In this document: positions 1 to 64,000 of the stretch, one piece after another
How the letters are laid out: every line of letters begins with the position of its first letter
Position numbering within the stretch: the stretch's first letter is position 1
NCBI GenBank assembly: GCA_024743275.1
Contig: JANSWW010000010.1
Coordinates: forward strand, 62,001 to 126,000
Source of the DNA: Alphaproteobacteria bacterium
GTDB taxonomy: Bacteria > Pseudomonadota > Alphaproteobacteria > JANSWW01
Direction: 5' to 3'
Length of the DNA: 64,000 bases
Notes under the pieces: model-generated
What the model was told of the DNA's origin: nothing
The model's input: the letters and a program-made list of their open reading frames with translations, nothing else
Databases searched by the model: none
Program-made: the position numbers and the translations under genes

Positions 1-933
1 GTCGCGGGCGAACAGGTCTCCGTCGACCTCTATCTCTGGGGCGGCTTCAAGACTCCGCTTTTCCTCAGTCTCGCGACCATCGCGCTCGGCATCGTGCTGC
101 TGTGGCGCTCGCGGGCGATCAGCAGCACCCTCGCCGCGACCTTCGACAGGATGTGGGGTCCGGACCGGGGCTATGACCAATTCCTCGACCTGCTGATCGG
201 GACCGCGCGCACGGTGACGGCCCGGCTCCAGACCGGGACGCTGCGCCACTATCTGCTCGTGACCATGCTGATCGTGGCGGCGGTTCTGCTGCTACCGGTC
301 GCCCAGATGGGTGATCTCGACATCACGTTCCGTATCCCGGCGACGGACTTCTATATCTTCGGGATCGCCGCCCTGGCGCTCGCCGGCGGTTTCTCGATCG
401 CGGTCTTTCGGTCGCGGCTGATCGCCATCCTGTCCATGGGCGTGCTGGGCGTCGCCGTCGCGCTGGTCTTCCTGTTGTTCAGCGCACCGGACCTCGCCTT
501 CACCCAGTTGATGGTGGAAACCCTGTCGGTCGTCATCCTGGCGCTTGTGATCGCGCGCCTGCCGATCTACCGCTCCGACTGGCGCGGCTGGCCCAGGGCG
601 GTGCGTGATAGCATCATCGCCGGCGCGGTCGGCGTGGGATTCACACTGCTGCTGCTGTCGATCACCAGCCGGACGCTCGATCTCGCGCTCAGCGAATACT
701 TCGCCGCGCGAAGTTATACCGAGGCCTATGGCCGCAACATCGTTAACGTGATTCTGGTCGACTTCCGCGCCCTCGACACCTTCGGCGAGATCGCCGTGGT
801 GGTGATCGCCGGGGTCGCCGTGTTGAGCCTGCTGGCGATGGGCGGCCGGAGTCTCGCCGGGGCCGGCCGCGCCCCGGATAGCGCCCCGGATAGCGCCCCG
901 GATAGCGCAGTTACAGGCAAGGAGACGTCATGA
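1..933 (+). CDS. mrpA: Na+/H+ antiporter subunit MrpA, C-terminal part (partial)
   Basis: The C-terminal 310 residues of the large subunit of a multisubunit cation/proton antiporter (MrpA/MnhA/PhaA), an inner-membrane complex that expels Na+ or K+ in exchange for protons. The frame is open from base 1, so the start lies upstream of the window. The visible part is very hydrophobic, with several membrane segments, and matches the extension that follows the ND5-like core in this family. The tail carries three exact 12-base tandem copies (870-905) encoding Ala-Pro-Asp-Ser repeats, probably a slippage product in a disordered end. The stop overlaps the next start by 4 bases, and the six genes downstream complete the mrp operon, which makes the assignment firm. 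Confidence 0.9.
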   Translation, partial: VAGEQVSVDLYLWGGFKTPLFLSLATIALGIVLLWRSRAISSTLAATFDRMWGPDRGYDQFLDLLIGTARTVTARLQTGTLRHYLLVTMLIVAAVLLLPVAQMGDLDITFRIPATDFYIFGIAALALAGGFSIAVFRSRLIAILSMGVLGVAVALVFLLFSAPDLAFTQLMVETLSVVILALVIARLPIYRSDWRGWPRAVRDSIIAGAVGVGFTLLLLSITSRTLDLALSEYFAARSYTEAYGRNIVNVILVDFRALDTFGEIAVVVIAGVAVLSLLAMGGRSLAGAGRAPDSAPDSAPDSAVTGKETS

Positions 934-1343
934 ACTCTCTAATTCTGAAGACCGCCACCCCCTTCCTGGTCGGCCTGACGGTGCTGTTCTCGATCTATGT
1001 CCTGCTGCGCGGACACAATGTGCCGGGCGGCGGCTTCATCGGCGGTCTGATCGGCGCGTCGGCCTTCGCTACCTACACGATCAACGAGGGCGTGGCCGCG
1101 ACCCGCCGGGCGATGGTCTTCCATCCGGTCAGCATCGCCGGCGTCGGGCTGTTCATCGCCGGCCTCAGCGGCGTCGCCTCGCTTCTCTTCGGGGACGCCT
1201 TCATGACGGGCCAGTGGTGGTTCCCGTCCTTCGCGCCCGACCTGAAATACCTCTCCACCGTCGTTCTGTTCGACATCGGGGTCTATCTGGTCGTGGTCGG
1301 GGCGATCGTCGCCATCATCATCGGCCTGGAGGAGAGCACCTGA
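930..1343 (+). CDS. mrpB: Na+/H+ antiporter subunit MrpB
   Basis: A 137-residue membrane protein with about four transmembrane segments, matching the MnhB/MrpB family. The glycine-rich G-H-N-V-P-G-G-G-F stretch near residue 30 is typical. It is a structural subunit of the Mrp antiporter. The start ATG lies inside the end of mrpA, and the stop TGA (1341-1343) shares its last base with the mrpC ATG, so translation is probably coupled through the operon. Length is usual for the family. Confidence 0.92.
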   Translation: MNSLILKTATPFLVGLTVLFSIYVLLRGHNVPGGGFIGGLIGASAFATYTINEGVAATRRAMVFHPVSIAGVGLFIAGLSGVASLLFGDAFMTGQWWFPSFAPDLKYLSTVVLFDIGVYLVVVGAIVAIIIGLEEST

Positions 1344-1726
1344 TGGAAGGCGCTTTCGCAATCGTCGTCGGGGCGCTGTTCGCCGTCAGCGTCTATCTAT
1401 TGCTGTCCGGCTCCATGATTCGGCTGTTGCTCGGAATCTTCGTGCTCGGCAACGCGACCCATCTGCTGATCTTCGTGGCCGGCCGCCTGACCCGGGACGA
1501 GCCGCCGCTGATCCCGGACGGCCTCAAGGTCGCCGAGGCGGCGATCGCCAACCCGCTTCCGCAGGCGCTCATCTTGACCGCCATCGTGATCAGCTTCTCC
1601 CTTTTCTCCTTCCTGCTTGTCCTGGCCTACCGGGCCTATCAGTCGCTGGAGACGGTGGATACCGACCGGATGCGGGACGCGGAACCCGAAGCCGCCCGCC
1701 AGGTTTTGAGAGGTAGCGATGTTTGA
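1343..1726 (+). CDS. mrpC: Na+/H+ antiporter subunit MrpC
   Basis: A 127-residue protein with three predicted membrane helices, homologous to NuoK of respiratory complex I and to MnhC. The family signature G-I-F-V-L-G-N-A-T-H-L is near residues 30-40, and L-P-Q-A-L-I-L-T-A-I-V-I forms the third helix. An open frame extends upstream to 1214, but that part lies within mrpB. The ATG at 1343 overlaps the mrpB stop and gives the family length. It ends 8 bases inside mrpD. Confidence 0.93.
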   Translation: MEGAFAIVVGALFAVSVYLLLSGSMIRLLLGIFVLGNATHLLIFVAGRLTRDEPPLIPDGLKVAEAAIANPLPQALILTAIVISFSLFSFLLVLAYRAYQSLETVDTDRMRDAEPEAARQVLRGSDV

Positions 1727-3287
1727 CGGCTCTGGATTTGAGGGTGCCGGTTGGCTCGTCGTCTGGCCCGTCCTCATTCCGCTGCTGGGGGCCGCCCTCG
1801 CGGCGGCTGCCTGGGGACGTGAACGGACGCAGGCGACGATCAGCATCGTCGTGCTGGGCGCCCAGTTCATTTCAGCCGCGGTTCTCTTCGACCATGTCTG
1901 GAGCCATGGCGTCGTCGCCATGTCCATGGGCGGATGGCCGGCCCCGTTCGGCATCGCGCTGGCCGCGGACCCGTTCGGCGCCTTCCTCACCGTGGTCGGC
2001 AGCCTCGTGGCGCTCGCCGTCGTCGCCCACAGCCTGGGCGCGACCGACGCGGAGCATCGCCGGGCTGGCTTCTTCCCGCTGATCCTGGCGCTGATGGCCG
2101 GGGTCGCGGGCGCCTTCCTGACCAGCGACATCTTCAATCTCTATGTCTGGTTCGAGGTCACCCTGATTTCCTCCTTCGGGCTGATCGTCCTCGGCGGCCG
2201 GCGGGAACAGATCGACGGGGCGGTCAAATACGCCTTCCTCAATCTGATCGCGACCACCCTGCTGCTGATCGCCATCGGCCTGCTCTATGGCCTGACCGGG
2301 ACGCTCAACATGGCCGATCTGTCCGGCGCGGTCGCGGCCCTGCCGCAGGATTCGACGCTGGAGACCGTGGGTCTTCTCTTCCTTGTCTCGCTCGGCATGA
2401 AGGCGGCCCTGTTTCCGCTCTATTTCTGGCTGCCGGCGGCCTATCACACGCCGCTGCCGACAGTCTCCGCGATCTTCGCCGCCCTGCTCACCAAGGTCGG
2501 AGTCTATGCCCTGATCCGGGTGTTCATGGTGGTGTTCCCGGACAGCGCCCATCTCGCCCGCGAGGCGATGATCTGGGTCGCCGTCGCGACGATGGTTCTG
2601 GGCGCGCTCGGCGCGCTCGCGGAGTCGGACATCCGGCGCTTCGTGTCCTTCACTGTGGTCAGCGGCGTCGGCGTGATGGTCGGCGGGCTCGCCATCGGCA
2701 CGGAGGCCGCCTTCCTGGGGACGATCTTCTATATCGTCCACTCGATCATCGTGTCCGCCGCCCTGTTCATCGCCGCCGGCATGATCGCCTCGGCCGGGAA
2801 CGCGACCCGGATCGAGGATCTGGCGGGGCTCTACAAGCGCGCGCCCTATCTGAGCGTCGCCTTCCTGATCGTGGGCCTGTCGCTCGCGGGCGTGCCGCCG
2901 CTGGCCGGGTTCTGGCCCAAGGTCTATCTGGTCCAAGCCGGTCTTGAGGCCGGATCGACGATCCTGGTGGTCGGCATTCTGCTCTCCGGCTTCCTCACGC
3001 TGCTCGCGGTCGGCCGGGCCTTTGCCCTGATTTTCTGGCGCGCGGCCCCCGAGGATGCGCCGACCCCGCCCGCCCCCGAGTTCGGCAACCTGGTCAAGGG
3101 CAGCCTGGGTGCGCTGGCCGCCCTCACCTTCCTGATCGGTCTCTATTCGGCGCCGGTGGTCAAGGCGTCGACCCGGGCCGCGGCGGACCTGTTGGCGCCG
3201 GACGCCTATATCGAGGCGGTTCTGGGCGCCCCGCGGGCGGTCACGGCCTCGGATGATCCGGTGCTCGGTAAGGAGGTGACGGAATGA
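1719..3287 (+). CDS. mrpD: Na+/H+ antiporter subunit MrpD
   Basis: A 522-residue polytopic protein of the NuoL/M/N proton-pumping family, the second large subunit of the Mrp complex. About 14 helices are expected. Residues corresponding to the conserved ion-path positions are visible: Glu146 in Y-V-W-F-E-V-T and Lys228 in G-M-K-A-A-L-F-P. It starts 8 bases before the mrpC stop and ends overlapping mrpE. A perfect Shine-Dalgarno core, AAGGAGGTGA (3270-3279), sits in its last codons and serves mrpE. Confidence 0.94.
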   Translation: MFDGSGFEGAGWLVVWPVLIPLLGAALAAAAWGRERTQATISIVVLGAQFISAAVLFDHVWSHGVVAMSMGGWPAPFGIALAADPFGAFLTVVGSLVALAVVAHSLGATDAEHRRAGFFPLILALMAGVAGAFLTSDIFNLYVWFEVTLISSFGLIVLGGRREQIDGAVKYAFLNLIATTLLLIAIGLLYGLTGTLNMADLSGAVAALPQDSTLETVGLLFLVSLGMKAALFPLYFWLPAAYHTPLPTVSAIFAALLTKVGVYALIRVFMVVFPDSAHLAREAMIWVAVATMVLGALGALAESDIRRFVSFTVVSGVGVMVGGLAIGTEAAFLGTIFYIVHSIIVSAALFIAAGMIASAGNATRIEDLAGLYKRAPYLSVAFLIVGLSLAGVPPLAGFWPKVYLVQAGLEAGSTILVVGILLSGFLTLLAVGRAFALIFWRAAPEDAPTPPAPEFGNLVKGSLGALAALTFLIGLYSAPVVKASTRAAADLLAPDAYIEAVLGAPRAVTASDDPVLGKEVTE

Positions 3288-3754
3288 ACCTCTTCCTGCT
3301 CAATCTGGTGTTGGCCCTGGTCTGGGGGGCGGTGACGTCCAGCTTCGCGCCGGGCAATCTGCTGTTCGGCTTCATCCTCGGCTTCATCTCCCTGTGGCTG
3401 GTCCGCGACCGCTTCAACCTGCACAACTTCTACCGGCCGCTGCGGATCATCCGCCTGCTGGCGGTGTTCTTGAAGGAACTCGTGATCTCCGGCTACCGGG
3501 TGGCCCGCGACACCCTCAGTCCCAGCATGAATTTCAAACCGGCGATCATCGCCCTGCCGCTCGACGTGAAACAGGATGCCGAGATCATGCTGCTGGCCAA
3601 CATGATCAGCCTCACCCCCGGCACCCTGAGCGTCGACGTATCCAGCGACCGCTCGACCCTCTATATCCACGCGATGAATGTGGACGATCCGGAGGAGCTC
3701 TGCCGCGAGATCAAGGACGGGTTCGAGCGGCTGGTGATCGAGGCGATGGAGTAA
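3284..3754 (+). CDS. mrpE: Na+/H+ antiporter subunit MrpE
   Basis: A 156-residue MrpE/MnhE family protein with hydrophobic N-terminal helices (about residues 1-60) and a soluble cytoplasmic C-terminal domain containing the family stretch L-L-A-N-M-I-S-L-T-P-G-T. It is thought to help assemble the antiporter. The start ATG overlaps the mrpD stop by 4 bases and follows a very strong ribosome binding site. Length is typical. Confidence 0.92.
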   Translation: MNLFLLNLVLALVWGAVTSSFAPGNLLFGFILGFISLWLVRDRFNLHNFYRPLRIIRLLAVFLKELVISGYRVARDTLSPSMNFKPAIIALPLDVKQDAEIMLLANMISLTPGTLSVDVSSDRSTLYIHAMNVDDPEELCREIKDGFERLVIEAME

Positions 3755-3758
3755 GGCG

Positions 3759-4121
3759 ATGGACGTTCTCGGCAGTTCCTTTCTCGACATCTCGACCCGC
3801 ATCGCCTTGGCCTCGCTGCTGGTGGCCTTCGCGCTGACGGTCTATCGCCTGGTGCGCGGCCCGAGCTTCGCGGACCGGGTGGTCGCCCTCGACATGCTGA
3901 TGCTGATCGGCATCGGCTTCATCGGGGTGATGGCCGTGGTGACGAGCGAGTACAATTACATCGATGTCGGCATCGCGCTCGCCCTTGTCGGCTTCCTCGC
4001 GACGGTCGCCTTCGCCCGCTACATCTATCGCCGTGCCCATCTGCCAAAGGACGACCAGTTGGATGAGGTCGCCCACGCTGAGGAGCGGGAACAGTATCGG
4101 GAACAGGGAGGCCGGTCATGA
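3759..4121 (+). CDS. mrpF: Na+/H+ antiporter subunit MrpF
   Basis: A 120-residue small membrane subunit with three helices. The motif R-G-P-S-F-A-D-R-V-V-A-L-D at about residues 31-43 is the signature of the MrpF/PhaF/MnhF family. The C-terminus is charged and cytoplasmic. It lies 4 bases after mrpE and overlaps mrpG by 4 bases, keeping the standard E-F-G order. Confidence 0.93.
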   Translation: MDVLGSSFLDISTRIALASLLVAFALTVYRLVRGPSFADRVVALDMLMLIGIGFIGVMAVVTSEYNYIDVGIALALVGFLATVAFARYIYRRAHLPKDDQLDEVAHAEEREQYREQGGRS

Positions 4122-4483
4122 CGGAAATCATCGCGGGCGTGCTGATTCTGATCGGCGCGTTTTTCTCCCTGGTCGCCGGGATCGGCCTGTTCCGCCTGCC
4201 GGACGTTTATCTTCGCATGCACGCGGCCACCAAGGCCGGCACCCTCGGCGGCGGTCTGATCCTGCTGGCGGTCGCCTTCCATTCGGAGCAGATCGAGGTC
4301 ATCGCCCGCGCGCTCGCCGGGATCGTATTCCTGCTGATCACCGCGCCCATCGGCGCGCATCTGCTGGGCCGGGCCGGCTATATCGCCGGTGTGCCCCTGT
4401 GGTCCAAGAGCGGCGAGGACGCGCTGGCCGGTAAATACGACACGCAAAGCGAGTTCCTCGAGGGTCACCCCCCTAAGTCGTAA
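4118..4483 (+). CDS. mrpG: Na+/H+ antiporter subunit MrpG
   Basis: A 121-residue MnhG/MrpG family protein with three membrane helices. The signature R-L-P-D-V-Y-L-R-M-H-A-A-T-K is at about residues 28-41. It is the last subunit of the Mrp antiporter operon. The start overlaps the mrpF stop, and the gene is followed by a GC-rich hairpin and a 155-base gap before fabI, consistent with the end of the transcription unit. Confidence 0.93.
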   Translation: MTEIIAGVLILIGAFFSLVAGIGLFRLPDVYLRMHAATKAGTLGGGLILLAVAFHSEQIEVIARALAGIVFLLITAPIGAHLLGRAGYIAGVPLWSKSGEDALAGKYDTQSEFLEGHPPKS

Positions 4484-4525
4484 TGCCGATGTCGTAAGTC
4501 CCCACTCCCTTCGGATCGCCCCGCA

Positions 4526-4552
4526 TAAAGCGCCTGCGCCGACGGCGCTTTA
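4526..4552 (+). terminator. hairpin after the mrp operon
   Basis: A perfect 9-bp inverted repeat, TAAAGCGCC / GGCGCTTTA, with a 9-base loop, 43 bases after mrpG. There is no long T run, so it is not a textbook intrinsic terminator, but it lies at the end of the operon and before the fabI leader. Confidence 0.4.
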
Positions 4553-4638
4553 CCCGATTCGGGGCATCGGCTAGAACCACTGGGCGCGCGCGGATCTTCC
4601 GCGCCGCCAGTCAAAACAGCATCATCCGGGGAATAAGA

Positions 4639-5451
4639 ATGAACAACCCGTCGCCCCTGCTCGCTGGCAAACGCGGGCTTGTCATGGGGGTTGCCAACGA
4701 CCGATCCATCGCCTGGGCCATCGCCAAAATGGCCAGCGATCACGGGGCGGAGCTCGCCTTCACCTATCAGGGCGAGGCCCTCGAAAAACGGGTCCGGCCG
4801 CTGGCCGCCTCCGTCGGATCGACCCTCGTGATGCCGTGCGACGTCACCGACGACGCCTCCATGGACGGGGTCTTCGAGACCCTGGAGAAAGAGTGGGGTG
4901 GCCTGGACTTCCTGGTCCACGCCATCGCCTATTCAGACAAGGAGGAGTTGAAGGGCCAGTATGTCGAGACGACCCGGTCCAACTTCATCCGGACGCTCGA
5001 CATCTCCTGTTATTCGCTGACCGCCATTTCCCAACGCGCGGTACCGCTGATGAAGGAGGGGGGCAGCATCGTCACCCTGACCTATTACGGCGCCGAACGG
5101 GTCATGCCCCACTACAATGTCATGGGGGTCGCCAAGGCGGCGCTGGAGGCGAGCGTGCGCTATCTCGCGACCGATCTGGGCGGTGAGAACATCCGGGTGA
5201 ACGCGATCTCCGCGGGTCCGATCAAGACCCTGGCCGCATCCGGGATCGGTGATTTCCGCTATATCCTCAAATGGAACCAGTACAACTCGCCGCTGAAGCG
5301 GAATGTCGCGCTGGATGACGTGGCGGGCTCGGCGCTGTATCTCTTGAGCGATCTTTCCGGCGGGGTGACCGGCGAGGTCCATCATGTCGACTGCGGCTAT
5401 CACGTGGTCGGCATGAAGGCGGTGGACGCACCGGACATCTCAGTGGTCTGA
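4639..5451 (+). CDS. fabI: enoyl-[acyl-carrier-protein] reductase FabI
   Basis: A 270-residue cytoplasmic short-chain dehydrogenase/reductase that reduces trans-2-enoyl-ACP in the last step of the fatty acid elongation cycle, using NAD(P)H. The N-terminal nucleotide-binding region has the FabI-type stretch G-V-A-N-D-R-S-I-A-W. The active-site residues are Tyr149 (T-Y-Y-G-A-E), Tyr159 and Lys166 (Y-x6-K), as in the triclosan-sensitive FabI class. Length is usual. The start ATG has a GGGGAA ribosome binding site 4 bases upstream. It sits 45 bases before aroC. Confidence 0.95.
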   Translation: MNNPSPLLAGKRGLVMGVANDRSIAWAIAKMASDHGAELAFTYQGEALEKRVRPLAASVGSTLVMPCDVTDDASMDGVFETLEKEWGGLDFLVHAIAYSDKEELKGQYVETTRSNFIRTLDISCYSLTAISQRAVPLMKEGGSIVTLTYYGAERVMPHYNVMGVAKAALEASVRYLATDLGGENIRVNAISAGPIKTLAASGIGDFRYILKWNQYNSPLKRNVALDDVAGSALYLLSDLSGGVTGEVHHVDCGYHVVGMKAVDAPDISVV

Positions 5452-5496
5452 CCGCCCGTTCCGCCCCTCATGTAAGGCCCCTGTGTAAGGTTAGTC

Positions 5497-6579
5497 ATGG
5501 CCGGCAATTCCTTCGGGACCCTTTTCCGTTTCACCACCTGGGGCGAAAGTCACGGCCCGGCGCTGGGATGCGTCGTCGATGGCGTCCCGCCGCTGCTGCC
5601 GCTTGCCGAGGCCGATATCCAACGGGATCTCGACCGGCGGCGCCCCGGCCAATCCAAGTTCACGACCCAGCGGCAGGAACCGGATCAGGTCAAAATCCTG
5701 TCCGGCGTGTTCGAGGGCCAGACCACCGGCACGCCGATCTCGCTGATGATCGAGAACACGGATCAGCGCTCGAAGGACTATTCCGAAATCAAGGACCGCT
5801 TCCGCCCGGGTCATGCGGATGTGACCTATCAGCAGAAATACGGCATCCGGGATTATCGCGGCGGCGGCCGGTCGTCGGCCCGTGAGACGGCGGCCCGGGT
5901 CGCGGCGGGCGCCATCGCCCGCAAGGTTCTGGGATCGCGTATCCAGATACGGGGCGCCCTGGTCCAGATGGGCCCGCACAAGATCGCCCGCGACAACTGG
6001 GATTGGGATCAGGTCGGCGAGAACCCGTTCTTCTGCCCCGACGCCGAGACGGCCGCCCACTGGGAGGACTATCTGACCGGAATCCGCAAGGCCGGGTCTT
6101 CCACCGGCGCGGTGATCGAGGTGGTCGCCTCCGGCGTACCCGCCGGCTTGGGCGAGCCGATCTACGACAAGCTCGACAGCGACCTCGCCCAGGCGATGAT
6201 GACGATCAACGCGGTCAAGGGCGTCGAGATCGGCGCCGGCTTCGAGGCGGCGGCCCTCTCCGGCGAGGAGAACGCCGACGAGATGCGGATGGACGGCAAC
6301 CGCATCGACTATCTCAGCAACAAGGCCGGCGGGATCCTGGGCGGGATCTCGACCGGTCAGGATGTCGTCGTTCGCTTCGCGGTCAAGCCGACCAGTTCGA
6401 TCCTCACCCCGCGTCGGTCGGTCGACGCCAACGGCCAGGAGATCGACGTGATGACCAAGGGTCGCCACGACCCCTGTGTCGGCATCCGGGCCGTACCCGT
6501 CGGCGAGGCGATGATGGCGGTCGTCCTGGCCGACCATCTGATGCGGCACCGGGCGCTCGGCCGTCCCGTCGAAACTTAG
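5497..6579 (+). CDS. aroC: chorismate synthase
   Basis: A 360-residue enzyme catalysing the last step of the shikimate pathway, the FMN-dependent 1,4-elimination of phosphate from EPSP to give chorismate. The family signatures G-E-S-H-G-P-A-L-G near residue 15, R-R-R-P-G-Q near 48 and [11 protein letters not shown] near 120 are intact. Length is standard for bacteria. The start ATG is preceded by AAGG 7 bases upstream. sppA follows after 14 bases. Confidence 0.96.
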
Positions 6580-6593
6580 GACCGGAGACCGCC

Positions 6594-8357
6594 ATGGGCC
6601 GTTTTCTGAAATACATCCTCATCGCCCTGGTCGGTTTCTTCACCCTTGTCGGCCTTGCCGTCGTGGTCGGCATCGGACTCGTGGTCAACGAATTGGACGA
6701 CGCCCGGCTGCCCGGCATGGAGGCGGAATTCGACGCCCCGGATCGCATGCTGCTGGCGGTCAATCTCGGCGGCCCCTTGCCGGAGACCGAGATGGGCGGC
6801 CCCTTCACCCGTGAGGCGAGCCTGACGCGTATGGTGCGCGCCTTGGATCATGCGGCGGACGATCCGCGGGTGATCGGCCTGATCGCCAATGTCTCCGGCG
6901 CCCAGCCCGGCCTGGCCCAGGCTCAGGAGCTCCGGAGCGCCGTCGAGCGGTTCCGCGAAGCGGAAAAAGAGACCATCGCATTCGCCGAGAGCTTCGGCGC
7001 GATGAGCGGCGGCACCGCCGCCTACTACCTCGCCTCCGCCTTCGAGGAGGTCCACCTCCAGCCCTCGGGCGACCTCGCCATCACCGGTCTCAACCTGTCG
7101 GCGCCCTTCTTCGGCGAAGCCCTGGCGGAGTTGGGCGTCACGGCGGATTTCGACCGTCGGCACGAATACAAGGGCGCGCCGGAACAATTCACCCGAGCCG
7201 CCCCCACCCTGCCGGTGCGGGATAACTACGAACAGATGCTGGACCGCTTCTACGAGACCGTGGTCCGAGGCATCGCCGGTGCCAGGTCGATCTCTCCGGT
7301 GGAAGTGTCGACTCTGATCGATAACGCCCCGCTCTCGGCGCAGGAGGCCCTGGAGGCCGGATTGGTCGACGCCCTGACATATCCCAGCGACCTGCGGCGC
7401 GACCGCCCCGACGCCCTGGACGCCACCTTGGTGCCGATCGACCGCTATCTCCCGCCGGAAGAGGTCATCGACCGGCTGGAGGCCGCACCGAACGTGGCGG
7501 TCGTCCCGGTGATCGGCCCGATCCTGCCGGGCCGCGGCGGCGCGCCGGGGTTCGAGCGCTCCGAAACTGTCTATGGCCAGGACCTTGCGGACGCTCTGAC
7601 CGACGCCGCGGAGGATCCGGAGATCGCCGCCGTCCTGCTGCGGATCGACAGCCCCGGCGGCGCCTATACCGGCGCCGATGCGGTCTGGGCCGCGCTCGGC
7701 CGGGTGAAGGGCCAGGGCAAGCCGGTCATCGCCTGGCTCGGCGACGTGACGGCCTCGGGCGGCTATTTCATCGCCATGGCGGCGGACATCATCATCGCCC
7801 AGCCGAGTTCCCTTGCCGGCAGCATCGGCGTGTTTTCCGGGAAATTCGTCGCCGAGGGGTTGCTGTCCGATCTCGGCATCCGGATCGAAAGCTATTCCAG
7901 GGGCGAGAACGCCACCATCGACAGTCCGGTCGACCGCTTCACCGTCGCCCAACGGCGCAAACTCTCCGACATGCTCGACCGGGTCTATGCCGACTTCACG
8001 GCGAAGGCGGCCGAGGCCAGGGGCCTGAGCGAGGCCGAAATCGACGCCGTGGCGCGAGGCCGGATCTTCGCCGGCACCGACGCCGGCGCCAACGGCCTCA
8101 TCGACCGGATCGGCGGCTATCCGGAAGCCCTGGCGGTCTTGCGGGACAAGCTGGCGCTGGCCCCGGACGCGGATCTCAATCTCTTCCCCTATCCGCCGCC
8201 GCCGGACCCGCTTGAGGCCCTCCTCCAGGCCCTGCAATCGGGCCGCCTCTTCGCGGCGATGGGCGAGCTGTCGCGGCTCCTCTCGCTGCTCGGTGAGGCC
8301 GAGGCGCTTCTGAGAACACCCGGGATGGTCGAGGCCCCACGCCTCGATCTTCGCTGA
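6594..8357 (+). CDS. sppA: signal peptide peptidase SppA, long type
   Basis: A 587-residue inner-membrane serine protease that digests cleaved signal peptides. An N-terminal anchor (about residues 5-30) precedes two tandem crotonase-fold domains, as in the 67K-type E. coli SppA. The catalytic Lys193 (Y-K-G-A-P-E) is in the first domain and Ser388 (T-A-S-G-G-Y) in the second, so the split Ser/Lys dyad is complete. The frame stays open upstream to 6003 inside aroC. I chose the ATG at 6594 because it begins the membrane anchor and has GGAG at 6583-6586. It is probably co-transcribed with aroC. Confidence 0.92.
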   Translation: MGRFLKYILIALVGFFTLVGLAVVVGIGLVVNELDDARLPGMEAEFDAPDRMLLAVNLGGPLPETEMGGPFTREASLTRMVRALDHAADDPRVIGLIANVSGAQPGLAQAQELRSAVERFREAEKETIAFAESFGAMSGGTAAYYLASAFEEVHLQPSGDLAITGLNLSAPFFGEALAELGVTADFDRRHEYKGAPEQFTRAAPTLPVRDNYEQMLDRFYETVVRGIAGARSISPVEVSTLIDNAPLSAQEALEAGLVDALTYPSDLRRDRPDALDATLVPIDRYLPPEEVIDRLEAAPNVAVVPVIGPILPGRGGAPGFERSETVYGQDLADALTDAAEDPEIAAVLLRIDSPGGAYTGADAVWAALGRVKGQGKPVIAWLGDVTASGGYFIAMAADIIIAQPSSLAGSIGVFSGKFVAEGLLSDLGIRIESYSRGENATIDSPVDRFTVAQRRKLSDMLDRVYADFTAKAAEARGLSEAEIDAVARGRIFAGTDAGANGLIDRIGGYPEALAVLRDKLALAPDADLNLFPYPPPPDPLEALLQALQSGRLFAAMGELSRLLSLLGEAEALLRTPGMVEAPRLDLR

Positions 8358-8358
8358 C

Positions 8359-8388
8359 CGGTCCAATCCTCACCGGCCCAATCCTCAC
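8359..8388. repeat. 15-bp tandem duplication after sppA
   Basis: Two near-identical 15-base units (ccggtccaatcctca and ccggcccaatcctca) begin one base after the sppA stop codon. One of several short tandem duplications at gene ends in this window. Confidence 0.7.
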
Positions 8389-8495
8389 CGACAGCCCGGG
8401 CCACTCTTTCGCGTAAAGCCCTTGGCGTTTTTCCCGATGGGGCGCATAATTCCACCGTGCTCGGGGTATAGCACTTGGGGCAAAGGGGCATCGTT

Positions 8496-8984
8496 ATGCG
8501 CGGTTTTAGCCGTTATCTGCTGACTTTGATGACAGTCTTCACGCTGGCGCTCGGACCGGTCGGACCCGTCTTTGCCGATCAGGAAGACGCGGACGAAGCG
8601 GTCGAGGACCGGCTCGAGAAGAGCCGCAAGGAAGCGGCCGGCGAGCGTTCGGAGAGGATCAAGCGGGATTTCCTCTATAAGCGCACGCTGGAGCCGACGA
8701 TGACGACCATCGGACCCTACAACATCAACGTTCGGGTCGACGGCAAGGCGGTCTACGGCTTTATCAGTTTTGCGATCGAGGCGGACACGATCGAGAATCG
8801 CGCCCTGATCGAGAGCTACAAGCCCCGTGTCGACGAGGTGGTCTTCCCCTTGGCGATCGAGATGTACCGAAGTGGCCGGCCGGGCCGCGACCAGTTCGAC
8901 GTGTTCCGTGAAAACGCCTTGCGCGATCTCGGTGATGTTTTTGGCGACCGCATCCAGGACATCTTCGTCTATCAGGTGCTCTGA
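8496..8984 (+). CDS. exported FliL-like protein
   Basis: A 162-residue protein of uncertain function. Residues 1-27 form a signal peptide ending in P-V-F-A, followed by a charged coiled-coil-like stretch (about 30-60) rich in Glu, Arg and Lys. The C-terminal part (about 70-162) resembles the periplasmic domain of FliL: a beta strand with N-I-N-V-R-V-D, then an Asp/Arg-rich helix and a final V-Y-Q-V-L. No flagellar genes are nearby, so it may be a FliL-fold protein outside the flagellum. The ATG at 8496 follows AAAGGGG. An upstream in-frame TTG at 8475 is possible but lacks a good site. It converges with tlyA, 10 bases away. Confidence 0.6.
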   Translation: MRGFSRYLLTLMTVFTLALGPVGPVFADQEDADEAVEDRLEKSRKEAAGERSERIKRDFLYKRTLEPTMTTIGPYNINVRVDGKAVYGFISFAIEADTIENRALIESYKPRVDEVVFPLAIEMYRSGRPGRDQFDVFRENALRDLGDVFGDRIQDIFVYQVL

Positions 8985-8994
8985 GGGCTCCGCG

Positions 8995-9729
8995 TCAGGG
9001 CTTTCGCGCACCGATCAGGAATTCGACATTGCCTTCGGGGCCGGTGATCGGGCTTTCCGCGATGCCGAGCACGGTCCAGCCTTCGCCTACCAGCCAGGCC
9101 CGCACCTTGTCGCAAACGGCCTGGTGCACCTCCGGATCCCGCACCACACCGCCCTTGCCGACCTGGTCCCGACCGGCCTCGAATTGCGGCTTGATCAGCG
9201 CCACGAGATGTCCGCCGGGCTTCAGGAGCGCGAGCGGTGCGGGAAGCACCGTCAGCAGGGAGATGAAGGAGGCGTCGCAAACGACGAGGTCGACGGGCTC
9301 CGGCACCTGATCCGCCGAAAGACGCCTTGCATTGGTCTTCTCCAATACGGCGACTTTGGGGTCCTGGCGGAGTTTCCAGGCGAGTTGGCCCTGGCCGACA
9401 TCGACGGCGTAGACCCGGGCCGCCCCACCCTGCAACAGGACATCGGTGAAACCGCCGGTGCTGGCGCCAACATCGATAGCGATCAACCCGCTTGGATCGA
9501 GCCCAAAGGCGGCAAGGCCCTTTTCGAGCTTGAGACCGCCCCGGCTGACCCAGGGATGGGGCTGGCCGCGCACGTCCAGCGCCGTGTCTTCCTTGATCTG
9601 CGCGCCTGGCTTATCGAGCCGCTTCTCACCGGAATAGACGAGGCCGGCCATCACCAGGGCCTGGGCCTTGGTCTTGCTCTCGACGAGCCCGCGGTCGACC
9701 AGCAGCGTGTCGAGCCGGACCTTCGCCAT
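8995..9729 (-). CDS. tlyA: TlyA family rRNA 2'-O-methyltransferase
   Basis: A 244-residue protein with an N-terminal S4 RNA-binding domain (about residues 3-65) and an FtsJ-like Rossmann methyltransferase domain with SAM motif D-V-G-A-S-T-G-G-F-T near residue 86. In characterised members it methylates 16S and/or 23S rRNA; many genomes label it hemolysin A. The catalytic Lys/Asp positions are consistent with FtsJ-type enzymes (D-A-S-F-I-S, I-K-P-Q-F-E). It is the last gene of the dxs operon, 23 bases downstream of dxs. Confidence 0.9.
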   Translation of the reverse strand: MAKVRLDTLLVDRGLVESKTKAQALVMAGLVYSGEKRLDKPGAQIKEDTALDVRGQPHPWVSRGGLKLEKGLAAFGLDPSGLIAIDVGASTGGFTDVLLQGGAARVYAVDVGQGQLAWKLRQDPKVAVLEKTNARRLSADQVPEPVDLVVCDASFISLLTVLPAPLALLKPGGHLVALIKPQFEAGRDQVGKGGVVRDPEVHQAVCDKVRAWLVGEGWTVLGIAESPITGPEGNVEFLIGARKP

Positions 9730-9752
9730 GGGAAATCCTTACCGGCGCCGGA

Positions 9753-11675
9753 TCAGTCGCTGGCTTCCGCCGCCGCGGTCGCTTCCATCCCGAGCGCTTC
9801 CAGAACGGTCGCGACGATACCCTTCGCGTCCAGGCCGCACTGGGCGTACTGGTTGTCCTGGCTTTCATGATCGAGGAATTTGTCGACCATCGTCATCGGC
9901 CGGAATTTGAGCCCGCCGTCGAACCGGCCGGCGCGGGCGAGATGGGTCATGACCATCGCCGAGAAACCGCCGGTCGAGCCTTCCTCGACAGTGACCAACA
10001 CCTCATGCTCGGCCGCCAACCGGTCGATCAGGTCCGTATCCAGCGGCTTCGCGAAGCGCGCATCGGCGACCGTCGCCGGCAGGCCATGACCTTCCAGCGT
10101 CTCGGCGGCCGTCAACGCCGCCTGCATCCGCCCGCCCAGCGACAGGATGGCGACCTTGCCACCCTCGCGCACGACCCGGCCCTTGCCGATTTCCAACGCC
10201 GTGCCCTGTTCGGCGAGATCGACGCCGATGCCTTCGCCACGGGGATAGCGTATCGCCGACGGCCCGTCGCCGATCTCGACGGCGGTCGCGACCATGTCCA
10301 TCAACTCCCGTTCGTCCGACGGCGCCATGATCGTCATGCCCGGCAAGCAGCCGAGATAGGCGAGGTCGAAGGCGCCGCAATGAGTCGCCCCGTCGGCGCC
10401 GACGAAACCGGCACGGTCGATGATGAAACGAACCGGCAGTTTCTGGATCGCGACGTCATGGACGACCTGATCATAGGCCCGCTGCAGGAAGGTCGAGTAG
10501 ATCGCGCAGAACGGTTTTACCCCCTCGCAGGCCAGACCGGCCGCAAAGGTCACCGCGTGCTGTTCGGCGATGCCGACATCGAAGGTCCGCTCCGGAAAGC
10601 GCTCCTGGAAGGTCCCGACGCCGGTGCCCGACGGCATGGCGGCGGTGATCGCGACGATGCTCTCGTCCTGCTCCGCTTCCTTGATCAAAGCCTTGGCGAA
10701 GACCGAGGTATAGCTCGGCGCGTTGGGCTTCTTCTTGACCTGGGTCCCGGTGACCACGTCGAATTTCTGGACCGCGTGATACTTTTCGGTGTGTTCCTTT
10801 TCGAAGGGATGGCCCTTCCCCTTCTCGGTCACACAGTGCAGCAGCACCGGGCCGTCCTGGGGTCGATCGCGAAGGCTCTCCAGAATCGGCACCAGAACGT
10901 CGAGATTGTGGCCGTCTACCGGGCCGATGTAGAGGAAACCCAACTCCTCGAACAGCGTTCCGCCCTGGACGAAGCCGCGGGCGAATTCCTCGGCCCTGCG
11001 CGCCGCCGTCTGGAAGGGTTTCGGGAAGCGCTTGGCCATTTCCTTGGCCACGTCCCGGGCCCCCCGATACTGCTTCGACGAAACGACGCGGGAGAGGTAG
11101 TTGCTCATCGCCCCCACCGCCGGCGCGATCGACATGTCGTTGTCGTTCAGCACAACGATGAGACGGGAATCCATGCTGCCGGCGTTGTTCATCGCCTCAT
11201 AGGCCATGCCGGCGCTGATCGAGCCGTCGCCGATGACCGAGATCACGTTCATCGGGCGGTCCTGGAGCTTGGCCGCCACCGCCATGCCGAGCCCGGCCGA
11301 AATCGAGGTCGAACTGTGCCCGGCGCCGAAGGGATCGTATTGGCTTTCCGACCGTTTGGTGAAGCCGGAGAGACCGCCGCCCTGGCGCAGGGTCCGGATG
11401 CGGTCGCGGCGACCGGTCAGGATCTTATGGGGATAGGCCTGATGCCCGACATCCCAGATGATCTTGTCGTCCGGCGTGTCGAAGACGTAGTGCAGGGCCA
11501 CGGTGAGCTCGACGACCCCCAGGCCGGCGCCGAGATGGCCGCCGGTCGTGGAGACGGCGTCGATGGTCTCGGTCCGAAGGTCGTCGGCAAGGGCATGCAG
11601 ATCTCGCAAGGACCAGTCCCGGAAATCCCAAGGCCAGGTCACCTGGTCGAGATGCGCGGTCGGTTTCGTGCTCAT
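9753..11675 (-). CDS. dxs: 1-deoxy-D-xylulose-5-phosphate synthase
   Basis: A 640-residue thiamine-diphosphate enzyme that condenses pyruvate and glyceraldehyde-3-phosphate, the entry step of the MEP isoprenoid pathway. The TPP motif [18 protein letters not shown] is near residue 150. The transketolase-type pyrimidine domain and the C-terminal domain (D-A-R-F-A-K-P-L-D) follow in the expected order. Length is normal. It lies 42 bases after ispA and before tlyA, the usual alphaproteobacterial arrangement. Confidence 0.97.
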
Positions 11676-11717
11676 GTCCGCTCGCTTTCTTTAGACAACC
11701 ATAACATTCAAGCGCGT

Positions 11718-12626
11718 TTAGGCTTTCCGGTCTATGACAAACCGCGCCAAAGCCGCGAGTCGGGCGGCGCTCGACCCGAAATGCTCCAAATGGACCGCCG
11801 CCTGGTCGGCCAACATCCCGGCGCGCTCTTTTGCCCCATCGAGCCCCAGCAGGGTGACGAAGGTGGCCTTGCCCGCCTCGTCGTCACGCCCCACCGGCTT
11901 GCCGACGGTCTCCGCATCGCCCTCGTGATCGAGCACATCGTCGGCGATCTGGAAGGCGAGCCCCAATTCCTGGCCGAAGGAGTGGAGGGCGTGGCGCGCC
12001 GGTTCCCCCGCCCGACCGAGAATCGCCCCAGCCTCGGCCGAGAAACAAATCAACGCACCGGTCTTCATACGCTGCAGCCGGATAACGGAGTGGATATCCA
12101 GGTTCGGTTCCTTTTCGGCCAACAGGTCGATCATCTGGCCGCCGACCATGCCGCGATGGCCGGATGCGCGGGCCAGGCCACGGCACAAATCCGCTCGCAC
12201 CGCGGGATTCCCGTGGGTGTCCGGATCCGACAGGATTTCGAAGGCCAGGGTCAACAGTGCATCGCCGGCCAGGATCGCGGTCGCCTCGTCGAAGGCGACA
12301 TGACAGCTCGGCCGCCCGCGTCGCGTTTCCGCGTCGTCCATCGCCGGCAGGTCGTCATGGATCAGCGAATAGCAGTGCAGGAACTCGACCGCCGCCGCCG
12401 TCTGCCGGGCCGCGTAGTCGGAAACGCCGAACAAACGCGCGCTTTCCATCACCAGAAAAGGCCGCAGGCGCTTGCCCCCGCCCAGGGCGGAGTGCCGCAT
12501 CGCCTCGACGACCCGGGCCTCCGGGCCCTCGGGCAGCGCGAGCCAGCGATCCATGGTGCGGGTGACCGCCTCCGCCGTTTCCTTCATGGCCAGCGTGATA
12601 TCGAGTGGTTGGTCGGCGGCGTTCAT
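11718..12626 (-). CDS. ispA: farnesyl diphosphate synthase (polyprenyl synthetase)
   Basis: A 302-residue trans-isoprenyl diphosphate synthase that condenses IPP with DMAPP and GPP to make farnesyl diphosphate. The first aspartate-rich motif, D-D-L-P-A-M-D, is near residue 95, and the second, D-D-V-L-D, is near 235. These bind Mg2+ and the allylic diphosphate. The spacing inside the first motif (DDx4D) and the length fit the short-chain bacterial FPP/GGPP class. The product length is inferred, not visible. It lies between xseB and dxs in one operon. Confidence 0.92.
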   Translation of the reverse strand: MNAADQPLDITLAMKETAEAVTRTMDRWLALPEGPEARVVEAMRHSALGGGKRLRPFLVMESARLFGVSDYAARQTAAAVEFLHCYSLIHDDLPAMDDAETRRGRPSCHVAFDEATAILAGDALLTLAFEILSDPDTHGNPAVRADLCRGLARASGHRGMVGGQMIDLLAEKEPNLDIHSVIRLQRMKTGALICFSAEAGAILGRAGEPARHALHSFGQELGLAFQIADDVLDHEGDAETVGKPVGRDDEAGKATFVTLLGLDGAKERAGMLADQAAVHLEHFGSSAARLAALARFVIDRKA

Positions 12627-12674
12627 TCAGGCTCCCCCAAAGTCGGCATATGAAACGGGACCGGATTTGTTGGA

Positions 12675-12950
12675 TTAGGACGCGTCGAAGGGATCGGCGC
12701 CCGTGGCCTTCCCCTCGCCGTCCATCCGGATCTTCTCGACCCGAAGCTCCGCCTCGGCAAGTTTCCTCTCGCAGTGCTTTTTCAAGGCCTCGCCCCGTTC
12801 ATAGGCGGAAATCGAGGCTTCGAGGTCGAGGTCACCCCGCTCCAAAAGCGAGACGATCTTCTCCAACTCGGCCATGGCCGCTTCGAAACTCAACGTCTCC
12901 ACGGGAGCCGGCGTGCCTTTATCCGGGCTGTCTTTCGATGTCTCTGTCAC
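12675..12950 (-). CDS. xseB: exodeoxyribonuclease VII small subunit
   Basis: A 91-residue XseB, the small helical subunit of exonuclease VII. The family core [12 protein letters not shown] near residue 23 and G-D-L-D-L-E-A-S near 42 are clear. It starts with GTG at 12950. It is 48 bases upstream of ispA and downstream of the histone deacetylase-family gene, a widely conserved order. The large subunit gene xseA is not in the window. Confidence 0.93.
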
Positions 12951-13060
12951 GGCGTTCGATCTCTTTAGTATCTCGTGTCGGCGTCGGTTCGGCGTCGGTC
13001 TTCGGGCGGCCCGGATGCGGCCAGAAGCGGTCGGATGCGGTCGGGTGGACCCACCCCCAG

Positions 13061-13993
13061 TCAGGCCCGGGCCATCAGGGCGCCGACATGGGCGGCCGCC
13101 CCTTCGGCCAGGGCTTCAAGGTCATAGCCGCCCTCCAGGACCGAGACAAGCCGCCCGCCGGCGGTCTTCTCGGCGAGATCGAGAAGGCGCTCGGTGGCCC
13201 AGGCGAAATCCTCCGGGCCGAGTTCCAGATTGGCCAACGGATCGCGCGCGTCGGCGTCGAACCCGGCGGAGACGATCACAAGTTCGGGATCGAAGCTCTC
13301 CATGGCGGGAAGCACGGTCCCGGTCATCGCAGCCCGGAAGGCGTCGCCGCCGGCGCCGGGCGGCAGGGTCGCGTTGACGATCGTGCCCTTGGTGCCGCGC
13401 TCATGCGGCATGCCCGTGCCGGGATAAAGCGGCGATTGATGGGTCGAGGCATACATCACCCGACCCTCGTCCCAGAAGATCGCCTGGGTTCCGTTGCCAT
13501 GGTGCACGTCGAAATCCATGATCGCGACACGGTCCAGGCCATGGGCGTTCAGCGCGTGATAGGCGGCGACGGCGACATTGTCGAACAGGCAAAAGCCCAT
13601 GGCCCGGGTCGGCTCGGCGTGATGGCCCGGCGGCCTGGTCGCACAAAAGGCGTTCTTGGCCCGCCCGGCCATGACCGCGTCGACGGCCGCGACGGCGGCT
13701 CCGGCCCCGCGATAGGCCGCCTCCACGGATCCTTTCGACAGCACCGTATCCGAGTCGATCGCCGCATAGCCCCGCTCCGGCTCGACCTCTTCGACGAGAT
13801 CGATATGGCTTTCCGGATGGGCCGCCAGGATGTGCTTTCGCTCGGCAAGTGGCGCCTCCTCGCGCACCAGGGCAGCGAATTCGTCCGCCTCCAACGCCTT
13901 GAGCACCGCCTTGAGCCGCCCCGGATGTTCGGGATGCATGCGGCCGGGGTCATGGGCGACACAGGCCGGGTGGGTGAGCAGCAGAGTGGTCAT
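13061..13993 (-). CDS. histone deacetylase family protein
   Basis: A 310-residue member of the arginase-fold HDAC/acetylpolyamine amidohydrolase family, zinc-dependent deacetylases. Visible motifs are R-P-P-G-H-H-A near residue 122 (active-site His pair), D-F-D-V-H-H-G-N-G near 160 (metal Asp and His) and E-G-G-Y-D-L near the C-terminus. The bacterial substrate is unknown and may be an acetylated small amine or protein. It opens the xseB-ispA-dxs-tlyA operon, and faces a divergent efflux operon across about 180 bases. Confidence 0.88.
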
Positions 13994-14176
13994 ACGTCCT
14001 CGGTCGAAAACTGGTCGATCGGGGTGCCGGTCAAAGCAGATATCCCCCTCGGTGGTAAATCAAAGACTGGAAGTGCGCCGAAGGCCACTCACTTTAGGGG
14101 AGCGTATAGCATTAAGGATAGCCATCCGCGCCACCCCGGCGATATGAACACGCCCCCTTTCGACGGTCTACCATCC

Positions 14177-15373
14177 ATGAATTCTCGATTCAAAGCCCTG
14201 CTCGCCCTGCTTCTGGCCGTCCCGGTCCTCTGGCTCGCCCCCACCGACGCCGAGGCCCAGGGCCGGCCCGCCGCCGTGGGCGTCGATACCGTCCGGACGG
14301 AACCCCTCTCGCAGACCGTGCCCGTCATCGGCCGATTGGTCGCCCGGCAGGCCGGAGCCGTCTCGACGCGGATCGAGGGGCTGGTCGATGTCATGACGGT
14401 GGATGTCGGCGACCGGGTCGAGAAGGACGATGTGGTCGCGAAGCTCAGGGACGACCTGCTCGGCGCCCAGCGTGACGAGGCCCGCGCCGCGCTGACCGCC
14501 GCCCAGGCGCGCATCACCTCCGCCGAAGCGGAAATCGCGCTGGCCCGCCAGGAACGCGACCGGCAGGCGGGCCTCAAGGGCTCCTCCGCCTTCTCGCAGG
14601 CCCGCTTCGACGACGCGGACCAGACCCTGCTCCGCGCCGAGGCGGACGCCGCCTCCGCCCGTGCCGCCGCCGCGGAGGCCCAGGCCAAGCTCAGCGCCTG
14701 GCAGATCCGGATACAGGACGCCACCATCCGTGCGCCCTATCCGGGCGTCGTCACGGTGAAACATGTCGCCCGCGGGACCTATGTCAGCCCGGGCGAGCCG
14801 ATCGTCGACCTGGTCAACGACGTGGATCTGGAGGTCGAAGCCGACGTACCGGCCACCCGGCTCGGCGGCTTGCAGGCTGGCGTGGTGATCGAAATCAGCG
14901 TCGATAACAAGGTTCGTCAATTCGGCGTTGTGCGCGCGGTCGTCCCTTCGGAAAACCCGCTGACGCGGACCCGCGCGGTGCGCTTCACGCCGAATTTCGG
15001 CGGCCCCGGGACCGGGCTCGCCGCCGGGCAGACCGTGACCGTGCATCTACCGGTCGGCGAGGAACGGACGGTGGTCACGGTCCACAAGGACGCCGTTTCC
15101 GCCATTCATGGCGGCCATCAGGTCTTCGTCGTGATCGACGGCGCGGCCACGCCGCGGCGGATCCGGATCGGCGAGAGCGTCGGATCCCGCTTCGAGGTTC
15201 TAAACGGCCTCGACGCCGGAGAGGTTGTAGTGACCCGTGGCAACGAACGCCTGCGCCCGGGCCAACCGGTCAACCCGATCCAAAACGGCGGCGATGGGAG
15301 CAACGCCACCCCGCCCGCCGACGGCACGGGCCAGCAATCGGCCCGGCAAACGGCCACCAAGTCGGAGGGCTAA
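14177..15373 (+). CDS. RND efflux periplasmic adaptor (MFP)
   Basis: A 398-residue membrane fusion protein that would link an inner-membrane RND pump to an outer-membrane channel. Residues 1-28 form a signal peptide (Ala-Leu-rich core, then A-E-A-Q). A biotinyl/lipoyl-like domain, a long alpha-helical hairpin (Ala/Glu/Arg-rich, about residues 95-175), a beta-barrel region and a hydrophilic tail follow. The frame is open far upstream, but that part lies opposite the deacetylase gene. ATG 14177 is chosen because it begins the signal peptide; ATG 14144 is the alternative. It is 6 bases before the RND gene. No outer-membrane channel gene is adjacent. Confidence 0.88.
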   Translation: MNSRFKALLALLLAVPVLWLAPTDAEAQGRPAAVGVDTVRTEPLSQTVPVIGRLVARQAGAVSTRIEGLVDVMTVDVGDRVEKDDVVAKLRDDLLGAQRDEARAALTAAQARITSAEAEIALARQERDRQAGLKGSSAFSQARFDDADQTLLRAEADAASARAAAAEAQAKLSAWQIRIQDATIRAPYPGVVTVKHVARGTYVSPGEPIVDLVNDVDLEVEADVPATRLGGLQAGVVIEISVDNKVRQFGVVRAVVPSENPLTRTRAVRFTPNFGGPGTGLAAGQTVTVHLPVGEERTVVTVHKDAVSAIHGGHQVFVVIDGAATPRRIRIGESVGSRFEVLNGLDAGEVVVTRGNERLRPGQPVNPIQNGGDGSNATPPADGTGQQSARQTATKSEG

Positions 15374-15379
15374 GCCGAT

Positions 15380-18300
15380 ATGGACCTGATCCGCATCGCC
15401 ATCGAGCGCCCCATCGCCATCCTGGCGGCGGTCCTCATGACCGTCATGTTCGGCTATGTGGCGTTGCTGAAGATTCCGATCCAGCTCGCCCCCGACGTCT
15501 CCAATCCGGTGATCACGGTCGAGACCATATGGCCGGGCGGCGCGCCGGAAGAGGTGGAGCGCGAAATCGTCATCCAGCAGGAGGAGGTTCTAAAGGGTCT
15601 CGAAGGCCTCGAATCCATGACCAGCCGGTCCGAGGACGGACGGGCGCGGGTCGAATTGGAATTCTCCGTCGGCGCCAATATGGACCGGGCGCTGCTGTTG
15701 ACCGCCAACCGGCTCGACCGAGTCGGCAACTATCCGCTGGAGGTCGACGAACCGACCCTGCGCGCGGCCGGACCGGAAGACAGCGCGATCGCCTGGTTCA
15801 TTATCCGGGCGGCCGAAGGCAATACGAAGCCGATCCATGAATTCGGCGATTTCGTCGAGGATGTCGTCAAGGACCGGCTCGAGAGGATCGAGGGCGTGAG
15901 TCAGGTCAATGTGTTCGGCGGCTCCGAGCGGGAGATGCAGGTCATCGTCCGCCCGGAACTGCTGAGCCGCTACCGCCTCACGGTCCCCGACGTGGTCGCC
16001 TCCCTCAGGGCCGCCAACGCCTCGATCTCGGCCGGCGACGTGGACGAGGGCAAGCGGCGCTATGTGGTCCGCTCCGAGGGCGATCTGGAGACCCTGGACG
16101 ATGTCCGCGCGGTGGTGCTGCGCTCGGCGAGTGACCCGGTCACGGGCCGGCTCGCCCGGGTCACGGTGGGCGACGTGGCGGAGGTCACCTTCGGCTACAA
16201 GGAACCGACGGCGCGCATCCGCTTTCTCGGAGAACCCGCCATCGCCTTCAACGCGACCCGTGAGATCGGCGCCAATGTCATCGAGATCATGGAGGAACTG
16301 CGGGGCGGCCTCGACGAGTTGAACGGCCGGGAGATCCCGCGCGCCGGCCTCACCCTGGAGCAGGTCTACGACGAGACCGTCTATATCGACTCCTCGATCG
16401 ATCTCGTGCAGCAGAATATCTGGGTCGGCGGCACGCTCGCCGCCCTCGTCCTGATGCTGTTCCTGCGCTCGGGCGGGGCGACGCTGGTGGTCTCGCTCGC
16501 CATTCCGGTCTCGGTGATCGGCAGTTTCGTCGCCATGGCGGCCCTCGGCCGGTCGATCAACGTGATCTCGCTCGCCGGTCTCGCCTTCGCCGTCGGCATG
16601 GTGGTCGACGCCGCGATCGTGGTCCTGGAGAACATCGTCCGCCTGCGCCAGGAAGGAAAACCGATCCGCGAGGCGGCCTATCAGGGTGCGAAGCAGGTCT
16701 GGGGCGCCGTGCTGGTGTCGGCGTTGACCACCGTCATGGTGTTCATCCCGGTGCTGACCCGGGAGCTCGAAGTCAGCCAGCTCTTCCGCGACATCGCCGT
16801 GGCGATTTCCGTCGCCGTGGTGCTCTCCTTGCTGGTCTCGGTGACGGTGATCCCGGCCTTGGCGAAGAACCTCCTGACCGGCGAGATGAAGAGGGGCGCC
16901 CGGCGCATCCCGGTAATCGACGATTTCGCGCGCCTCTTCGTGGCCGGCTGCGAGCGGTTCACCCGTGGTGTCGTCCGCTCGCGGGCGCTCGCGCTCGGTG
17001 TCGTCGCCTTCTTCGTCGGCGCGGCCAGCGTCGCGACGGTCGTCTTCCTGCCGAAGCTGGAATATCTGCCCGAGGGCAACCGGAACCTGGTCTTCGGCAT
17101 TGTCCTACCGCCGCCGGGCTATAACCTTGATACGACCAACGACATCGCGACCGATATCGAGAACGCGACCCGGCCCTACTGGGCGCAGGAAACCGGCCCC
17201 GAGGCGGAACCGGGCGAGCCGCCGAAAATCAGCCGCTTCTTCTATGTCGCGTCGCGGGCGACCACGTTCCTCGGCGCCGCAGCGGTCGACCCGGCCCGGG
17301 CCAGCGAGCTGATCCCGGTGCTCCAGCGGCCCGTCTTCCGGGAACCGGGCACCTTCGGCTTCATCACCCAGCCCTCCATCTTCGGACGCGGCATCGGCGG
17401 CGGCCGGTCGGTGGAACTCGACATATCCGGGCCGGAGCTCGAACAGTTGGTCGGTGTCGCCCAACGGGCCGCGGGCCTGGTCTCGCAAGTGCTGCCGCGC
17501 AGTGAGGGCAATCAGCTGAGGCCGCAGCCGGGCCTCGAACTGGGCGCGCCCGAGGTGCGCCTCACGCCCGACCGGATACGCCTCGCCGATAGCGGCATCA
17601 CCGCACGGGACTTCGGCGTCACCGTGGACGCCTTCAACGACGGGATGCGGGTCGATGAGATCACCGTCGGCAACAAACGCCTCGATCTCACCCTGAAGGG
17701 ACCCCAGGACGACATCGTGGAGACGCAAGGCATCGGCGCGCTGCCCGTCGTGACCCGGGACGGTCTGATCCTGCCGGCGGAATCGCTTGCCCGCATCGAC
17801 ATGACCGCCGGCCCCACGGAAATCCGGCACCGGGAGCGGCTCAGGACCATCACGCTCGAAATCCGACCCGCCAACCAGATCCCTCTGGAAGCCGCGTTGG
17901 AGACCATCGAGGCCGAGGTCATCGACGCGCTGCTGGCGGAGGGCGTGCCGGAAGGGGTCACCATGCGTATGTCGGGTACGGCCGACAAATTGACCCAGAC
18001 CTGGGAAGCCATGGTCCTGGATCTGCTGATGGCCATCGTCATCGTCTATCTGGTGATGGCGGTCCTGTTCGAGAGCTTCTTCTATCCGGGCATCATCATG
18101 CTCGCGGTCCCGATCGCCATGGCCGGCGGGATCGGCGGGCTCGCCCTTCTCAACACCATGGTCTATCAGCCGCTGGACATGCTCACCCTGCTCGGCTTCG
18201 TGATATTGATCGGAATTGTGGTCAACAATGCGATTCTGCTGGTCCACCAGACCCTCTATCACCTGCGGGTGGAAGGCATGACGGCGGAGGCCGCGATCGA

Positions 18301-18553
18301 GGAAGCGACCCGCAACCGGATCCGGCCGATCTTTATGTCGACGCTGACCAGCGTCCTCGGGATGCTGCCGCTGGTCATCTTCCCGGGGGCGGGCTCGGAG
18401 CTCTACCGCGGGCTGGGCTCGGTGGTCCTCGGCGGGTTGTCGCTCAGCGCGATCCTGACGCTCGGCATCGTGCCCCCGCTGATGAGCCTGTTCGTGCGGG
18501 CGGTCGAAGGGAAGCGCGCGGCGGCCAAAGCGACGCCGGCACCTGCGGAATAG
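15380..18553 (+). CDS. RND family efflux permease (HAE1-type)
   Basis: A 1057-residue proton-driven exporter of the AcrB superfamily. Twelve membrane helices and two large periplasmic loops are expected; helix 1 starts at about residue 10. In helix 4 the proton-relay pair seen as Asp-Asp in AcrB is Asp410-Ala411 (V-V-D-A-A-I-V-V). The C-terminal half has the usual V-N-N-A-I-L-L-V-H region. Substrate cannot be read from the sequence. It pairs with the adaptor 6 bases upstream. Confidence 0.92.
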   Translation: MDLIRIAIERPIAILAAVLMTVMFGYVALLKIPIQLAPDVSNPVITVETIWPGGAPEEVEREIVIQQEEVLKGLEGLESMTSRSEDGRARVELEFSVGANMDRALLLTANRLDRVGNYPLEVDEPTLRAAGPEDSAIAWFIIRAAEGNTKPIHEFGDFVEDVVKDRLERIEGVSQVNVFGGSEREMQVIVRPELLSRYRLTVPDVVASLRAANASISAGDVDEGKRRYVVRSEGDLETLDDVRAVVLRSASDPVTGRLARVTVGDVAEVTFGYKEPTARIRFLGEPAIAFNATREIGANVIEIMEELRGGLDELNGREIPRAGLTLEQVYDETVYIDSSIDLVQQNIWVGGTLAALVLMLFLRSGGATLVVSLAIPVSVIGSFVAMAALGRSINVISLAGLAFAVGMVVDAAIVVLENIVRLRQEGKPIREAAYQGAKQVWGAVLVSALTTVMVFIPVLTRELEVSQLFRDIAVAISVAVVLSLLVSVTVIPALAKNLLTGEMKRGARRIPVIDDFARLFVAGCERFTRGVVRSRALALGVVAFFVGAASVATVVFLPKLEYLPEGNRNLVFGIVLPPPGYNLDTTNDIATDIENATRPYWAQETGPEAEPGEPPKISRFFYVASRATTFLGAAAVDPARASELIPVLQRPVFREPGTFGFITQPSIFGRGIGGGRSVELDISGPELEQLVGVAQRAAGLVSQVLPRSEGNQLRPQPGLELGAPEVRLTPDRIRLADSGITARDFGVTVDAFNDGMRVDEITVGNKRLDLTLKGPQDDIVETQGIGALPVVTRDGLILPAESLARIDMTAGPTEIRHRERLRTITLEIRPANQIPLEAALETIEAEVIDALLAEGVPEGVTMRMSGTADKLTQTWEAMVLDLLMAIVIVYLVMAVLFESFFYPGIIMLAVPIAMAGGIGGLALLNTMVYQPLDMLTLLGFVILIGIVVNNAILLVHQTLYHLRVEGMTAEAAIEEATRNRIRPIFMSTLTSVLGMLPLVIFPGAGSELYRGLGSVVLGGLSLSAILTLGIVPPLMSLFVRAVEGKRAAAKATPAPAE

Positions 18554-18850
18554 CCCCCGTTCCCGGCCCTCTGGAGCTACCGGCCCTATCCAAAAAGCCC
18601 AACTGTCATAGTTTCGTGGGCTAACGCCGCTATCAATAGGTGAACGCTGGGGCGGCAGGTCGCTTGTTTCGCACCGGCGAGGCGCGTACCATCCGTTTGT
18701 CTAGGCTGGTTGTCTTAGATTAGGTGGCTGGCTCGACGTTTGCATGGACGGGGATTGCATGGATCGGGGGTTTCGAGGAACACCGGTCGCGGCGGTTGAA
18801 CCACTCCGGAGTGGCCGCCGGTTCTTATGGGGATTTCTTGGGCAGAATTC
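18554..18850. other. intergenic region before the pentapeptide cluster
   Basis: About 297 bases without a convincing gene. It contains a perfect 14-bp palindrome, CCACTCCGGAGTGG (18801-18814), flanked by GGCGG and CCGCC that extend the dyad. This is a candidate operator or hairpin in the leader of the first pentapeptide-repeat gene. I cannot name a clear -35/-10 pair. Confidence 0.4.
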
Positions 18851-20092
18851 ATGACGCCACAACAGATTGCTGAAACGCTTTCCCGTCACGAGGCATGGCT
18901 GAAACGGGGGAAGGGCGGACAACGGGCGAACCTCTCTCTGCAAAACCTCTCGGGCCTGACCCTGCCCAAGGTGAATTTGCGCAACGCCAAGCTCGCCGGC
19001 GCGAACTTCCACCGCGCGGTGATGCAGGCGGGCGATTTCGAGGACGCGGATTTGTTCTGCGTCACCCTCGAGCGCTGCGACCTACGCAAGTCCAATTTCC
19101 GGAACGCCGATCTCCGGGGCGCCAACATCAAGAACTGCAATCTCAACAACGCGGTTCTCGAGGGCGCGGATTGCCGGGGCGGAACCCTTTATGGCGGCGA
19201 CGAAGAGGACGAGGCGAAGTCGCTCAACAACCGCAACGCCACGGGCGCCGACCTCTCCGGTTCGGCCATGAAGCAGGCCAATCTCAATGGGGCAAACCTG
19301 ACCGGCGCGAACCTCACCGGCGTCAACCTCAATGGCGCGACCCTGGTCGGCACCAATCTGACCGGTGCCAATCTCTCCGGCGCCGATCTGACCGGGGCGG
19401 ACCTTAAAGACGCCGACCTCAACGGGGCGGTGGTCGCCAACACGGTGATGAAGGACGCGCAGCTCGATGGCGCGAAGATGGAGAACGTCTCCTTCGAGGA
19501 AGCCGATCTGGCCGGCGCCGATCTCGGCAGTTCCGATCAGGGCCTGCCGCCGGAGATGCTGCAGATCATCAAGCAGCACTATCTCTGGATCCGGTCCAAC
19601 GGCGCACTCGGCACCCGGGCCGAGCTTTCCAAGCAGGACCTCTCCGATCTCAACATGTCCGGCATGAACCTCTCCGGCGCCCAGTTCCGCGAGACGATCT
19701 GCCACCGATCCCGGTTCGCCGCCGCCAAATTCGTCATGTCGGACCTGGCGAAGGCCGACCTCACGGGCATCGACATGCGCGACGCGGTGCTGCAGGGCGC
19801 CAATCTGTCGGACGCGAATATGGAGAACGCGAAACTCATCGGCGCCGATTTCTCGCCGGTCGACCTCAAGGACAGCCAGGGCAACCTGACCGGCCGGCTG
19901 TGGCCCGCCAACCTCGCAGGGGTCAATCTGCAGGGGGCGGACCTGCGCCGGGCCAAGCTCAATCACGCCAACCTGATGGAGGCGAACCTCAAGGGCGCAA
20001 ATCTGAAGGGCTGCGATCTGAGCGAGGCCAACCTCACCGACGCCATCCTCGACGATCACGCCTTCGACGACGCCATCACCGGTCTGGAGTGA
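18851..20092 (+). CDS. pentapeptide-repeat protein, copy 1
   Basis: A 413-residue protein made almost wholly of A(D/N)LxG-type pentapeptide repeats, which fold into a right-handed quadrilateral beta helix. It has no signal peptide or membrane segment, so is probably cytoplasmic. The N-terminal cap M-T-P-Q-x-I-x-x-T-L-x-x-H-x-A-W-L is followed by the first repeat block. A second cap of the same type (I-I-K-Q-H-Y-L-W-I, starting near residue 236) opens a second block, so the protein is an internal duplication. ATG 18851 is preferred over ATG 18827 because the M-T-P-Q start is conserved in the paralogue at 20608. Function is unknown. It is the first gene of a four-gene cluster. Confidence 0.85.
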   Translation: MTPQQIAETLSRHEAWLKRGKGGQRANLSLQNLSGLTLPKVNLRNAKLAGANFHRAVMQAGDFEDADLFCVTLERCDLRKSNFRNADLRGANIKNCNLNNAVLEGADCRGGTLYGGDEEDEAKSLNNRNATGADLSGSAMKQANLNGANLTGANLTGVNLNGATLVGTNLTGANLSGADLTGADLKDADLNGAVVANTVMKDAQLDGAKMENVSFEEADLAGADLGSSDQGLPPEMLQIIKQHYLWIRSNGALGTRAELSKQDLSDLNMSGMNLSGAQFRETICHRSRFAAAKFVMSDLAKADLTGIDMRDAVLQGANLSDANMENAKLIGADFSPVDLKDSQGNLTGRLWPANLAGVNLQGADLRRAKLNHANLMEANLKGANLKGCDLSEANLTDAILDDHAFDDAITGLE

Positions 20093-20100
20093 TCCACGCC

Positions 20101-20454
20101 ATGTCCCCCGCCGACTTCCGCGACGACACGAAATCCTTGCTGCTGTCCAGCATCGATGCCCAGTTCGTGGAGATCGGCGAGCGCCTGATCGCCGATGTCG
20201 CCGCCGCCAAGTCGAGTGAGGTGCCCGAGGGTTTCGTGCTCTATCACCTGAAAAATCTCCAGGGCGAGCCGCTCAAGGACACCCAGACGGACGCCCATGA
20301 GATCACCCTGGAAAAGATCGTCCAGACCGACGGATACCGGACCCTCGAGGACAAGGCCGCGGAACTCAATGTGGTCGTCCGGGTGGACCGCCATTTCTAC
20401 TCCAGCCACCCCCATCAGGTCAGAATCTTTCGCGTGCTGGCCGATGGCTGGTGA
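20101..20454 (+). CDS. hypothetical protein (117 aa)
   Basis: A 117-residue soluble protein I do not recognise. The N-terminal half is helical (residues 1-40). The middle has Y-H-L-K-N-L-Q-G, and the C-terminal half is beta-rich, with V-V-V-R-V-D-R-H-F-Y-S-S-H-P-H-Q-V-R-I-F. It starts with ATG 8 bases after the first pentapeptide-repeat gene and lies before its paralogue, so it is probably co-expressed. Codon use is like its neighbours. No signal peptide or known motif is visible. Confidence 0.75.
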   Translation: MSPADFRDDTKSLLLSSIDAQFVEIGERLIADVAAAKSSEVPEGFVLYHLKNLQGEPLKDTQTDAHEITLEKIVQTDGYRTLEDKAAELNVVVRVDRHFYSSHPHQVRIFRVLADGW

Positions 20455-20607
20455 GCCGGGCCGCAAGACAATAACGCGGGTACGCCGCCAAATATCCGAT
20501 GGCGAGAACTCGTTAACCCTATTATCAATTTGAAATAAATGCTGTTTTGTTGCGCTTAGGCCAAATCCTATCGTAAACTCCCGGCGTCCGTGACCGACAA
20601 GAAATCC

Positions 20608-21882
20608 ATGACGCCACAAGACATCCTTGCGACCATAGAAGAACACCAGGCGTGGCTTCAGCGGAAAAGTGGCGGCAAACGGGCCGACCTTTCCGGTCTG
20701 AACCTGTCGGGATTCACGCTCACCGGCTACACGCTCAAATCCGCGAAGATCTCCGGGGCGAACCTCAAGGAAGCGGATATGAGTGGCGCCGATCTCAGCT
20801 ACGCCGATCTCTTCTGCGCCAATCTCGACAGCGCCAATCTGGAAAACGCGACCCTGGTCCGGGCCGATCTCCGGGGTGCCCATATGCGCGGGGTGAATTT
20901 CTCCGGCGCCAATCTCAAGGAAGCCGATATGCGCGGCGGCGCGCTGATCAGCGGCAACGCCACCAGCCGCCCGAGTTTCCTGCCGGCCAACCTCGCCCGC
21001 TCCGATCTCGACCGGGCGAGCCTGGAGAAGGCCAATATGAGCGGGGCCGACCTCACCGGATCGACCATGCGCCAGGCGAATATGGAATCCGCGCTGATGA
21101 CCGGGGCCAACCTCACCCAGGTCAATCTGCAGGGCGCCAACCTATCCGGCGTGGAGCTCTCCGGCTGCAATCTGAGCGACGCGGATTTGAGCGGCGCCGA
21201 TCTGAGCGGCGCCAACCTGACAGGGGCCACGGTCAAGGGGGCCAACTTCAAGGGCGCGGATCTCTCCAGCGCCAACATCCAGAATGTCGATCTGTCGGAG
21301 GCCGACGTGACCGGTGCCATCCTGGCCCAGGAATCCGGCGCGATCACCAAGTCGATCCGCGATATTCTCGCCGAACACAAGGTCTGGATCGAGGCCAACG
21401 GCCGCAAAGGCGTCCGGGCGAGCCTCGCCAAGGCGGATCTATCCTTCACCGACTTCGCCGGTGTCGATCTGTCCGGGGCCGACCTGCGCGGCGCGATCCT
21501 GCGCGGCGCCAAACTCGCCCGGACCCGCATGGTGATGAGTGATCTCGCCAACGCGGACCTTCGCGAGGCGGATCTGAGCGAGGCGGTCCTCGACGGGATC
21601 AATCTCTCCGACGCCGATCTCACCAGGGCGAGCCTGAAAAAGGCCAAGCTCGGGGCCGTCGACATCAAGGGATCGGACGGACGGCCCACCGGCCGGATCT
21701 GGCCGGCCAATCTGGCCGGCGCCACGCTCAAGGACGCCGATTTGAGCCAGGCGATCCTCCGGGAAGCCAATGTCGCCCGGGCCGATTTCTCGGGGGCCGT
21801 GCTGACCGCAGCCGACCTGACGGACGCCAATCTTAAGGGGGCGACCCTGGACGACGCCCAGCGGGCCGCGGCGAAACCGTGA
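20608..21882 (+). CDS. pentapeptide-repeat protein, copy 2
   Basis: A 424-residue paralogue of the protein at 18851. It has the same N-terminal cap (M-T-P-Q-D-I-x-A-T-I-E-E-H-Q-A-W-L), a long run of A-N-L/A-D-L pentapeptides, and a second cap near residue 250 (D-I-L-A-E-H-K-V-W-I) opening a second block. A GTG at 20590 would add six residues; neither start has a strong ribosome site. The 135-base region upstream is clearly AT-rich for this genome and may hold a separate promoter. The stop overlaps the lyase-like gene by 4 bases, so the two are probably coupled. Function is unknown. Confidence 0.85.
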   Translation: MTPQDILATIEEHQAWLQRKSGGKRADLSGLNLSGFTLTGYTLKSAKISGANLKEADMSGADLSYADLFCANLDSANLENATLVRADLRGAHMRGVNFSGANLKEADMRGGALISGNATSRPSFLPANLARSDLDRASLEKANMSGADLTGSTMRQANMESALMTGANLTQVNLQGANLSGVELSGCNLSDADLSGADLSGANLTGATVKGANFKGADLSSANIQNVDLSEADVTGAILAQESGAITKSIRDILAEHKVWIEANGRKGVRASLAKADLSFTDFAGVDLSGADLRGAILRGAKLARTRMVMSDLANADLREADLSEAVLDGINLSDADLTRASLKKAKLGAVDIKGSDGRPTGRIWPANLAGATLKDADLSQAILREANVARADFSGAVLTAADLTDANLKGATLDDAQRAAAKP

Positions 21883-23360
21883 CCCGGGGAGACCTTCCGG
21901 GCATTGTCCTGGAGCGGCGCGCCGACCTCACCCTCGACAGTTTTGCCCGTGCCGCCTGGGGCGGCTCCCCGGTCGCCTTCTCGCACGCCGCCGTCGACCG
22001 CATGACCGCCGCACGCGAAGCCTTTCTCCGCTTGATCGAAGACCCGAACGTTGTGGTCTACGGTGTGACCAGCGGCTATGGCCAGATGGCGAAGGTCCGC
22101 TTCACGCCCGAAGAACGGAAGCGCCACGCGGCCAAACCGCCGCTCGCCTCCAACGCCGCCTTTGGGCGGCCGGCCCCGGACCGGATCGCCCGCGGCATCG
22201 TCTTCGCCCGGCTGGCCAATTTCATCGAGGGACATGCGGCGATCTCGCCGCCCCTGGCGCAGGCGGTGGCGGCGATGCTCGCCCTGCCGTCGCTGCCGCC
22301 GCTTCCCATCGACGGGCACGGCGGTGCCGGGGAAATCACCATTCTTTCCCCGCTGTTTCGGGATGTCGCGCGCGCCCACGACCTCGCCGAAAAGGACATG
22401 CTGGCCCTGGTGAACGGGTCGCCGGCCGCCACAGCGCTGTTGGCCGATCAAGCCCTTGCCGGACGGCGCAGGCTGAGCCGCGCGATCGCCTTGCTCACAC
22501 TCTCGGCCGAAGCGTTGAAGGCACCGATCGAGGCCTATGACGACGCGCTCGACGACCTCTGGAACGATCCCGACGACGCGGCGGTCCTGCGGGAGATGCG
22601 GCGGCTGATGGCCGGCGGCTCGGCGGAAAGACGGCCCTATCAGGCACCGGTGTCGTTCAGAATCGCGCCGCGCCTGCTTGGCAATCTTCACCGGGCCGTC
22701 ACGCGGGCCGAGATCGCCGCCGGCCGTATGCTGGCCGCGGTGACCGACAATCCTGTGTTCCTAGCCCCCGCCCCCATACATCCCGACCCCACCCATCCCG
22801 CCCCCTCCCATCCCAACGGCCGCGTGCTGTCGAACGGTGGTTTCCAAGGCGCGGCATGCCCGCCGGCGCTCGACGCGATCACGGCGGCCTATGCGGATCT
22901 CGCGCAGATCGCCGAACGGCAGGCGGTCAAGATCCTCGACGGTGCGCTCTCCGGCCTCCCCGACCAGCTGATGAGCGGCTGGCCGGAGGATGAACGCTAT
23001 CTCGGCTGTCTTGGCATGTCCGCGGTCGGATGGGCCGAGCGGGCCAAGGTGCAATGCGCGGCGACCTTGCTCCCGGGCTCGGAATCCGGCGGGTTTGGCG
23101 CGAACGACGTGGCGAGCCCGGTCTTCCTCGCCTGGGAAAAGACGGTGGTGGCCGGCGACGCCTTGGACGCGACGCTGGCCATTCTCGCGGTGGTGGCCTC
23201 GCAAGCGCTGCACGTCACGGGACGGCCCGCCCCGCCTGCTTTGGCGCCGGTCCTGGATCAGGTGAGAGAGACCGCGCCGCCGATCGACAGCGCCGTGCCG
23301 CCGGGGCCTCATGCGGGCGGCCTCGCGGAACTCTATGGAACGGAGACATACAGGCTATAG
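21879..23360 (+). CDS. aromatic amino acid lyase homologue lacking the MIO triad
   Basis: A 493-residue protein of the histidine/phenylalanine ammonia-lyase superfamily, clear from Y-G-V-T-S-G-Y-G near residue 60, L-V-N-G-S-P-A-A-T-A near 180 and T-D-N-P-V-F near 290. In active members an internal Ala-Ser-Gly cyclises to the MIO electrophile. Here the matching segment (residues 145-157) reads D-G-H-G-G-A-G-E-I-T-I-L-S, with no A-S-G, so the cofactor should not form. A His-Pro repeat insert (residues 300-314; 22776-22820) follows the D-N-P motif. The start GTG overlaps the upstream pentapeptide gene. It could be a non-ammonia-lyase enzyme, a binding protein or a decayed copy; the frame is intact over full length. 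Confidence 0.82.
   Translation: MTRGDLPGIVLERRADLTLDSFARAAWGGSPVAFSHAAVDRMTAAREAFLRLIEDPNVVVYGVTSGYGQMAKVRFTPEERKRHAAKPPLASNAAFGRPAPDRIARGIVFARLANFIEGHAAISPPLAQAVAAMLALPSLPPLPIDGHGGAGEITILSPLFRDVARAHDLAEKDMLALVNGSPAATALLADQALAGRRRLSRAIALLTLSAEALKAPIEAYDDALDDLWNDPDDAAVLREMRRLMAGGSAERRPYQAPVSFRIAPRLLGNLHRAVTRAEIAAGRMLAAVTDNPVFLAPAPIHPDPTHPAPSHPNGRVLSNGGFQGAACPPALDAITAAYADLAQIAERQAVKILDGALSGLPDQLMSGWPEDERYLGCLGMSAVGWAERAKVQCAATLLPGSESGGFGANDVASPVFLAWEKTVVAGDALDATLAILAVVASQALHVTGRPAPPALAPVLDQVRETAPPIDSAVPPGPHAGGLAELYGTETYRL
22776..22820 (+). repeat. His-Pro minisatellite inside the lyase-like gene
   Basis: Three imperfect 15-base units encode I-H-P-D-P / T-H-P-A-P / S-H-P-N-G. They sit in a loop after the conserved T-D-N-P motif and keep the frame. 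Confidence 0.7.
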
Positions 23361-23614
23361 GCGTCTGGCCTTTGAGCACTTTCCGACCGGATTGGATCGT
23401 CCACCGCGGTGAGGCATGTCGCCAGGTCGACGGAAACCCGCTTGATCTGGTCCCGCGTTGCGCGGGAGGAAGCACCGTCCAGGAAGTTCCGGACTTCGCC
23501 CACCAATAGGTTGGCGTTGATCGCCAAGTCCTCGGCCTGGCGGCGGGATTCGCCGGCCTTGTTCCCCCGCAACACCCCGATCATCTGTTCCTCACTGAAT
23601 CGACCGCGCTTCAT
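23333..23614 (-). pseudogene. IS3-type orfA remnant joined to a chemotaxis-receptor tail
   Basis: A 93-codon chimeric frame. The first ~22 codons, M-K-R-G-R-F-S-E-E-Q-M-I-G-V-L, match the start of IS3-family OrfA transposases and keep a good ribosome site (GGAGGAAG). The helix-turn-helix core is missing. From about codon 25 the text changes to Q-A-x-x-L-x-x-x-A-x-x-L-x-x-E-V-x-x-F-L, the typical C-terminal end of methyl-accepting chemotaxis proteins, then R-D-Q-I-K-R-V-S-V-D-L, like the start of a PilZ domain. I read this as two gene fragments fused by deletion. The chemoreceptor and PilZ assignments are inference from short matches. The 3' end overlaps the lyase-like gene by 28 bases. Confidence 0.5.
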
Positions 23615-23776
23615 GGATCTTCCTCCTTACTCACTCCAAAGGCGGGGAATTCCTGAGCACAATCGCCCCAATACCGAGGGAAAAGTCAGAACCGAACCGG
23701 ACAGAAAGACTATGCCGCGATGGCGGGAGCATGCTCGGCGCATATGGAGCATGACGGCGAGATGGCCTCATTTATG

Positions 23777-23803
23777 TGCGAATGCTTCTCAAAAGCATTG
23801 ACA
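23777..23803 (+). promoter_or_regulatory. iron-box-like dyad over a promoter, upstream of tonB
   Basis: A 19-bp dyad, AATGCTTCTCAAAAGCATT (23781-23799), is symmetric at 8 of 9 paired positions, and its end forms part of a TTGACA -35 hexamer (23798-23803). The same arrangement recurs before hemP. A related half, TGCGAGTGGTTCTCA, occurs at 23833-23847, matching 13 of 15 bases of 23777-23791. A Fur-, Irr- or other iron-regulator site is likely from context; which regulator cannot be read. Bases 23615-23776 hold nothing I can assign. Confidence 0.55.
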
Positions 23804-23876
23804 GAGACCACCTCTCATTCTACCCCAAGCACTGCGAGTGGTTCTCATTTTCAAAAGAATTCGAGGAGGAATAACC

Positions 23877-24095
23877 GTGATCGCCGGCGGAAATTGGGTA
23901 ATTGGGGTCTATAGCCCGCCCCCCGCCCCATGGTCGCCGGGTACCGCGTATAAAGCCGACAGCCAGAGCCGCGGTCTCTATTCGAAGGCCGAGGGCGGCG
24001 CCTCCGTCCGGCGCGTGAACGATGCCATCGTGGGGGCACGAAACGCCCGGACCGATGACTTTATTCCGCCGACGGCGGCCGGAGGGGGCCGATGA
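23877..24095 (+). CDS. small protein upstream of tonB (72 aa)
   Basis: A 72-residue frame starting at GTG 23877 behind a very strong ribosome site (GAGGAGGAATAACC), and ending 4 bases inside tonB. It begins with a short hydrophobic stretch, then a Pro-rich segment (S-P-P-P-A-P-W-S-P-G), and ends in T-A-A-G-G-G-R. I do not recognise a family. The strong initiation signal and the overlap suggest that it is translated and couples translation into tonB. It might be a small protein or mainly a coupling leader. Confidence 0.55.
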   Translation: MIAGGNWVIGVYSPPPAPWSPGTAYKADSQSRGLYSKAEGGASVRRVNDAIVGARNARTDDFIPPTAAGGGR

Positions 24096-25267
24096 GGCTG
24101 GGGCCACGGCATGGCGCGGTCGCGTTCAGCCTGGCCGGGCTGGTGCATCTCGGCCTTGCCGGCCTGATGCTCTCGGCCGAGCCCGAAAGCGGCGCGGAGC
24201 ATGCCGGCCTCGGCGGGCTGACGATTTCGCTCGCCGCCGGCGGACAGCCGGGCCAACCCGCGGTACTTGTGTCGGCGGAAACGGTCGCGGCGGAGATGGG
24301 AGCCGAGAGCGCCTCTTTCGAGACGCAAGTGACCGAGCTGGAGACCGTCGACGGGGGCGAGCTTGTCGATACCCTCACCGACCCGCCGGTCGAATCCGCG
24401 GTCGAACCCGCGGCCGAACCGGTCCCGGAGGTCGTTCAAGAGCCAGCCCGGGAACCGGAAACGATTGAGACGGACGTCGCGGAGACCCTTCCCGCGCCCA
24501 CGCCCCTTCCCACGCCCACGCCCCTTCCCACGCCCACGCCCGACATAACGGACCAGGAGGTCGTCAACAGCGCGGAAATGCCCAGCGAAGCGACGCCGGC
24601 ACCGATCGAAACGGTGGTCGCCGCAGTGCCCCCGCCGATCCGGACTCTGCGCCCCGTCGCCGAGGAAAGCCCATCCGTTATGGCCCCCAGAAAGCGCCCG
24701 ACCCGCATGCCGGAAAGGACCCGCACAGCCCAAACGCCCGAACCGGCCCCGGCACAGGAGACGCTGACGGGGGAAAATGCTCCCGAAACGGCAGGTGCCA
24801 TTGAACGCCGAAACGGAGCCGAAGTCGCCAGGGATACCACCGGCGAAGCGAGGCCCGACGCCCAGGCGACAGGGCATGCCTCGGCGCCCGTCGAACCGGG
24901 CAATGGCGGCAACCCGGGACCGGCCGCTCAGCCCACGCGGAGCGACATGCGAGCCGGCGGCGGCGGCGCGCCGGGCGCGACGGCGGATTATCTCACCACA
25001 GTCCGGCTGTGGCTGGAGCGGCATAAGGAATATCCCCGTCGGGCGAAACTGCGCCGCCAGCAGGGAACCGTGCTTCTGTTCTTCGTCATCGGCGCCGACG
25101 GAACCATCCTGGATCACGAGATCAATCGCAGTTCCGGTCATTCCCTGCTCGACCAGGAAGTGATCGCGATGATCGAACGGGCGCAACCTCTGCCCCCGCC
25201 GCCCGAAGGACTGGCCCGGGACCCCTTGGCGGTCGCCATCCCGGTGACCTTCACCCTTCGAAACTGA
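24092..25267 (+). CDS. tonB: TonB energy-transducing protein
   Basis: A 391-residue TonB. A single N-terminal membrane helix (about residues 10-27, with His19) is followed by a long periplasmic Pro/Glu-rich linker and a C-terminal TonB domain (about 300-391) with the family core E-Y-P-R-R-A-K, G-x-V-x-x-x-F-V-I and D-x-E-V-I-A-M-I-E-R-A. It would pass proton-motive force to TonB-dependent receptors such as the heme receptor at 27311. The linker contains an 18-base tandem repeat (24497-24541) giving P-T-P-L-P-T units. ExbB and ExbD, its usual partners, are not encoded nearby. Confidence 0.9.
   Translation: MRLGPRHGAVAFSLAGLVHLGLAGLMLSAEPESGAEHAGLGGLTISLAAGGQPGQPAVLVSAETVAAEMGAESASFETQVTELETVDGGELVDTLTDPPVESAVEPAAEPVPEVVQEPAREPETIETDVAETLPAPTPLPTPTPLPTPTPDITDQEVVNSAEMPSEATPAPIETVVAAVPPPIRTLRPVAEESPSVMAPRKRPTRMPERTRTAQTPEPAPAQETLTGENAPETAGAIERRNGAEVARDTTGEARPDAQATGHASAPVEPGNGGNPGPAAQPTRSDMRAGGGGAPGATADYLTTVRLWLERHKEYPRRAKLRRQQGTVLLFFVIGADGTILDHEINRSSGHSLLDQEVIAMIERAQPLPPPPEGLARDPLAVAIPVTFTLRN
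24497..24541 (+). repeat. 18-bp tandem repeat in the TonB linker
   Basis: Two and a half copies of cccacgccccttcccacg encode the P-T-P-L-P-T run in the periplasmic proline-rich linker of TonB. Confidence 0.75.
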
Positions 25268-25349
25268 GGCCTTTTTTGAGCCGGCACGGATCCCGCTCAG
25301 GCGGGATGCCGCAGCCTGCCGCATCGTCTTGGAAAGCGGAAAACGGCAT

Positions 25350-25368
25350 GATAATGAGAATTATTATT
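25350..25368 (+). promoter_or_regulatory. Fur box upstream of the DUF1289 gene
   Basis: GATAATGAGAATTATTATT matches the classical enterobacterial Fur consensus (GATAATGATAATCATTATC) at 16 of 19 positions, and stands out as AT-rich in a high-GC setting. It lies 58 bases before the preferred start of the DUF1289 gene. Confidence 0.8.
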
Positions 25369-25426
25369 AAGTGTGAACGCGCCGAAGTTGGCCCGGATCG
25401 CCCCTGAGCCTGGAAAGGGATGCCCG

Positions 25427-25675
25427 TTGTCGAAGAAAGTTCCGTCGCCTTGCGTCGATGTTTGCAAGTTCAAACTCGCCGGCCGGTGCATTGGTTGCGC
25501 GATGACGAAAAAGGAAAAGAAGAAGTTCAAGGGGCTCAAGAAACGGGACGACAAGGTCGCCTTCCTGCAAACCCTGGTGGCGCAGCAGAAGGAGCTGGGC
25601 CGGCATGACTACTGGAAAAGAGTCTATCTGAAGAAATGCGACAAGAAGGGGATCAAGCCGCCGCTAGCGGCCTGA
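25427..25675 (+). CDS. DUF1289 family cysteine-rich protein
   Basis: An 82-residue basic protein with four cysteines in C-x3-C and C-x2-C spacing (S-P-C-V-D-V-C and G-R-C-I-G-C), the hallmark of the DUF1289 family. They could bind iron-sulfur or zinc; this is not established. The rest is Lys-rich, with a helical C-terminus. I chose TTG 25427 because AAAGGGA lies just upstream, and because the earlier in-frame GTG (25373) abuts the Fur box and leaves no room for a leader. The Fur box predicts induction in iron limitation. It converges with dps. Confidence 0.75.
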   Translation: MSKKVPSPCVDVCKFKLAGRCIGCAMTKKEKKKFKGLKKRDDKVAFLQTLVAQQKELGRHDYWKRVYLKKCDKKGIKPPLAA

Positions 25676-25700
25676 TCCCTCAAATCGGTCGAGCCGCGTA

Positions 25701-26174
25701 TCAGCCCTTGAGATGCGCGCGCAGCATCCAGGCGAATTTCTCATGTGTCTGACCGCGGGCAATAGCCAGATCCTCGGTCAGGGTATCGCCGTGCTCGGCC
25801 GCCAGCGATCCGGCGGCGGCCAACGTCGCGGCAAGCGTTTCCTGCGCTTCGAGCATGAGCGTGACCATCTCTTTCGAGGATTGATGCCCGTCGGCCTCTT
25901 TGACCTTGGAACGCTCGATCATCTTGGCGAGCTGGCCTTCGGCGTGCATGTCGAGCGCCTTGACCCGCTCGGCCAGATCGTCCTGGGCGGTGAAGTGGTC
26001 TTCATAGATCGTCTGGAACAAATCGTGCAGCGGTCCGAACGACATGCCCGTCACATTCCAGTGGAAATTCTGCGCGAGCATGGTGGTAACGGCGGTTTCC
26101 GCGACGCACTGATTCAAGGCGTCGGCGATCGCCGCCTGCGCGCTGGGGCTGAGGTCGGTTGCGGGATGGCTCAT
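25701..26174 (-). CDS. dps: Dps/ferritin-like DNA protection protein
   Basis: A 157-residue Dps. The four-helix ferroxidase-site signature N-F-H-W-N-V-T-G near residue 41, followed by F-x-x-L-H-D-L-F-x-x-I-Y and D-D-L-A-E-R-V near 65, supplies the inter-subunit iron ligands. Dps dodecamers oxidise Fe(II) with peroxide, store iron and protect DNA. The start ATG follows GGAG. It is 37 bases downstream of an unknown gene on the same strand, so the two are probably co-transcribed from the iron-controlled divergent promoter region. Confidence 0.93.
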   Translation of the reverse strand: MSHPATDLSPSAQAAIADALNQCVAETAVTTMLAQNFHWNVTGMSFGPLHDLFQTIYEDHFTAQDDLAERVKALDMHAEGQLAKMIERSKVKEADGHQSSKEMVTLMLEAQETLAATLAAAGSLAAEHGDTLTEDLAIARGQTHEKFAWMLRAHLKG

Positions 26175-26211
26175 GGGATCTCCATTTCTTGTTTGCCTAA
26201 TCCTGTACGGC

Positions 26212-26676
26212 CTAGGCGTCGGAGTGGATGTCCCTATGAAATATGGTGAGATAGCCCCACAAACAACGGGCGTGTCCGGTCTGGAGTTGGCTATTCAGAA
26301 GAAAGGCGATGCTGACCGGGTCGTTTCTGCGGAACGCTCCATGCAGCGCCACCAGCCAGGACTCGTCGAAAGACAGCTCTTGCGCCCCAGACGGGTAGAA
26401 ACGGGGTGGCCTGGGCATGGCGAAGCGCATGAAATGGACCACCCATTCGACCATGGTTTCAGGGGCTGGGCGCGGTTCCATGTTATTGCGGATCAGGCTT
26501 GCTGTCCGCTCAAGGCTCTCGGGATCGACCCGCCGCTGGCCACGGGTGCGGACGGCCGCCTTCCGGCACAGGTCGAGGAACGCTAGACCGTCTGCCGTCA
26601 GCTCCGGAACCGCTGGTGACACGGCAGGCTGTGAAAGATCGGTAGGCCCCCAAGCGACGGGAACGGCGTGACTCAT
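26212..26676 (-). CDS. hypothetical protein upstream of dps
   Basis: A protein of 154 residues from ATG 26676 (167 from ATG 26715) that I do not recognise. It is soluble, with a helical middle (residues ~25-75) and an Arg-Pro-rich segment P-R-P-P-R-F-Y-P-S-G. It ends with a Phe/Leu/His-rich stretch. A longer frame starts at TTG 26742, but that TTG belongs to a TTGACA hexamer that looks like a -35 element, so I reject that start. Its position between an iron-box promoter and dps suggests a role in iron or oxidative stress; this is inference. Confidence 0.65.
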   Translation of the reverse strand: MSHAVPVAWGPTDLSQPAVSPAVPELTADGLAFLDLCRKAAVRTRGQRRVDPESLERTASLIRNNMEPRPAPETMVEWVVHFMRFAMPRPPRFYPSGAQELSFDESWLVALHGAFRRNDPVSIAFLLNSQLQTGHARCLWGYLTIFHRDIHSDA

Positions 26677-26748
26677 CTGTATATCCACAACACTGAAACT
26701 GGCTATCGACGGCATCCTCCGCAGAGAGATGGTTGCTGTCAACGAGTT

Positions 26749-26763
26749 TGCAAATCATTCGCA
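26749..26763 (-). promoter_or_regulatory. iron-box-like 7-1-7 dyad, minus-strand promoter
   Basis: TGCAAATCATTCGCA on the plus strand is the exact reverse complement of the 15-mer at 26929-26943. Six of seven arm positions pair. It sits 7-21 bases upstream of a TTGACA (26742-26737, minus) reading toward the unknown gene and dps. No convincing -10 is seen. Confidence 0.5.
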
Positions 26764-26879
26764 CTCGCGGCATGACGGAATGCCGCGCCTTGGCTCGACC
26801 GTCCCGGTCGCCCGAGTTCCGCTCCCCAGATATCGCTCCCAAAAACACCACTCCTGGCCAGCTTTCCTCTTTTTTTGCG

Positions 26880-26925
26880 AATGAGTTTCAAAATCATTGA
26901 CACTGGATATCGACCGAAATATGAA
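26880..26925 (+). promoter_or_regulatory. hemP promoter with iron-box dyad
   Basis: A 19-bp dyad, AATGAGTTTCAAAATCATT (26880-26898), paired at 8 of 9 positions, overlaps a TTGACA -35 (26897-26902). A 17-base spacer and TATGAA -10 (26920-26925) follow. This is the best sigma70-type promoter in the window, and the same dyad/-35 arrangement occurs upstream of tonB. Confidence 0.7.
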
Positions 26926-26928
26926 ATC

Positions 26929-26943
26929 TGCGAATGATTTGCA
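26929..26943 (+). promoter_or_regulatory. second iron-box-like dyad at the hemP start site
   Basis: TGCGAATGATTTGCA (7-1-7 symmetry, 6 of 7 arms) lies just after the -10, where transcription should begin. It is identical in sequence, but inverted, to the site at 26749. Two operators around one promoter suggest tight repression of the heme operon. Confidence 0.55.
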
Positions 26944-26994
26944 GTCGCGCCCTGGGGCGCTGGCTGTTCCGGGGCTTCCAAGGGACCAGGAGCG

Positions 26995-27174
26995 ATGTCC
27001 ACGGCAAAAGACGACAAGCCGAACAATGCCGACATCTCCGACAATCCGTCGGAGCCCCAGGTCATTCCGGTAAAGACTCTGCTCGGGCCGAGGGGCGAAG
27101 CGTTGCTCGATCACCAGGGCGAGATCTACCGGCTTCGAACAACCAGTCGGGGGCGGCTCATCCTGACCAAATAG
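26995..27174 (+). CDS. hemP: hemin uptake protein HemP
   Basis: A 59-residue protein. The C-terminal part, D-H-Q-G-E-I-Y-R-L-R-T-T-S-R-G-R-L-I-L-T followed by a final K, is the diagnostic HemP/HmuP ending. HemP proteins sit at the head of heme-uptake operons, and in some alpha- and betaproteobacteria act as activators of heme receptor expression. AGGAG precedes the ATG at very short spacing. It lies 70 bases downstream of the -10 described above and 136 bases before the receptor gene. Confidence 0.9.
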   Translation: MSTAKDDKPNNADISDNPSEPQVIPVKTLLGPRGEALLDHQGEIYRLRTTSRGRLILTK

Positions 27175-27310
27175 CCGCCAACCAGCCAAGCCAGCCACCA
27201 ATCGCGCCTCTTCCCATTCTCACTTCTCCCAAAGGCGGGAGGCGCTCAGGCAGCCAGCCAGGTTCTCACCATCGCCGCACTCCAGAATGGCGAACAAAGG
27301 ACCTCACAGC

Positions 27311-29473
27311 ATGCCAAAGCGTTTTTTCACCCGTCATCTTTCCCGCAACCGGACCCTGACCGCCCTCGCCCTGGTGCTTGCCACGGCCCCCTGGGCGCCC
27401 CAAGCCGCCGCCGACGAAGCGGAAAAGACTGCGCCGGGCCTCGTGGAGGGCGGGATCGCGACCGCGCCCCTGGAGGCGATCTCGGTCACCGCGACCCTCA
27501 ACCCGATCCGCGCCTTCGAGTATCCCGGCATGGTGAGCGTGATCGGCCGGGAGGAGATCACCCAGCGCCAGGCCTCCACCCCGGACGACATCCTGCAGTA
27601 CGTCCCCGGCGTCGAATTCACCGGCGGCCCCCGGCGGACCGGGGAGGTCCCGAGCATTCGCGGCTTCTCCGGCCCCGACGTGGTGGTGCTGTTCGACGGC
27701 GCCCGGCAGAATTTCGGATCGGCCCATGACGGCCGCTTCTTCATCGATCCGGGGCTGCTGCGCGAGGTCGAGGTCCTGCGCGGCCCCGCCTCCTCCCTCT
27801 ATGGCAGCGGCGGGACCGGCGGGGTCATCGCCTTCAGGACGGTGCGCGCAGAGGATCTGCTGGCGCCGGATGAAACCGTCGGCGTCGAAGTGGCGGCCGG
27901 CTATCAGACCGTCAACGACGAACCCGCCGGCACCCTCACCGCCTTCGGTCGGCCGAGCGACGGCATGGATCTGATCGCCAGCGTGACTCGGCGGACCTCG
28001 GGCGAGATCGAGCTGGGCGATGGCAACACGCTCGACAATGTCGACGACGACATCCTGTCCGCCTTCGCCAAGGCGACGGTCGAGTTGCGGGACTTCCACA
28101 GTCTGGAGCTTTCCTACATCCGCTTCGCCAATGACGCCCGGGAGCCGAACAACGGCCAGGACCCGGAGGGCGACAACATCGTCGACAAGGAAATCCGTTC
28201 GGATACCGGCCGGGTCCTCTACAGCTATGAGAATCCGGACGACGCCCTATTCGACACCGATCTGCTGGTCTATTTTTCCAAGCAGGAAGCCGACGAGCAA
28301 CGCCTCGACGACAACGGCACCGGCCCGGCCGGCGAGCTGCTGCGGCGGGATGTCGACACGGTTGGTCTAAGGCTCGACAACCGCTCCCGCTGGGACATCA
28401 GCGATAGCGTGTCCGCCGTCTTCACCTATGGCGGCGAGGCCTATCGGGACAAACAGGACGGCGGCGACTCGACCGGCGAACGGGACGGCGTGCCGGATGC
28501 CGAGAGCGATTTCCTGGCGGGATTCGCCCAGGCCGAGATCAACATCGCGGAGCCGTTCGGGGTTGTCCCCGGCGATCTGCTGCTGATCCCCGGTGTCCGG
28601 GTCGACAGCTTCACGACCGAAAGCGATCTCGCGACCAATGACATCGAGGAAACCCAGTTATCGCCCCGCTTCGGCGTCAGCTATCTGCCCAATGACTGGC
28701 TTTTGTTGTTCGCGAACTACGCCCAGGCGTTTCGGGCACCGACCTTCAACGAGACCTTCCTGACCGGGGTCCACTTCCAGATCCCGATCGGCCCCGGCAT
28801 CACCAATTTCTTCGTCCCGAACCCGGATCTGCGGCCCCAAACGACCGAGACCTACGAATTCGGCGCCGGCCTCAGCTTCAAGGACATCGTGGAGCCCGGC
28901 GACCGGCTCGAGGTCAAGGGCTCCTACTTCATCATCGAGGGTGAGGATTTCATCGACCTTCAGGTCGTCCAGCCGAGCCCCTTCGTCGACTGCAATCCAT
29001 TCATCCCCGGCAATTGCAACGGTACCAGCACCTCCACCAATGTGGCGGACGCCAGTCTGGACGGGGCCGAGATCGAGGCGTTCTACGACAATGCCCGCTT
29101 CCGCGTCGGGGTCGGCTTCTCGACCATCGACGGCGAGAACGAGGCGACCGGCGAGCCGCTCGGCGTGCTCACCCCGGACGAGGTCACCCTCTCCGCGGCG
29201 GTGAAGGTGCCGGAGGTCGACGTCGTCGCCGGGTGGCGTGCGCTGATCGCCAGCGAGTTCGACAACACGAACGATCCGGACGAGTTCCGCGACGCCTATG
29301 ACGTCCACAATTTCTACGTCACCTGGGCGCCGAGCCAGCCGGCCCTCAAGGGCCTCCGGATTGATCTCGGCATCGATAACGCCTTCGACGAGGCCTATTC
29401 CCGCGTCTTCACCGGCGCGACGGAAGCGGGCCGCAATTTCAAGGCCCAGGCCCGCTACACGCTGACTTGGTAA
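27311..29473 (+). CDS. hmuR: TonB-dependent heme receptor
   Basis: A 720-residue outer-membrane receptor. After a signal peptide (cleavage near A-A-A-D), a TonB box-like I-S-V-T-A-T is followed by the plug domain (about 50-165) with G-V-E-F-T-G-G-P and L-R-G-P-A-S-S-L-Y-G, then a 22-strand barrel ending in a terminal aromatic residue (Y-T-L-T-W). The F-R-A-P and N-P-D-L motifs of heme receptors are near residues 475 and 507, with a His (G-V-H-F) between them that may bind heme. The symbol follows the operon context (hemP, hmuTUV); hemR or shuA-type names would fit equally. ATG 27311 begins the signal peptide. Confidence 0.9.
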   Translation: MPKRFFTRHLSRNRTLTALALVLATAPWAPQAAADEAEKTAPGLVEGGIATAPLEAISVTATLNPIRAFEYPGMVSVIGREEITQRQASTPDDILQYVPGVEFTGGPRRTGEVPSIRGFSGPDVVVLFDGARQNFGSAHDGRFFIDPGLLREVEVLRGPASSLYGSGGTGGVIAFRTVRAEDLLAPDETVGVEVAAGYQTVNDEPAGTLTAFGRPSDGMDLIASVTRRTSGEIELGDGNTLDNVDDDILSAFAKATVELRDFHSLELSYIRFANDAREPNNGQDPEGDNIVDKEIRSDTGRVLYSYENPDDALFDTDLLVYFSKQEADEQRLDDNGTGPAGELLRRDVDTVGLRLDNRSRWDISDSVSAVFTYGGEAYRDKQDGGDSTGERDGVPDAESDFLAGFAQAEINIAEPFGVVPGDLLLIPGVRVDSFTTESDLATNDIEETQLSPRFGVSYLPNDWLLLFANYAQAFRAPTFNETFLTGVHFQIPIGPGITNFFVPNPDLRPQTTETYEFGAGLSFKDIVEPGDRLEVKGSYFIIEGEDFIDLQVVQPSPFVDCNPFIPGNCNGTSTSTNVADASLDGAEIEAFYDNARFRVGVGFSTIDGENEATGEPLGVLTPDEVTLSAAVKVPEVDVVAGWRALIASEFDNTNDPDEFRDAYDVHNFYVTWAPSQPALKGLRIDLGIDNAFDEAYSRVFTGATEAGRNFKAQARYTLTW

Positions 29474-29503
29474 CCGCGGGATAAGCGCAAGGAGAGCATC
29501 GCC

Positions 29504-30412
29504 ATGATCGGAGCAGCCGGACCATTCCTGAGCCGCAGGGCCGTCCATCGGGTCCTCGCCCTCGGCCTCGTCGCCGCCGTCACGACGGCCACCCCCCACC
29601 CGGTGCTGGCGGAGGAGACGCCGGAGCGGATCGTCTCGATCGGTGGATCCGTTACCGAGATCGTCCATGCCCTGGGGCTCGGCGACCGGATCATCGCGGC
29701 GGACACCACCTCGCTCTATCCGCCGGAGACCGAAGCGCTGCCCAAGGTCGGCTATATGCGGCAGCTCGCCGTCGAGCCGATCCTGGCGATGAATCCCGGG
29801 ATCATTATCCACGAGCCCGATGCCGGCCCGCCGGCGGTGCTGGAACAACTCGCCGCCACCGGGATCGAGCTCGTTTCGGTGCCCGACGACCCGTCCCCGG
29901 AAGGGGTGATCGCCAAGATCCAGGCGGTCGCCGACGCGCTGAAACTGTCCGATGACGGGGCGGCGCTGGCCAACCGCTTCATGGCCGATCTCTCGGCCGC
30001 CCGCGCGGCCGTTGGGACAGAAACGAAACCCCGGGTGCTGTTCCTGATCGGCATTCAGAACCGGCCCTTCGCGGCCGGGACGGACACCTCGGCCGCCTCA
30101 ATCATCGATCTGGCGGGCGGGGAGAACGCCGTCACAGGCTTCGACGGCTACAAGCCGCTATCGCCGGAGGCCGCCATCGCCGCCCGGCCGGATGCCATTC
30201 TGGTCACCGACCGGACCCTCGCCATGATGGGTGGCAAGGACGCCATTCTGGCCCGGCCGGAACTGGCCCCCACCCCGGCCGCGGCCGCCGGACGCCTCAT
30301 CTCGCTCGACGGATTGCTCTTGCTCGGGTTCGGCCCGCGGACCCCGGACGCGGTCAAGGCGCTGCGGCTCGCCCTGTCGGAGCCCAGCCTGGCGGAAAAG
30401 GCCGTCCGATGA
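29504..30412 (+). CDS. hmuT: periplasmic heme-binding protein HmuT
   Basis: A 302-residue substrate-binding protein of the BtuF/HmuT class. After a signal peptide (about 1-36) comes R-I-V-S-I-G-G-S-V-T-E-I and the HmuT-like S-L-Y-P-P-E-T and V-G-Y-M-R-Q-L. In characterised HmuT proteins residues in such loops bind heme. It delivers heme to the HmuUV importer. It lies 30 bases after the receptor, and its stop overlaps hmuU by 4 bases. Confidence 0.93.
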   Translation: MIGAAGPFLSRRAVHRVLALGLVAAVTTATPHPVLAEETPERIVSIGGSVTEIVHALGLGDRIIAADTTSLYPPETEALPKVGYMRQLAVEPILAMNPGIIIHEPDAGPPAVLEQLAATGIELVSVPDDPSPEGVIAKIQAVADALKLSDDGAALANRFMADLSAARAAVGTETKPRVLFLIGIQNRPFAAGTDTSAASIIDLAGGENAVTGFDGYKPLSPEAAIAARPDAILVTDRTLAMMGGKDAILARPELAPTPAAAAGRLISLDGLLLLGFGPRTPDAVKALRLALSEPSLAEKAVR

Positions 30413-31470
30413 CCGGCATCGCCCTGCGCCTGCGCCCGACCGCCGCCGGACCGGCGCGGCGCGACCGGACGCTCCTGATCGCGACGACCGGCTTTGCCGT
30501 CGCTTTCGCGGCCACCGTTCTGGCGGCCATCGCCATCGGCGCGGTGCCGATCACGCTGACCGGCCTGCTCGCCGGCGAAGCCAACATCGAACAGGCTGTG
30601 TTCTGGGACATCCGCCTTCCCCGGGTAATCATGGGAATTCTGGTCGGGGCGGCCTTGGCGGTGGCCGGAGCCTCGCTGCAGGGCCTGTTCCGCAATCCTC
30701 TCGCCGACCCCGGCCTGATCGGCGTGTCCAGCGGCGCGGCACTGTTCGCCGCCATCGCCATCGTGCTGGGGGCCGGCCCCCTGTTCGGGCTGTTCAGTCT
30801 GTTCGGCGCCTTCGCCATCGCCATGGCGGCGTTCACCGGCGGCCTGCTGGTCACCCTGTTGGTCTACGCCCTCGCGACGCGCAACGGCACGACCATGGTG
30901 AGCACCATGCTGCTGGCCGGCATCGCGGTGAACGCGGTGACCAATGCCGGGATCGGCTTGCTGATCTTCGTCGGCGACGATCAGCAATTGCGCGACCTCA
31001 ACTTCTGGCTTCTCGGCAGTCTCGGCGGCCTGACCTGGCAGGCGATGGCGCCGGTCGCCCCACTGATCCTGCTGTCCTCGGCGCTCCTTATCCTGTTCGC
31101 GCCGGCGCTCAACGCCCTGCTGCTGGGCGAGGCGGACGCCTATCATCTCGGCTTCCCGGTCCAGCGGGTGAAGCGCATGGTCGTCGTGCTAACTGCCCTG
31201 ACCGTCGGTGGCGGCGTCGCGCTGACCGGAATCATCGGCTTCGTCGGCCTGGTGGTTCCCCATCTCGTCCGCCTGATGGTCGGACCGGATCACCGCGCCC
31301 TGCTGCCGCTCTCCATGGTGTTGGGCGCTACCTTGCTGGTCGGAGCGGATCTCGTCTCGCGACTGATCGTCCTGCCGGCGGAAATGCCCATCGGCATCAT
31401 CACCAGCGCCATCGGAGCCCCCTTCTTCCTGTGGCTGCTCGCGACCCGGCACGGCAAGGGGGTGATGTGA
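30409..31470 (+). CDS. hmuU: heme ABC transporter permease HmuU
   Basis: A 353-residue FecCD/BtuC-family permease with about ten membrane helices. The stretches R-L-P-R-V-I-M-G-I-L-V-G-A-A-L, Q-G-L-F-R-N-P-L-A-D-P and G-L-V-V-P-H-L-V-R are the family hallmarks, the last being the coupling-helix region that contacts the ATPase. The start overlaps hmuT, and the stop overlaps the hmuV ATG by one base. Confidence 0.94.
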   Translation: MTGIALRLRPTAAGPARRDRTLLIATTGFAVAFAATVLAAIAIGAVPITLTGLLAGEANIEQAVFWDIRLPRVIMGILVGAALAVAGASLQGLFRNPLADPGLIGVSSGAALFAAIAIVLGAGPLFGLFSLFGAFAIAMAAFTGGLLVTLLVYALATRNGTTMVSTMLLAGIAVNAVTNAGIGLLIFVGDDQQLRDLNFWLLGSLGGLTWQAMAPVAPLILLSSALLILFAPALNALLLGEADAYHLGFPVQRVKRMVVVLTALTVGGGVALTGIIGFVGLVVPHLVRLMVGPDHRALLPLSMVLGATLLVGADLVSRLIVLPAEMPIGIITSAIGAPFFLWLLATRHGKGVM

Positions 31471-32276
31471 TGCTCGCCGCCCGGGATATCCATGTCGAAC
31501 GCGCGGGACGGCAGATCCTGCGGGCCGCTTCGCTCGCGATCGAGCCCGGCGCCATCACGGCGGTGCTCGGCCCCAATGGAGCAGGCAAGTCGACGCTTTT
31601 GTCCGTGCTCTCCGGCGCCATGCCGGCCGATAGCGGAAGGGTCGAGCTGGACGGCTTGCCGCTGCGGGACTGGCCCCGGCAGGCGCTCGCGACCCGGCGG
31701 GCGGTTCTGTCGCAAACCACCCAGTTGAACTTTCCCTTCACGGTCCGCCAGGTCGTCGCCCTCGGCCGGGCGCCCCATGCCGCCGAGGGCGACCCCGACC
31801 GCGACCGCCACGCCATCGACGCGGCCCTGGCGCAGACCGATATAACGGCGCTCGCCCAGCGGACCTATACGACGCTGTCCGGCGGCGAGCGTCAGCGGAC
31901 CCATCTTGCCCGGGTCATGGCGCAGATCTGGCGCGACGCCCCGACAGACGGAGCCGGGGCGGGGACACTTGAGGAACCGGCCTATCTGCTGCTCGACGAG
32001 CCCAGCAACAATCTCGACCTATTGCATCAGCATCAAATAATGAGCCATGCGCGCGACCTGGCGGACCGCCAGGTCGGCGTGCTCGCGATCCTCCACGATC
32101 CGGGCCTCGCGGCCGCCTATGCGGACCGTGTCGTCGTCCTGAAGGAAGGCCGGATCGTCGCCGACGGGGCGCCGGAAAGCGTCCTCACGCCGGCGCTGTT
32201 CCTGTCCGCCTTCGGCATGCCGGTCACGGTTGTGGGGCACCCCGAGACCGGCCGCCCCGTGATCCTGTCCCCGTGA
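31470..32276 (+). CDS. hmuV: heme ABC transporter ATPase HmuV
   Basis: A 268-residue ABC ATPase that powers HmuU. Walker A G-P-N-G-A-G-K-S-T near residue 36, signature L-S-G-G-E-R-Q-R near 138 and Walker B Y-L-L-L-D-E-P near 175 are complete. The frame is open far upstream, but that part lies within hmuU; ATG 31470 overlaps the hmuU stop. The 3' end carries a 14-base tandem duplication across the stop codon (32255-32282), so the last residues may be a recent extension. Confidence 0.94.
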   Translation: MLAARDIHVERAGRQILRAASLAIEPGAITAVLGPNGAGKSTLLSVLSGAMPADSGRVELDGLPLRDWPRQALATRRAVLSQTTQLNFPFTVRQVVALGRAPHAAEGDPDRDRHAIDAALAQTDITALAQRTYTTLSGGERQRTHLARVMAQIWRDAPTDGAGAGTLEEPAYLLLDEPSNNLDLLHQHQIMSHARDLADRQVGVLAILHDPGLAAAYADRVVVLKEGRIVADGAPESVLTPALFLSAFGMPVTVVGHPETGRPVILSP

Positions 32277-32282
32277 TCCTGT
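32255..32282. repeat. 14-bp tandem duplication across the hmuV stop
   Basis: Two exact copies of ccccgtgatcctgt and a partial third. The stop codon TGA (32274-32276) lies in the second copy. Confidence 0.7.
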
Positions 32283-32317
32283 TCCCGTGATCCCCCCTCA
32301 CCAGCCAAAGGAGAAGT

Positions 32318-32650
32318 ATGATGTTTATCGCCATGAACCGGTTCCAGGTGGTCCCCGGCCATGAAGAACAGTTCGAAGCCGTGTGGAAGAACCGCGACAG
32401 CCAGTTGAACTCCGTTCCCGGCTTCGTCGAATTCCATCTGCTCAAGGGTCCGTCCGAGGAGGATCACACCCTCTATTCCTCCCACACGCTGTGGGAAGAC
32501 CGGGCGGCCTTCGAGGCTTGGACCAAATCCCAGGCGTTCCGAGACGCCCATGCCAATGCCGGCGACAACCGGGTCATGTATCTCGGTCATCCGAAGTTCG
32601 AGGGCTTCGAGATCGTCCAGGAGATGAAGCGGCAAGCCGTCCCGGCCTGA
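32318..32650 (+). CDS. IsdG-like heme-degrading monooxygenase
   Basis: A 110-residue ABM-fold (antibiotic biosynthesis monooxygenase) protein. The N-terminal M-N-R-F-x-V-x-P-G-H-E-E-Q-F-E and the central P-G-F-V-E-F-H-L-L-K-G match the IsdG/HmoB/MhuD type of heme-degrading enzymes, which form dimers and open the heme ring to free iron. Adjacent ATG codons (32318 and 32321) follow AAAGGAGAAG. It lies 41 bases after hmuV, so is probably the last gene of the heme operon and the step after import. Family-level assignment is firm; activity on heme is inferred from context. Confidence 0.82.
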   Translation: MMFIAMNRFQVVPGHEEQFEAVWKNRDSQLNSVPGFVEFHLLKGPSEEDHTLYSSHTLWEDRAAFEAWTKSQAFRDAHANAGDNRVMYLGHPKFEGFEIVQEMKRQAVPA

Positions 32651-32723
32651 GTCTTCCCCAGCCACCCTTACCCGACACCCTCACCCGCCGGGGCGGCACA
32701 ACCGTCCCGGCGGCTTTACCCTG

Positions 32724-32987
32724 TCAACTCCCCGCGCCTTTTGCGGCGAGATAGGGGACGGCGTCGGACAGGGTCGCGATCCGGGGATAGTCAGGCTCCG
32801 GAATATCGACGCCCAACCGCTGATGCAGGGCGGTCACCAGATTGAGCACATCCATTGAATCGAGCCCCAGATCGTCCTGGATGTGGTCGGTCTCGCCGAT
32901 ATCCTCGGCGGCGATGTCGGGAGCGATCTTCGTCAATTCCTCGATGAAGGCGGTGCGGATATCGTCTTGGGTCATAGCAGGGCTCAT
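32724..32987 (-). CDS. acyl carrier protein
   Basis: An 87-residue acidic acyl carrier protein. The phosphopantetheine attachment site is Ser44 in D-D-L-G-L-D-S-M-D-V-L. It is not the housekeeping AcpP, to judge by its context: it is the last gene of an operon with an acyl-CoA synthetase and a 2-oxoacid dehydrogenase E1/E2, and starts inside the end of E2 (ATGA overlap). ATG 32975 is an alternative start. It may receive an acyl group made by this operon. Confidence 0.88.
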   Translation of the reverse strand: MSPAMTQDDIRTAFIEELTKIAPDIAAEDIGETDHIQDDLGLDSMDVLNLVTALHQRLGVDIPEPDYPRIATLSDAVPYLAAKGAGS

Positions 32988-34156
32988 ATGCTCTCGGGGT
33001 CCGTGATGGCGGCGGTGAATTCGGCGATGTACCGGGCGGCCTGACGGCCGTCGCTGACCCGGTGGTCGGCACACAAGGTCAGGGTCACGACCTGGCGGGG
33101 CACGATCCCGTCCCCGATCACCCAGGGCCGGACCTGCGGCGCCCCCAGACAGACGAGGGCCACCTGCGGGGGATAGATCACGCCGGTCATCGCCTCGGCC
33201 CCGGTCTCCCCCAGGCTGGAGATCGTGATCGTCCCCCGCGTCATCTCGGAATTGCTCAGGCGCCCGGCCCGCGCGCGGCTCACCAGATCGCGCATGCCGG
33301 CCATGGTCTCCCTCAGCCCGAGCCTTTCGGCGTCCATCAGGGCCGGCGCGACGAGCCCACCGCCGCGCAAGGCCACGGCGACGCCGGCGTTGACGCTCTT
33401 GGCGGGCTCAAATCCCTGGTCGCCATAATGACCGTTCATCACCTTGACCTTGGTGGCGGCCCGGACCGCGGCACGCACGAAAAGCGCGCCCAGCAGAATC
33501 CGGTCGGCGGGCGGGGTGCCGGCGTTGTGCGCGGTCAGCCAGTCCATCGCCGGCTGCACGTCGATCGACTGCGAGAGATAGAAATGCGGGATCGTCCGCT
33601 TCGACCGACTCATCGCCGAGCCAATGGCCTTCCGCATCTCCTCCATCGCGGACGGCGGTTTCGCGGGCACGGACGTCGGCGTTCGCGTCGCGACGGCCTC
33701 CACATCCGCGAGCACGATCCGGCCGCCGGGGAAGCTGCCGGTGAGTGCCGCGAGATCGACGCCGAGATCCAGCGCCCGGCGCCGCGCCGCCGGAGAGGCC
33801 TCGATCGCCGCCCCCCGCGAGACGGCCGCAGGCGCAGGCAGCGGTTCGGCGACAGGTACGGCGGGCGTCGGTTCCGGCACGGCCGATATGGGTTCGGGCT
33901 CCTCGTCGGCAGCCGATTCTCCAGGCGCCAGAATCATGGCCAACGGAGCGCCGACCGGGAGCTCCTTCCCGGTCTCGGCCAGCAGCGCCTGAACCGTGCC
34001 ATCCTCGAAACACTCGATCTCGATGGCGCCCTTCTGGGTCTCGATCACCGCCACGGCATCGCCCCGGTGGACCGTGTCCCCCGGCGAGACCAGCCATTCG
34101 ACCAGCGTCCCGGCGTCCATGTCCGAGCCGAGCGACGGCAAGGCGAAGACGCCCAT
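32984..34156 (-). CDS. 2-oxoacid dehydrogenase E2 (dihydrolipoamide acyltransferase)
   Basis: A 390-residue E2. Lipoyl domain at residues 1-78 with lipoyl-lysine Lys42 (E-T-Q-K-G-A), a Pro/Ala-rich linker, a peripheral subunit-binding domain (about 125-160, S-P-A-A-R-R-R-A-L-D) and a catalytic CoA-acyltransferase domain with A-D-H-R-V-S-D-G near the C-terminus. The catalytic His and Asp are present. The start overlaps the E1 stop and the stop overlaps the ACP start by 4 bases each. No E3 lies next to it, so it must share one. The acyl group is not identifiable from sequence. Confidence 0.9.
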   Translation of the reverse strand: MGVFALPSLGSDMDAGTLVEWLVSPGDTVHRGDAVAVIETQKGAIEIECFEDGTVQALLAETGKELPVGAPLAMILAPGESAADEEPEPISAVPEPTPAVPVAEPLPAPAAVSRGAAIEASPAARRRALDLGVDLAALTGSFPGGRIVLADVEAVATRTPTSVPAKPPSAMEEMRKAIGSAMSRSKRTIPHFYLSQSIDVQPAMDWLTAHNAGTPPADRILLGALFVRAAVRAATKVKVMNGHYGDQGFEPAKSVNAGVAVALRGGGLVAPALMDAERLGLRETMAGMRDLVSRARAGRLSNSEMTRGTITISSLGETGAEAMTGVIYPPQVALVCLGAPQVRPWVIGDGIVPRQVVTLTLCADHRVSDGRQAARYIAEFTAAITDPESI

Positions 34157-36153
34157 CACACCCTCCCCAGCACGGCTTTCGCCGCGTCGACGATCCTGCC
34201 GACCTGCGGGATGGCGGCCTCCTCCAGATGTTTCGGATAGGGGATCGGAACCTCCGCCGAACAGACCCGACCGACCGGCGCGTCGAGCGTCCAGAACACC
34301 TGTTCCATGATCCGCGCGGAAATCTCGGCCGCCAGGGACCCGCTGCGCCACCCCTCGTCGACGATGACCGCACGGCGCGTTTTGGCGACCGACGCCATGA
34401 TCGTCGCGTCGTCCAGCGGACGGAGCGAGCGCAGGTCGACGACCTCCGCCTCGATGCCTTCCCCGGCAAGTTGCTCGGCGGCCTCCAGGGTCTTGAACAG
34501 GGACCCGCCATAGGTGATCAGGCTGAGATCGCGGCCTTCCCGGCGGACCGCCGCCTTGGCGATGTCGACCGCTCCGGCATTCTTGTCGATCCGGCCCGTC
34601 CGGTTATAGAGCATCACATTCTCGAAGATCAGCACCGGGTCCGGGTCCTGAAGGGCGGTCCAGAGCATCCCTCGCGCGTCCTCCAGCGTGGCCGGGGCCA
34701 GCACCTTGAGGCCGGGGATATGCGCGTACCATCCCTCCAGACTATGGGAATGCTGGGCGGCGAGCTGTTTCCCGGCCCCCGTCGCCATGCGGATCACCAG
34801 CGGCACCCCGAATTGCCCGCCGGACATATGGCGGATGGTCGCCGCCGTGTTGAGGATCTGATCGAGGGCCAGCAGGGAGAAATTCACCGTCATCAGCTCC
34901 ACAATGGGCCTCATGCCGGCTGCGGCGGCCCCGATGCCCGCCCCGGTGAAGCCGCTTTCCGACAGCGGAGTGTCGCGCACCCGGTCCTCGCCGAACATCT
35001 CCATCAGGCCCTTGGAGACGGCGTAGCAGCCACCATAGGCGCCGACATCCTCGCCCATCAGGAAGACACGATCATCACGGTCCATCGCGTCGCGCAGCGC
35101 CTCCCGCACCGCATCGCGGTAGGTCGTTTCCACGGTCTCGCCCGAAGGTGCGGATGTCGCCGGTGGGTCCGGTTGGGGACCCAGAACGTTGACATGCAGA
35201 TCGTCGACCGGCTCCCAGCGTCCCGCCTCGGCGAAGGCGACGGCCTCCGCGATCTCGGCGTCGATCCTGGCCTCGATCTCCGCCACGTCCGCCTCGTGGA
35301 TCAGGTTGTTCTGTAACAGCCAGCCCTGGAACCGGACGATGGGACCGCGTTGGCGCCATTCCTCGACCTCCGCCTTTTCCCGGTAGAGCTGGGCGTCGAA
35401 CATGGAATGCGCCCGAAAGCGATAGGTCTTGCATTCCAGGAACACCGGCTTCCCGGTCTCGCGGATGGTCCCGACGGCCTTTCTGGCGGCGGCCTCCACG
35501 GCGACCACGTCCATGCCGTCGACCTGATGGGCCTCGATCCGGTAGGGGGCGGCCTTGGCGCAGAGATCGGTTTCGGACTCGGTGCGGTCCAAGGCGCTGC
35601 CCATGGCGTAGCCGTTGTTCTCGCACACGAAGAGGACCGGTAGGGACCACAGGGCCGCCAGGTTCATCGTCTCGTGAAACTCCCCCTCGGCCACGGCCCC
35701 TTCGCCGAAGAAGCAGGCCGTCACACCGTCCCGCCCGGCCATCCGGTCGGCGAGGCCGAGCCCGGCGGCAAGAGGCAGGCCGCCCCCGACGATGGCGTTG
35801 CCGCCATAGAACCCGGTCCCTGCGTCGAACAGATGCATGGAGCCGCCGCGCCCGCCCGAACAGCCCTCCGCCTTGCCGTACATCTCGGCCATGATGCCGG
35901 CCATCGCGACACCGCGCACCAGCGCGTGACCATGCTCACGATAGGTCGCGACCACTCGGTCGCTGTCCTCCAGAACCGGGATCACCCCGGCCGCGATGGC
36001 CTCTTCCCCGTCATAGAGGTGCAGAAAGCCGCGGATCTTTTCGCGGGTATACAGCTCCGCGCATTTATCCTCGAATTTCCGGATCCGGATCATGTCGCCG
36101 AGCAGCGACAGGACATGGGCGCGGTCGAGCTTGGGTTTGTCGGTCGTGCTCAT
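34156..36153 (-). CDS. 2-oxoacid dehydrogenase E1, fused alpha and beta subunits
   Basis: A 665-residue thiamine-diphosphate enzyme joining E1-alpha (about residues 1-325, with F-G-E-G-A-V-A-E-G and E-N-N-G-Y-A-M-G) and E1-beta (about 340-665, with G-E-D-V-G-A-Y-G-G and the transketolase C-terminal domain). It would decarboxylate a 2-oxo acid and acylate the E2 lipoyl group. In many genomes such proteins are labelled pyruvate or acetoin dehydrogenase; the substrate is not decided here. It overlaps the acyl-CoA synthetase gene and E2 by 1-4 bases. Confidence 0.9.
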
Positions 36154-37862
36154 GTTTCGTCCGATTCCAGGGTGGAGATATCACCTTCGGGCAGGCCCAG
36201 TTCGCGGGCCTTCAACAGCCGGCGCATGATCTTACCGGAGCGGGTCTTGGGCAGGGTGTTGCGGAAGACGACCGCGCGCGGCGCGACGGCGGGTCCCAAT
36301 CGCTTGCGGGCGTGCCCCCTGATGTCCCGCTCCAGCGCCTCGTCGGCGGTGAATCCGGGGTTGAGCGTGACATAGGCCTTCACGATCTCGCCCGCGGCCT
36401 CGTCGGGAATCCCTATGACCCCGGCCTCGGCCACCGCGTCATGTTCGATCAGCGCACTTTCCACCTCGAACGGGCCGACCAGATGCCCCGACGTCTTGAT
36501 CAGATCGTCGGCCCGGCCGACGAACCAGAAATAGCCGTCGCCGTCGCGCATCGCGAGATCGCCGGAGAGATACCATCCGTCGAGGAAGCATTTGTCGTAT
36601 CGCGCCTGTTCGTGCAGGTAGGCGCGCATCATCGACGGCCAGCCCGGGCGCAACGCCAGTTCCCCGACCTCCCCGTCGCCGAGCGTCCTCAGGTGCCCAT
36701 CCGTCCGCTCGACGATGGCGGCCTCGATCCCCGGCATCGCCTGGCCCATGGACCCCGGTTTCACCGTGCTGCCGGGGCGGTTGGCGATCATGATGCCGCC
36801 GGTTTCCGTCTGCCACCAATTGTCGTGGAAGGGTCGGCCGAAGACCTTTTCGCTCCACACCACCGCCTCGGGGTTGAGCGGCTCGCCGACGCTGGCAAGG
36901 AAGCGCAGCGAGGAGAAATCATAGCGGTCCGCGATCTCCGCCCCGGACCGCATCATCATCCGGATCGCCGTCGGGGCGGAGTACCAGACCTCGACCCGTT
37001 CCCGCTCGACCGTCGCATACCAGCGCTCGAGATCGAACTCCGCCTCGTCGACGATCATCATCACCCGGTTCACCAATGGCGCGACGATGCCGTAGGAGGT
37101 GCCGGTCACCCAGCCGGGGTCGGCGGTGCACCAATAGACCGTGCCGGGTGTCAGATCGAGAGCCTCGCACCCGGAAAAGGCGTGGTAGAGAACCGCGTTA
37201 TGGACATGGACCACCCCTTTCGGCTTTCCGGTGGTGCCGGAGGTGAAATGCACCAGAGCGGGATCCTCCGGACCGGTACGCACCGTCTCGAAATCCGGCG
37301 ACGCGGCGGCCATCGCCGGCCCCAGCGCGACACAGCCCTCCGGCGCCTCGTCACCGACGATCAGGATGAGCTTCAGCGACGGGATTTGATCGCGCCAGGG
37401 GGCGATCTTGCGTTTGTAGAGAGGAACCGTGGTGACCAGCGCGTTGGCCGCGCCGATTTCCATCCGGGTACGGATCGGCTCCGGCCCGAAGGCGGAGAAG
37501 AGCGGCGTGAACACCATGCCGGCCTTCAGGGTGCCGAGGGCGGCGGCGTAAAGCTCCGGGACCCGGCCGGTCAGCGAAAAGACGCTGTCCCCGGTGGTGA
37601 GCCCATGGGCGGCCAGAACAGCGGCGAAGCGGGCGGCGGCATCCGCGAGATCGGCATAGCTGAGATCGCGCCGGGTGCCATCCTTGCCGAGCCACAGCAT
37701 CGCCCGGTCGCCGCCATGGCCACTTAGAACATGCCGGTCGACGGCCTCATGGGCGATGTTGACGGACCCCGCGGGCGCGTCGATCAAGTCGCGTGCGGCC
37801 GCCCAGGGTCCTGAACCGAAATCTCCGACCGATGCCGGGCCGACCGTATTCCTCTTGGCCAT
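36150..37862 (-). CDS. AMP-forming acyl-CoA synthetase (acetate-CoA ligase type)
   Basis: A 570-residue ANL-superfamily ligase. The P-loop-like [12 protein letters not shown] near residue 225, the Y-L-S-G-D core motif and the C-terminal T-R-S-G-K-I-M-R-R with the acetylatable Lys are present, along with the W-W-Q-T-E-T-G-G motif typical of acetyl/propionyl-CoA synthetases. It is shorter than standard Acs (about 650). ATG 37862 has GGGAGG upstream; the longer open frame runs into the divergent aminotransferase. It is the first gene of the E1-E2-ACP operon. Confidence 0.9.
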
Positions 37863-38007
37863 TCTTCTGCCTCCCGGAGAGGAGATTGGGTCCTTTTTCC
37901 AGCCCCGGATATGACCTGTATCAAAGCGGCGGTGTTTCGCCGCCCGTAACAGGGAGGGAGTGATACCGGGCCTTCGGGCAATTCGGTGAGACAGGCGAGG
38001 CGACCCC

Positions 38008-39201
38008 ATGGATAGAAAAGAAGGCTCGGCCCCCCGCATCGCGTCCCGATCACGCCATCTCGCGATGTCGGCCATCAAGGAAATGTCGATCCTCAGCGCG
38101 AAGGTCCCCGATGCCGCGTCGCTCGCCTGGGGCCTGCCGTCATTCCGCACCCCGGCCCCGATCCGGGAGGCCGTCGCCAAGGCGCTGGGGGACGACCCGG
38201 CCATCGGCATGTACGCCCTGCCCGGCGGATTGCCGGAATTGTGCGAAGCCGTCGCTGAGGAGCATGCGCGCCGAACCGGCATCCGGGTCGATCCGGAAAA
38301 ACAGGTCACGATCACGGCCGGCAATATGGAGGGGCTCAATGCCCTGTTTCATGTGCTGGTCGAAGACGGGGACGAGGTCATCGTCACCGACCCGGGCTTT
38401 GTGTCCCATATCAGCCAGATCGAGTTCTGCGGCGCCCGGCCGGTGTTCTGGCCGATGCGGGAGGATCGGGGCTGGGACCTCGACCTCGACGATCTTGAAC
38501 CGTTGATCACCCCCCGGACGAAGGCGATTGTGCTGGTGTCGCCGTCCAACCCCACCGGGCGCATCCTCGACGAGGCGACATTGCGCGGGGTCGCGGCCAT
38601 CGCCGCCCGGCACGGCGTTCTGGTCGTTGTCGACGACCCCTATAGTCCATTCATCTATGACAATCGTGACAGGTTCTTCAATCTCGCCTCGGCCCCGGAG
38701 TTGGCCGACACCGTCGTCTATCTGTTCACCTTTTCAAAGGCGTACGCCATGAGCGGTTGGCGGGTCGGCTATATGATCTGCACCGAGGAAATCCGCACGC
38801 AGATGGTCAAGGTGCATGACCTGACGATGATCTGCACACCGCGGATCTCCCAGGTCGCGGCCCTGGCGGCTTTGCGCAGCGAGCCGGCCCATCTCGCCGA
38901 ATTCTCCACCATCCTGGACCGACGGCGCGGCCTGATCTGCGCGCGGTTGGACGCGATGGGGCATGTCTTCGACTATGCCCGCCCGGAAGGCGCCTATTAC
39001 GTCTTCCCGAGGGTGCGTGTGGGCGACGGGGACGATGTGGCCTTCGCCCACCGCCTGCTGAGCGACGTCCATGTGACCGTCACCCCGGGCAGCGCCTTCG
39101 GCCCCTCCGGCCGGAACCATGTGCGGATGGCCTATTGCGTGGCCGACGACGTCATCAACCGCGCCTTCGACCGGATGGAAAAAGCGTTCCCCGGCGGCTG
39201 A
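38008..39201 (+). CDS. PLP-dependent class I/II aminotransferase
   Basis: A 397-residue fold-type I aminotransferase. The substrate loop G-L-P-S-F near residue 43, S-P-S-N-P-T-G near 175, and the PLP lysine in [15 protein letters not shown] near 245 are standard for the aspartate/aromatic family. It is divergent from the acyl-CoA synthetase operon over 145 bases, so the two may share control. It could supply the 2-oxo acid used by the E1-E2 enzyme; this is inference. Amino donor is unknown. Confidence 0.88.
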
Positions 39202-39280
39202 TCCGACCCGCGCCTTGAGTTTACCGGCAAGGGGCGCCACCCTGAGCGGGAACGGTGAACGCTAGGACGAGGCAAAGACC

Positions 39281-39931
39281 ATGCAGCAGACTTCAGAGGC
39301 TGACCCGTATGTGATCGGTTCCGAGGAGGAGCTGAGATCTCTCTTTCCGGCGCAGCATAGCTTGGCGGTTCAAAAATGCCTCGGCTCTCTGGACCGGCAT
39401 AGCCGACATTTCATCGGGATGTCCCCGTTCGTCGTTGTCGGCACCCGGGACGCCGACGGCCGCAGTGACGTCAGCCCCCGCGGCGATCCGCCCGGTTTCG
39501 TAAAAGTCTTGGACGATCAGACACTTGCCATCCCGGATCGCCCTGGAAACAATCGCCTCGACACAATGGCGAATCTTCTCTCGGATTCGTCCATCGGGTT
39601 GCTGTTCCTGATCCCCGGCTTCGATGACACGCTTCGGGTCAATGGCTCGGCGCGCCTGACGCGGGATCCCGACTTGCTCGCATCCATGGAGGTCTCCGGC
39701 AAACGTCCCAAACTGGCGATCAAGGTGACGGTTTCGGAAGTGTTCCTGCACTGTGCCAAAGCGTTCCGCCGCTCCAAACTCTGGGATCCCGAGGCTCATC
39801 AGGATCGTTCCGCGATGCCAAGCTTGGCCAAGATCATCCTGGATCAAACGGTCGGGGCGCCAAAGGAGGCGGCGGAGATGAAGCGGATCGATGACGATCT
39901 GGAGGAGGAGTACGGAAAAACCATGTACTAG
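39281..39931 (+). CDS. pyridoxamine 5'-phosphate oxidase-family flavoprotein
   Basis: A 216-residue split-barrel flavin-binding protein. The segment F-V-V-V-G-T-R-D-A-D-G-R-S-D-V-S-P-R-G-D (about residues 50-69) is the phosphate-binding part of the PPOX/general stress family, and A-I-P-D-R-P-G-N-N-R-L-D follows. These match the MSMEG_1061-type subfamily. It is probably an FMN- or F420-type oxidoreductase of unknown substrate. It stands alone between the aminotransferase and a second efflux operon. Confidence 0.83.
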   Translation: MQQTSEADPYVIGSEEELRSLFPAQHSLAVQKCLGSLDRHSRHFIGMSPFVVVGTRDADGRSDVSPRGDPPGFVKVLDDQTLAIPDRPGNNRLDTMANLLSDSSIGLLFLIPGFDDTLRVNGSARLTRDPDLLASMEVSGKRPKLAIKVTVSEVFLHCAKAFRRSKLWDPEAHQDRSAMPSLAKIILDQTVGAPKEAAEMKRIDDDLEEEYGKTMY

Positions 39932-40216
39932 GGTCATGACCCCAGGTCATGAACTCGCACGTCGTCAGGGTGGAGTCTCTCGTTGGAATCGTAAGGAAGA
40001 GACAACCAAACGAACGACATCGCGAAGATGACCAGAGTTCCGTGTTTCTTCCTTCTCTAACTGGTCGTCCCGTGGCAACGGTGATCGAACTTGCCGTGGC
40101 AAATCCGCCTCTTTCAATACATAAGTAATTGGTGATATGCAGAAAATCTCGTACCGTTAAGTGTGCGGCGGGCGGCGCGCACCACTGTGTTTTCCTTATG
40201 ACGCGCGAGGTCCAAG
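39931..40216. other. intergenic region with a palindrome
   Basis: About 285 bases without a supported gene. A perfect 12-bp palindrome, GGGTCATGACCC (39931-39942), begins at the last base of the preceding stop codon, and is followed by a second AGGTCATGA. Possible operator or termination hairpin. The 3' part is AT-richer and probably holds the promoter of the RND operon. Confidence 0.4.
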
Positions 40217-41308
40217 ATGCGGCCAATTCCGACCTTTCTGATCCTCGGAACACTGGCGCTTGCCGGGTGCGACGGGGGGCAAGAGACGGTTGTCGACGCG
40301 CCGGAGAAGGTCCGTCCGATCAAGTCATACGAGATCTCTGAGTTGGCGGGATCGAGCAGACTCAGCTACTCGGGCACACTGGTCGCGGCGGACACGTCCT
40401 CCCTCAGTTTTCCCATATCGGGAACCGTCGCGACGGTTCTGGTCGAGCAAGGGGATAGTGTCGCACAGGGCCAGGTCATCGCCGAGCTCGACCCGGAACC
40501 CTTTGAGTTGGACGTCAGCGCGGCGCAAGCGGAGATGGATCGAGCCGAAGCCGATTTCGCCGCGAAGCGGACTGAGATCAACCGACAACAAGAGCTGTTC
40601 AATAAAGGCTGGATCGCCCAAGCCGCTCTGGACCAGGCCACCGCCGGGTTCGAGGGCGCACAAGCTCAGCTGGATTATGCCCGGTCACGCAGGGCGCTTG
40701 CCCAAAGAAACTTGGAAAACACCGTCCTGGTGGCGCCTTTCGACGGAACCATCGCCGAAAGAAGTGTCGAGCCGTTTCAGGAGATCAGCGGCGGTCAATC
40801 GATCGTGCTGATGAACTCGGCTGGCGCCCTGGAGGTCGAAATCGCCGTCTCGGATACCATGGTCCAGCGGCTCTCCAGAGGACTTACCGTCGATATCACT
40901 GTCCCCAATATCGAGCGCTGCGGCTGCAAGGCGCGGATCACAGAGATCGCGACCACGTCCGGAACCGGGAACACCGTCGCCGTGACGGCGGCCCTGCTCG
41001 ACGGGCCGGACGCCTTGATACCCGGAATGGCGGCGGAAGCGACAATCTCCCTTGCCGTCGCCGCAGACCGACGGGGATTTCTGGTACCTTTATCGGCGAT
41101 CGTCCCCGGCGATGATGTCGCCAACGGCTACGTCTTCGTTTTCGACAGTCAGCAAGGTGTGGTGCGGAGAGTTCCGGTCGAGGGGGCGGGAGCTGCTCTC
41201 GGAAACCTCATAGCGGTCCGTGGCGACCTTGAGGTCGGCAACATCATCGCGGCCGCGGGCACCAGCTTCCTGCGCGACGGCCAACGCGTCACGCTGCTCG
41301 CCGAGTAA
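40217..41308 (+). CDS. RND efflux periplasmic adaptor lipoprotein (MFP)
   Basis: A 363-residue membrane fusion protein. The signal peptide ends in a lipobox, L-A-L-A-G-C, with Cys18 as the lipidated residue, so it is anchored to the membrane. Biotinyl-like halves (S-F-P-I-S-G-T-V and V-L-V-A-P-F-D-G-T-I) flank a helical hairpin (about residues 95-155), followed by a beta-barrel domain. The partner pump follows after 4 bases. Divergent from the other adaptor in this window, so a second, independent pump. Confidence 0.9.
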   Translation: MRPIPTFLILGTLALAGCDGGQETVVDAPEKVRPIKSYEISELAGSSRLSYSGTLVAADTSSLSFPISGTVATVLVEQGDSVAQGQVIAELDPEPFELDVSAAQAEMDRAEADFAAKRTEINRQQELFNKGWIAQAALDQATAGFEGAQAQLDYARSRRALAQRNLENTVLVAPFDGTIAERSVEPFQEISGGQSIVLMNSAGALEVEIAVSDTMVQRLSRGLTVDITVPNIERCGCKARITEIATTSGTGNTVAVTAALLDGPDALIPGMAAEATISLAVAADRRGFLVPLSAIVPGDDVANGYVFVFDSQQGVVRRVPVEGAGAALGNLIAVRGDLEVGNIIAAAGTSFLRDGQRVTLLAE

Positions 41309-41312
41309 CGCC

Positions 41313-44300
41313 ATGAACCCGGCCAAGCTGGCGATCGCCAATTCACGCATCACAATCATGTTCATTCTGGCCTTGGTGGCCTTGGGTATCTCGACCTTCT
41401 TGAGCTATCCCAGCGCGGAAGACCCCACCATCCAGATCCGATCGGCAAGCATAGAAGCCAGTTTTCCGGGGATGTCCACGGAGCGGATCGAGGATCTCAT
41501 TGCCATTCCCATCGAATCGGCCATGCGGGAAATCGCCGAAATCGATGAGATCAAAACCACGGCAAAGACCGGCAGCGTTAAAATCAGCGTCGAACTCCAT
41601 GATGAGGTCGACGACCTGGACCCAGTCTTCCAGGACATTCGCAACAAGATCTCCGACCTGGCCCCGTCGCTGCCCCAAGGCACCCGAGGCCCAACGGTGA
41701 ACGATGAGGAGGGGCTGACCGCGATCGCCACAATCGCCCTGTGGTCGGACGGGTTCTCCATGGCGGAAATGCTGGAGGTCGCGGAGGATACGCGGGACCT
41801 GATCTACACGCTGGACGGCGTCAGAAAGGTCCAAATCCTTGGTAGCCAACCCGAGCGAATCTATCTCGAATATGACCCACTGAAGCTCTCCGGCCTCGGG
41901 GTATCTCCCGAGCAGGTGTTCGGGGCGTTGGCGACGCAGAACATTGTCGAGCCCGGCGGCGAGATCTCCGCGACCGGCCGTATCGTCACGCTGGAGCCCT
42001 CCGGCAACTTCGACTCGGTCGAAGAGATCTCAAGCACGGTCTTCGAGCTGCCCGGCACGGGCAGGGTTCTGAGATTGGACGAAGTTGTCGAGGTCAAAAG
42101 GGGCTACGCGGACCCAGCCGTCTTTCCGGCTTTCTTCAACAATCAACCCGCGATCGTTCTGTCCGTTTCGACAATGGAAGGGACCAACAACATCGCCTTC
42201 GGCGAGGAACTCACCCGACTGATTGGCGACTGGCAGCAAGAGTTGCCGATCGGATATGTCCTCGACTACGCCACCTACCAGCCGGACCTGATCGAGGCGG
42301 CGGTACAGGGCGCGGTATCCAATGTCTATCAGACACTGGCCATCGTGCTGGGGGTCGTCATGATCTTCTTGGGGCTCCGAACCGGCATGATTGTCGGCAG
42401 CTTCGTCCCGCTCACCATGTTGCTCGGCATCATCGTGATGAGCCTGATCGGCGTCGAGCTGCAACGGATGTCGATCGCGGCGATGATCATTGCCCTCGGC
42501 CTTCTCGTCGACAATGGCATCGTGGTCGCGGAGGACATTCGCGTGCGGATGGAGCGGGGCGTCGAGCGGACCAAAGCGGCCTTGGACGCGGTGTCGACCC
42601 TGGCGGTGCCTCTGTTGACCTCGTCGCTGACAACGATCTTCGCGTTTCTGCCGATGCTTCTGACGGTCGGCGGAGCCGGGGACTATGTCCGCTCCCTTGC
42701 CCAAGTCGTTGCCATTCTGCTGCTTGGATCGTGGCTTCTTTCCATGACCGTGACGCCCGCCCTATGCGCATGGTTCCTGAAAGTGGACCCGAAAAAGGCG
42801 ACCGGCGACGAACAAGAACATGACGGTGTCGTTTATCGTTTCTATCGGGTGATCCTGGAGACGATGCTTCGCTTCAGACCGGCGGTGATCGCGATCACTA
42901 TCGCCGCGTTCGTCGTCTCCGTTCAGTTGCTGGGAACGCTGAAGACCGAGTTTTTCCCCTTGGGCGACCGTAACCAGCTCTTGGTCTATCTGGATTTCGA
43001 GGCGGGAACCGATCAACGGGAGACGCAGCGGGAGCTCCGGAAGCTGACGGCGTGGCTTGCCGACAAGGACGAGAACCCCGAGATCACAAGCAGCATCGCC
43101 TATGTCGGTTATGGTGGCCCGCGCTTCTTCCTCGCCCTTAGCCCGGTCGATCCGGACCCGCACCGTGCTTTCGCGCTGATCAACACGAACTCTTTCGATG
43201 ACGTCGACCCCGTCCGAGACCGGGTGAACGACTTCATTCTGCGGTCGCTCCCGACGGCGAATGGCGATGCCAAGAAGATGTGGTTCGGCTCCACCGAGCC
43301 GGGAATCGTCCAGTACGAGTTGATCGGCCCGAATGCGGAGGCTCTGAAAGCCTCGGCGAAGGTGGTCATGGATGCGCTCTACGACATTCCGGGAACGATC
43401 GGCATCAAGCAGGACTGGGAGAACGAGATCCTGGTTCTCTCCATAGACGTCGACCAGACACGCGCAAGGCGGGCGGGCGTGACGTCGGCGGACGTTGCAT
43501 CGTCCTTGAACACCGCTTTTTCCGGCACAACCATCACCGACTACCGGGAAGGGGACCGGATCATTCCCGTCGTCTTGCGCGGAGAGGAAGCCCTTCGATT
43601 CTCCGTGGATGCTTTGGCTCGGTCGCAAGTCTATGCGCGTGCGACCGGGAGGTTTATCTCGCTTGATCAGGTTGCCACTGTCAGTCCCGAGTGGCGGCCC
43701 GGCCGGATCAAACGCCTGGATCAGAAAAGGACGCTTACCGTCGAAGCCCGGAACCCCGGCATGTCGGCGAGTATGCTTGCCGCGGCGATGGAACCGACGA
43801 TCGCGGGCCTGGACCTGCCCGCCGGGCATAGCTGGAAACTGGCGGGCGAATTGGCCGATCAGGCGGAAGCAAACGAGAACCTGTTCGGCTTGTTGCCGAT
43901 CGCGCTCGGGGGAATCGCTGTCCTTCTTGTCGGACAGTTCAATTCGTTCCGGAAGGGTGGGATCGTCATCGCCACCATCCCGCTTGTCATGATCGGCGGG
44001 ACGCTGGGCCTTGTGGTGATGGATGCGCCCTATGGCTTCATGGTACTGCTTGGGTTCTTCAGCCTCGCCGGTATCCTGATCAACAACGGCATCGTGTTGA
44101 TCGACCGGATCGAGATCGAAGAACAGGCCGGTGGCAGCCAGAAAGACGCGATCATAAGGGCCTGTCTGGCCCGGCTCCGCCCGATCCTGATGACCACACT
44201 GACAACGGTGCTCGGCCTCGTTCCGCTCATCCTTTTTGGAGGGGCGTTGTTCTACGGAATGGCCAGCGTGATCGCCTTTGGTTTGATCGTGGGCACCGTC

Positions 44301-44369
44301 TTCACCCTTGGTTTCGTCCCGGTGCTGTATTCGCTGTTGATCCGAAGAAAACCAGCGCCACAAAGCTAG
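41313..44369 (+). CDS. RND family efflux permease
   Basis: A 1018-residue AcrB-superfamily exporter with 12 expected helices. In helix 4 the relay motif is L-V-D-N-G-I-V-V with Asp400 and Asn401. The second half shows L-I-N-N-G-I-V-L-I-D-R-I-E and the late helices near residues 960-1010. An open frame extends upstream to 41220, but ATG 41313 begins the usual N-terminal amphipathic helix. The stop codon forms the left foot of a long inverted repeat (44367-44430). Substrate is unknown. Confidence 0.92.
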   Translation: MNPAKLAIANSRITIMFILALVALGISTFLSYPSAEDPTIQIRSASIEASFPGMSTERIEDLIAIPIESAMREIAEIDEIKTTAKTGSVKISVELHDEVDDLDPVFQDIRNKISDLAPSLPQGTRGPTVNDEEGLTAIATIALWSDGFSMAEMLEVAEDTRDLIYTLDGVRKVQILGSQPERIYLEYDPLKLSGLGVSPEQVFGALATQNIVEPGGEISATGRIVTLEPSGNFDSVEEISSTVFELPGTGRVLRLDEVVEVKRGYADPAVFPAFFNNQPAIVLSVSTMEGTNNIAFGEELTRLIGDWQQELPIGYVLDYATYQPDLIEAAVQGAVSNVYQTLAIVLGVVMIFLGLRTGMIVGSFVPLTMLLGIIVMSLIGVELQRMSIAAMIIALGLLVDNGIVVAEDIRVRMERGVERTKAALDAVSTLAVPLLTSSLTTIFAFLPMLLTVGGAGDYVRSLAQVVAILLLGSWLLSMTVTPALCAWFLKVDPKKATGDEQEHDGVVYRFYRVILETMLRFRPAVIAITIAAFVVSVQLLGTLKTEFFPLGDRNQLLVYLDFEAGTDQRETQRELRKLTAWLADKDENPEITSSIAYVGYGGPRFFLALSPVDPDPHRAFALINTNSFDDVDPVRDRVNDFILRSLPTANGDAKKMWFGSTEPGIVQYELIGPNAEALKASAKVVMDALYDIPGTIGIKQDWENEILVLSIDVDQTRARRAGVTSADVASSLNTAFSGTTITDYREGDRIIPVVLRGEEALRFSVDALARSQVYARATGRFISLDQVATVSPEWRPGRIKRLDQKRTLTVEARNPGMSASMLAAAMEPTIAGLDLPAGHSWKLAGELADQAEANENLFGLLPIALGGIAVLLVGQFNSFRKGGIVIATIPLVMIGGTLGLVVMDAPYGFMVLLGFFSLAGILINNGIVLIDRIEIEEQAGGSQKDAIIRACLARLRPILMTTLTTVLGLVPLILFGGALFYGMASVIAFGLIVGTVFTLGFVPVLYSLLIRRKPAPQS

Positions 44370-44430
44370 AGCAGATCGCGTGGCATCTGGTCCGTGACAC
44401 GACCGGAATGCCACGCGTGAATCCGCTCTA
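44367..44430. repeat. long imperfect inverted repeat (REP-like, possible terminator)
   Basis: TAGAGC...GCTCTA at the ends and CGCGTGGCAT...ATGCCACGCG inside form a 64-base imperfect hairpin starting at the stop codon of the RND gene. It is followed by TCTTATTGTTTT, so could end transcription. Its form resembles the intergenic REP-type hairpins common in alphaproteobacteria; only one copy is in this window. Confidence 0.55.
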
Positions 44431-44492
44431 TCTTATTGTTTTACAGGCAAATTCACCGACCAGCGTGGATCATTCCGACGGACCGAAACATC

Positions 44493-44954
44493 TCACTCAT
44501 TCGAGTAGGCCATTCCGAGCAAGACCGCCTCGACGGCGTCTCCCTCGAATAGCGGCATTCCAGTGGCCTCCCACGTCGTTGTCAGGCGGTCATCGATAAG
44601 GTACCCCCCGGATACCTGGTTGATCCGCTTCTCCTCTCTGATCGTTCTGAAAAAGGCTGCGACCAAATGCATATCCTCGCCGAACGGCAGTTCGGAAAGG
44701 CGCTTTTTGTGGATGTTCACCTGAACGCGGCGGCTGATTTCGTCTCCCGCCACTTGATAGATGACATCCTCGCCGTCATAGACAACAAGCGCCGCCCTCG
44801 GAGCGAGTTTAGGAACATCGAGAATCAAGTCGAGTTGATCACGACGCGGCAAAGGCCCAAGTGATTTATAATAATTAAGCCAGCGTTCGGTATCGGGCAG
44901 CCTGTGGCTACCCGGTTCTATCTGCCGCCAATTCACGTGGAGACCCAAGCTCAT
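44493..44954 (-). CDS. PAS-like sensor domain protein (PAS_5 type)
   Basis: A 153-residue soluble protein. The segment L-P-R-R-D-Q-L-D-L-I-L-D-V-P-K-L near residue 35, followed by the beta-strand text V-Y-D-G-E-D-V-I-Y-Q-V-A-G, resembles the PAS_5 family common in Rhodospirillales, stand-alone domains of unknown ligand. No kinase or output domain is attached. It is divergent from tamA across a long AT-rich region. Family assignment is moderately sure, function unknown. Confidence 0.6.
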   Translation of the reverse strand: MSLGLHVNWRQIEPGSHRLPDTERWLNYYKSLGPLPRRDQLDLILDVPKLAPRAALVVYDGEDVIYQVAGDEISRRVQVNIHKKRLSELPFGEDMHLVAAFFRTIREEKRINQVSGGYLIDDRLTTTWEATGMPLFEGDAVEAVLLGMAYSNE

Positions 44955-45445
44955 TGAACTCTTCCCTATACTTAAGTATTACCCAAGTATCGCGACAATC
45001 TCACCAGCCCCATGTAAACCAAAACACTGCGGGACGGGTGAATTTTTTGCACACCTAAAGCAATAAAAATAATATTATAAATCAACTATTTGTTGATTTC
45101 ACAGGACTTCAACGCGAAAGTTGTCTTTTCCGCGAGATACACCCGTTAAACAATGCAAGGATATTTAGAGGTAGGACGGTTCGGAACTTGGAGCCGTTCG
45201 CCCGATAGTGTTATCGGAGGCGGGTGCTCGGTGCTTCCGCCGGCGTCCGGCGGATACACGCTGTGATCCCCGCATACGACCAGATATCCGGTTGACCAAG
45301 AGAGAAGCACGCGCCCCTTTGCGCTTACCGCGCCATCCATCTCGAATTCCGGACAGCGCGGCGGCGACGACAAGAAATGTCTCGGATTATATCTTTCTGC
45401 CGCCGCGGTGTTGCCCCTTGACGCTTGCATATCCATGTCGATCCC
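44955..45445. other. AT-rich intergenic region with palindrome and hairpin
   Basis: About 490 bases between the PAS-like gene and tamA. A perfect 12-bp palindrome, ATACTTAAGTAT (44968-44979), lies just upstream of the PAS-like gene with a CAAGTAT half-site after it, suggesting an operator. A perfect hairpin with 8-bp arms, AAATCAAC and GTTGATTT, and a 5-base loop is at 45079-45099. GC content drops sharply at 45050-45110. A minus-strand frame (45146-45340, 64 codons) is open but I cannot support it as a gene. Confidence 0.45.
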
Positions 45446-47212
45446 ATGCTCTCCCGCCCGCTGGCCCTGATCATTCTCATCGCAGGTATTCTTGCCACTG
45501 GTCCGCCCGCAAAGGCTGACATGGAGGTCGAAGTCAAACTGTCCGGTTTGCCGTCGAAAGACCTCGAGGCACTGGCCGAGGAAAGCCTCTTGCTCATGCG
45601 CGATGACGAGCCGGTCGATGATCGGATCGCGGTCGAGCGGCTGGCTGCCCTCGACCGTGGCATGCTCCGGAAATTGCTGGAGTCGCGCGCCTATTATGGT
45701 GCCGACATATCGGTCACCACCACGTTCAGCGAAAACGCAGCGGTGCTGGCGTTCGATGTCTCGCCGGGCAACCCATACCTCCTTGCCGATATCTCTTTCG
45801 ATTATGGCGCGAACACCGACGACCGGCTGCCCTATGACATTGAGGCGTTCGATCTCTATTCCGGCATGACGGCCAAGGCGGCTCCCCTCAAGGAGCTGTC
45901 GGGTCGCCTCGTCCGTCGGCTGCAAGAACTCGGATATCCGGAAGCCAGAATTGTCCGGACGCGGTTTATCTCCAACGCGGACATCGAAACCATCGATGGT
46001 GAGTTGGCGATCGAGACCGGTCCGCTTGTCACGCTCGGGTCCTTACGGTTCGAGGGCCTGGAGCGGGTAAACGAAGGCTACCTTCGGCGGCTTGTTTCCT
46101 GGCAACCGGGGGGGCTCTACGACCCCGCCCGGCTGACACGGGTGCGCCGTGCCCTGTCCGCGACGGGACTTTTCAAAACGATCGTTGTCGACCTGCACCC
46201 AGAAGGCGCACCCGGAGCCGACACACCGGTTCTGGTCCGACTTGAGGAACGGCCCCATAGGGCCCTGTCGGCGGGCCTTTCCTACTCAACGGACGAGGGT
46301 GTTTCGGCACATGCCGCATGGCGGCACCGCAATTTCGGCGGTGAAGGAGAAGTCCTTACGACCGAGGTCGAGGGCGGCGGCCGCCGGCAGGAGGCGAGTG
46401 CGGAGTACCGGGTTCCGAATTTTCGGAGCATCGGCCAAACGCTGACCGCTGAGTCCATTCTTTCCAGGGAGGACGACGACGCCTTCGAGGAGATCGGGAT
46501 CGAGAACATCTTGGTTCTGTCATGGCCCGTAGCGGAGACGTTGACCCTGACGCTCGGCCCGACCCTGACCATCTCCCAAGTGGACGATGGACGTACGTCC
46601 GATCTCTTTACCCTGCTCGGCCTTGTCGGGTCCGCACGCTACGACAGCACCGACGATCTGCTCAATCCGACAAAGGGCGCGAGGGTTGCCTTTCAATCGG
46701 CCCCGGCCGGCAGCGTCCTGGGTGAGAGAGTGGCTTTTTGGAGCAACGACTTCGCCGCCTCCACCTATATCGAACTCCTGCGGGAGGGCCGTCTTGTCTT
46801 CGCAACACGGGGCCGGCTCGGATCCATCGTGGGCGCTGAACGGGACGATATTCCAGCAACACATCGGCTCTATGCGGGTGGTGGCGGCTCGATCCGCGGC
46901 TTCGGATTCCGCGATGTCGGACCGATCGACCCGGACGGAGATCCCATCGGCGGCCGGTCCGTTATCGAAACCTCGGCCGAGCTTCGGTTCCGCTTCCTCG
47001 ACGACTACGGCCTTGTCCCGTTCATCGACGGCGGTCAGGTTTTCGAGGCGGTGATCCCGGATTTCTCGGGCGAATACCGATGGGCTGCCGGCCTCGGCCT
47101 TCGTTACTTTTCGCCGATCGGACCGGTGAGGCTTGATGTCGGTTTTCCGCTGAACGGTCGGGAAAGCGACGACGATTTCCAACTCTACATCTCCGTCGGG
47201 CAGGCCTTCTGA
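45446..47212 (+). CDS. tamA: TamA-type outer-membrane assembly protein (Omp85 family)
   Basis: A 588-residue Omp85-family protein. Signal peptide at residues 1-25 (ending P-A-K-A), POTRA domains from about 25 to 255 (with G-S-L-R-F-E-G-L-E and G-L-Y-D-P-A-R-L) and a 16-stranded barrel, including the conserved G-G-S-I-R-G-F-G-F-R loop motif near residue 480, ending in G-Q-A-F. With TamB it helps insert outer-membrane proteins or move lipids. ATG 45446 starts the signal peptide; the in-frame TTG at 45425 is less likely. The stop TGA shares a base with the tamB ATG. Confidence 0.9.
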   Translation: MLSRPLALIILIAGILATGPPAKADMEVEVKLSGLPSKDLEALAEESLLLMRDDEPVDDRIAVERLAALDRGMLRKLLESRAYYGADISVTTTFSENAAVLAFDVSPGNPYLLADISFDYGANTDDRLPYDIEAFDLYSGMTAKAAPLKELSGRLVRRLQELGYPEARIVRTRFISNADIETIDGELAIETGPLVTLGSLRFEGLERVNEGYLRRLVSWQPGGLYDPARLTRVRRALSATGLFKTIVVDLHPEGAPGADTPVLVRLEERPHRALSAGLSYSTDEGVSAHAAWRHRNFGGEGEVLTTEVEGGGRRQEASAEYRVPNFRSIGQTLTAESILSREDDDAFEEIGIENILVLSWPVAETLTLTLGPTLTISQVDDGRTSDLFTLLGLVGSARYDSTDDLLNPTKGARVAFQSAPAGSVLGERVAFWSNDFAASTYIELLREGRLVFATRGRLGSIVGAERDDIPATHRLYAGGGGSIRGFGFRDVGPIDPDGDPIGGRSVIETSAELRFRFLDDYGLVPFIDGGQVFEAVIPDFSGEYRWAAGLGLRYFSPIGPVRLDVGFPLNGRESDDDFQLYISVGQAF

Positions 47213-50200
47213 TGCGGCGCACCATGAAGGTCTCCGGGTTTGCCCTGGTGGGGCTTGTTGTCCTGCTGGTTGTCGCGGTCCTGTCCCTCCAGACCCGCTT
47301 TGTGGCCGGTCACATCGAGAGGATCGCGGCCAACTCCGTGCCGGGCTTGGAGGTCTCAGGACTGACTTTCTCATTGACGGGCCGGGTCACGTTGGATCGC
47401 ATCGCAATGGCCGATGAAGACGGAGTCTGGATGACGGCGGACGACATTCGTCTCGATTGGCGGTGGCGGCCGCTCGTCAACCGGACCCTAACGATTGATG
47501 AGGCAAGTGTCGGCTCGCTCGACATCGACCGCCCACCGCTGGACCGGCCCGCCACGGACGCCGGACCCGACCCCGCGCCGGAAGGGGAAAAATCGGCGAT
47601 CGCGTTTCCCCGGATCGACCTCCCCGTGGCGATCGACCTTCGACGCTTCGGGACGGATCGGCTGTGGCTCGGCCCGGCGGTCGCAGGCCAGGAAACGCTT
47701 CTTAAAATGTCGGGAGCAGCGGAAGCCAACCGTCAAGGCCGGCTTGATCTCACCCTCGATATCCGGCGTGAGAACGGCGTCGGCGGCGCCCTCAAGGCCG
47801 GGGTCTTGGTCGACCCGCGGGACCAGACGCTGGACCTTGTTCTTGAAGGGGCCGAGCCACGGGGTGGCATCATCGCCGGGCTGCTCGGTGTGCCCGGCGC
47901 CCCACCGACCACCGTGACCCTCGCCGGAGACGGGACATTGGATGCCTGGTCCGGCACGGTGTCCGCGACGATCGGCACCGACATCGCGACGGATTTGGAT
48001 CTATCCCTTGCCTTCCGCCCAAGTCTTGAGGTGACGGTAAAAGGCAATGTCATGCCCGGCCCGCTGGTTCCCGCGGACGCCACCGGATATGTCGGCGAGA
48101 CGGTCGCCCTCGATCTCGCGGCCGCCCTCTCGTCCGACAGCGCCATCGATGTCCAGCGGCTGAAGGTCTCGCTCGCCGCCGGTCGGGTGGAGGCGCAAGG
48201 CGCCTTGTCCGCCGACGGGACTGTCGCGGGCCATCTCGAGTTCAGGACGGGGCCGGGGTTGGTGCTGCCGGCCCCCTATGGCGTTGCGGCGGCGTCCCTG
48301 ACCGCAGCCGTTGACGGGCCGATGGGGAGCCCATCGATCACCGTCGTGGCCACGGTCACCGATCCGAAGATCCAGGACGCCGGAATCGATCCGCTGCTTG
48401 CCGGCACCTCCCGCCTGGAGGCGGTGATGAACCCGTCCCTGGCGGCCGGGACAGTCGATATCGAGGACCTGCGCTTCGCCTCGGACTTGATCGAGATGAC
48501 GGGTGACGGCGCGGCCAACTGGAGGCAACCCGGAGGGATGGCCGTTTTGTCGGTTGCCGCCCCCGACCTTCAGCCGTTTTCGGATGTCGCCGGCCTCGCT
48601 CTTCAGGGGCGGATGGACGGGTTGATCGTGCTCGATGTGGCGGAGAACGCCCACACGACCGCGGAGATTACCGTCGAGAACCTGAAAACCGGCCTAGGAG
48701 AGGTCGACGCGCTGCTTCCGCCGCGACTGTCCCTTTCCCTGTCCGGCGCGGCTCCGACGCATGGCGGTCCGGTCAGGATAGAAGATCTGGCGGTCGATGC
48801 CGGACCGATCCTGCTCAACGCGGCCGGCATCCTGGATCCCGTCGGCGACACCACCGGCGTGATCATCCACATCGATCTGCCCGACTTGGCCGCCTTCGAC
48901 CCGCTTGCCGGCGGCATCGGCCTTGCGGGCCAGGGTGGAATCACGGGCGAGATCGATGGCCCCTTGGACGATCCGTCGATATCGGGTCGGGTATCCGCGC
49001 AGCGCCTCTCGATCGCCGACAACGACTTCGAGACCCTGTCGGTCGCGTTGGCCGCCGAGCGGATCCTGAGCCGTCCGAGGGCCGATGTGGATCTTGCCGT
49101 CGGTACCCGCTACGGACCGGTCGCGCTGACCGGTTCCGTCACCTTGGACAAGCGTTCGCTTTCAGTGAGCGATCTCACGCTCCGGCAGGACCGGATCAAT
49201 GCGGTTTCCGGCACTCTCGCCATCGACCTGGACACATTCGTGGCCAGCGGCCGGCTGGCTCTGGATGTACCCGCGTTGGCGTCCCTTTCCGATCTTGCCG
49301 GCCAAGACATCGACGGCCGGCTGAGGGCGACCATCGACTTGTCCGAACGGGCTGCGCGACAGAGCGCCCGGCTACGGTTGAAAGCCGAGGGGCTTGAAGC
49401 GTCGGGTGTCGTTGTCCGAAACACGGTTCTCGACCTCACGGCGTCGGGCTTTACCGCGTCGGATCCAATGACCGCTGCGCTGGACCTGAAGGGCGATATC
49501 CAGGGCATCGAGGTCGACGGGGCCCGCATCGACCGGTTGGACGTCTCCGCCAACGGCCCGCTTTCGGCGCTCGCGGTGGAATTGGCGGGAAACGGATCCA
49601 CCGGTGAGCCGTTTGACATCGAGATGGCGGCTTTGATCGGGGCGATCGACGGCATCACGGGCCGGGTGGACCGCCTTGCCGCACGCTTCGGCGCGGCGAC
49701 CGCGTCGCTCGACACGCCGGCGCGGTTTTCACTCGGCCCCGACGGTATGACAGTGGATGTCCCCGGCCTCACGGTGTTGGAGGCCGTCGTCACAGCCGAT
49801 ATGTCGCTTGCCGATACCGTCGAGGGGACACTGACGCTGGACGGGCTGGACTTACAGCGGGTGACAGGTCTGTATCCGGATGCCCCGCCCCTCAGAGGCT
49901 CGGTCTCCAGCACCTTGACGCTAAGCGGCGCCGCGACGGACCCGACCCTCTCTCTGCGAACCGCGATCAACGAGGCGGGCGTCGATACAGAAGGCGCCCC
50001 GTTGCCGACGTTGACCGGGGACATCGAGGTCAACACGTCGGCGGGGCGGACCGTCGTGGAAGCGTGGGTTTCGGGCTTTGCCGATGAACCGTTGACGGTT
50101 CAGGCCGATGTCCCGGTTTCGGTGGATCTCGCGGCGTTCGCTCCGCGTATCGACACCGGCGCGCCCTTTGCCGGAGAGATCGCCTGGCGAGGCGACGTTG

Positions 50201-51435
50201 CTCAACTGATGCGATATGTCCCGGTCGCCGGCATATCCGCCGGCGGTCTAACCGACATAGATATCCGGGCGGCGGGGACTTTCGAAAAACCGGAGGTCTC
50301 GGGTGTCTTGGCGCTGAGCGACGGGACGGTTTCGAGCACTCTGGCCGGGGTTACGCTCACGCCCGTCACCGCCCTGATCTCGGGCGAAACCGATCGAATC
50401 ACTCTGGATGTCGCGGCGGCGACCCCGCGCGACGGGACGCTTGGCCTTAGGGGATACATCGATTTGGCGGCACCCTTGGACCCGACGGTCGCCCTCACAC
50501 TCACCGCCGAGAACGCCACGCTTGCCAAGCGCGAAGATGTGACCGCCGCGATCGACGCGGCGATCGCGATCGGCGGCCAGGCCTCCGACATGTCGGTCAC
50601 GGGAGAGATCAAGCCCCGGGAGATCGCGATTCGCCTGATCGACGCCCTCCCCCCCTCCGTCACGACGATCGACGTCGTCCGACGCGAGGATCTCGAGACA
50701 GCGGTGGCGGAAGAGGAGACGGCGCCGCCGTCCCGCGTGGCGTTGGATCTGAACATTCCGATCAATGGCCGGGTATTTGTTCGGGGACGCGGACTGGACA
50801 GCGAATGGGGCGGGGGGTTCCGTGTCACCGGGACGGCGGACGCCCCGGTGCTTTCCGGACAGATCATGCCGATCCGGGGGCAGCTCAATTTCGCCGGACG
50901 GGGATTCGACATCACCGAAAGCGTCATCCGGTTCGACGGCAAAACCGACCGGCCCACCCTCGCCATCCGGGCGACAACCCAAGCCGAGGACGTCACGGCG
51001 ATCGTTTCCGTCGCGGGAACGCCGGCCGATCCCGAGATCGTCTTCTCGTCGGAACCGGAGCTGCCCCGGGACGAAGTGATGGCCCGTATTCTCTTCGGAA
51101 AGTCCACGGCGCAGCTCACCCAGGCCGAAGCGCTGCAGCTTGCCCAAGCGGTGGCGACGGCGACGAGCGGCGAAGCCGGATTTACCGATATGGCGCGCGA
51201 CGCGCTCGGCCTCGATCAGCTCGGTTTCGGCGGTGCCGGCGACGGAGGCCTCGGCACCATCGAGGCGGGCCGGAACGTCGCCGAGGGCGTCTATGTGGGC
51301 ATCGAACAGGGCGCATCCGCCGCCTCGACCCGGGTCAAAGTCGAGGTCGACGTGACGGACCGTATCAAGGTGGAGACCGAAGTCGGCGGCACCGCCGAGA
51401 GCCGGGTCGGCGTCACCTACGAGTTCGATTACTGA
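47212..51435 (+). CDS. tamB: TamB-type translocation/assembly module protein
   Basis: A 1407-residue AsmA-like protein. An N-terminal membrane anchor (about residues 8-28) is followed by a very long beta-rich region of repeated strands, thought to form a hydrophobic groove spanning the periplasm, and a C-terminal TamB (DUF490) domain (about 1080-1407) with G-R-G-L-D-S-E-W-G-G and the terminal V-T-Y-E-F-D-Y. It works with TamA, encoded immediately upstream with a one-base overlap. Length is typical. Confidence 0.92.
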   Translation: MRRTMKVSGFALVGLVVLLVVAVLSLQTRFVAGHIERIAANSVPGLEVSGLTFSLTGRVTLDRIAMADEDGVWMTADDIRLDWRWRPLVNRTLTIDEASVGSLDIDRPPLDRPATDAGPDPAPEGEKSAIAFPRIDLPVAIDLRRFGTDRLWLGPAVAGQETLLKMSGAAEANRQGRLDLTLDIRRENGVGGALKAGVLVDPRDQTLDLVLEGAEPRGGIIAGLLGVPGAPPTTVTLAGDGTLDAWSGTVSATIGTDIATDLDLSLAFRPSLEVTVKGNVMPGPLVPADATGYVGETVALDLAAALSSDSAIDVQRLKVSLAAGRVEAQGALSADGTVAGHLEFRTGPGLVLPAPYGVAAASLTAAVDGPMGSPSITVVATVTDPKIQDAGIDPLLAGTSRLEAVMNPSLAAGTVDIEDLRFASDLIEMTGDGAANWRQPGGMAVLSVAAPDLQPFSDVAGLALQGRMDGLIVLDVAENAHTTAEITVENLKTGLGEVDALLPPRLSLSLSGAAPTHGGPVRIEDLAVDAGPILLNAAGILDPVGDTTGVIIHIDLPDLAAFDPLAGGIGLAGQGGITGEIDGPLDDPSISGRVSAQRLSIADNDFETLSVALAAERILSRPRADVDLAVGTRYGPVALTGSVTLDKRSLSVSDLTLRQDRINAVSGTLAIDLDTFVASGRLALDVPALASLSDLAGQDIDGRLRATIDLSERAARQSARLRLKAEGLEASGVVVRNTVLDLTASGFTASDPMTAALDLKGDIQGIEVDGARIDRLDVSANGPLSALAVELAGNGSTGEPFDIEMAALIGAIDGITGRVDRLAARFGAATASLDTPARFSLGPDGMTVDVPGLTVLEAVVTADMSLADTVEGTLTLDGLDLQRVTGLYPDAPPLRGSVSSTLTLSGAATDPTLSLRTAINEAGVDTEGAPLPTLTGDIEVNTSAGRTVVEAWVSGFADEPLTVQADVPVSVDLAAFAPRIDTGAPFAGEIAWRGDVAQLMRYVPVAGISAGGLTDIDIRAAGTFEKPEVSGVLALSDGTVSSTLAGVTLTPVTALISGETDRITLDVAAATPRDGTLGLRGYIDLAAPLDPTVALTLTAENATLAKREDVTAAIDAAIAIGGQASDMSVTGEIKPREIAIRLIDALPPSVTTIDVVRREDLETAVAEEETAPPSRVALDLNIPINGRVFVRGRGLDSEWGGGFRVTGTADAPVLSGQIMPIRGQLNFAGRGFDITESVIRFDGKTDRPTLAIRATTQAEDVTAIVSVAGTPADPEIVFSSEPELPRDEVMARILFGKSTAQLTQAEALQLAQAVATATSGEAGFTDMARDALGLDQLGFGGAGDGGLGTIEAGRNVAEGVYVGIEQGASAASTRVKVEVDVTDRIKVETEVGGTAESRVGVTYEFDY

Positions 51436-51496
51436 ACAATCGAAAAGACCGCGGTCGCACTGACCCTATCGGCTGAAGTCCGATGACGGCCGATTT

Positions 51497-51526
51497 ACCC
51501 CTGCCTCCGGGACCCCTGCCTCCGGG
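51497..51526. repeat. 15-bp tandem duplication
   Basis: Two exact copies of acccctgcctccggg between tamB and the tRNA gene. Confidence 0.75.
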
Positions 51527-51543
51527 CTGGACCCTTGAAAAAT

Positions 51544-51619
<76 letters not shown>

Positions 51620-51926
51620 ACCGGGAACGCCGGGCGGGCGTTGGCCCCGCTGGCGTGAAGCCGGGGATATAGAAGGTCGTCCCTCCGCTGTCAACCGGCC
51701 GCTATCAACCGGCCCTTTCCGGCCTTTTGGCCCGTTCTGGCCCGATCCGGCCCGATCCGGCCCGGCGAATTCGCCCGTGCGGCGATAAACCGGCGGATGG
51801 GCGCGGATGTCCTTTTGCGAAAACGCGCATCCTCGCTTATATGACGGTGCGCACATCTTCTTTGCCGCCGCCACCCCCGGGCCCATCCGACGGCCACGGG
51901 TCCGCCGAAAGGAAAGTCCCGCCTCC
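51620..51926. other. intergenic region before yggT
   Basis: About 307 bases holding the tRNA promoter side and the yggT leader. It contains a run of 10-base units (ggcccgttct, then ggcccgatcc twice, then a partial) at about 51729-51765. No gene is supported. Confidence 0.4.
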
Positions 51927-52217
51927 ATGATCGCGTTCTTCAATCTGATCGACACCGTCATCTCGCTCTATATCTGGGCCCTGATCATCTCCGCGATCCT
52001 GAGCTGGCTGGTCGCGTTCAACGTGATCAACACGTCGAACCGCTTCGTCTACATGGTCGGCGACTTCCTCTACCGGGTCACCGAGCCGGCCCTCCGACCG
52101 ATCCGGAACATCATTCCCAATCTCGGCGGCATCGATATCTCGCCGGTGATCCTGATCCTGCTGCTGGTCTTCCTGCGCAACTTCATCCGCTACGACATCG
52201 CCCCCGGAATGATGTAA
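51927..52217 (+). CDS. YggT family membrane protein
   Basis: A 96-residue integral membrane protein with two hydrophobic segments (about 8-30 and 70-88) and the family motif E-P-A-L-R-P-I-R-N-I-I-P between them. YggT proteins are small inner-membrane proteins of poorly known role, linked in some bacteria to osmotic stress. ATG 51927 is chosen because it begins the first helix; the frame is open upstream. The last codons G-M-M-stop are the first unit of a five-copy 14-base tandem array. Confidence 0.88.
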   Translation: MIAFFNLIDTVISLYIWALIISAILSWLVAFNVINTSNRFVYMVGDFLYRVTEPALRPIRNIIPNLGGIDISPVILILLLVFLRNFIRYDIAPGMM

Positions 52218-52273
52218 CCGGAATGATGTAACCGGAATGATGTAACCGGAATGATGTAACCGGCATGATGTAA
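52204..52273. repeat. five tandem copies of a 14-mer at the yggT stop
   Basis: Five copies of ccggaatgatgtaa (the last with a single a-to-c change) in direct tandem. The first copy encodes the end of the YggT protein and its stop codon; the rest lie in the 3' region and repeat the stop codon. Confidence 0.95.
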
Positions 52274-52452
52274 GGGACCTTTTGCGAGCCGCGCCCCGTC
52301 GGGCGGTCACAAGGTCGCATCTGTAGCAGTGAAGGTCGCTGTCGCCACCCCATGGAAGATCGGGACGGCCAACACTGCGCCCATCGAACGCCCGGCGAGG
52401 TCTTCGCGCGCGCCGACCCATCATCCGACGAATTTGGGGAGATCGTCACCAC

Positions 52453-53346
52453 ATGGCTGAAGCAACACTGATCGATGGCAAGGCCTTCGCCGTCACCCTG
52501 CGCGGCAAGGTCGCCGAGGGCGTGGCCAAACTGAAGGCCGACCACGGCGTCACACCGGGCCTTGCCGTGGTCCTCGTCGGCGAGGATCCGGCGAGCCAGG
52601 TCTATGTCCGCAACAAGGGCAAGCAGACCGTGGAAGCGGGCATGGAGAGCTTCGAGCACAAGCTGCCGGCGACGACGAGCCAGGCGGAACTGCTGGCCCT
52701 CATCGACAGCCTGAACAAGGACGACAAGGTTGACGGCATCCTCTGTCAGCTTCCGGTGCCCGACCAGATCGACGGCGACACCATCATCAACGCCATCGCC
52801 CCGGAAAAGGATGTCGACGGCTTCCATGTGATCAACGCCGGCAAGCTCGCCACCGGCCAACAGGGCCTGGTTCCCTGCACACCGCTCGGCTGCCTGCTGC
52901 TGCTCAAGGACCATCTCGGCCCGCTTTCCGGCAAGTCGGCCGTGGTCATCGGCCGATCCAACATCGTCGGCAAGCCGATGGCCCAGTTGCTCTTGAAGGA
53001 GAGCTGCACGGTCACGGTCGCCCATTCCCGGACCAAGGACCTGCCCGCGGTGGCCCGCGAAGCGGATATCCTGGTCGCCGCGGTCGGCCGGCCGGAAATG
53101 GTCACCGGCGACTGGGTGAAGCCCGGCGCCACGGTCATCGATGTCGGCATCAACCGGGTCGATAATCCGGAGACCGGCAAGACCAAGTTGGTCGGCGATG
53201 TCGACTTCGCCTCCGCCGCCCAGGTGGCCGGCGCGATCACGCCGGTCCCGGGCGGGGTCGGCCCGATGACCATCGCCTGCCTTCTGCGCAATACGCTGGA
53301 GGCCGCCTGCCTGCGCCGGGGTATCCCGACCGACGGGATTCTCTAG
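52453..53346 (+). CDS. folD: methylenetetrahydrofolate dehydrogenase/cyclohydrolase
   Basis: A 297-residue bifunctional cytoplasmic enzyme interconverting 5,10-methylene- and 10-formyl-tetrahydrofolate with NADP+. The catalytic Lys55 lies in [16 protein letters not shown] near residue 96 and the C-terminal signature [10 protein letters not shown] are intact. The Rossmann motif G-R-S-N-I-V-G-K-P is near residue 173. Length is normal. Confidence 0.96.
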
Positions 53347-53372
53347 ACGCCGAAGGTCATTGGGCCGGCCTA

Positions 53373-53804
53373 TCACCAGGTCAGGGTCTGGGTGTTCTCC
53401 TTGAACAGGGCCTCGCCGGTCAGATTCGGACTACCGACTTTCAATCGGTCGACCAGATCCGCGTCGGCCACGCCGAAGTGGTTCATGCAGGTCGGGCAGA
53501 CGAGAATCGTCGCGCCTGAGTCGAGCAGCACACCCATCGTCTGCTGTTGCCCGAGGAAGTCTGCGGTGTTGGCCTTGCTGGCCGCCAGCACGGCCTTGTC
53601 GTTCATGAAGATCGTCAGCGCATGGCCGCGATTCATCTGATTGCCGCCGAAGTTGAGGGCCATCGTGATCCGGTGGGGGTCATCGCTGCTGAGATTGATG
53701 AACAGCGGCTGTTTGGTGGCGGCCCGCGCCGTGATCGGCGCCATGGCCGAAGCAAAGCCCGCGGTCACGGCGGCGACCATCGCGTTTCGTCGAGATAGGG
53801 TCAT
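53373..53804 (-). CDS. exported DsrE/DsrF-like protein
   Basis: A 143-residue protein with an N-terminal signal sequence (about 1-29, with a twin-arginine S-R-R-N and A-R-A cleavage), then a DsrE-type Rossmann-like fold. Two cysteines occur as V-C-P-T-C near residue 100. The family handles sulfur transfer or persulfide chemistry, but the substrate here is unknown. ATG 53804 is preferred over GTG 53813 because GGAG lies 10 bases before it. It converges with folD. Confidence 0.78.
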   Translation of the reverse strand: MTLSRRNAMVAAVTAGFASAMAPITARAATKQPLFINLSSDDPHRITMALNFGGNQMNRGHALTIFMNDKAVLAASKANTADFLGQQQTMGVLLDSGATILVCPTCMNHFGVADADLVDRLKVGSPNLTGEALFKENTQTLTW

Positions 53805-53943
53805 GGGTTTCACGCTCCGATAGAGTTGCGGTTCTCCTCACGCTATCGGGCGCGTGGTCGCCAACATTGATCTCGGTCAAGAGTTTGGGAAATGCCACAT
53901 TTCATGCCGCGACGGTGTCGCACCCGCATGTGCCGAGGACGTA

Positions 53944-53990
53944 TAAGGGGGACGTGTATGGGGGGGTGTGTATGGGGGACGTGTATGGGC
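53944..53990. repeat. G-rich tandem repeat, possible G-quadruplex
   Basis: Three to four imperfect copies of a gtgtatggggg-type unit. Four G tracts (53947-53951, 53960-53966, 53974-53978, 53987-53989) are separated by loops of 7-8 bases, long but compatible with a G-quadruplex. It lies in the 5' region shared by the divergent DsrE-like and ureohydrolase genes. Confidence 0.55.
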
Positions 53991-54128
53991 GACGCCATAA
54001 GCTTCGCCCCGGACGTTGACCGGGTTGCCGGAATGGTTGTCAGATAATGCCGATCCAGCACGTGCCGAGGGCACGGTTTCCCTAAACCGGTGCCGAATGC
54101 GGTGCCCAAGACTGAATGGAACCAGGCC

Positions 54129-55049
54129 ATGGCCGCCTTCAATCCCCCCACGTCTCCGTTCTTCGCCGCCGATCCCGCGCTCGCGGTCGGGGACGCCGAT
54201 ATCGTCCTGTTCGCCGCCCCGCACGGCACCCCCTATCGGGAGTTCGACAACAACGCGCTCGCCGGCACGGCGGATGCGCTGCGGGCGGCGCTGTCGGACG
54301 AGGCGGATTGGCCCGATCATTGGGATTTCGACCTCGGAGGGCCCATTCTGGGCACCCCGCGCGCACGCTTCCTGGACGCCGGCAACCTGCCCACCCAGCC
54401 GCTGGACGGCCCCGGAAACCGCACCCTGATCCGCGACGCGACGGCGGAGATCGTGGCCGGCGGCGCACACCCGATCCTGGTCGGGGGCGACGACAGCGTG
54501 CCGATCCCCTTCATCGAGGCGTTGGCGCCCCTCGGCCCGCTCACCATCGTTCAGGTCGATGCCCATATCGACTGGCGGGACGAGCGCCGGGGCGAGCGTT
54601 TCGGCTTTTCCAGCACCATGCGCCGCGCCTCGGAAATGGCGCATGTGGAGCGCATCGTCCAGGTCGGCATCCGCGGCGTCGGCTCCGCCCGGGCCGGAGA
54701 GGTCGAGACGGCGCGGGCCTGGGGGGCCGAGATCGTCACCGCCCGCACCCTGCACCACGAGGGCCTGGAGGCCGTCCTGAAACATATTCCCTACGGCGCC
54801 AACTGCTTGATCACCTTCGACTGCGACGCGCTGGACCCGTCGATCATGACGGCGGTGGTCGCCCCCACGCCGGGTGGCCTCGGCTATACCCAGGCCATCG
54901 ACCTGGTCGCGGGTGTCGCCGCCAAGGGCAGGCTGGCCGCCTTCGACCTGATCGAGTTCATGCCGGACCGGGATGTGGCGGGACTGTCGGCCCTGACGGC
55001 GGCCCGCCTGCTGGCCAATGTGGTCGGCCACATGGCCCGCCAGAGGTAG
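54129..55049 (+). CDS. ureohydrolase (agmatinase/arginase family) with variant metal motif
   Basis: A 306-residue (319 if GTG 54090 is used) arginase-fold enzyme that would hydrolyse a guanidino compound to urea and an amine. The metal motifs are G-G-D-D-S (residues 119-123, where most members have G-G-D-H-S), D-A-H-I-D (144-148) and F-D-C-D-A-L-D-P (230-237). The usual first Mn ligand His is therefore Asp122. The rest of the active site is conventional. ATG 54129 has GGAA upstream. Its substrate may not be arginine or agmatine. It converges with the aldehyde dehydrogenase gene. Confidence 0.85.
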   Translation: MAAFNPPTSPFFAADPALAVGDADIVLFAAPHGTPYREFDNNALAGTADALRAALSDEADWPDHWDFDLGGPILGTPRARFLDAGNLPTQPLDGPGNRTLIRDATAEIVAGGAHPILVGGDDSVPIPFIEALAPLGPLTIVQVDAHIDWRDERRGERFGFSSTMRRASEMAHVERIVQVGIRGVGSARAGEVETARAWGAEIVTARTLHHEGLEAVLKHIPYGANCLITFDCDALDPSIMTAVVAPTPGGLGYTQAIDLVAGVAAKGRLAAFDLIEFMPDRDVAGLSALTAARLLANVVGHMARQR

Positions 55050-55104
55050 AAACAACCGTTGGATCGTCAGGGGGCGGGGTGTCGATCGACATCGCCGCCC
55101 CTAT

Positions 55105-55143
55105 CCTGGAGTACCGGCCTGGAGTACCGGCCTGGAGTACCGG
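55105..55143. repeat. three tandem copies of a 13-mer
   Basis: Three exact copies of cctggagtaccgg, ending one base before the stop codon of the minus-strand aldehyde dehydrogenase gene. Confidence 0.9.
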
Positions 55144-55144
55144 C

Positions 55145-56578
55145 TTACCAGCCGCTGACGGCTTTGACCTCAAGGAACTCCATCAGGCCGTGGACGCCGC
55201 CCTCGCGGCCGTTGCCGGACTGCTTGTAGCCACCGAAGGGGCTGCCCGGCGCGCGGCCGGCCCCGTTCATCTGCACCATGCCGGAGCGCAGTTGGCGGGC
55301 GATCTTGCGCGCCCGGTCCTGGTCGCCCGACTGGACATAGGCGGTCAGGCCATAGGCGGTATCGTTGGCGATGCGCACCGCCTCGTCCTCGCCGTCGAAG
55401 CGAATCATCGACAGGACCGGACCGAAGATCTCCTCCCGCGCGACGGTCATGTCGTTGGTCACGTCGGCGAAGACGGTCGGACGCACGAAATAGCCGCGAT
55501 TGAAGCCCTCGGGACGGCCCTGGCCGCCGGCGACGAGGCGCGCGCCCTCCTTGATCCCGGCGCCGATGAGGTCCTGGACCTTGTCGAACTGGACCTTGGA
55601 GACCAGCGGCCCGATATGGCCGCCTTCCTCCGACGGCAGTCCCACCTTCTGGTTCTCGGCGGCCTGCCGGGCGATCTCGACCGCCGCGTCATAGACCGAG
55701 CTTTCCACCAACATGCGGGTCGGCGCGTTACAGGACTGGCCGGTGTTGTTGAAGCAATGCAGCGCGCCCCGGGTCACCGCTTTGTCGAGATCGGTGTCGG
55801 CGAAGACGATGTTCGGCCCCTTGCCGCCCAGTTCCAGGGCCACCCGCTTGACTGTGTCGGCCGCCGCCTTGGTGACGGCGATGCCGGCCCGGGTGGAGCC
55901 GGTGAAGCTCATCATGTCGACATCGGGATGGACCGACAGCGCCTGACCGACACCCGGCCCGTCGCCGTTGACCAGGTTGAAGACCCCGGCGGGGAAGCCG
56001 GCCTCGTGCATCATCTCGGCGAAGACGAGGGACGACATGGGCGCGACCTCGGACGGCTTCAGAACCACCGTGCAGCCGACGCCGACCGCCGGAATGACCT
56101 TCAGGGTCACCTGGTTCATCGGCCAGTTCCAGGGGGTGATCAGGCCGCACACGCCGATCGGTTCGTGGATGATGTATTCCTGCGGCGTGTCCTCGCGCAG
56201 AGGATGCTCGAAATCGAAGTCCTTCAAAGCGCGGATAAAGGCCTTGATATGGCCGATCCCGGCGGCCGACTGGGCCTTGGTGGCGAGGGTCATCGGCGCG
56301 CCCATCTCGGTGGAAATCGCCTCGGCCATGTCGCCGGCGCGGCGCTTATAGACCTCGGCCAAGGCCTCCAGAAGTCCGATCCGCTCGGCGACCGGCGTGA
56401 CGCTCCAGCTCTCGAAGGCCCGGCGGGCGGCGGCCACCGCCTTGTCCACATCCGCCTGTCCGCCCAGCGAAATGGTGGCGAAGGCGGTCTCGTCGGCCGG
56501 GTTGATCACCTCCAGCGGATTGGCGGCGACCGGCGGCACCCAGGCCCCGTCGATATAGAAATCGGTCTTGTTGAGCAT
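55145..56578 (-). CDS. NAD(P)-dependent aldehyde dehydrogenase
   Basis: A 477-residue class I/II aldehyde dehydrogenase. The catalytic Cys283 (G-Q-S-C-N-A-P-T-R) and the Glu in L-E-L-G-G-K-G-P near 249 are present. The sequence is close to the broad-specificity betaine/aldehyde type, and the aldehyde is not identifiable. It is the last gene of a minus-strand group with a two-subunit TPP enzyme, dgcA and dgcN, 118 bases after the TPP gene, so might oxidise the aldehyde that enzyme makes. Confidence 0.92.
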   Translation of the reverse strand: MLNKTDFYIDGAWVPPVAANPLEVINPADETAFATISLGGQADVDKAVAAARRAFESWSVTPVAERIGLLEALAEVYKRRAGDMAEAISTEMGAPMTLATKAQSAAGIGHIKAFIRALKDFDFEHPLREDTPQEYIIHEPIGVCGLITPWNWPMNQVTLKVIPAVGVGCTVVLKPSEVAPMSSLVFAEMMHEAGFPAGVFNLVNGDGPGVGQALSVHPDVDMMSFTGSTRAGIAVTKAAADTVKRVALELGGKGPNIVFADTDLDKAVTRGALHCFNNTGQSCNAPTRMLVESSVYDAAVEIARQAAENQKVGLPSEEGGHIGPLVSKVQFDKVQDLIGAGIKEGARLVAGGQGRPEGFNRGYFVRPTVFADVTNDMTVAREEIFGPVLSMIRFDGEDEAVRIANDTAYGLTAYVQSGDQDRARKIARQLRSGMVQMNGAGRAPGSPFGGYKQSGNGREGGVHGLMEFLEVKAVSGW

Positions 56579-56696
56579 GTCCGTTCCCTCGGTTTAAGGA
56601 TGTTTCCAAGCGATGCTAATGGAGCCGAACCGCGCGTGGAAACCGGGATCGGCATAGGGAAAGCACAGGGCAGGAATGCGCCCCCGCCAACGGGAT

Positions 56697-57263
56697 TCAG
56701 TCCACCGCCTGTCCGGTGACATGGCGGCGGAAATCGCGGGCCAGGCTGGGGCCGTCGCGGTTCGGCAGCACCCTGTCGTCGTCGCCCTGCGCGACCTTCA
56801 GGACCGTCACCGAGGGGCCGCTTTCGGCGTCGAGCGCGATGGCGTCGATCCCGTCCAGATCCTGCACCACGCAGGCCGTGCCGACCCCGCAGGCCATGGC
56901 CACGGCGGCGAGGTCGGTGCCCTGGCCCGTGTGGGTCGCCTGATTGCCGGTCTCGCCATAGAGCTCGTTGTCGAGCACGACGATATGGAGGTTCTTCGGC
57001 GCCGCCGTACCAACAGTCGCGAAGCCCCCCAGCCCCATAAGCTGTTCGCCGTCGCCGGTGACGACGACCACCGGCTTCTTCGGCTGCGCGAGCGCGAGGC
57101 CGAGCCCGACCATCGCCGCCCCGCCCATGGCGCCCCAGAGATAGAAGTGATTGGGCTTCTCGCCGGCCGCCGCCACGTCATAGGTCGGCGAGCCGAGCCC
57201 GGTCACCACCAGGATGTCTTCCCGCCCGCCGATGAGCCGGGCCACGGCCTCTCTTCGGTTCAT
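56697..57263 (-). CDS. TPP-dependent decarboxylase, C-terminal-type subunit
   Basis: A 188-residue protein with the thiamine-diphosphate binding motif V-T-G-D-G-E near residue 72 and L-D-N-E-L-Y-G near 100, as in the beta subunit (ComE) of sulfopyruvate decarboxylase or the C-terminal domain of phosphonopyruvate decarboxylase. The partner domain is encoded by the next gene upstream, 2 bases away. The frame is open upstream, but ATG 57263 fits the domain start. The 2-oxo acid substrate is unknown. Confidence 0.82.
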   Translation of the reverse strand: MNRREAVARLIGGREDILVVTGLGSPTYDVAAAGEKPNHFYLWGAMGGAAMVGLGLALAQPKKPVVVVTGDGEQLMGLGGFATVGTAAPKNLHIVVLDNELYGETGNQATHTGQGTDLAAVAMACGVGTACVVQDLDGIDAIALDAESGPSVTVLKVAQGDDDRVLPNRDGPSLARDFRRHVTGQAVD

Positions 57264-57265
57264 CG

Positions 57266-57769
57266 TCAAAAATCCTTCCGGCCGATGAGGCGCTGGCGCA
57301 ACAGCACCGCCACCCCCTGATGGGAGTGGAAGGCGAGCCGGGCAGCACTGTCGACCAAGTCCGCCGCATCCTCCGGTCGCTCGACGGCGCGAACCAGCAG
57401 GCCCATGGCGGACAGCACGGTCTCGGTCGCTTTGCCCATGGGGACCTGCCAGGGATTGAACTCGGCATAATCGCCGCGCATGGTCACCAGCGTCAGGAAC
57501 GGGATCTTCAAGGTCTCGATCATGCTCAGCATGTTGATGCAGTTGCCGACCCCGCTGGACTGCATCAGCAGCACCGACCGGTCCCCGCCGAGCCAGGCGC
57601 CGGCGCACAAGGCCACCCCCTCCTCCTCCGTGGTCAGCACCGTGGCGGCGACCGCCGGATCGGCATGGGCCTTCCGGATCAGCAGGGAATGGCCGGCATC
57701 GGGGACATAGGCGACCTGGCGGATCTCCTGAGCTTTGAGGACCGCCCAGACATCGTCCTGCCAAGCCAT
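57266..57769 (-). CDS. TPP-dependent decarboxylase, N-terminal-type subunit
   Basis: A 167-residue protein like the alpha subunit (ComD) of sulfopyruvate decarboxylase. The pyrimidine-binding domain carries the activating Glu in T-T-E-E-E-G-V-A (residues 46-53) and Q-S-S-G-V-G-N near 75. Together with the following gene it makes a complete TPP enzyme in two chains. GTG 57781 is an alternative start overlapping the dgcA stop. Confidence 0.82.
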   Translation of the reverse strand: MAWQDDVWAVLKAQEIRQVAYVPDAGHSLLIRKAHADPAVAATVLTTEEEGVALCAGAWLGGDRSVLLMQSSGVGNCINMLSMIETLKIPFLTLVTMRGDYAEFNPWQVPMGKATETVLSAMGLLVRAVERPEDAADLVDSAARLAFHSHQGVAVLLRQRLIGRKDF

Positions 57770-57771
57770 GC

Positions 57772-58782
57772 TCAGCCCCACAACTCAGGTGCGGGCGGAT
57801 AGAGGGTCGAGCCCTCGAAGACCAGTCCGGGCTCCCGGTCCTTGGCGAACAGCAGCGGGCCATCGAGATCGACGACCTCGGCCCCTTGGGCCACCAACAC
57901 GCCGGGCGCCATGGCGAGCGAGGAACCGACCATGCAGCCGACCATGATCCCGAAGCCCCTGGCCCGGGCGGCGTCGCGCAGGGCCAACGCCTCGGTGAGC
58001 CCGCCGGTCTTGTCGAGCTTGATGTTGATCCGGTCGTATTTGCCGGCGAGATCGTCGAGCGACGCCCGGTCGTGACAGCTCTCGTCGGCACAGACCGGCA
58101 GCGGCCGCTCGATCCCGCGCAGGGCCTCGTCCTGGCCGGCCGGCAGGGGCTGTTCGATCATCTCGACGCCGAGCGCACCGAGCTGGCCCGCATAGTCGAC
58201 ATAGTGATCGATGGTCCAGGCCTCGTTGGCGTCCACGACCAGCCGGGCGGTCGGCACAGCCTCGTGAATCGCCCGCACACGGTCGAGATCGCCGTCCCCG
58301 GTCAGCTTCAGCTTGAAGATCGGCCGGGCCGCGTGCTCCCGCGCCTGGGCCGCCATCTTTTCCGGCGCATCCAGGCTGAGGGTGTAGCAGGTCACCACCG
58401 GCCGCGGCGCGTCGAGGCCGGCCAGCGTCCACACCGGCGTGCCGGTCCTCTTGGCCTCGAGATCCCACAGGGCGTTGTCGACCGCGTTGCGGGCGGCCCC
58501 GTTCGGCATCGCTTCCTGCAGCTCCTGGCGGGTCAGCCCCTTGGACAAGGGGCCGCGCATCGCCTCGATCTGGGCGATGACGCTGTCGACGGATTCGCCA
58601 TAGCGCGGATAGGGCACACACTCGCCCCAACCCCTTACGGCTTGGCCTTTCGCGTCACCGTCGGTGAGCGTCACCGTCACCACATCGGCATGGGTCCTGG
58701 CCCCCCGGGAGATCCGGAAGACCTGGGCGAGCGGAAAGGATTCGGCCGCGACCCTCAAATCGACCTTGGACGGATTCGCCAT
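57772..58782 (-). CDS. dgcA: DgcA-type epimerase (enolase superfamily)
   Basis: A 336-residue enolase-superfamily enzyme of the dipeptide epimerase/N-acetylglutamate racemase type. The catalytic K-x-K (F-K-L-K-L-T-G) near residue 153, metal ligands D-A-N-E, I-E-Q-P and A-D-E-S, and the second lysine motif K-L-D-K-T-G-G are in order. Being 4 bases after dgcN it is best read as DgcA, which converts N-acetyl-D-glutamate to the L form in D-glutamate catabolism. An L-Ala-D/L-Glu epimerase is the alternative. Confidence 0.85.
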   Translation of the reverse strand: MANPSKVDLRVAAESFPLAQVFRISRGARTHADVVTVTLTDGDAKGQAVRGWGECVPYPRYGESVDSVIAQIEAMRGPLSKGLTRQELQEAMPNGAARNAVDNALWDLEAKRTGTPVWTLAGLDAPRPVVTCYTLSLDAPEKMAAQAREHAARPIFKLKLTGDGDLDRVRAIHEAVPTARLVVDANEAWTIDHYVDYAGQLGALGVEMIEQPLPAGQDEALRGIERPLPVCADESCHDRASLDDLAGKYDRINIKLDKTGGLTEALALRDAARARGFGIMVGCMVGSSLAMAPGVLVAQGAEVVDLDGPLLFAKDREPGLVFEGSTLYPPAPELWG

Positions 58783-58786
58783 CGGA

Positions 58787-59791
58787 TCAGAGCGCGTCGA
58801 CGATGGCGGCGGCCCCGGTGCGCACGGCGTCGATCGCCGGCACGCCCAGGCGGTCGGAGGCATCCTTCAGGGCGTCCTCGGCCTCCTGGTCGCTCAGCGA
58901 CTGGGTGTTGAGGGCGACCCCGACCAGCTTGGCGTCCGGATTGGTCAGCCGGGCGCAGCGCATGTTGATCTCCAGCGCCTCCTCCAGGCTCGGCACCGGA
59001 TAATGGGGCAGGCCCCGCATATGCGGCCGGTTGACCTCATGGCACAACACGAGGGCATCGGGCTGGCTGCCATGGAGCAGACCCATGCTGACCCCGGCGA
59101 AGGAGGCGTGCAGCAGCGAGCCCTGGCCCTCCATCAGATCCCAGTGGTCCTCGTCGTTGGCGGGCGAGAGCCATTCCGCCGCCCCGGCGATGAAGTCGGC
59201 GATCACCGCGTCGACGGAAACCCCATCGCCGGCGATGAAGATGCCGGTCTGGCCGGTCGCCCGGAAATCGGCCTTCATACCGCGCTTCTTCATCTCCGCC
59301 TCGATGGCGAGCGAGGTGAACATCTTGCCGACGGAACAGTCGGTGCCGACGGTCAAAAGGCGCTTGCCGGGCCGCTTGGCGCCGGTGCCCAGGTCGAATT
59401 CCTTGGTCGGGTGACGGACGTCGAGCACCTTGCGTCCGTTGGCGGCGGCGCAGTCCTTGATCCGCTGGATTTGGGAGACCCGGACATGCAGACCGGAGGC
59501 GATGTCCATGCCGAGCTCGAGACCTTCGACCAGGGTGTCGACCCAGGCGTCGGGCATCACCCCGCCCCGGTTGGCGACACCGAGGATAATGGTCCGCACG
59601 CCGTGATCGGCGGCTTCCTTCATGGTCATATCCGGCAGGCCGAGATCGGCGTTGCAGCCGGGCAGGCGGAACTGGCCACGGCATTTCTCAGGCCGCCAGA
59701 CCTTCACCCCGTTGGCGGTCTTCGCCGCCAGTTGGTCCGGCGCATCGCCGAGATACATCAGATAGGGCGCCTCGATCGATGTCGACGACAT
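58787..59791 (-). CDS. dgcN: D-glutamate N-acetyltransferase DgcN (DUF1611)
   Basis: A 334-residue DUF1611 protein with a P-loop-like G-T-D-C-S-V-G-K-M near residue 150, and the family text G-V-A-N-R-G-G and Q-G-S-L-L-H. In marine bacteria DgcN acetylates D-glutamate, and DgcA then epimerises the product. The gene pair here, 4 bases apart, matches that system. It is the first gene of the minus-strand operon dgcN-dgcA-TPP enzyme-aldehyde dehydrogenase. ATG 59791 is the start giving the family length. Confidence 0.87.
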   Translation of the reverse strand: MSSTSIEAPYLMYLGDAPDQLAAKTANGVKVWRPEKCRGQFRLPGCNADLGLPDMTMKEAADHGVRTIILGVANRGGVMPDAWVDTLVEGLELGMDIASGLHVRVSQIQRIKDCAAANGRKVLDVRHPTKEFDLGTGAKRPGKRLLTVGTDCSVGKMFTSLAIEAEMKKRGMKADFRATGQTGIFIAGDGVSVDAVIADFIAGAAEWLSPANDEDHWDLMEGQGSLLHASFAGVSMGLLHGSQPDALVLCHEVNRPHMRGLPHYPVPSLEEALEINMRCARLTNPDAKLVGVALNTQSLSDQEAEDALKDASDRLGVPAIDAVRTGAAAIVDAL

Positions 59792-59919
59792 GGAAAGCCT
59801 CCTGAAGAACGGGATTTGTAAATTTCTGCTCTTTCGATTAGAGACCGAAAGCGGTTCTGTCCATAGCAGCCCGGCCATGCACGCGCCCCTTTCGCAAGCG
59901 CCGGAAGTTAGAGCCCAAG

Positions 59920-59947
59920 CGACATAACGGCACCAACATAACGGCAC
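59920..59947. repeat. 14-bp tandem duplication before the DUF924 gene
   Basis: Two copies of cgacataacggcac (second caacataacggcac), ending 7 bases before the next start codon, where a ribosome site would be expected. Confidence 0.75.
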
Positions 59948-59954
59948 CGACATC

Positions 59955-60536
59955 ATGAGCCCCACCGATCCGAACGCCATTCTCGATTTCTGGTTCCTGC
60001 CGCCGGGCGATCCGGGCCACGGGAAGCCGCGTAAGGCCTGGTTCGAGAAATCCGACGCTTTCGACGAAGAAATCCGGGACCGGTTCGGCGACGCGGTGGC
60101 CGCCGCCGTCGATGGCGCCTATGACGATTGGCGGGAAACGCCCAAGGGGACCTTGGCGCTCTTGCTGCTGCTCGATCAATTCACCCGCAACATCTATCGC
60201 GGCAAAGCCGAAGCCTTCGCCGGCGACGCCCGGGCGCTCGCCATCGCACAGGATGCCGTGTCGCAGGGCCAGGACATGGCGCTGCCGCCGGTGATGCGGA
60301 AATTCTTCTACCTGCCCTTCGAGCACTGCGAAGATATCGAGGTCTGCCGGGGAATCGGCCCGAAATTCGAGGCGCTGAACGCCTTCGAGGAGACCAAGGA
60401 AGATCACCGTTACTGGGTGCTGCATCTCGACGTCCTAGAGGAATTCGGCCGCTATCCCCACCGCAACGCCGCCCTCGGCCGGCCCTCGACCGAGGCGGAG
60501 GCCGCCTGGCTCGCCAAACCCGGGTCGGGGTTTTAG
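59955..60536 (+). CDS. DUF924 family protein
   Basis: A 193-residue all-helical protein of the DUF924 family. The N-terminal I-L-D-F-W-F-L, L-L-L-L-D-Q-F-T-R-N-I-Y-R-G near residue 70 and F-F-Y-L-P-F-E-H near 115 are diagnostic. The fold is TPR-like and the function is unknown. It has no clear Shine-Dalgarno sequence because the leader is occupied by a tandem duplication. It is divergent from dgcN and converges with the LysE-family gene. Confidence 0.85.
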   Translation: MSPTDPNAILDFWFLPPGDPGHGKPRKAWFEKSDAFDEEIRDRFGDAVAAAVDGAYDDWRETPKGTLALLLLLDQFTRNIYRGKAEAFAGDARALAIAQDAVSQGQDMALPPVMRKFFYLPFEHCEDIEVCRGIGPKFEALNAFEETKEDHRYWVLHLDVLEEFGRYPHRNAALGRPSTEAEAAWLAKPGSGF

Positions 60537-60557
60537 CGCACCCCGATCAGCGCGCCG

Positions 60558-61169
60558 TCACCGCTCCGAGAAGGCGAGCCGGGCGCCGAGCGCCACGAAG
60601 GCGGCGGCGAAGCTGCGCTGCATCCATTTGACGATGGCCGGCCGGGAGATCACCTGCCGGCGGATGCCCGCGGCGAAGACGCCGTAGACGATGAAGACCG
60701 CGAAGGTCATCGCCATGAAGACCAGGCTGAGCGTCATCATCGTGGCCAGCGGGGCGCTGTCCTCGACGGAGATGAACTGGGGCAGGAAAGCCAGGAAGAA
60801 GATCGACAGCTTCGGGTTCAAAACGTTGATCAGGATCGCCGAGGTGACGATTTTCCGCGACGAGATCGGGCCGAGATCGTCCTTCACCTCCAGCGGGCCG
60901 GAATTGCGCAACATCGTCCAGGCCATATAGAGCAGATAGCACACGCCCAGGATCTTCAGGGTTTGGAAAGCCACGGCGCTGGTGTTGAGGATCGCGGCGA
61001 CGCCGGTGAGGCTGGCGACGATATGGGGCACGATCCCCAGCGTGCAGCCGAACGCCGCGATGACGCTGGCCCGGGCGCCGCGCGTGAGCCCGGCGGCAAG
61101 GGTGTAGAGGACCCCGGTGCCGGGCGCGATCACGACGATGAAGGAGGTGATGAGAAAAACCAAGCCCAT
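60558..61169 (-). CDS. LysE family amino acid exporter
   Basis: A 203-residue integral membrane protein with about six helices. The start I-A-P-G-T-G-V-L-Y and G-A-x-F-G-C-T-L-G-I, and the central N-V-L-N-P-K-L-S-I-F-F-L-A-F-L-P-Q-F, are typical of the RhtB/LysE superfamily, exporters of amino acids or their derivatives. The substrate is unknown; neighbouring glutamate-related genes make a link possible but unproven. It is divergent from the gamma-glutamyltransferase gene. Confidence 0.88.
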   Translation of the reverse strand: MGLVFLITSFIVVIAPGTGVLYTLAAGLTRGARASVIAAFGCTLGIVPHIVASLTGVAAILNTSAVAFQTLKILGVCYLLYMAWTMLRNSGPLEVKDDLGPISSRKIVTSAILINVLNPKLSIFFLAFLPQFISVEDSAPLATMMTLSLVFMAMTFAVFIVYGVFAAGIRRQVISRPAIVKWMQRSFAAAFVALGARLAFSER

Positions 61170-61314
61170 GGACTTGCTCCGATCCGGGGTCTAGTCATGC
61201 AATGTGATGCTTTCGGTCCGACATCAGCAGATCACTCTTCGGACCGGGACGCCACGCCTTTTTCGACCCGTGCGATCGTTTCGCCAGAGACTTCCCAGAC
61301 CGTTGGACATCCCC

Positions 61315-63117
61315 ATGAACTTCACCACCCGCCCCGAGATCGCCGGCACCTTCGGCGTCGTCGCCTCGACCCATTGGCTGGCCAGCGCGGTCGGCATGAA
61401 AATGCTGGAACAGGGCGGCAACGCCTTCGACGCCGCCGTCGCCGCCGGGTTCACCCTGCAAGTGGTCGAACCGCACCTCAACGGCCCCCTGGGCGACATG
61501 CCGCTGATGGCCTATGACGCCGGCGGCGAGGCTCTGAAGGTCTATTGCGGCCAGGGCCCGGCGCCGATGGGGGCGACCATCCAGGCCTTCCGGGACAAGG
61601 GTCTGGATCTCATCCCGGCCACCGGGATGACGGCGGCCTGCGTGCCCGGCGCCACGGATGCCTGGCTCGCCCTGCTGCAGGACAAGGGGACGTTGCCGCT
61701 TTCGGATGTGCTGGCCCCGGCGATCCATTATGCCGCCAACGGCTATCCGCTGGTCGCCAACATCTCCAAGGCCATCGAGAGCGTGAAGGAGCTTTTCGAG
61801 ACGGAGTGGACGACCTCGGCGCCGATCTACCTTCCGAACGGCGAGGTTCCGGCCCCTGGCAGCCTGTTCGCCAACCCGGCTCTCGCCGACTTCTACCGCC
61901 GGCTGGTGGCCGAGTCCGAGGCCGCGAAGGGCAGCCGCGAGATGAAGGTGGAGGCCGCCCGCAACGCCTTGATGCAGGGTTTCGCCGCCGAGGCGATCGA
62001 CCGCTTCGTCCGCGAGACCGAGGCGATGGACGTGTCCGGCCAGCGTAACATGGGCTTCCTCACCGGCGACGACATGGCCCGCTGGCGCACCGGCGTAGAA
62101 GACCCGCTGACCATCGACTATGGCCGCTTCACCGTCGCGAAATGCGCGCCCTGGAGCCAGGGCACCATGTTCCTGCAACAGCTCCGCATCCTGGACGGCA
62201 TGGGCATCGCCGACATGGATCCGACCGGGCCCGACTTCGTCCACACGGTGATCGAGAGTTTCAAGCTCGTCTCCGCCGACCGGGAGAAATTCTATGCCGA
62301 CCCGAAGGCCGTCGACCTGCCCGTCGAGACCCTGATCTCGCGGGAATATGGCGACGCCCGCCGGGCGCTGATCGGCGAGACGGCGATGACCGACGTCATC
62401 CCGGGCGATATCCCCGGCTACGACTTCCCGATGGACCATGCCCTGGTGGATCGGACCGAGATCGCGCTCGCCCCGGCGGCCGGGGCCGGGGAACCGACCG
62501 TGCGGCGCGAGGCGGCGGGCCTCAAGAAGGAGCAACGCGGCGACACCTGCCATATCGACATCATCGACCGCTGGGGGAACATGGTCTCGGCCACCCCGTC
62601 GGGCGGCTGGCTGCAGTCCTCCCCGGCGATCCCGGAACTCGGGGCCGCCCTCGGCACCCGACTGCAGATGTGCTGGCTGGTCGAGGACGCGGTCTCGGCC
62701 CTGCGCCCGGGTTTCCGGCCGCGCTCGACCCTTTCGCCCGGCTTCGCCTTCCGCGACGGCAAGGCCTATATGCCCTTCGGCACCCCCGGCGGCGACCAAC
62801 AGGATCAATGGCAGATGCTGTTCTTCCTGCACCATGCCGAGCACGGCATGAACCTGCAGGAAGCGATCGACTGCCCCGCCTTCCACACAGAGCACGCCCC
62901 CTTGAGCTTCTGGCCGCGCAAGCGCCTCCCGGCGAGCGCCTTCCTCGAAGGGCGCTTCCCCGAGGCGACGGTGCGCGAGCTCGAACGGCGCGGCCATCGG
63001 GTCACTGTCGGCGGCGATTGGTCGGAGGGACGGCTGTCGGCGGCGAGCAAGGACGGCCCGCTGTTGAAAGCGGCGGCCAACCCGCGCGGCATGCAGGGCT
63101 ATGCGGTCGGTCGGTAA
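61315..63117 (+). CDS. gamma-glutamyltransferase family protein
   Basis: A 600-residue Ntn-hydrolase of the gamma-glutamyltranspeptidase family. Thr411 in G-D-T-C-H is the expected self-cleavage residue and catalytic nucleophile; the usual second Thr is Cys412. A-T-P-S-G-G-W and P-F-G-T-P-G-G-D-Q-Q follow. The first 20 residues lack a signal peptide, so it may be cytoplasmic, unlike E. coli Ggt. It may act on gamma-glutamyl compounds feeding the nearby glutamate genes. ATG 61315 begins the conserved part; the frame is open to 61204. Confidence 0.87.
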   Translation: MNFTTRPEIAGTFGVVASTHWLASAVGMKMLEQGGNAFDAAVAAGFTLQVVEPHLNGPLGDMPLMAYDAGGEALKVYCGQGPAPMGATIQAFRDKGLDLIPATGMTAACVPGATDAWLALLQDKGTLPLSDVLAPAIHYAANGYPLVANISKAIESVKELFETEWTTSAPIYLPNGEVPAPGSLFANPALADFYRRLVAESEAAKGSREMKVEAARNALMQGFAAEAIDRFVRETEAMDVSGQRNMGFLTGDDMARWRTGVEDPLTIDYGRFTVAKCAPWSQGTMFLQQLRILDGMGIADMDPTGPDFVHTVIESFKLVSADREKFYADPKAVDLPVETLISREYGDARRALIGETAMTDVIPGDIPGYDFPMDHALVDRTEIALAPAAGAGEPTVRREAAGLKKEQRGDTCHIDIIDRWGNMVSATPSGGWLQSSPAIPELGAALGTRLQMCWLVEDAVSALRPGFRPRSTLSPGFAFRDGKAYMPFGTPGGDQQDQWQMLFFLHHAEHGMNLQEAIDCPAFHTEHAPLSFWPRKRLPASAFLEGRFPEATVRELERRGHRVTVGGDWSEGRLSAASKDGPLLKAAANPRGMQGYAVGR

Positions 63118-63211
63118 TCGCTCCTATGACGCGGTTCCACTGGCGATGGGACACGGGATAGGTTAGCTTTTAGATAAATCGCATACACCTCACGCGAAGG
63201 GGAGCCACACC

Positions 63212-63475
63212 GTGTCCGACGCCAATGCCGACCAGCCGCAACGCCGCCAGCAGACCGTGAATCCGGTCGACGGTCTGAAGATGATCGCGGAAGCTTCCGT
63301 CAAGTCGGCCTGCGTGCAGGCGGCCAGCACCCTGGTCACCAGCCGGGCGGAGCCGGGCGCGTCCCCCGACCAGTTGGCCGACGAGGTGGCGACGCTGGCC
63401 TTCGAACTCTATGACGGGGTCGTCAAACAGGCACGCGGTCGGGCGGTCGCCGCCCAAAGCGGCTCCGACGATTGA
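63212..63475 (+). CDS. small helical protein (87 aa)
   Basis: An 87-residue protein starting at GTG 63212 with AAGGGGAG upstream. The N-terminus is Gln-rich and polar. The rest is helical: M-I-A-E-A-S-V-K-S-A-C-V-Q-A-A and A-D-E-V-A-T-L-A-F-E-L-Y-D-G-V-V-K-Q-A. It resembles the N-terminal region of the PilZ protein encoded 11 bases downstream (both have a Cys-Val-x-A-A helix and an A-x-x-x-Y-D helix). I do not recognise a named family. It is probably in an operon with the PilZ gene. Confidence 0.7.
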   Translation: MSDANADQPQRRQQTVNPVDGLKMIAEASVKSACVQAASTLVTSRAEPGASPDQLADEVATLAFELYDGVVKQARGRAVAAQSGSDD

Positions 63476-63485
63476 GGGGGCTCCG

Positions 63486-64000
63486 ATGACCGACAGCGCA
63501 CCGGACAAGCCCGCGGGCCAAACCCAAGCTCAAGCCCCAGCCCAAGCAATGGCCCAGACCCCTATGGTCCAGGTCAGCCCGCAGCTCATCCTGTCCTTCC
63601 AGGACGGCATGGCCCGACTCGCCATCTCCACCCTTCGGGCGGGATGCGTGGTCGCCGCCGCCAACATCGTCGCCCGCCATGGCGACAAGACGGTGAGTGC
63701 TACGGAAGCCGCGGAAGAGGCCGCGGCCCTTTCCTACAAGATCTACGACCTGTTCATCGACAAGGCGATCGACCGGCGCGGCGAACAGCGTGTCGCCGTC
63801 GACCTGCGGACCATGGTGTCGACCGACGAGCATTCCTATGCCGGGCGGACGATCAATCTCTCGCTTGGCGGCGGACTGTTCCGGTTCGAGGCGAAACCGC
63901 CCGTCGGCGCGAAGGTCCAGGTGGCGATCGAGCCGATCGGGACCCTGACCGGCGAAATCGTCGGTGACGTGGACCAGGGCACCCGGATCCAGTTCGGCGA
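63486..64000 (+). CDS. PilZ domain protein (partial)
   Basis: The first 171 residues of a protein cut by the window end. A Gln/Ala-rich start (residues 1-28) leads into a helical region (about 30-95), then a PilZ domain from about residue 97 with the c-di-GMP binding motifs R-x-x-x-R (R-G-E-Q-R) and N-x-S-x-G-G (N-L-S-L-G-G). It would be a cyclic-di-GMP receptor. ATG 63486 lies 11 bases after the small helical gene, with GAGGGGGC upstream. Effector output is not visible. Confidence 0.85.
   Translation, partial: MTDSAPDKPAGQTQAQAPAQAMAQTPMVQVSPQLILSFQDGMARLAISTLRAGCVVAAANIVARHGDKTVSATEAAEEAAALSYKIYDLFIDKAIDRRGEQRVAVDLRTMVSTDEHSYAGRTINLSLGGGLFRFEAKPPVGAKVQVAIEPIGTLTGEIVGDVDQGTRIQFG

Follow-up and report, generated by a model that had tools for sequence, protein, structure and literature searches.

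A lyase fold without the MIO triad

Which reaction, if any, can a protein with the fold of histidine ammonia-lyase (HAL) catalyse when the Ala-Ser-Gly (A-S-G) triad of its built-in MIO cofactor is missing? The question is raised by a gene in the window, the whole stretch of 64,000 nucleotides analysed here. Annotation by fold would name this gene and its relatives histidine ammonia-lyases, yet the missing cofactor rules out the usual chemistry of that enzyme.

The gene (21879–23360, forward strand) starts with GTG and encodes 493 amino acids in an open frame supported by a Pfam match and by homologues. Its product matches the Lyase_aromatic profile (PF00221) over its full length with 199 bits (cut-off 27.3, E 1.5e-58) and reaches 134–140 bits against the HutH models, for which the cut-offs lie above 500 bits (539 for one model, matched at 134 bits). 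The AlphaFold2 model (pLDDT 94, pTM 0.93) aligns in Foldseek with TAL, HAL, TAM, and ergothionase at TM scores of about 0.83–0.88. Profile score and HAL fold place the protein in the PF00221 superfamily, and the landmarks YGVTSGYG, LVNGS, and TDNP are all present.

At the position of the A-S-G loop, alignment with HAL and with homologues reveals the shortened sequence G-H-G-G-A-G-E-I (22314–22337, forward strand, codons 146–153). Relative to HAL from P. putida (GSVG-ASG-DL versus GHGG-(-)AG-EI), A142 is deleted, making the loop a residue shorter than GSVGASGDL, and S143, G144, and D145 correspond to Ala150, Gly151, and Glu152. The MIO position holds neither A-S-G nor another x-Ser-Gly, and no A-S-G occurs anywhere in the 493-residue translation. 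The absence of A-S-G from an open frame with intact landmarks, as described in the earlier note on this DNA, is thus borne out. The note had also concluded that the usual ammonia-lyase chemistry should be impossible without the serine, which holds in part: judged from the sequence, MIO cannot form in the usual way, but a loss of lyase activity does not follow, since ergothionase is MIO-free and the Tyr, Asn, Gln, and Arg of the site are kept.

Upstream lie two successive pentapeptide-repeat genes (18827–20092 and 20590–21882, the latter on the forward strand). The TGA stop of the second overlaps the GTG start of the lyase gene by 4 bp (GTGA), and the two are therefore probably co-transcribed. 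A functional link between lyase and pentapeptide repeats, beside which the earlier note had proposed to look for the conserved loop, is rejected, as no such gene lies beside any homologue at the loci examined.

The carboxylate side of the active site is retained

In HAL, Tyr53, His83, Asn195, Gln277, Tyr280, Arg283, Phe329, and Glu414 are important; mutants of the Tyr, His, Asn, and Glu residues show no or strongly impaired activity, and Tyr53, Asn195, Gln277, and Arg283 serve in catalysis and in positioning the carboxylate (PMC11432326). The window protein and its homologues, hereafter the family, retain precisely these four. HAL Tyr53 corresponds to Tyr61 (22059–22061), invariant in alignments A1, A2, and A3, and Asn195 corresponds to Asn179 (22413–22415). 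Gln277 and Arg283 are found as Gln255 and Arg261 at the ends of Q-A-P-V-S-F-R (22641–22661, codons 255–261), a stretch in which Val258 replaces HAL Tyr280. Also lost are A142-S143, with Ala in the place of Ser143 in nearly all family members, His83, and the catalytic Glu414 (Glu411 of ergothionase), where the window protein carries Asn409 (23103–23105; all these codons on the forward strand). Thus, the family shares with HutH the Pfam family, the fold, and Tyr53/Asn195/Gln277/Arg283 but lacks A-S-G, Tyr280, His83, and Glu414. Similarly, it resembles TAL, PAL, and TAM in fold (TM 0.83–0.85 for TAL and TAM) and carboxylate site and differs in lacking the MIO triad and the second catalytic Tyr.

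Across an alignment of MIO-containing and MIO-less sequences, Tyr61, Gln255, and Arg261 never vary, and Asn179 and Glu152 are almost as constant. Every sampled MIO-less sequence of the superfamily combines a shortened loop with the loss of Tyr280, whereas this residue is retained by all sampled non-family sequences that have an unambiguous ASG or CSG. Consequently, Tyr280 seems to be lost together with MIO, and the carboxylate side of the active site stays in place.

This invariance bears on whether the family might have abandoned catalysis and turned the lyase fold into a binding or regulatory protein. Such a pseudoenzyme would accommodate the joint loss of MIO, Tyr280, and Glu414 as well as the overlap of the window gene with a functionally unrelated pentapeptide-repeat gene. 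It accounts poorly for the constancy of the site residues, for family genes within catabolic clusters, and for a family gene in the place of hutH beside hutU, and we regard it as improbable.

The window copy departs from its relatives at Gln323, Gly324, and Trp385, where the family usually has His, Asn, and Tyr. These residues lie near the HAL Phe329 region, so the substrate of the window protein may differ.

Several further loop variants were observed. One family paralogue (L112:9132-10823, reverse strand) contains a literal A-S-G in its shortened loop GQDASGE and has Val in the position of Tyr280. A separate branch is formed by two MIO-less PF00221 proteins encoded next to each other (L107:8945-12024, reverse strand), the loops of which read GMGM-DGET and ALGM-DGEM. 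Another MIO-less lineage is represented by a PF00221 gene on a Rhizobium etli plasmid (L024:5944-7437; loop GSAGYLTHNAH, Leu at Tyr280), directly 3′ of apparent amino-acid-type ABC transporter genes.

A distinct alphaproteobacterial family under purifying selection

A GTDB-wide contig scan identified 15 homologues with 47–57% identity to the window protein, from records titled Dongia, Kiloniellales, Rhodospirillales, and Hyphomicrobiales. All 15 contain the loop G-[QNH]-G-[GC]-[AP]-G-E-I, with G146, G148, G151, E152, and I153 invariant among them. The family is present in 16 of 385 alphaproteobacterial genomes (10 of 277 genera), and in a phylum-wide draw its matches are confined to Alphaproteobacteria; Rhizobium tropici CIAT 899 and R. 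jaguaris carry it on large plasmids. Close family pairs display dN/dS values of 0.07–0.22, indicating that the family is under purifying selection.

A decayed or chance-mutated HAL copy would explain the missing triad and nothing more. Against it stand the full-length frame, the high-confidence fold, and, decisively, the loop common to all homologues together with the low dN/dS, so we give this possibility practically no weight. The isolated mutant that could have undone the earlier note's argument is thereby excluded. Its view that the gene is not decayed is upheld, and the distinct family that it had proposed to look for exists, with G-x-G-x-[AP]-G-E-I in 15/15 homologues of one clade. A single family copy (L048, G489:C68:253063-254280) has an in-frame TGA and may therefore be a pseudogene.

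In the tree, an unrooted quick-method reconstruction with some long branches from which the loop and Tyr280 columns were left out, the family forms a single, long-stemmed clade with an SH-aLRT support of 100, and ergothionase and its relatives are grouped apart. None of the NCBIfam models matched is specific to the MIO-less family, and among open-access papers we found none on MIO-less PF00221 members besides ergothionase. The family is a conserved, distinct, and uncharacterised group of bacterial enzymes with the HAL fold and without the built-in cofactor.

The family parallels ergothionase without belonging to it

In the passage of PMC13405746 that cites Maurer 2019, ergothionase is described as an MIO-free trimethylamine lyase of HAL fold that acts on ergothioneine. 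The enzyme from Treponema denticola (PDB 6s7j/6s7q) resembles the family in its fold (TM about 0.84; profile E 4e-23), the absence of MIO, the loss of HAL Tyr280, and the retention of Tyr53, Gln277, and Arg283. Its loop carries the same one-residue deletion (SSIG-EGDI versus GQGG-AGEI in the family), and Leu in QDPLSFR stands where the family has Val in QAPVSYR.

In contrast, sequence identity is only 17–18%, the loop motif is EGD instead of AGE, and ergothionase retains His83, Glu414 (its Glu411), and the Lys of QKT, all three of which are absent from the family. Asn409 takes the place of Glu411, and a GFVQVGY-type stretch without Lys aligns with QKT, indicating that the acid/base set differs. 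Moreover, the unrooted quick-method tree sets the family in its own clade. For lack of Glu411 and the QKT Lys, we describe the family as working like ergothionase rather than as being ergothionase.

Two ergothionase-like genes on Rhizobium plasmids (L023 and L025, loop GSIG-AAD) are likewise MIO-less with a shortened loop and Leu in place of Tyr280, but sequence and tree place both with ergothionase. They are followed by genes for an ornithine cyclodeaminase (OCD) homologue, 67% identical to the OCD of the family locus L053, and for a PhnD-like protein with 38–40% identity to that of the family locus L012. The OpuC-type ABC transporter subunits of L023 are 70–74% identical to those of L019, another family locus.

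Gene neighbourhoods suggest a link of the family to amine release and (thio)urocanate breakdown

Genes in GC-rich loci were called by codon scoring and homology, and neighbours are named by NCBIfam matches above cut-off unless noted. In L133 (genome G747), a TMAO demethylase (1250 bits, cut-off 1100), a choline/betaine-type permease, a ProV-like ATPase, and a binding protein precede the family gene, which is followed by a trimethylamine (TMA) monooxygenase (835 bits, cut-off 675). Parts of this set recur in L132 and L135 from the same genus, and L061 has a Tdm homologue 6.3 kb from the family gene. Tmm, Tdm, and TmoXWV constitute the known set for TMA oxidation (PMC8918994). Tmm is encoded by 8 of the 16 family-bearing genomes of the class and by 12 of the 369 others; counted by genus, the proportions are 3/10 and 9/267 (p=0.006). 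This genome-level co-occurrence with Tmm is the context feature to which the enrichment statistic applies; in the genome of the window, no Tmm match reached the threshold.

A second group of neighbours relates to (thio)urocanate. In L063 (genome G086), genes for S-methyl thiourocanate hydratase (891 bits, cut-off 880) and S-methyl thiohydantoin desulfurase (409 bits, below the cut-off of 450) lie directly 5′ of five tandem family genes, and oligopeptide-type ABC genes are present as well. L018 has the order UbiX, UbiD, ErtE (572 bits, cut-off 520), ErtD (788 bits, cut-off 600), family gene; L019 shows the same order with ErtD/ErtE homologues and adds an OpuC/ProV/OsmF-type ABC transporter, a type also represented by the ergothioneine importer EgtU (PMC9732360). 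ErtE, UbiX, and UbiD are also near the family gene in L055. The ErtD/desulfurase link holds for subsets of the family-bearing genomes; its extension to all of them is rejected. In L053 and L062, a dimethylglycine-dehydrogenase-like gene adjoins the family gene and an MttB-like gene lies 7.5 kb off, while L012 has the order OCD homologue, PhnD-like protein, family gene.

In two genomes of one genus (L056 and L134), hutC, hutU, and the family gene follow each other in that order; the scores in L056 are 273 bits for hutC (cut-off 220) and 945 bits for hutU (cut-off 375). Family members could be ordinary ammonia-lyases, for example replacements of HAL, that form MIO from another tripeptide or need none for ammonia loss; in G365, which has this hutC–hutU–family gene arrangement and is 98% complete, no other PF00221 gene was found. 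However, nearly all members have Ala at Ser143, their loop lacks one residue, and Tyr280, the partner of MIO, is lost. Furthermore, 16 of 19 family-bearing genomes searched, the window's included, contain a long HAL-type PF00221 match of at least 444 bits, which leaves this explanation very improbable. Replacement of the organism's own HAL is rejected for the window genome, which has canonical hutH and hutU close together (C23:237772 and C23:240089).

Other neighbours are more varied. Beside the family gene, a UbiD decarboxylase is found repeatedly (L018, L019, L020, L055, L064), in most cases together with UbiX, and we know of no UbiD step in ergothioneine breakdown. In the Dongia-type clade (L050, L051), a MaoC-like gene overlaps the 3′ end of the family gene, and carnitine-dehydrogenase-like genes are near it in L009 and L010. 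These neighbourhoods, together with a ring pocket rebuilt by the loss of HAL His83 and Glu414, might reflect an enzyme without MIO in which the retained carboxylate site and catalytic Tyr serve another chemistry on non-betaine substrates, varying by subclade: loss of a different leaving group, or isomerisation or hydration of an acrylate. Since this explains less well the recurrent genes for TMA oxidation, dimethylglycine-dehydrogenase-like proteins, betaine-type transporters, and ErtD/ErtE, we consider it unlikely, if less so than a pseudoenzyme.

Possible mechanism of a probable MIO-free amine lyase

From sequence, predicted fold, gene context, and the ergothionase parallel, we infer that family members are, on balance, probably MIO-free C–N lyases; their substrates would be betaine-type amino acids, aromatic or with an imidazole, and the amine released would be tertiary (trimethylamine). 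The MIO electrophile serves to activate a primary amine, and a betaine substrate would not require it, since a quaternary ammonium leaves readily by itself. Ergothionase demonstrates that the absence of MIO is compatible with lyase chemistry for a tertiary-amine leaving group. Candidate substrates are ergothioneine, S-methyl-ergothioneine, hercynine, or relatives. Arg261, Gln255, and Asn179 would hold the carboxylate, Tyr61 would take the β-proton, and the rebuilt loop with the invariant Glu152 would close the former MIO space; the product would be a trans-acrylate of the urocanate type. Given the kept site residues and the amine-release and (thio)urocanate neighbours, an MIO-free lyase fits better than the re-purposed fold that the earlier note had suggested.

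The substrate probably differs among subclades; as guesses, hercynine suits the hutU loci and S-methyl-ergothioneine suits L063. At the loci examined, betaine-related neighbours are absent from the window, the Dongia-type clade, and others, and several large subclades have none. This counts against the amine-lyase assignment, as do the recurrence of a UbiD/UbiX pair in Rhizobiaceae, the acid/base set that differs from that of ergothionase, and the absence of Tmm from the window genome at the threshold applied. For the window copy, which has no informative neighbour, a betaine would be a candidate substrate by way of the loci of its relatives.

MIO-free elimination on the HAL fold is already known; what makes the family worth testing is its position in a clade of its own, its 24 paralogues in G086, and the absence of a curated model. 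As amine lyases, its members would be a second natural solution for cofactor-free C–N elimination on this fold and candidates for the bacterial formation of trimethylamine from betaines of soil and plants, and their paralogues would lend themselves to studies of the joint loss of MIO and Tyr280.

Expansion of MIO-less PF00221 proteins in single genomes

The 24 family members of G086, an alphaproteobacterial genome of 2.7 Mb, are organised in scattered tandem arrays (L063, L065, L066, L080, L108-L114), and the genome also encodes seven urocanase and two thiohydantoin-desulfurase homologues. More broadly, and with somewhat more doubt than conviction, we suggest that the family consists of unrecognised, substrate-diversified MIO-free betaine lyases of an origin separate from ergothionase, which would feed TMA and acrylates derived from several natural betaines into catabolism, and that G086 may be specialised on imidazole betaines.

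Also in G086 (L100/L103), an MIO-type lyase outside the family precedes thiourocanate hydratase and thiohydantoin desulfurase, which counts against the amine-lyase assignment of the family. In L103:6814-11606 (contig C3), this lyase, with ASG and Tyr280, lies directly before the genes for the desulfurase (599 bits, cut-off 440) and the hydratase (963 bits, cut-off 930) and is perhaps a thiohistidine ammonia-lyase.

A different expansion occurs in G245 (L055:2359-4239, reverse strand; L117; L118), with up to six more MIO-less PF00221 proteins that begin with apparent signal peptides and are encoded in the vicinity of the family gene and of an ErtD gene. The two that were read carry the loop EGD, and these proteins are possibly secreted relatives of ergothionase.
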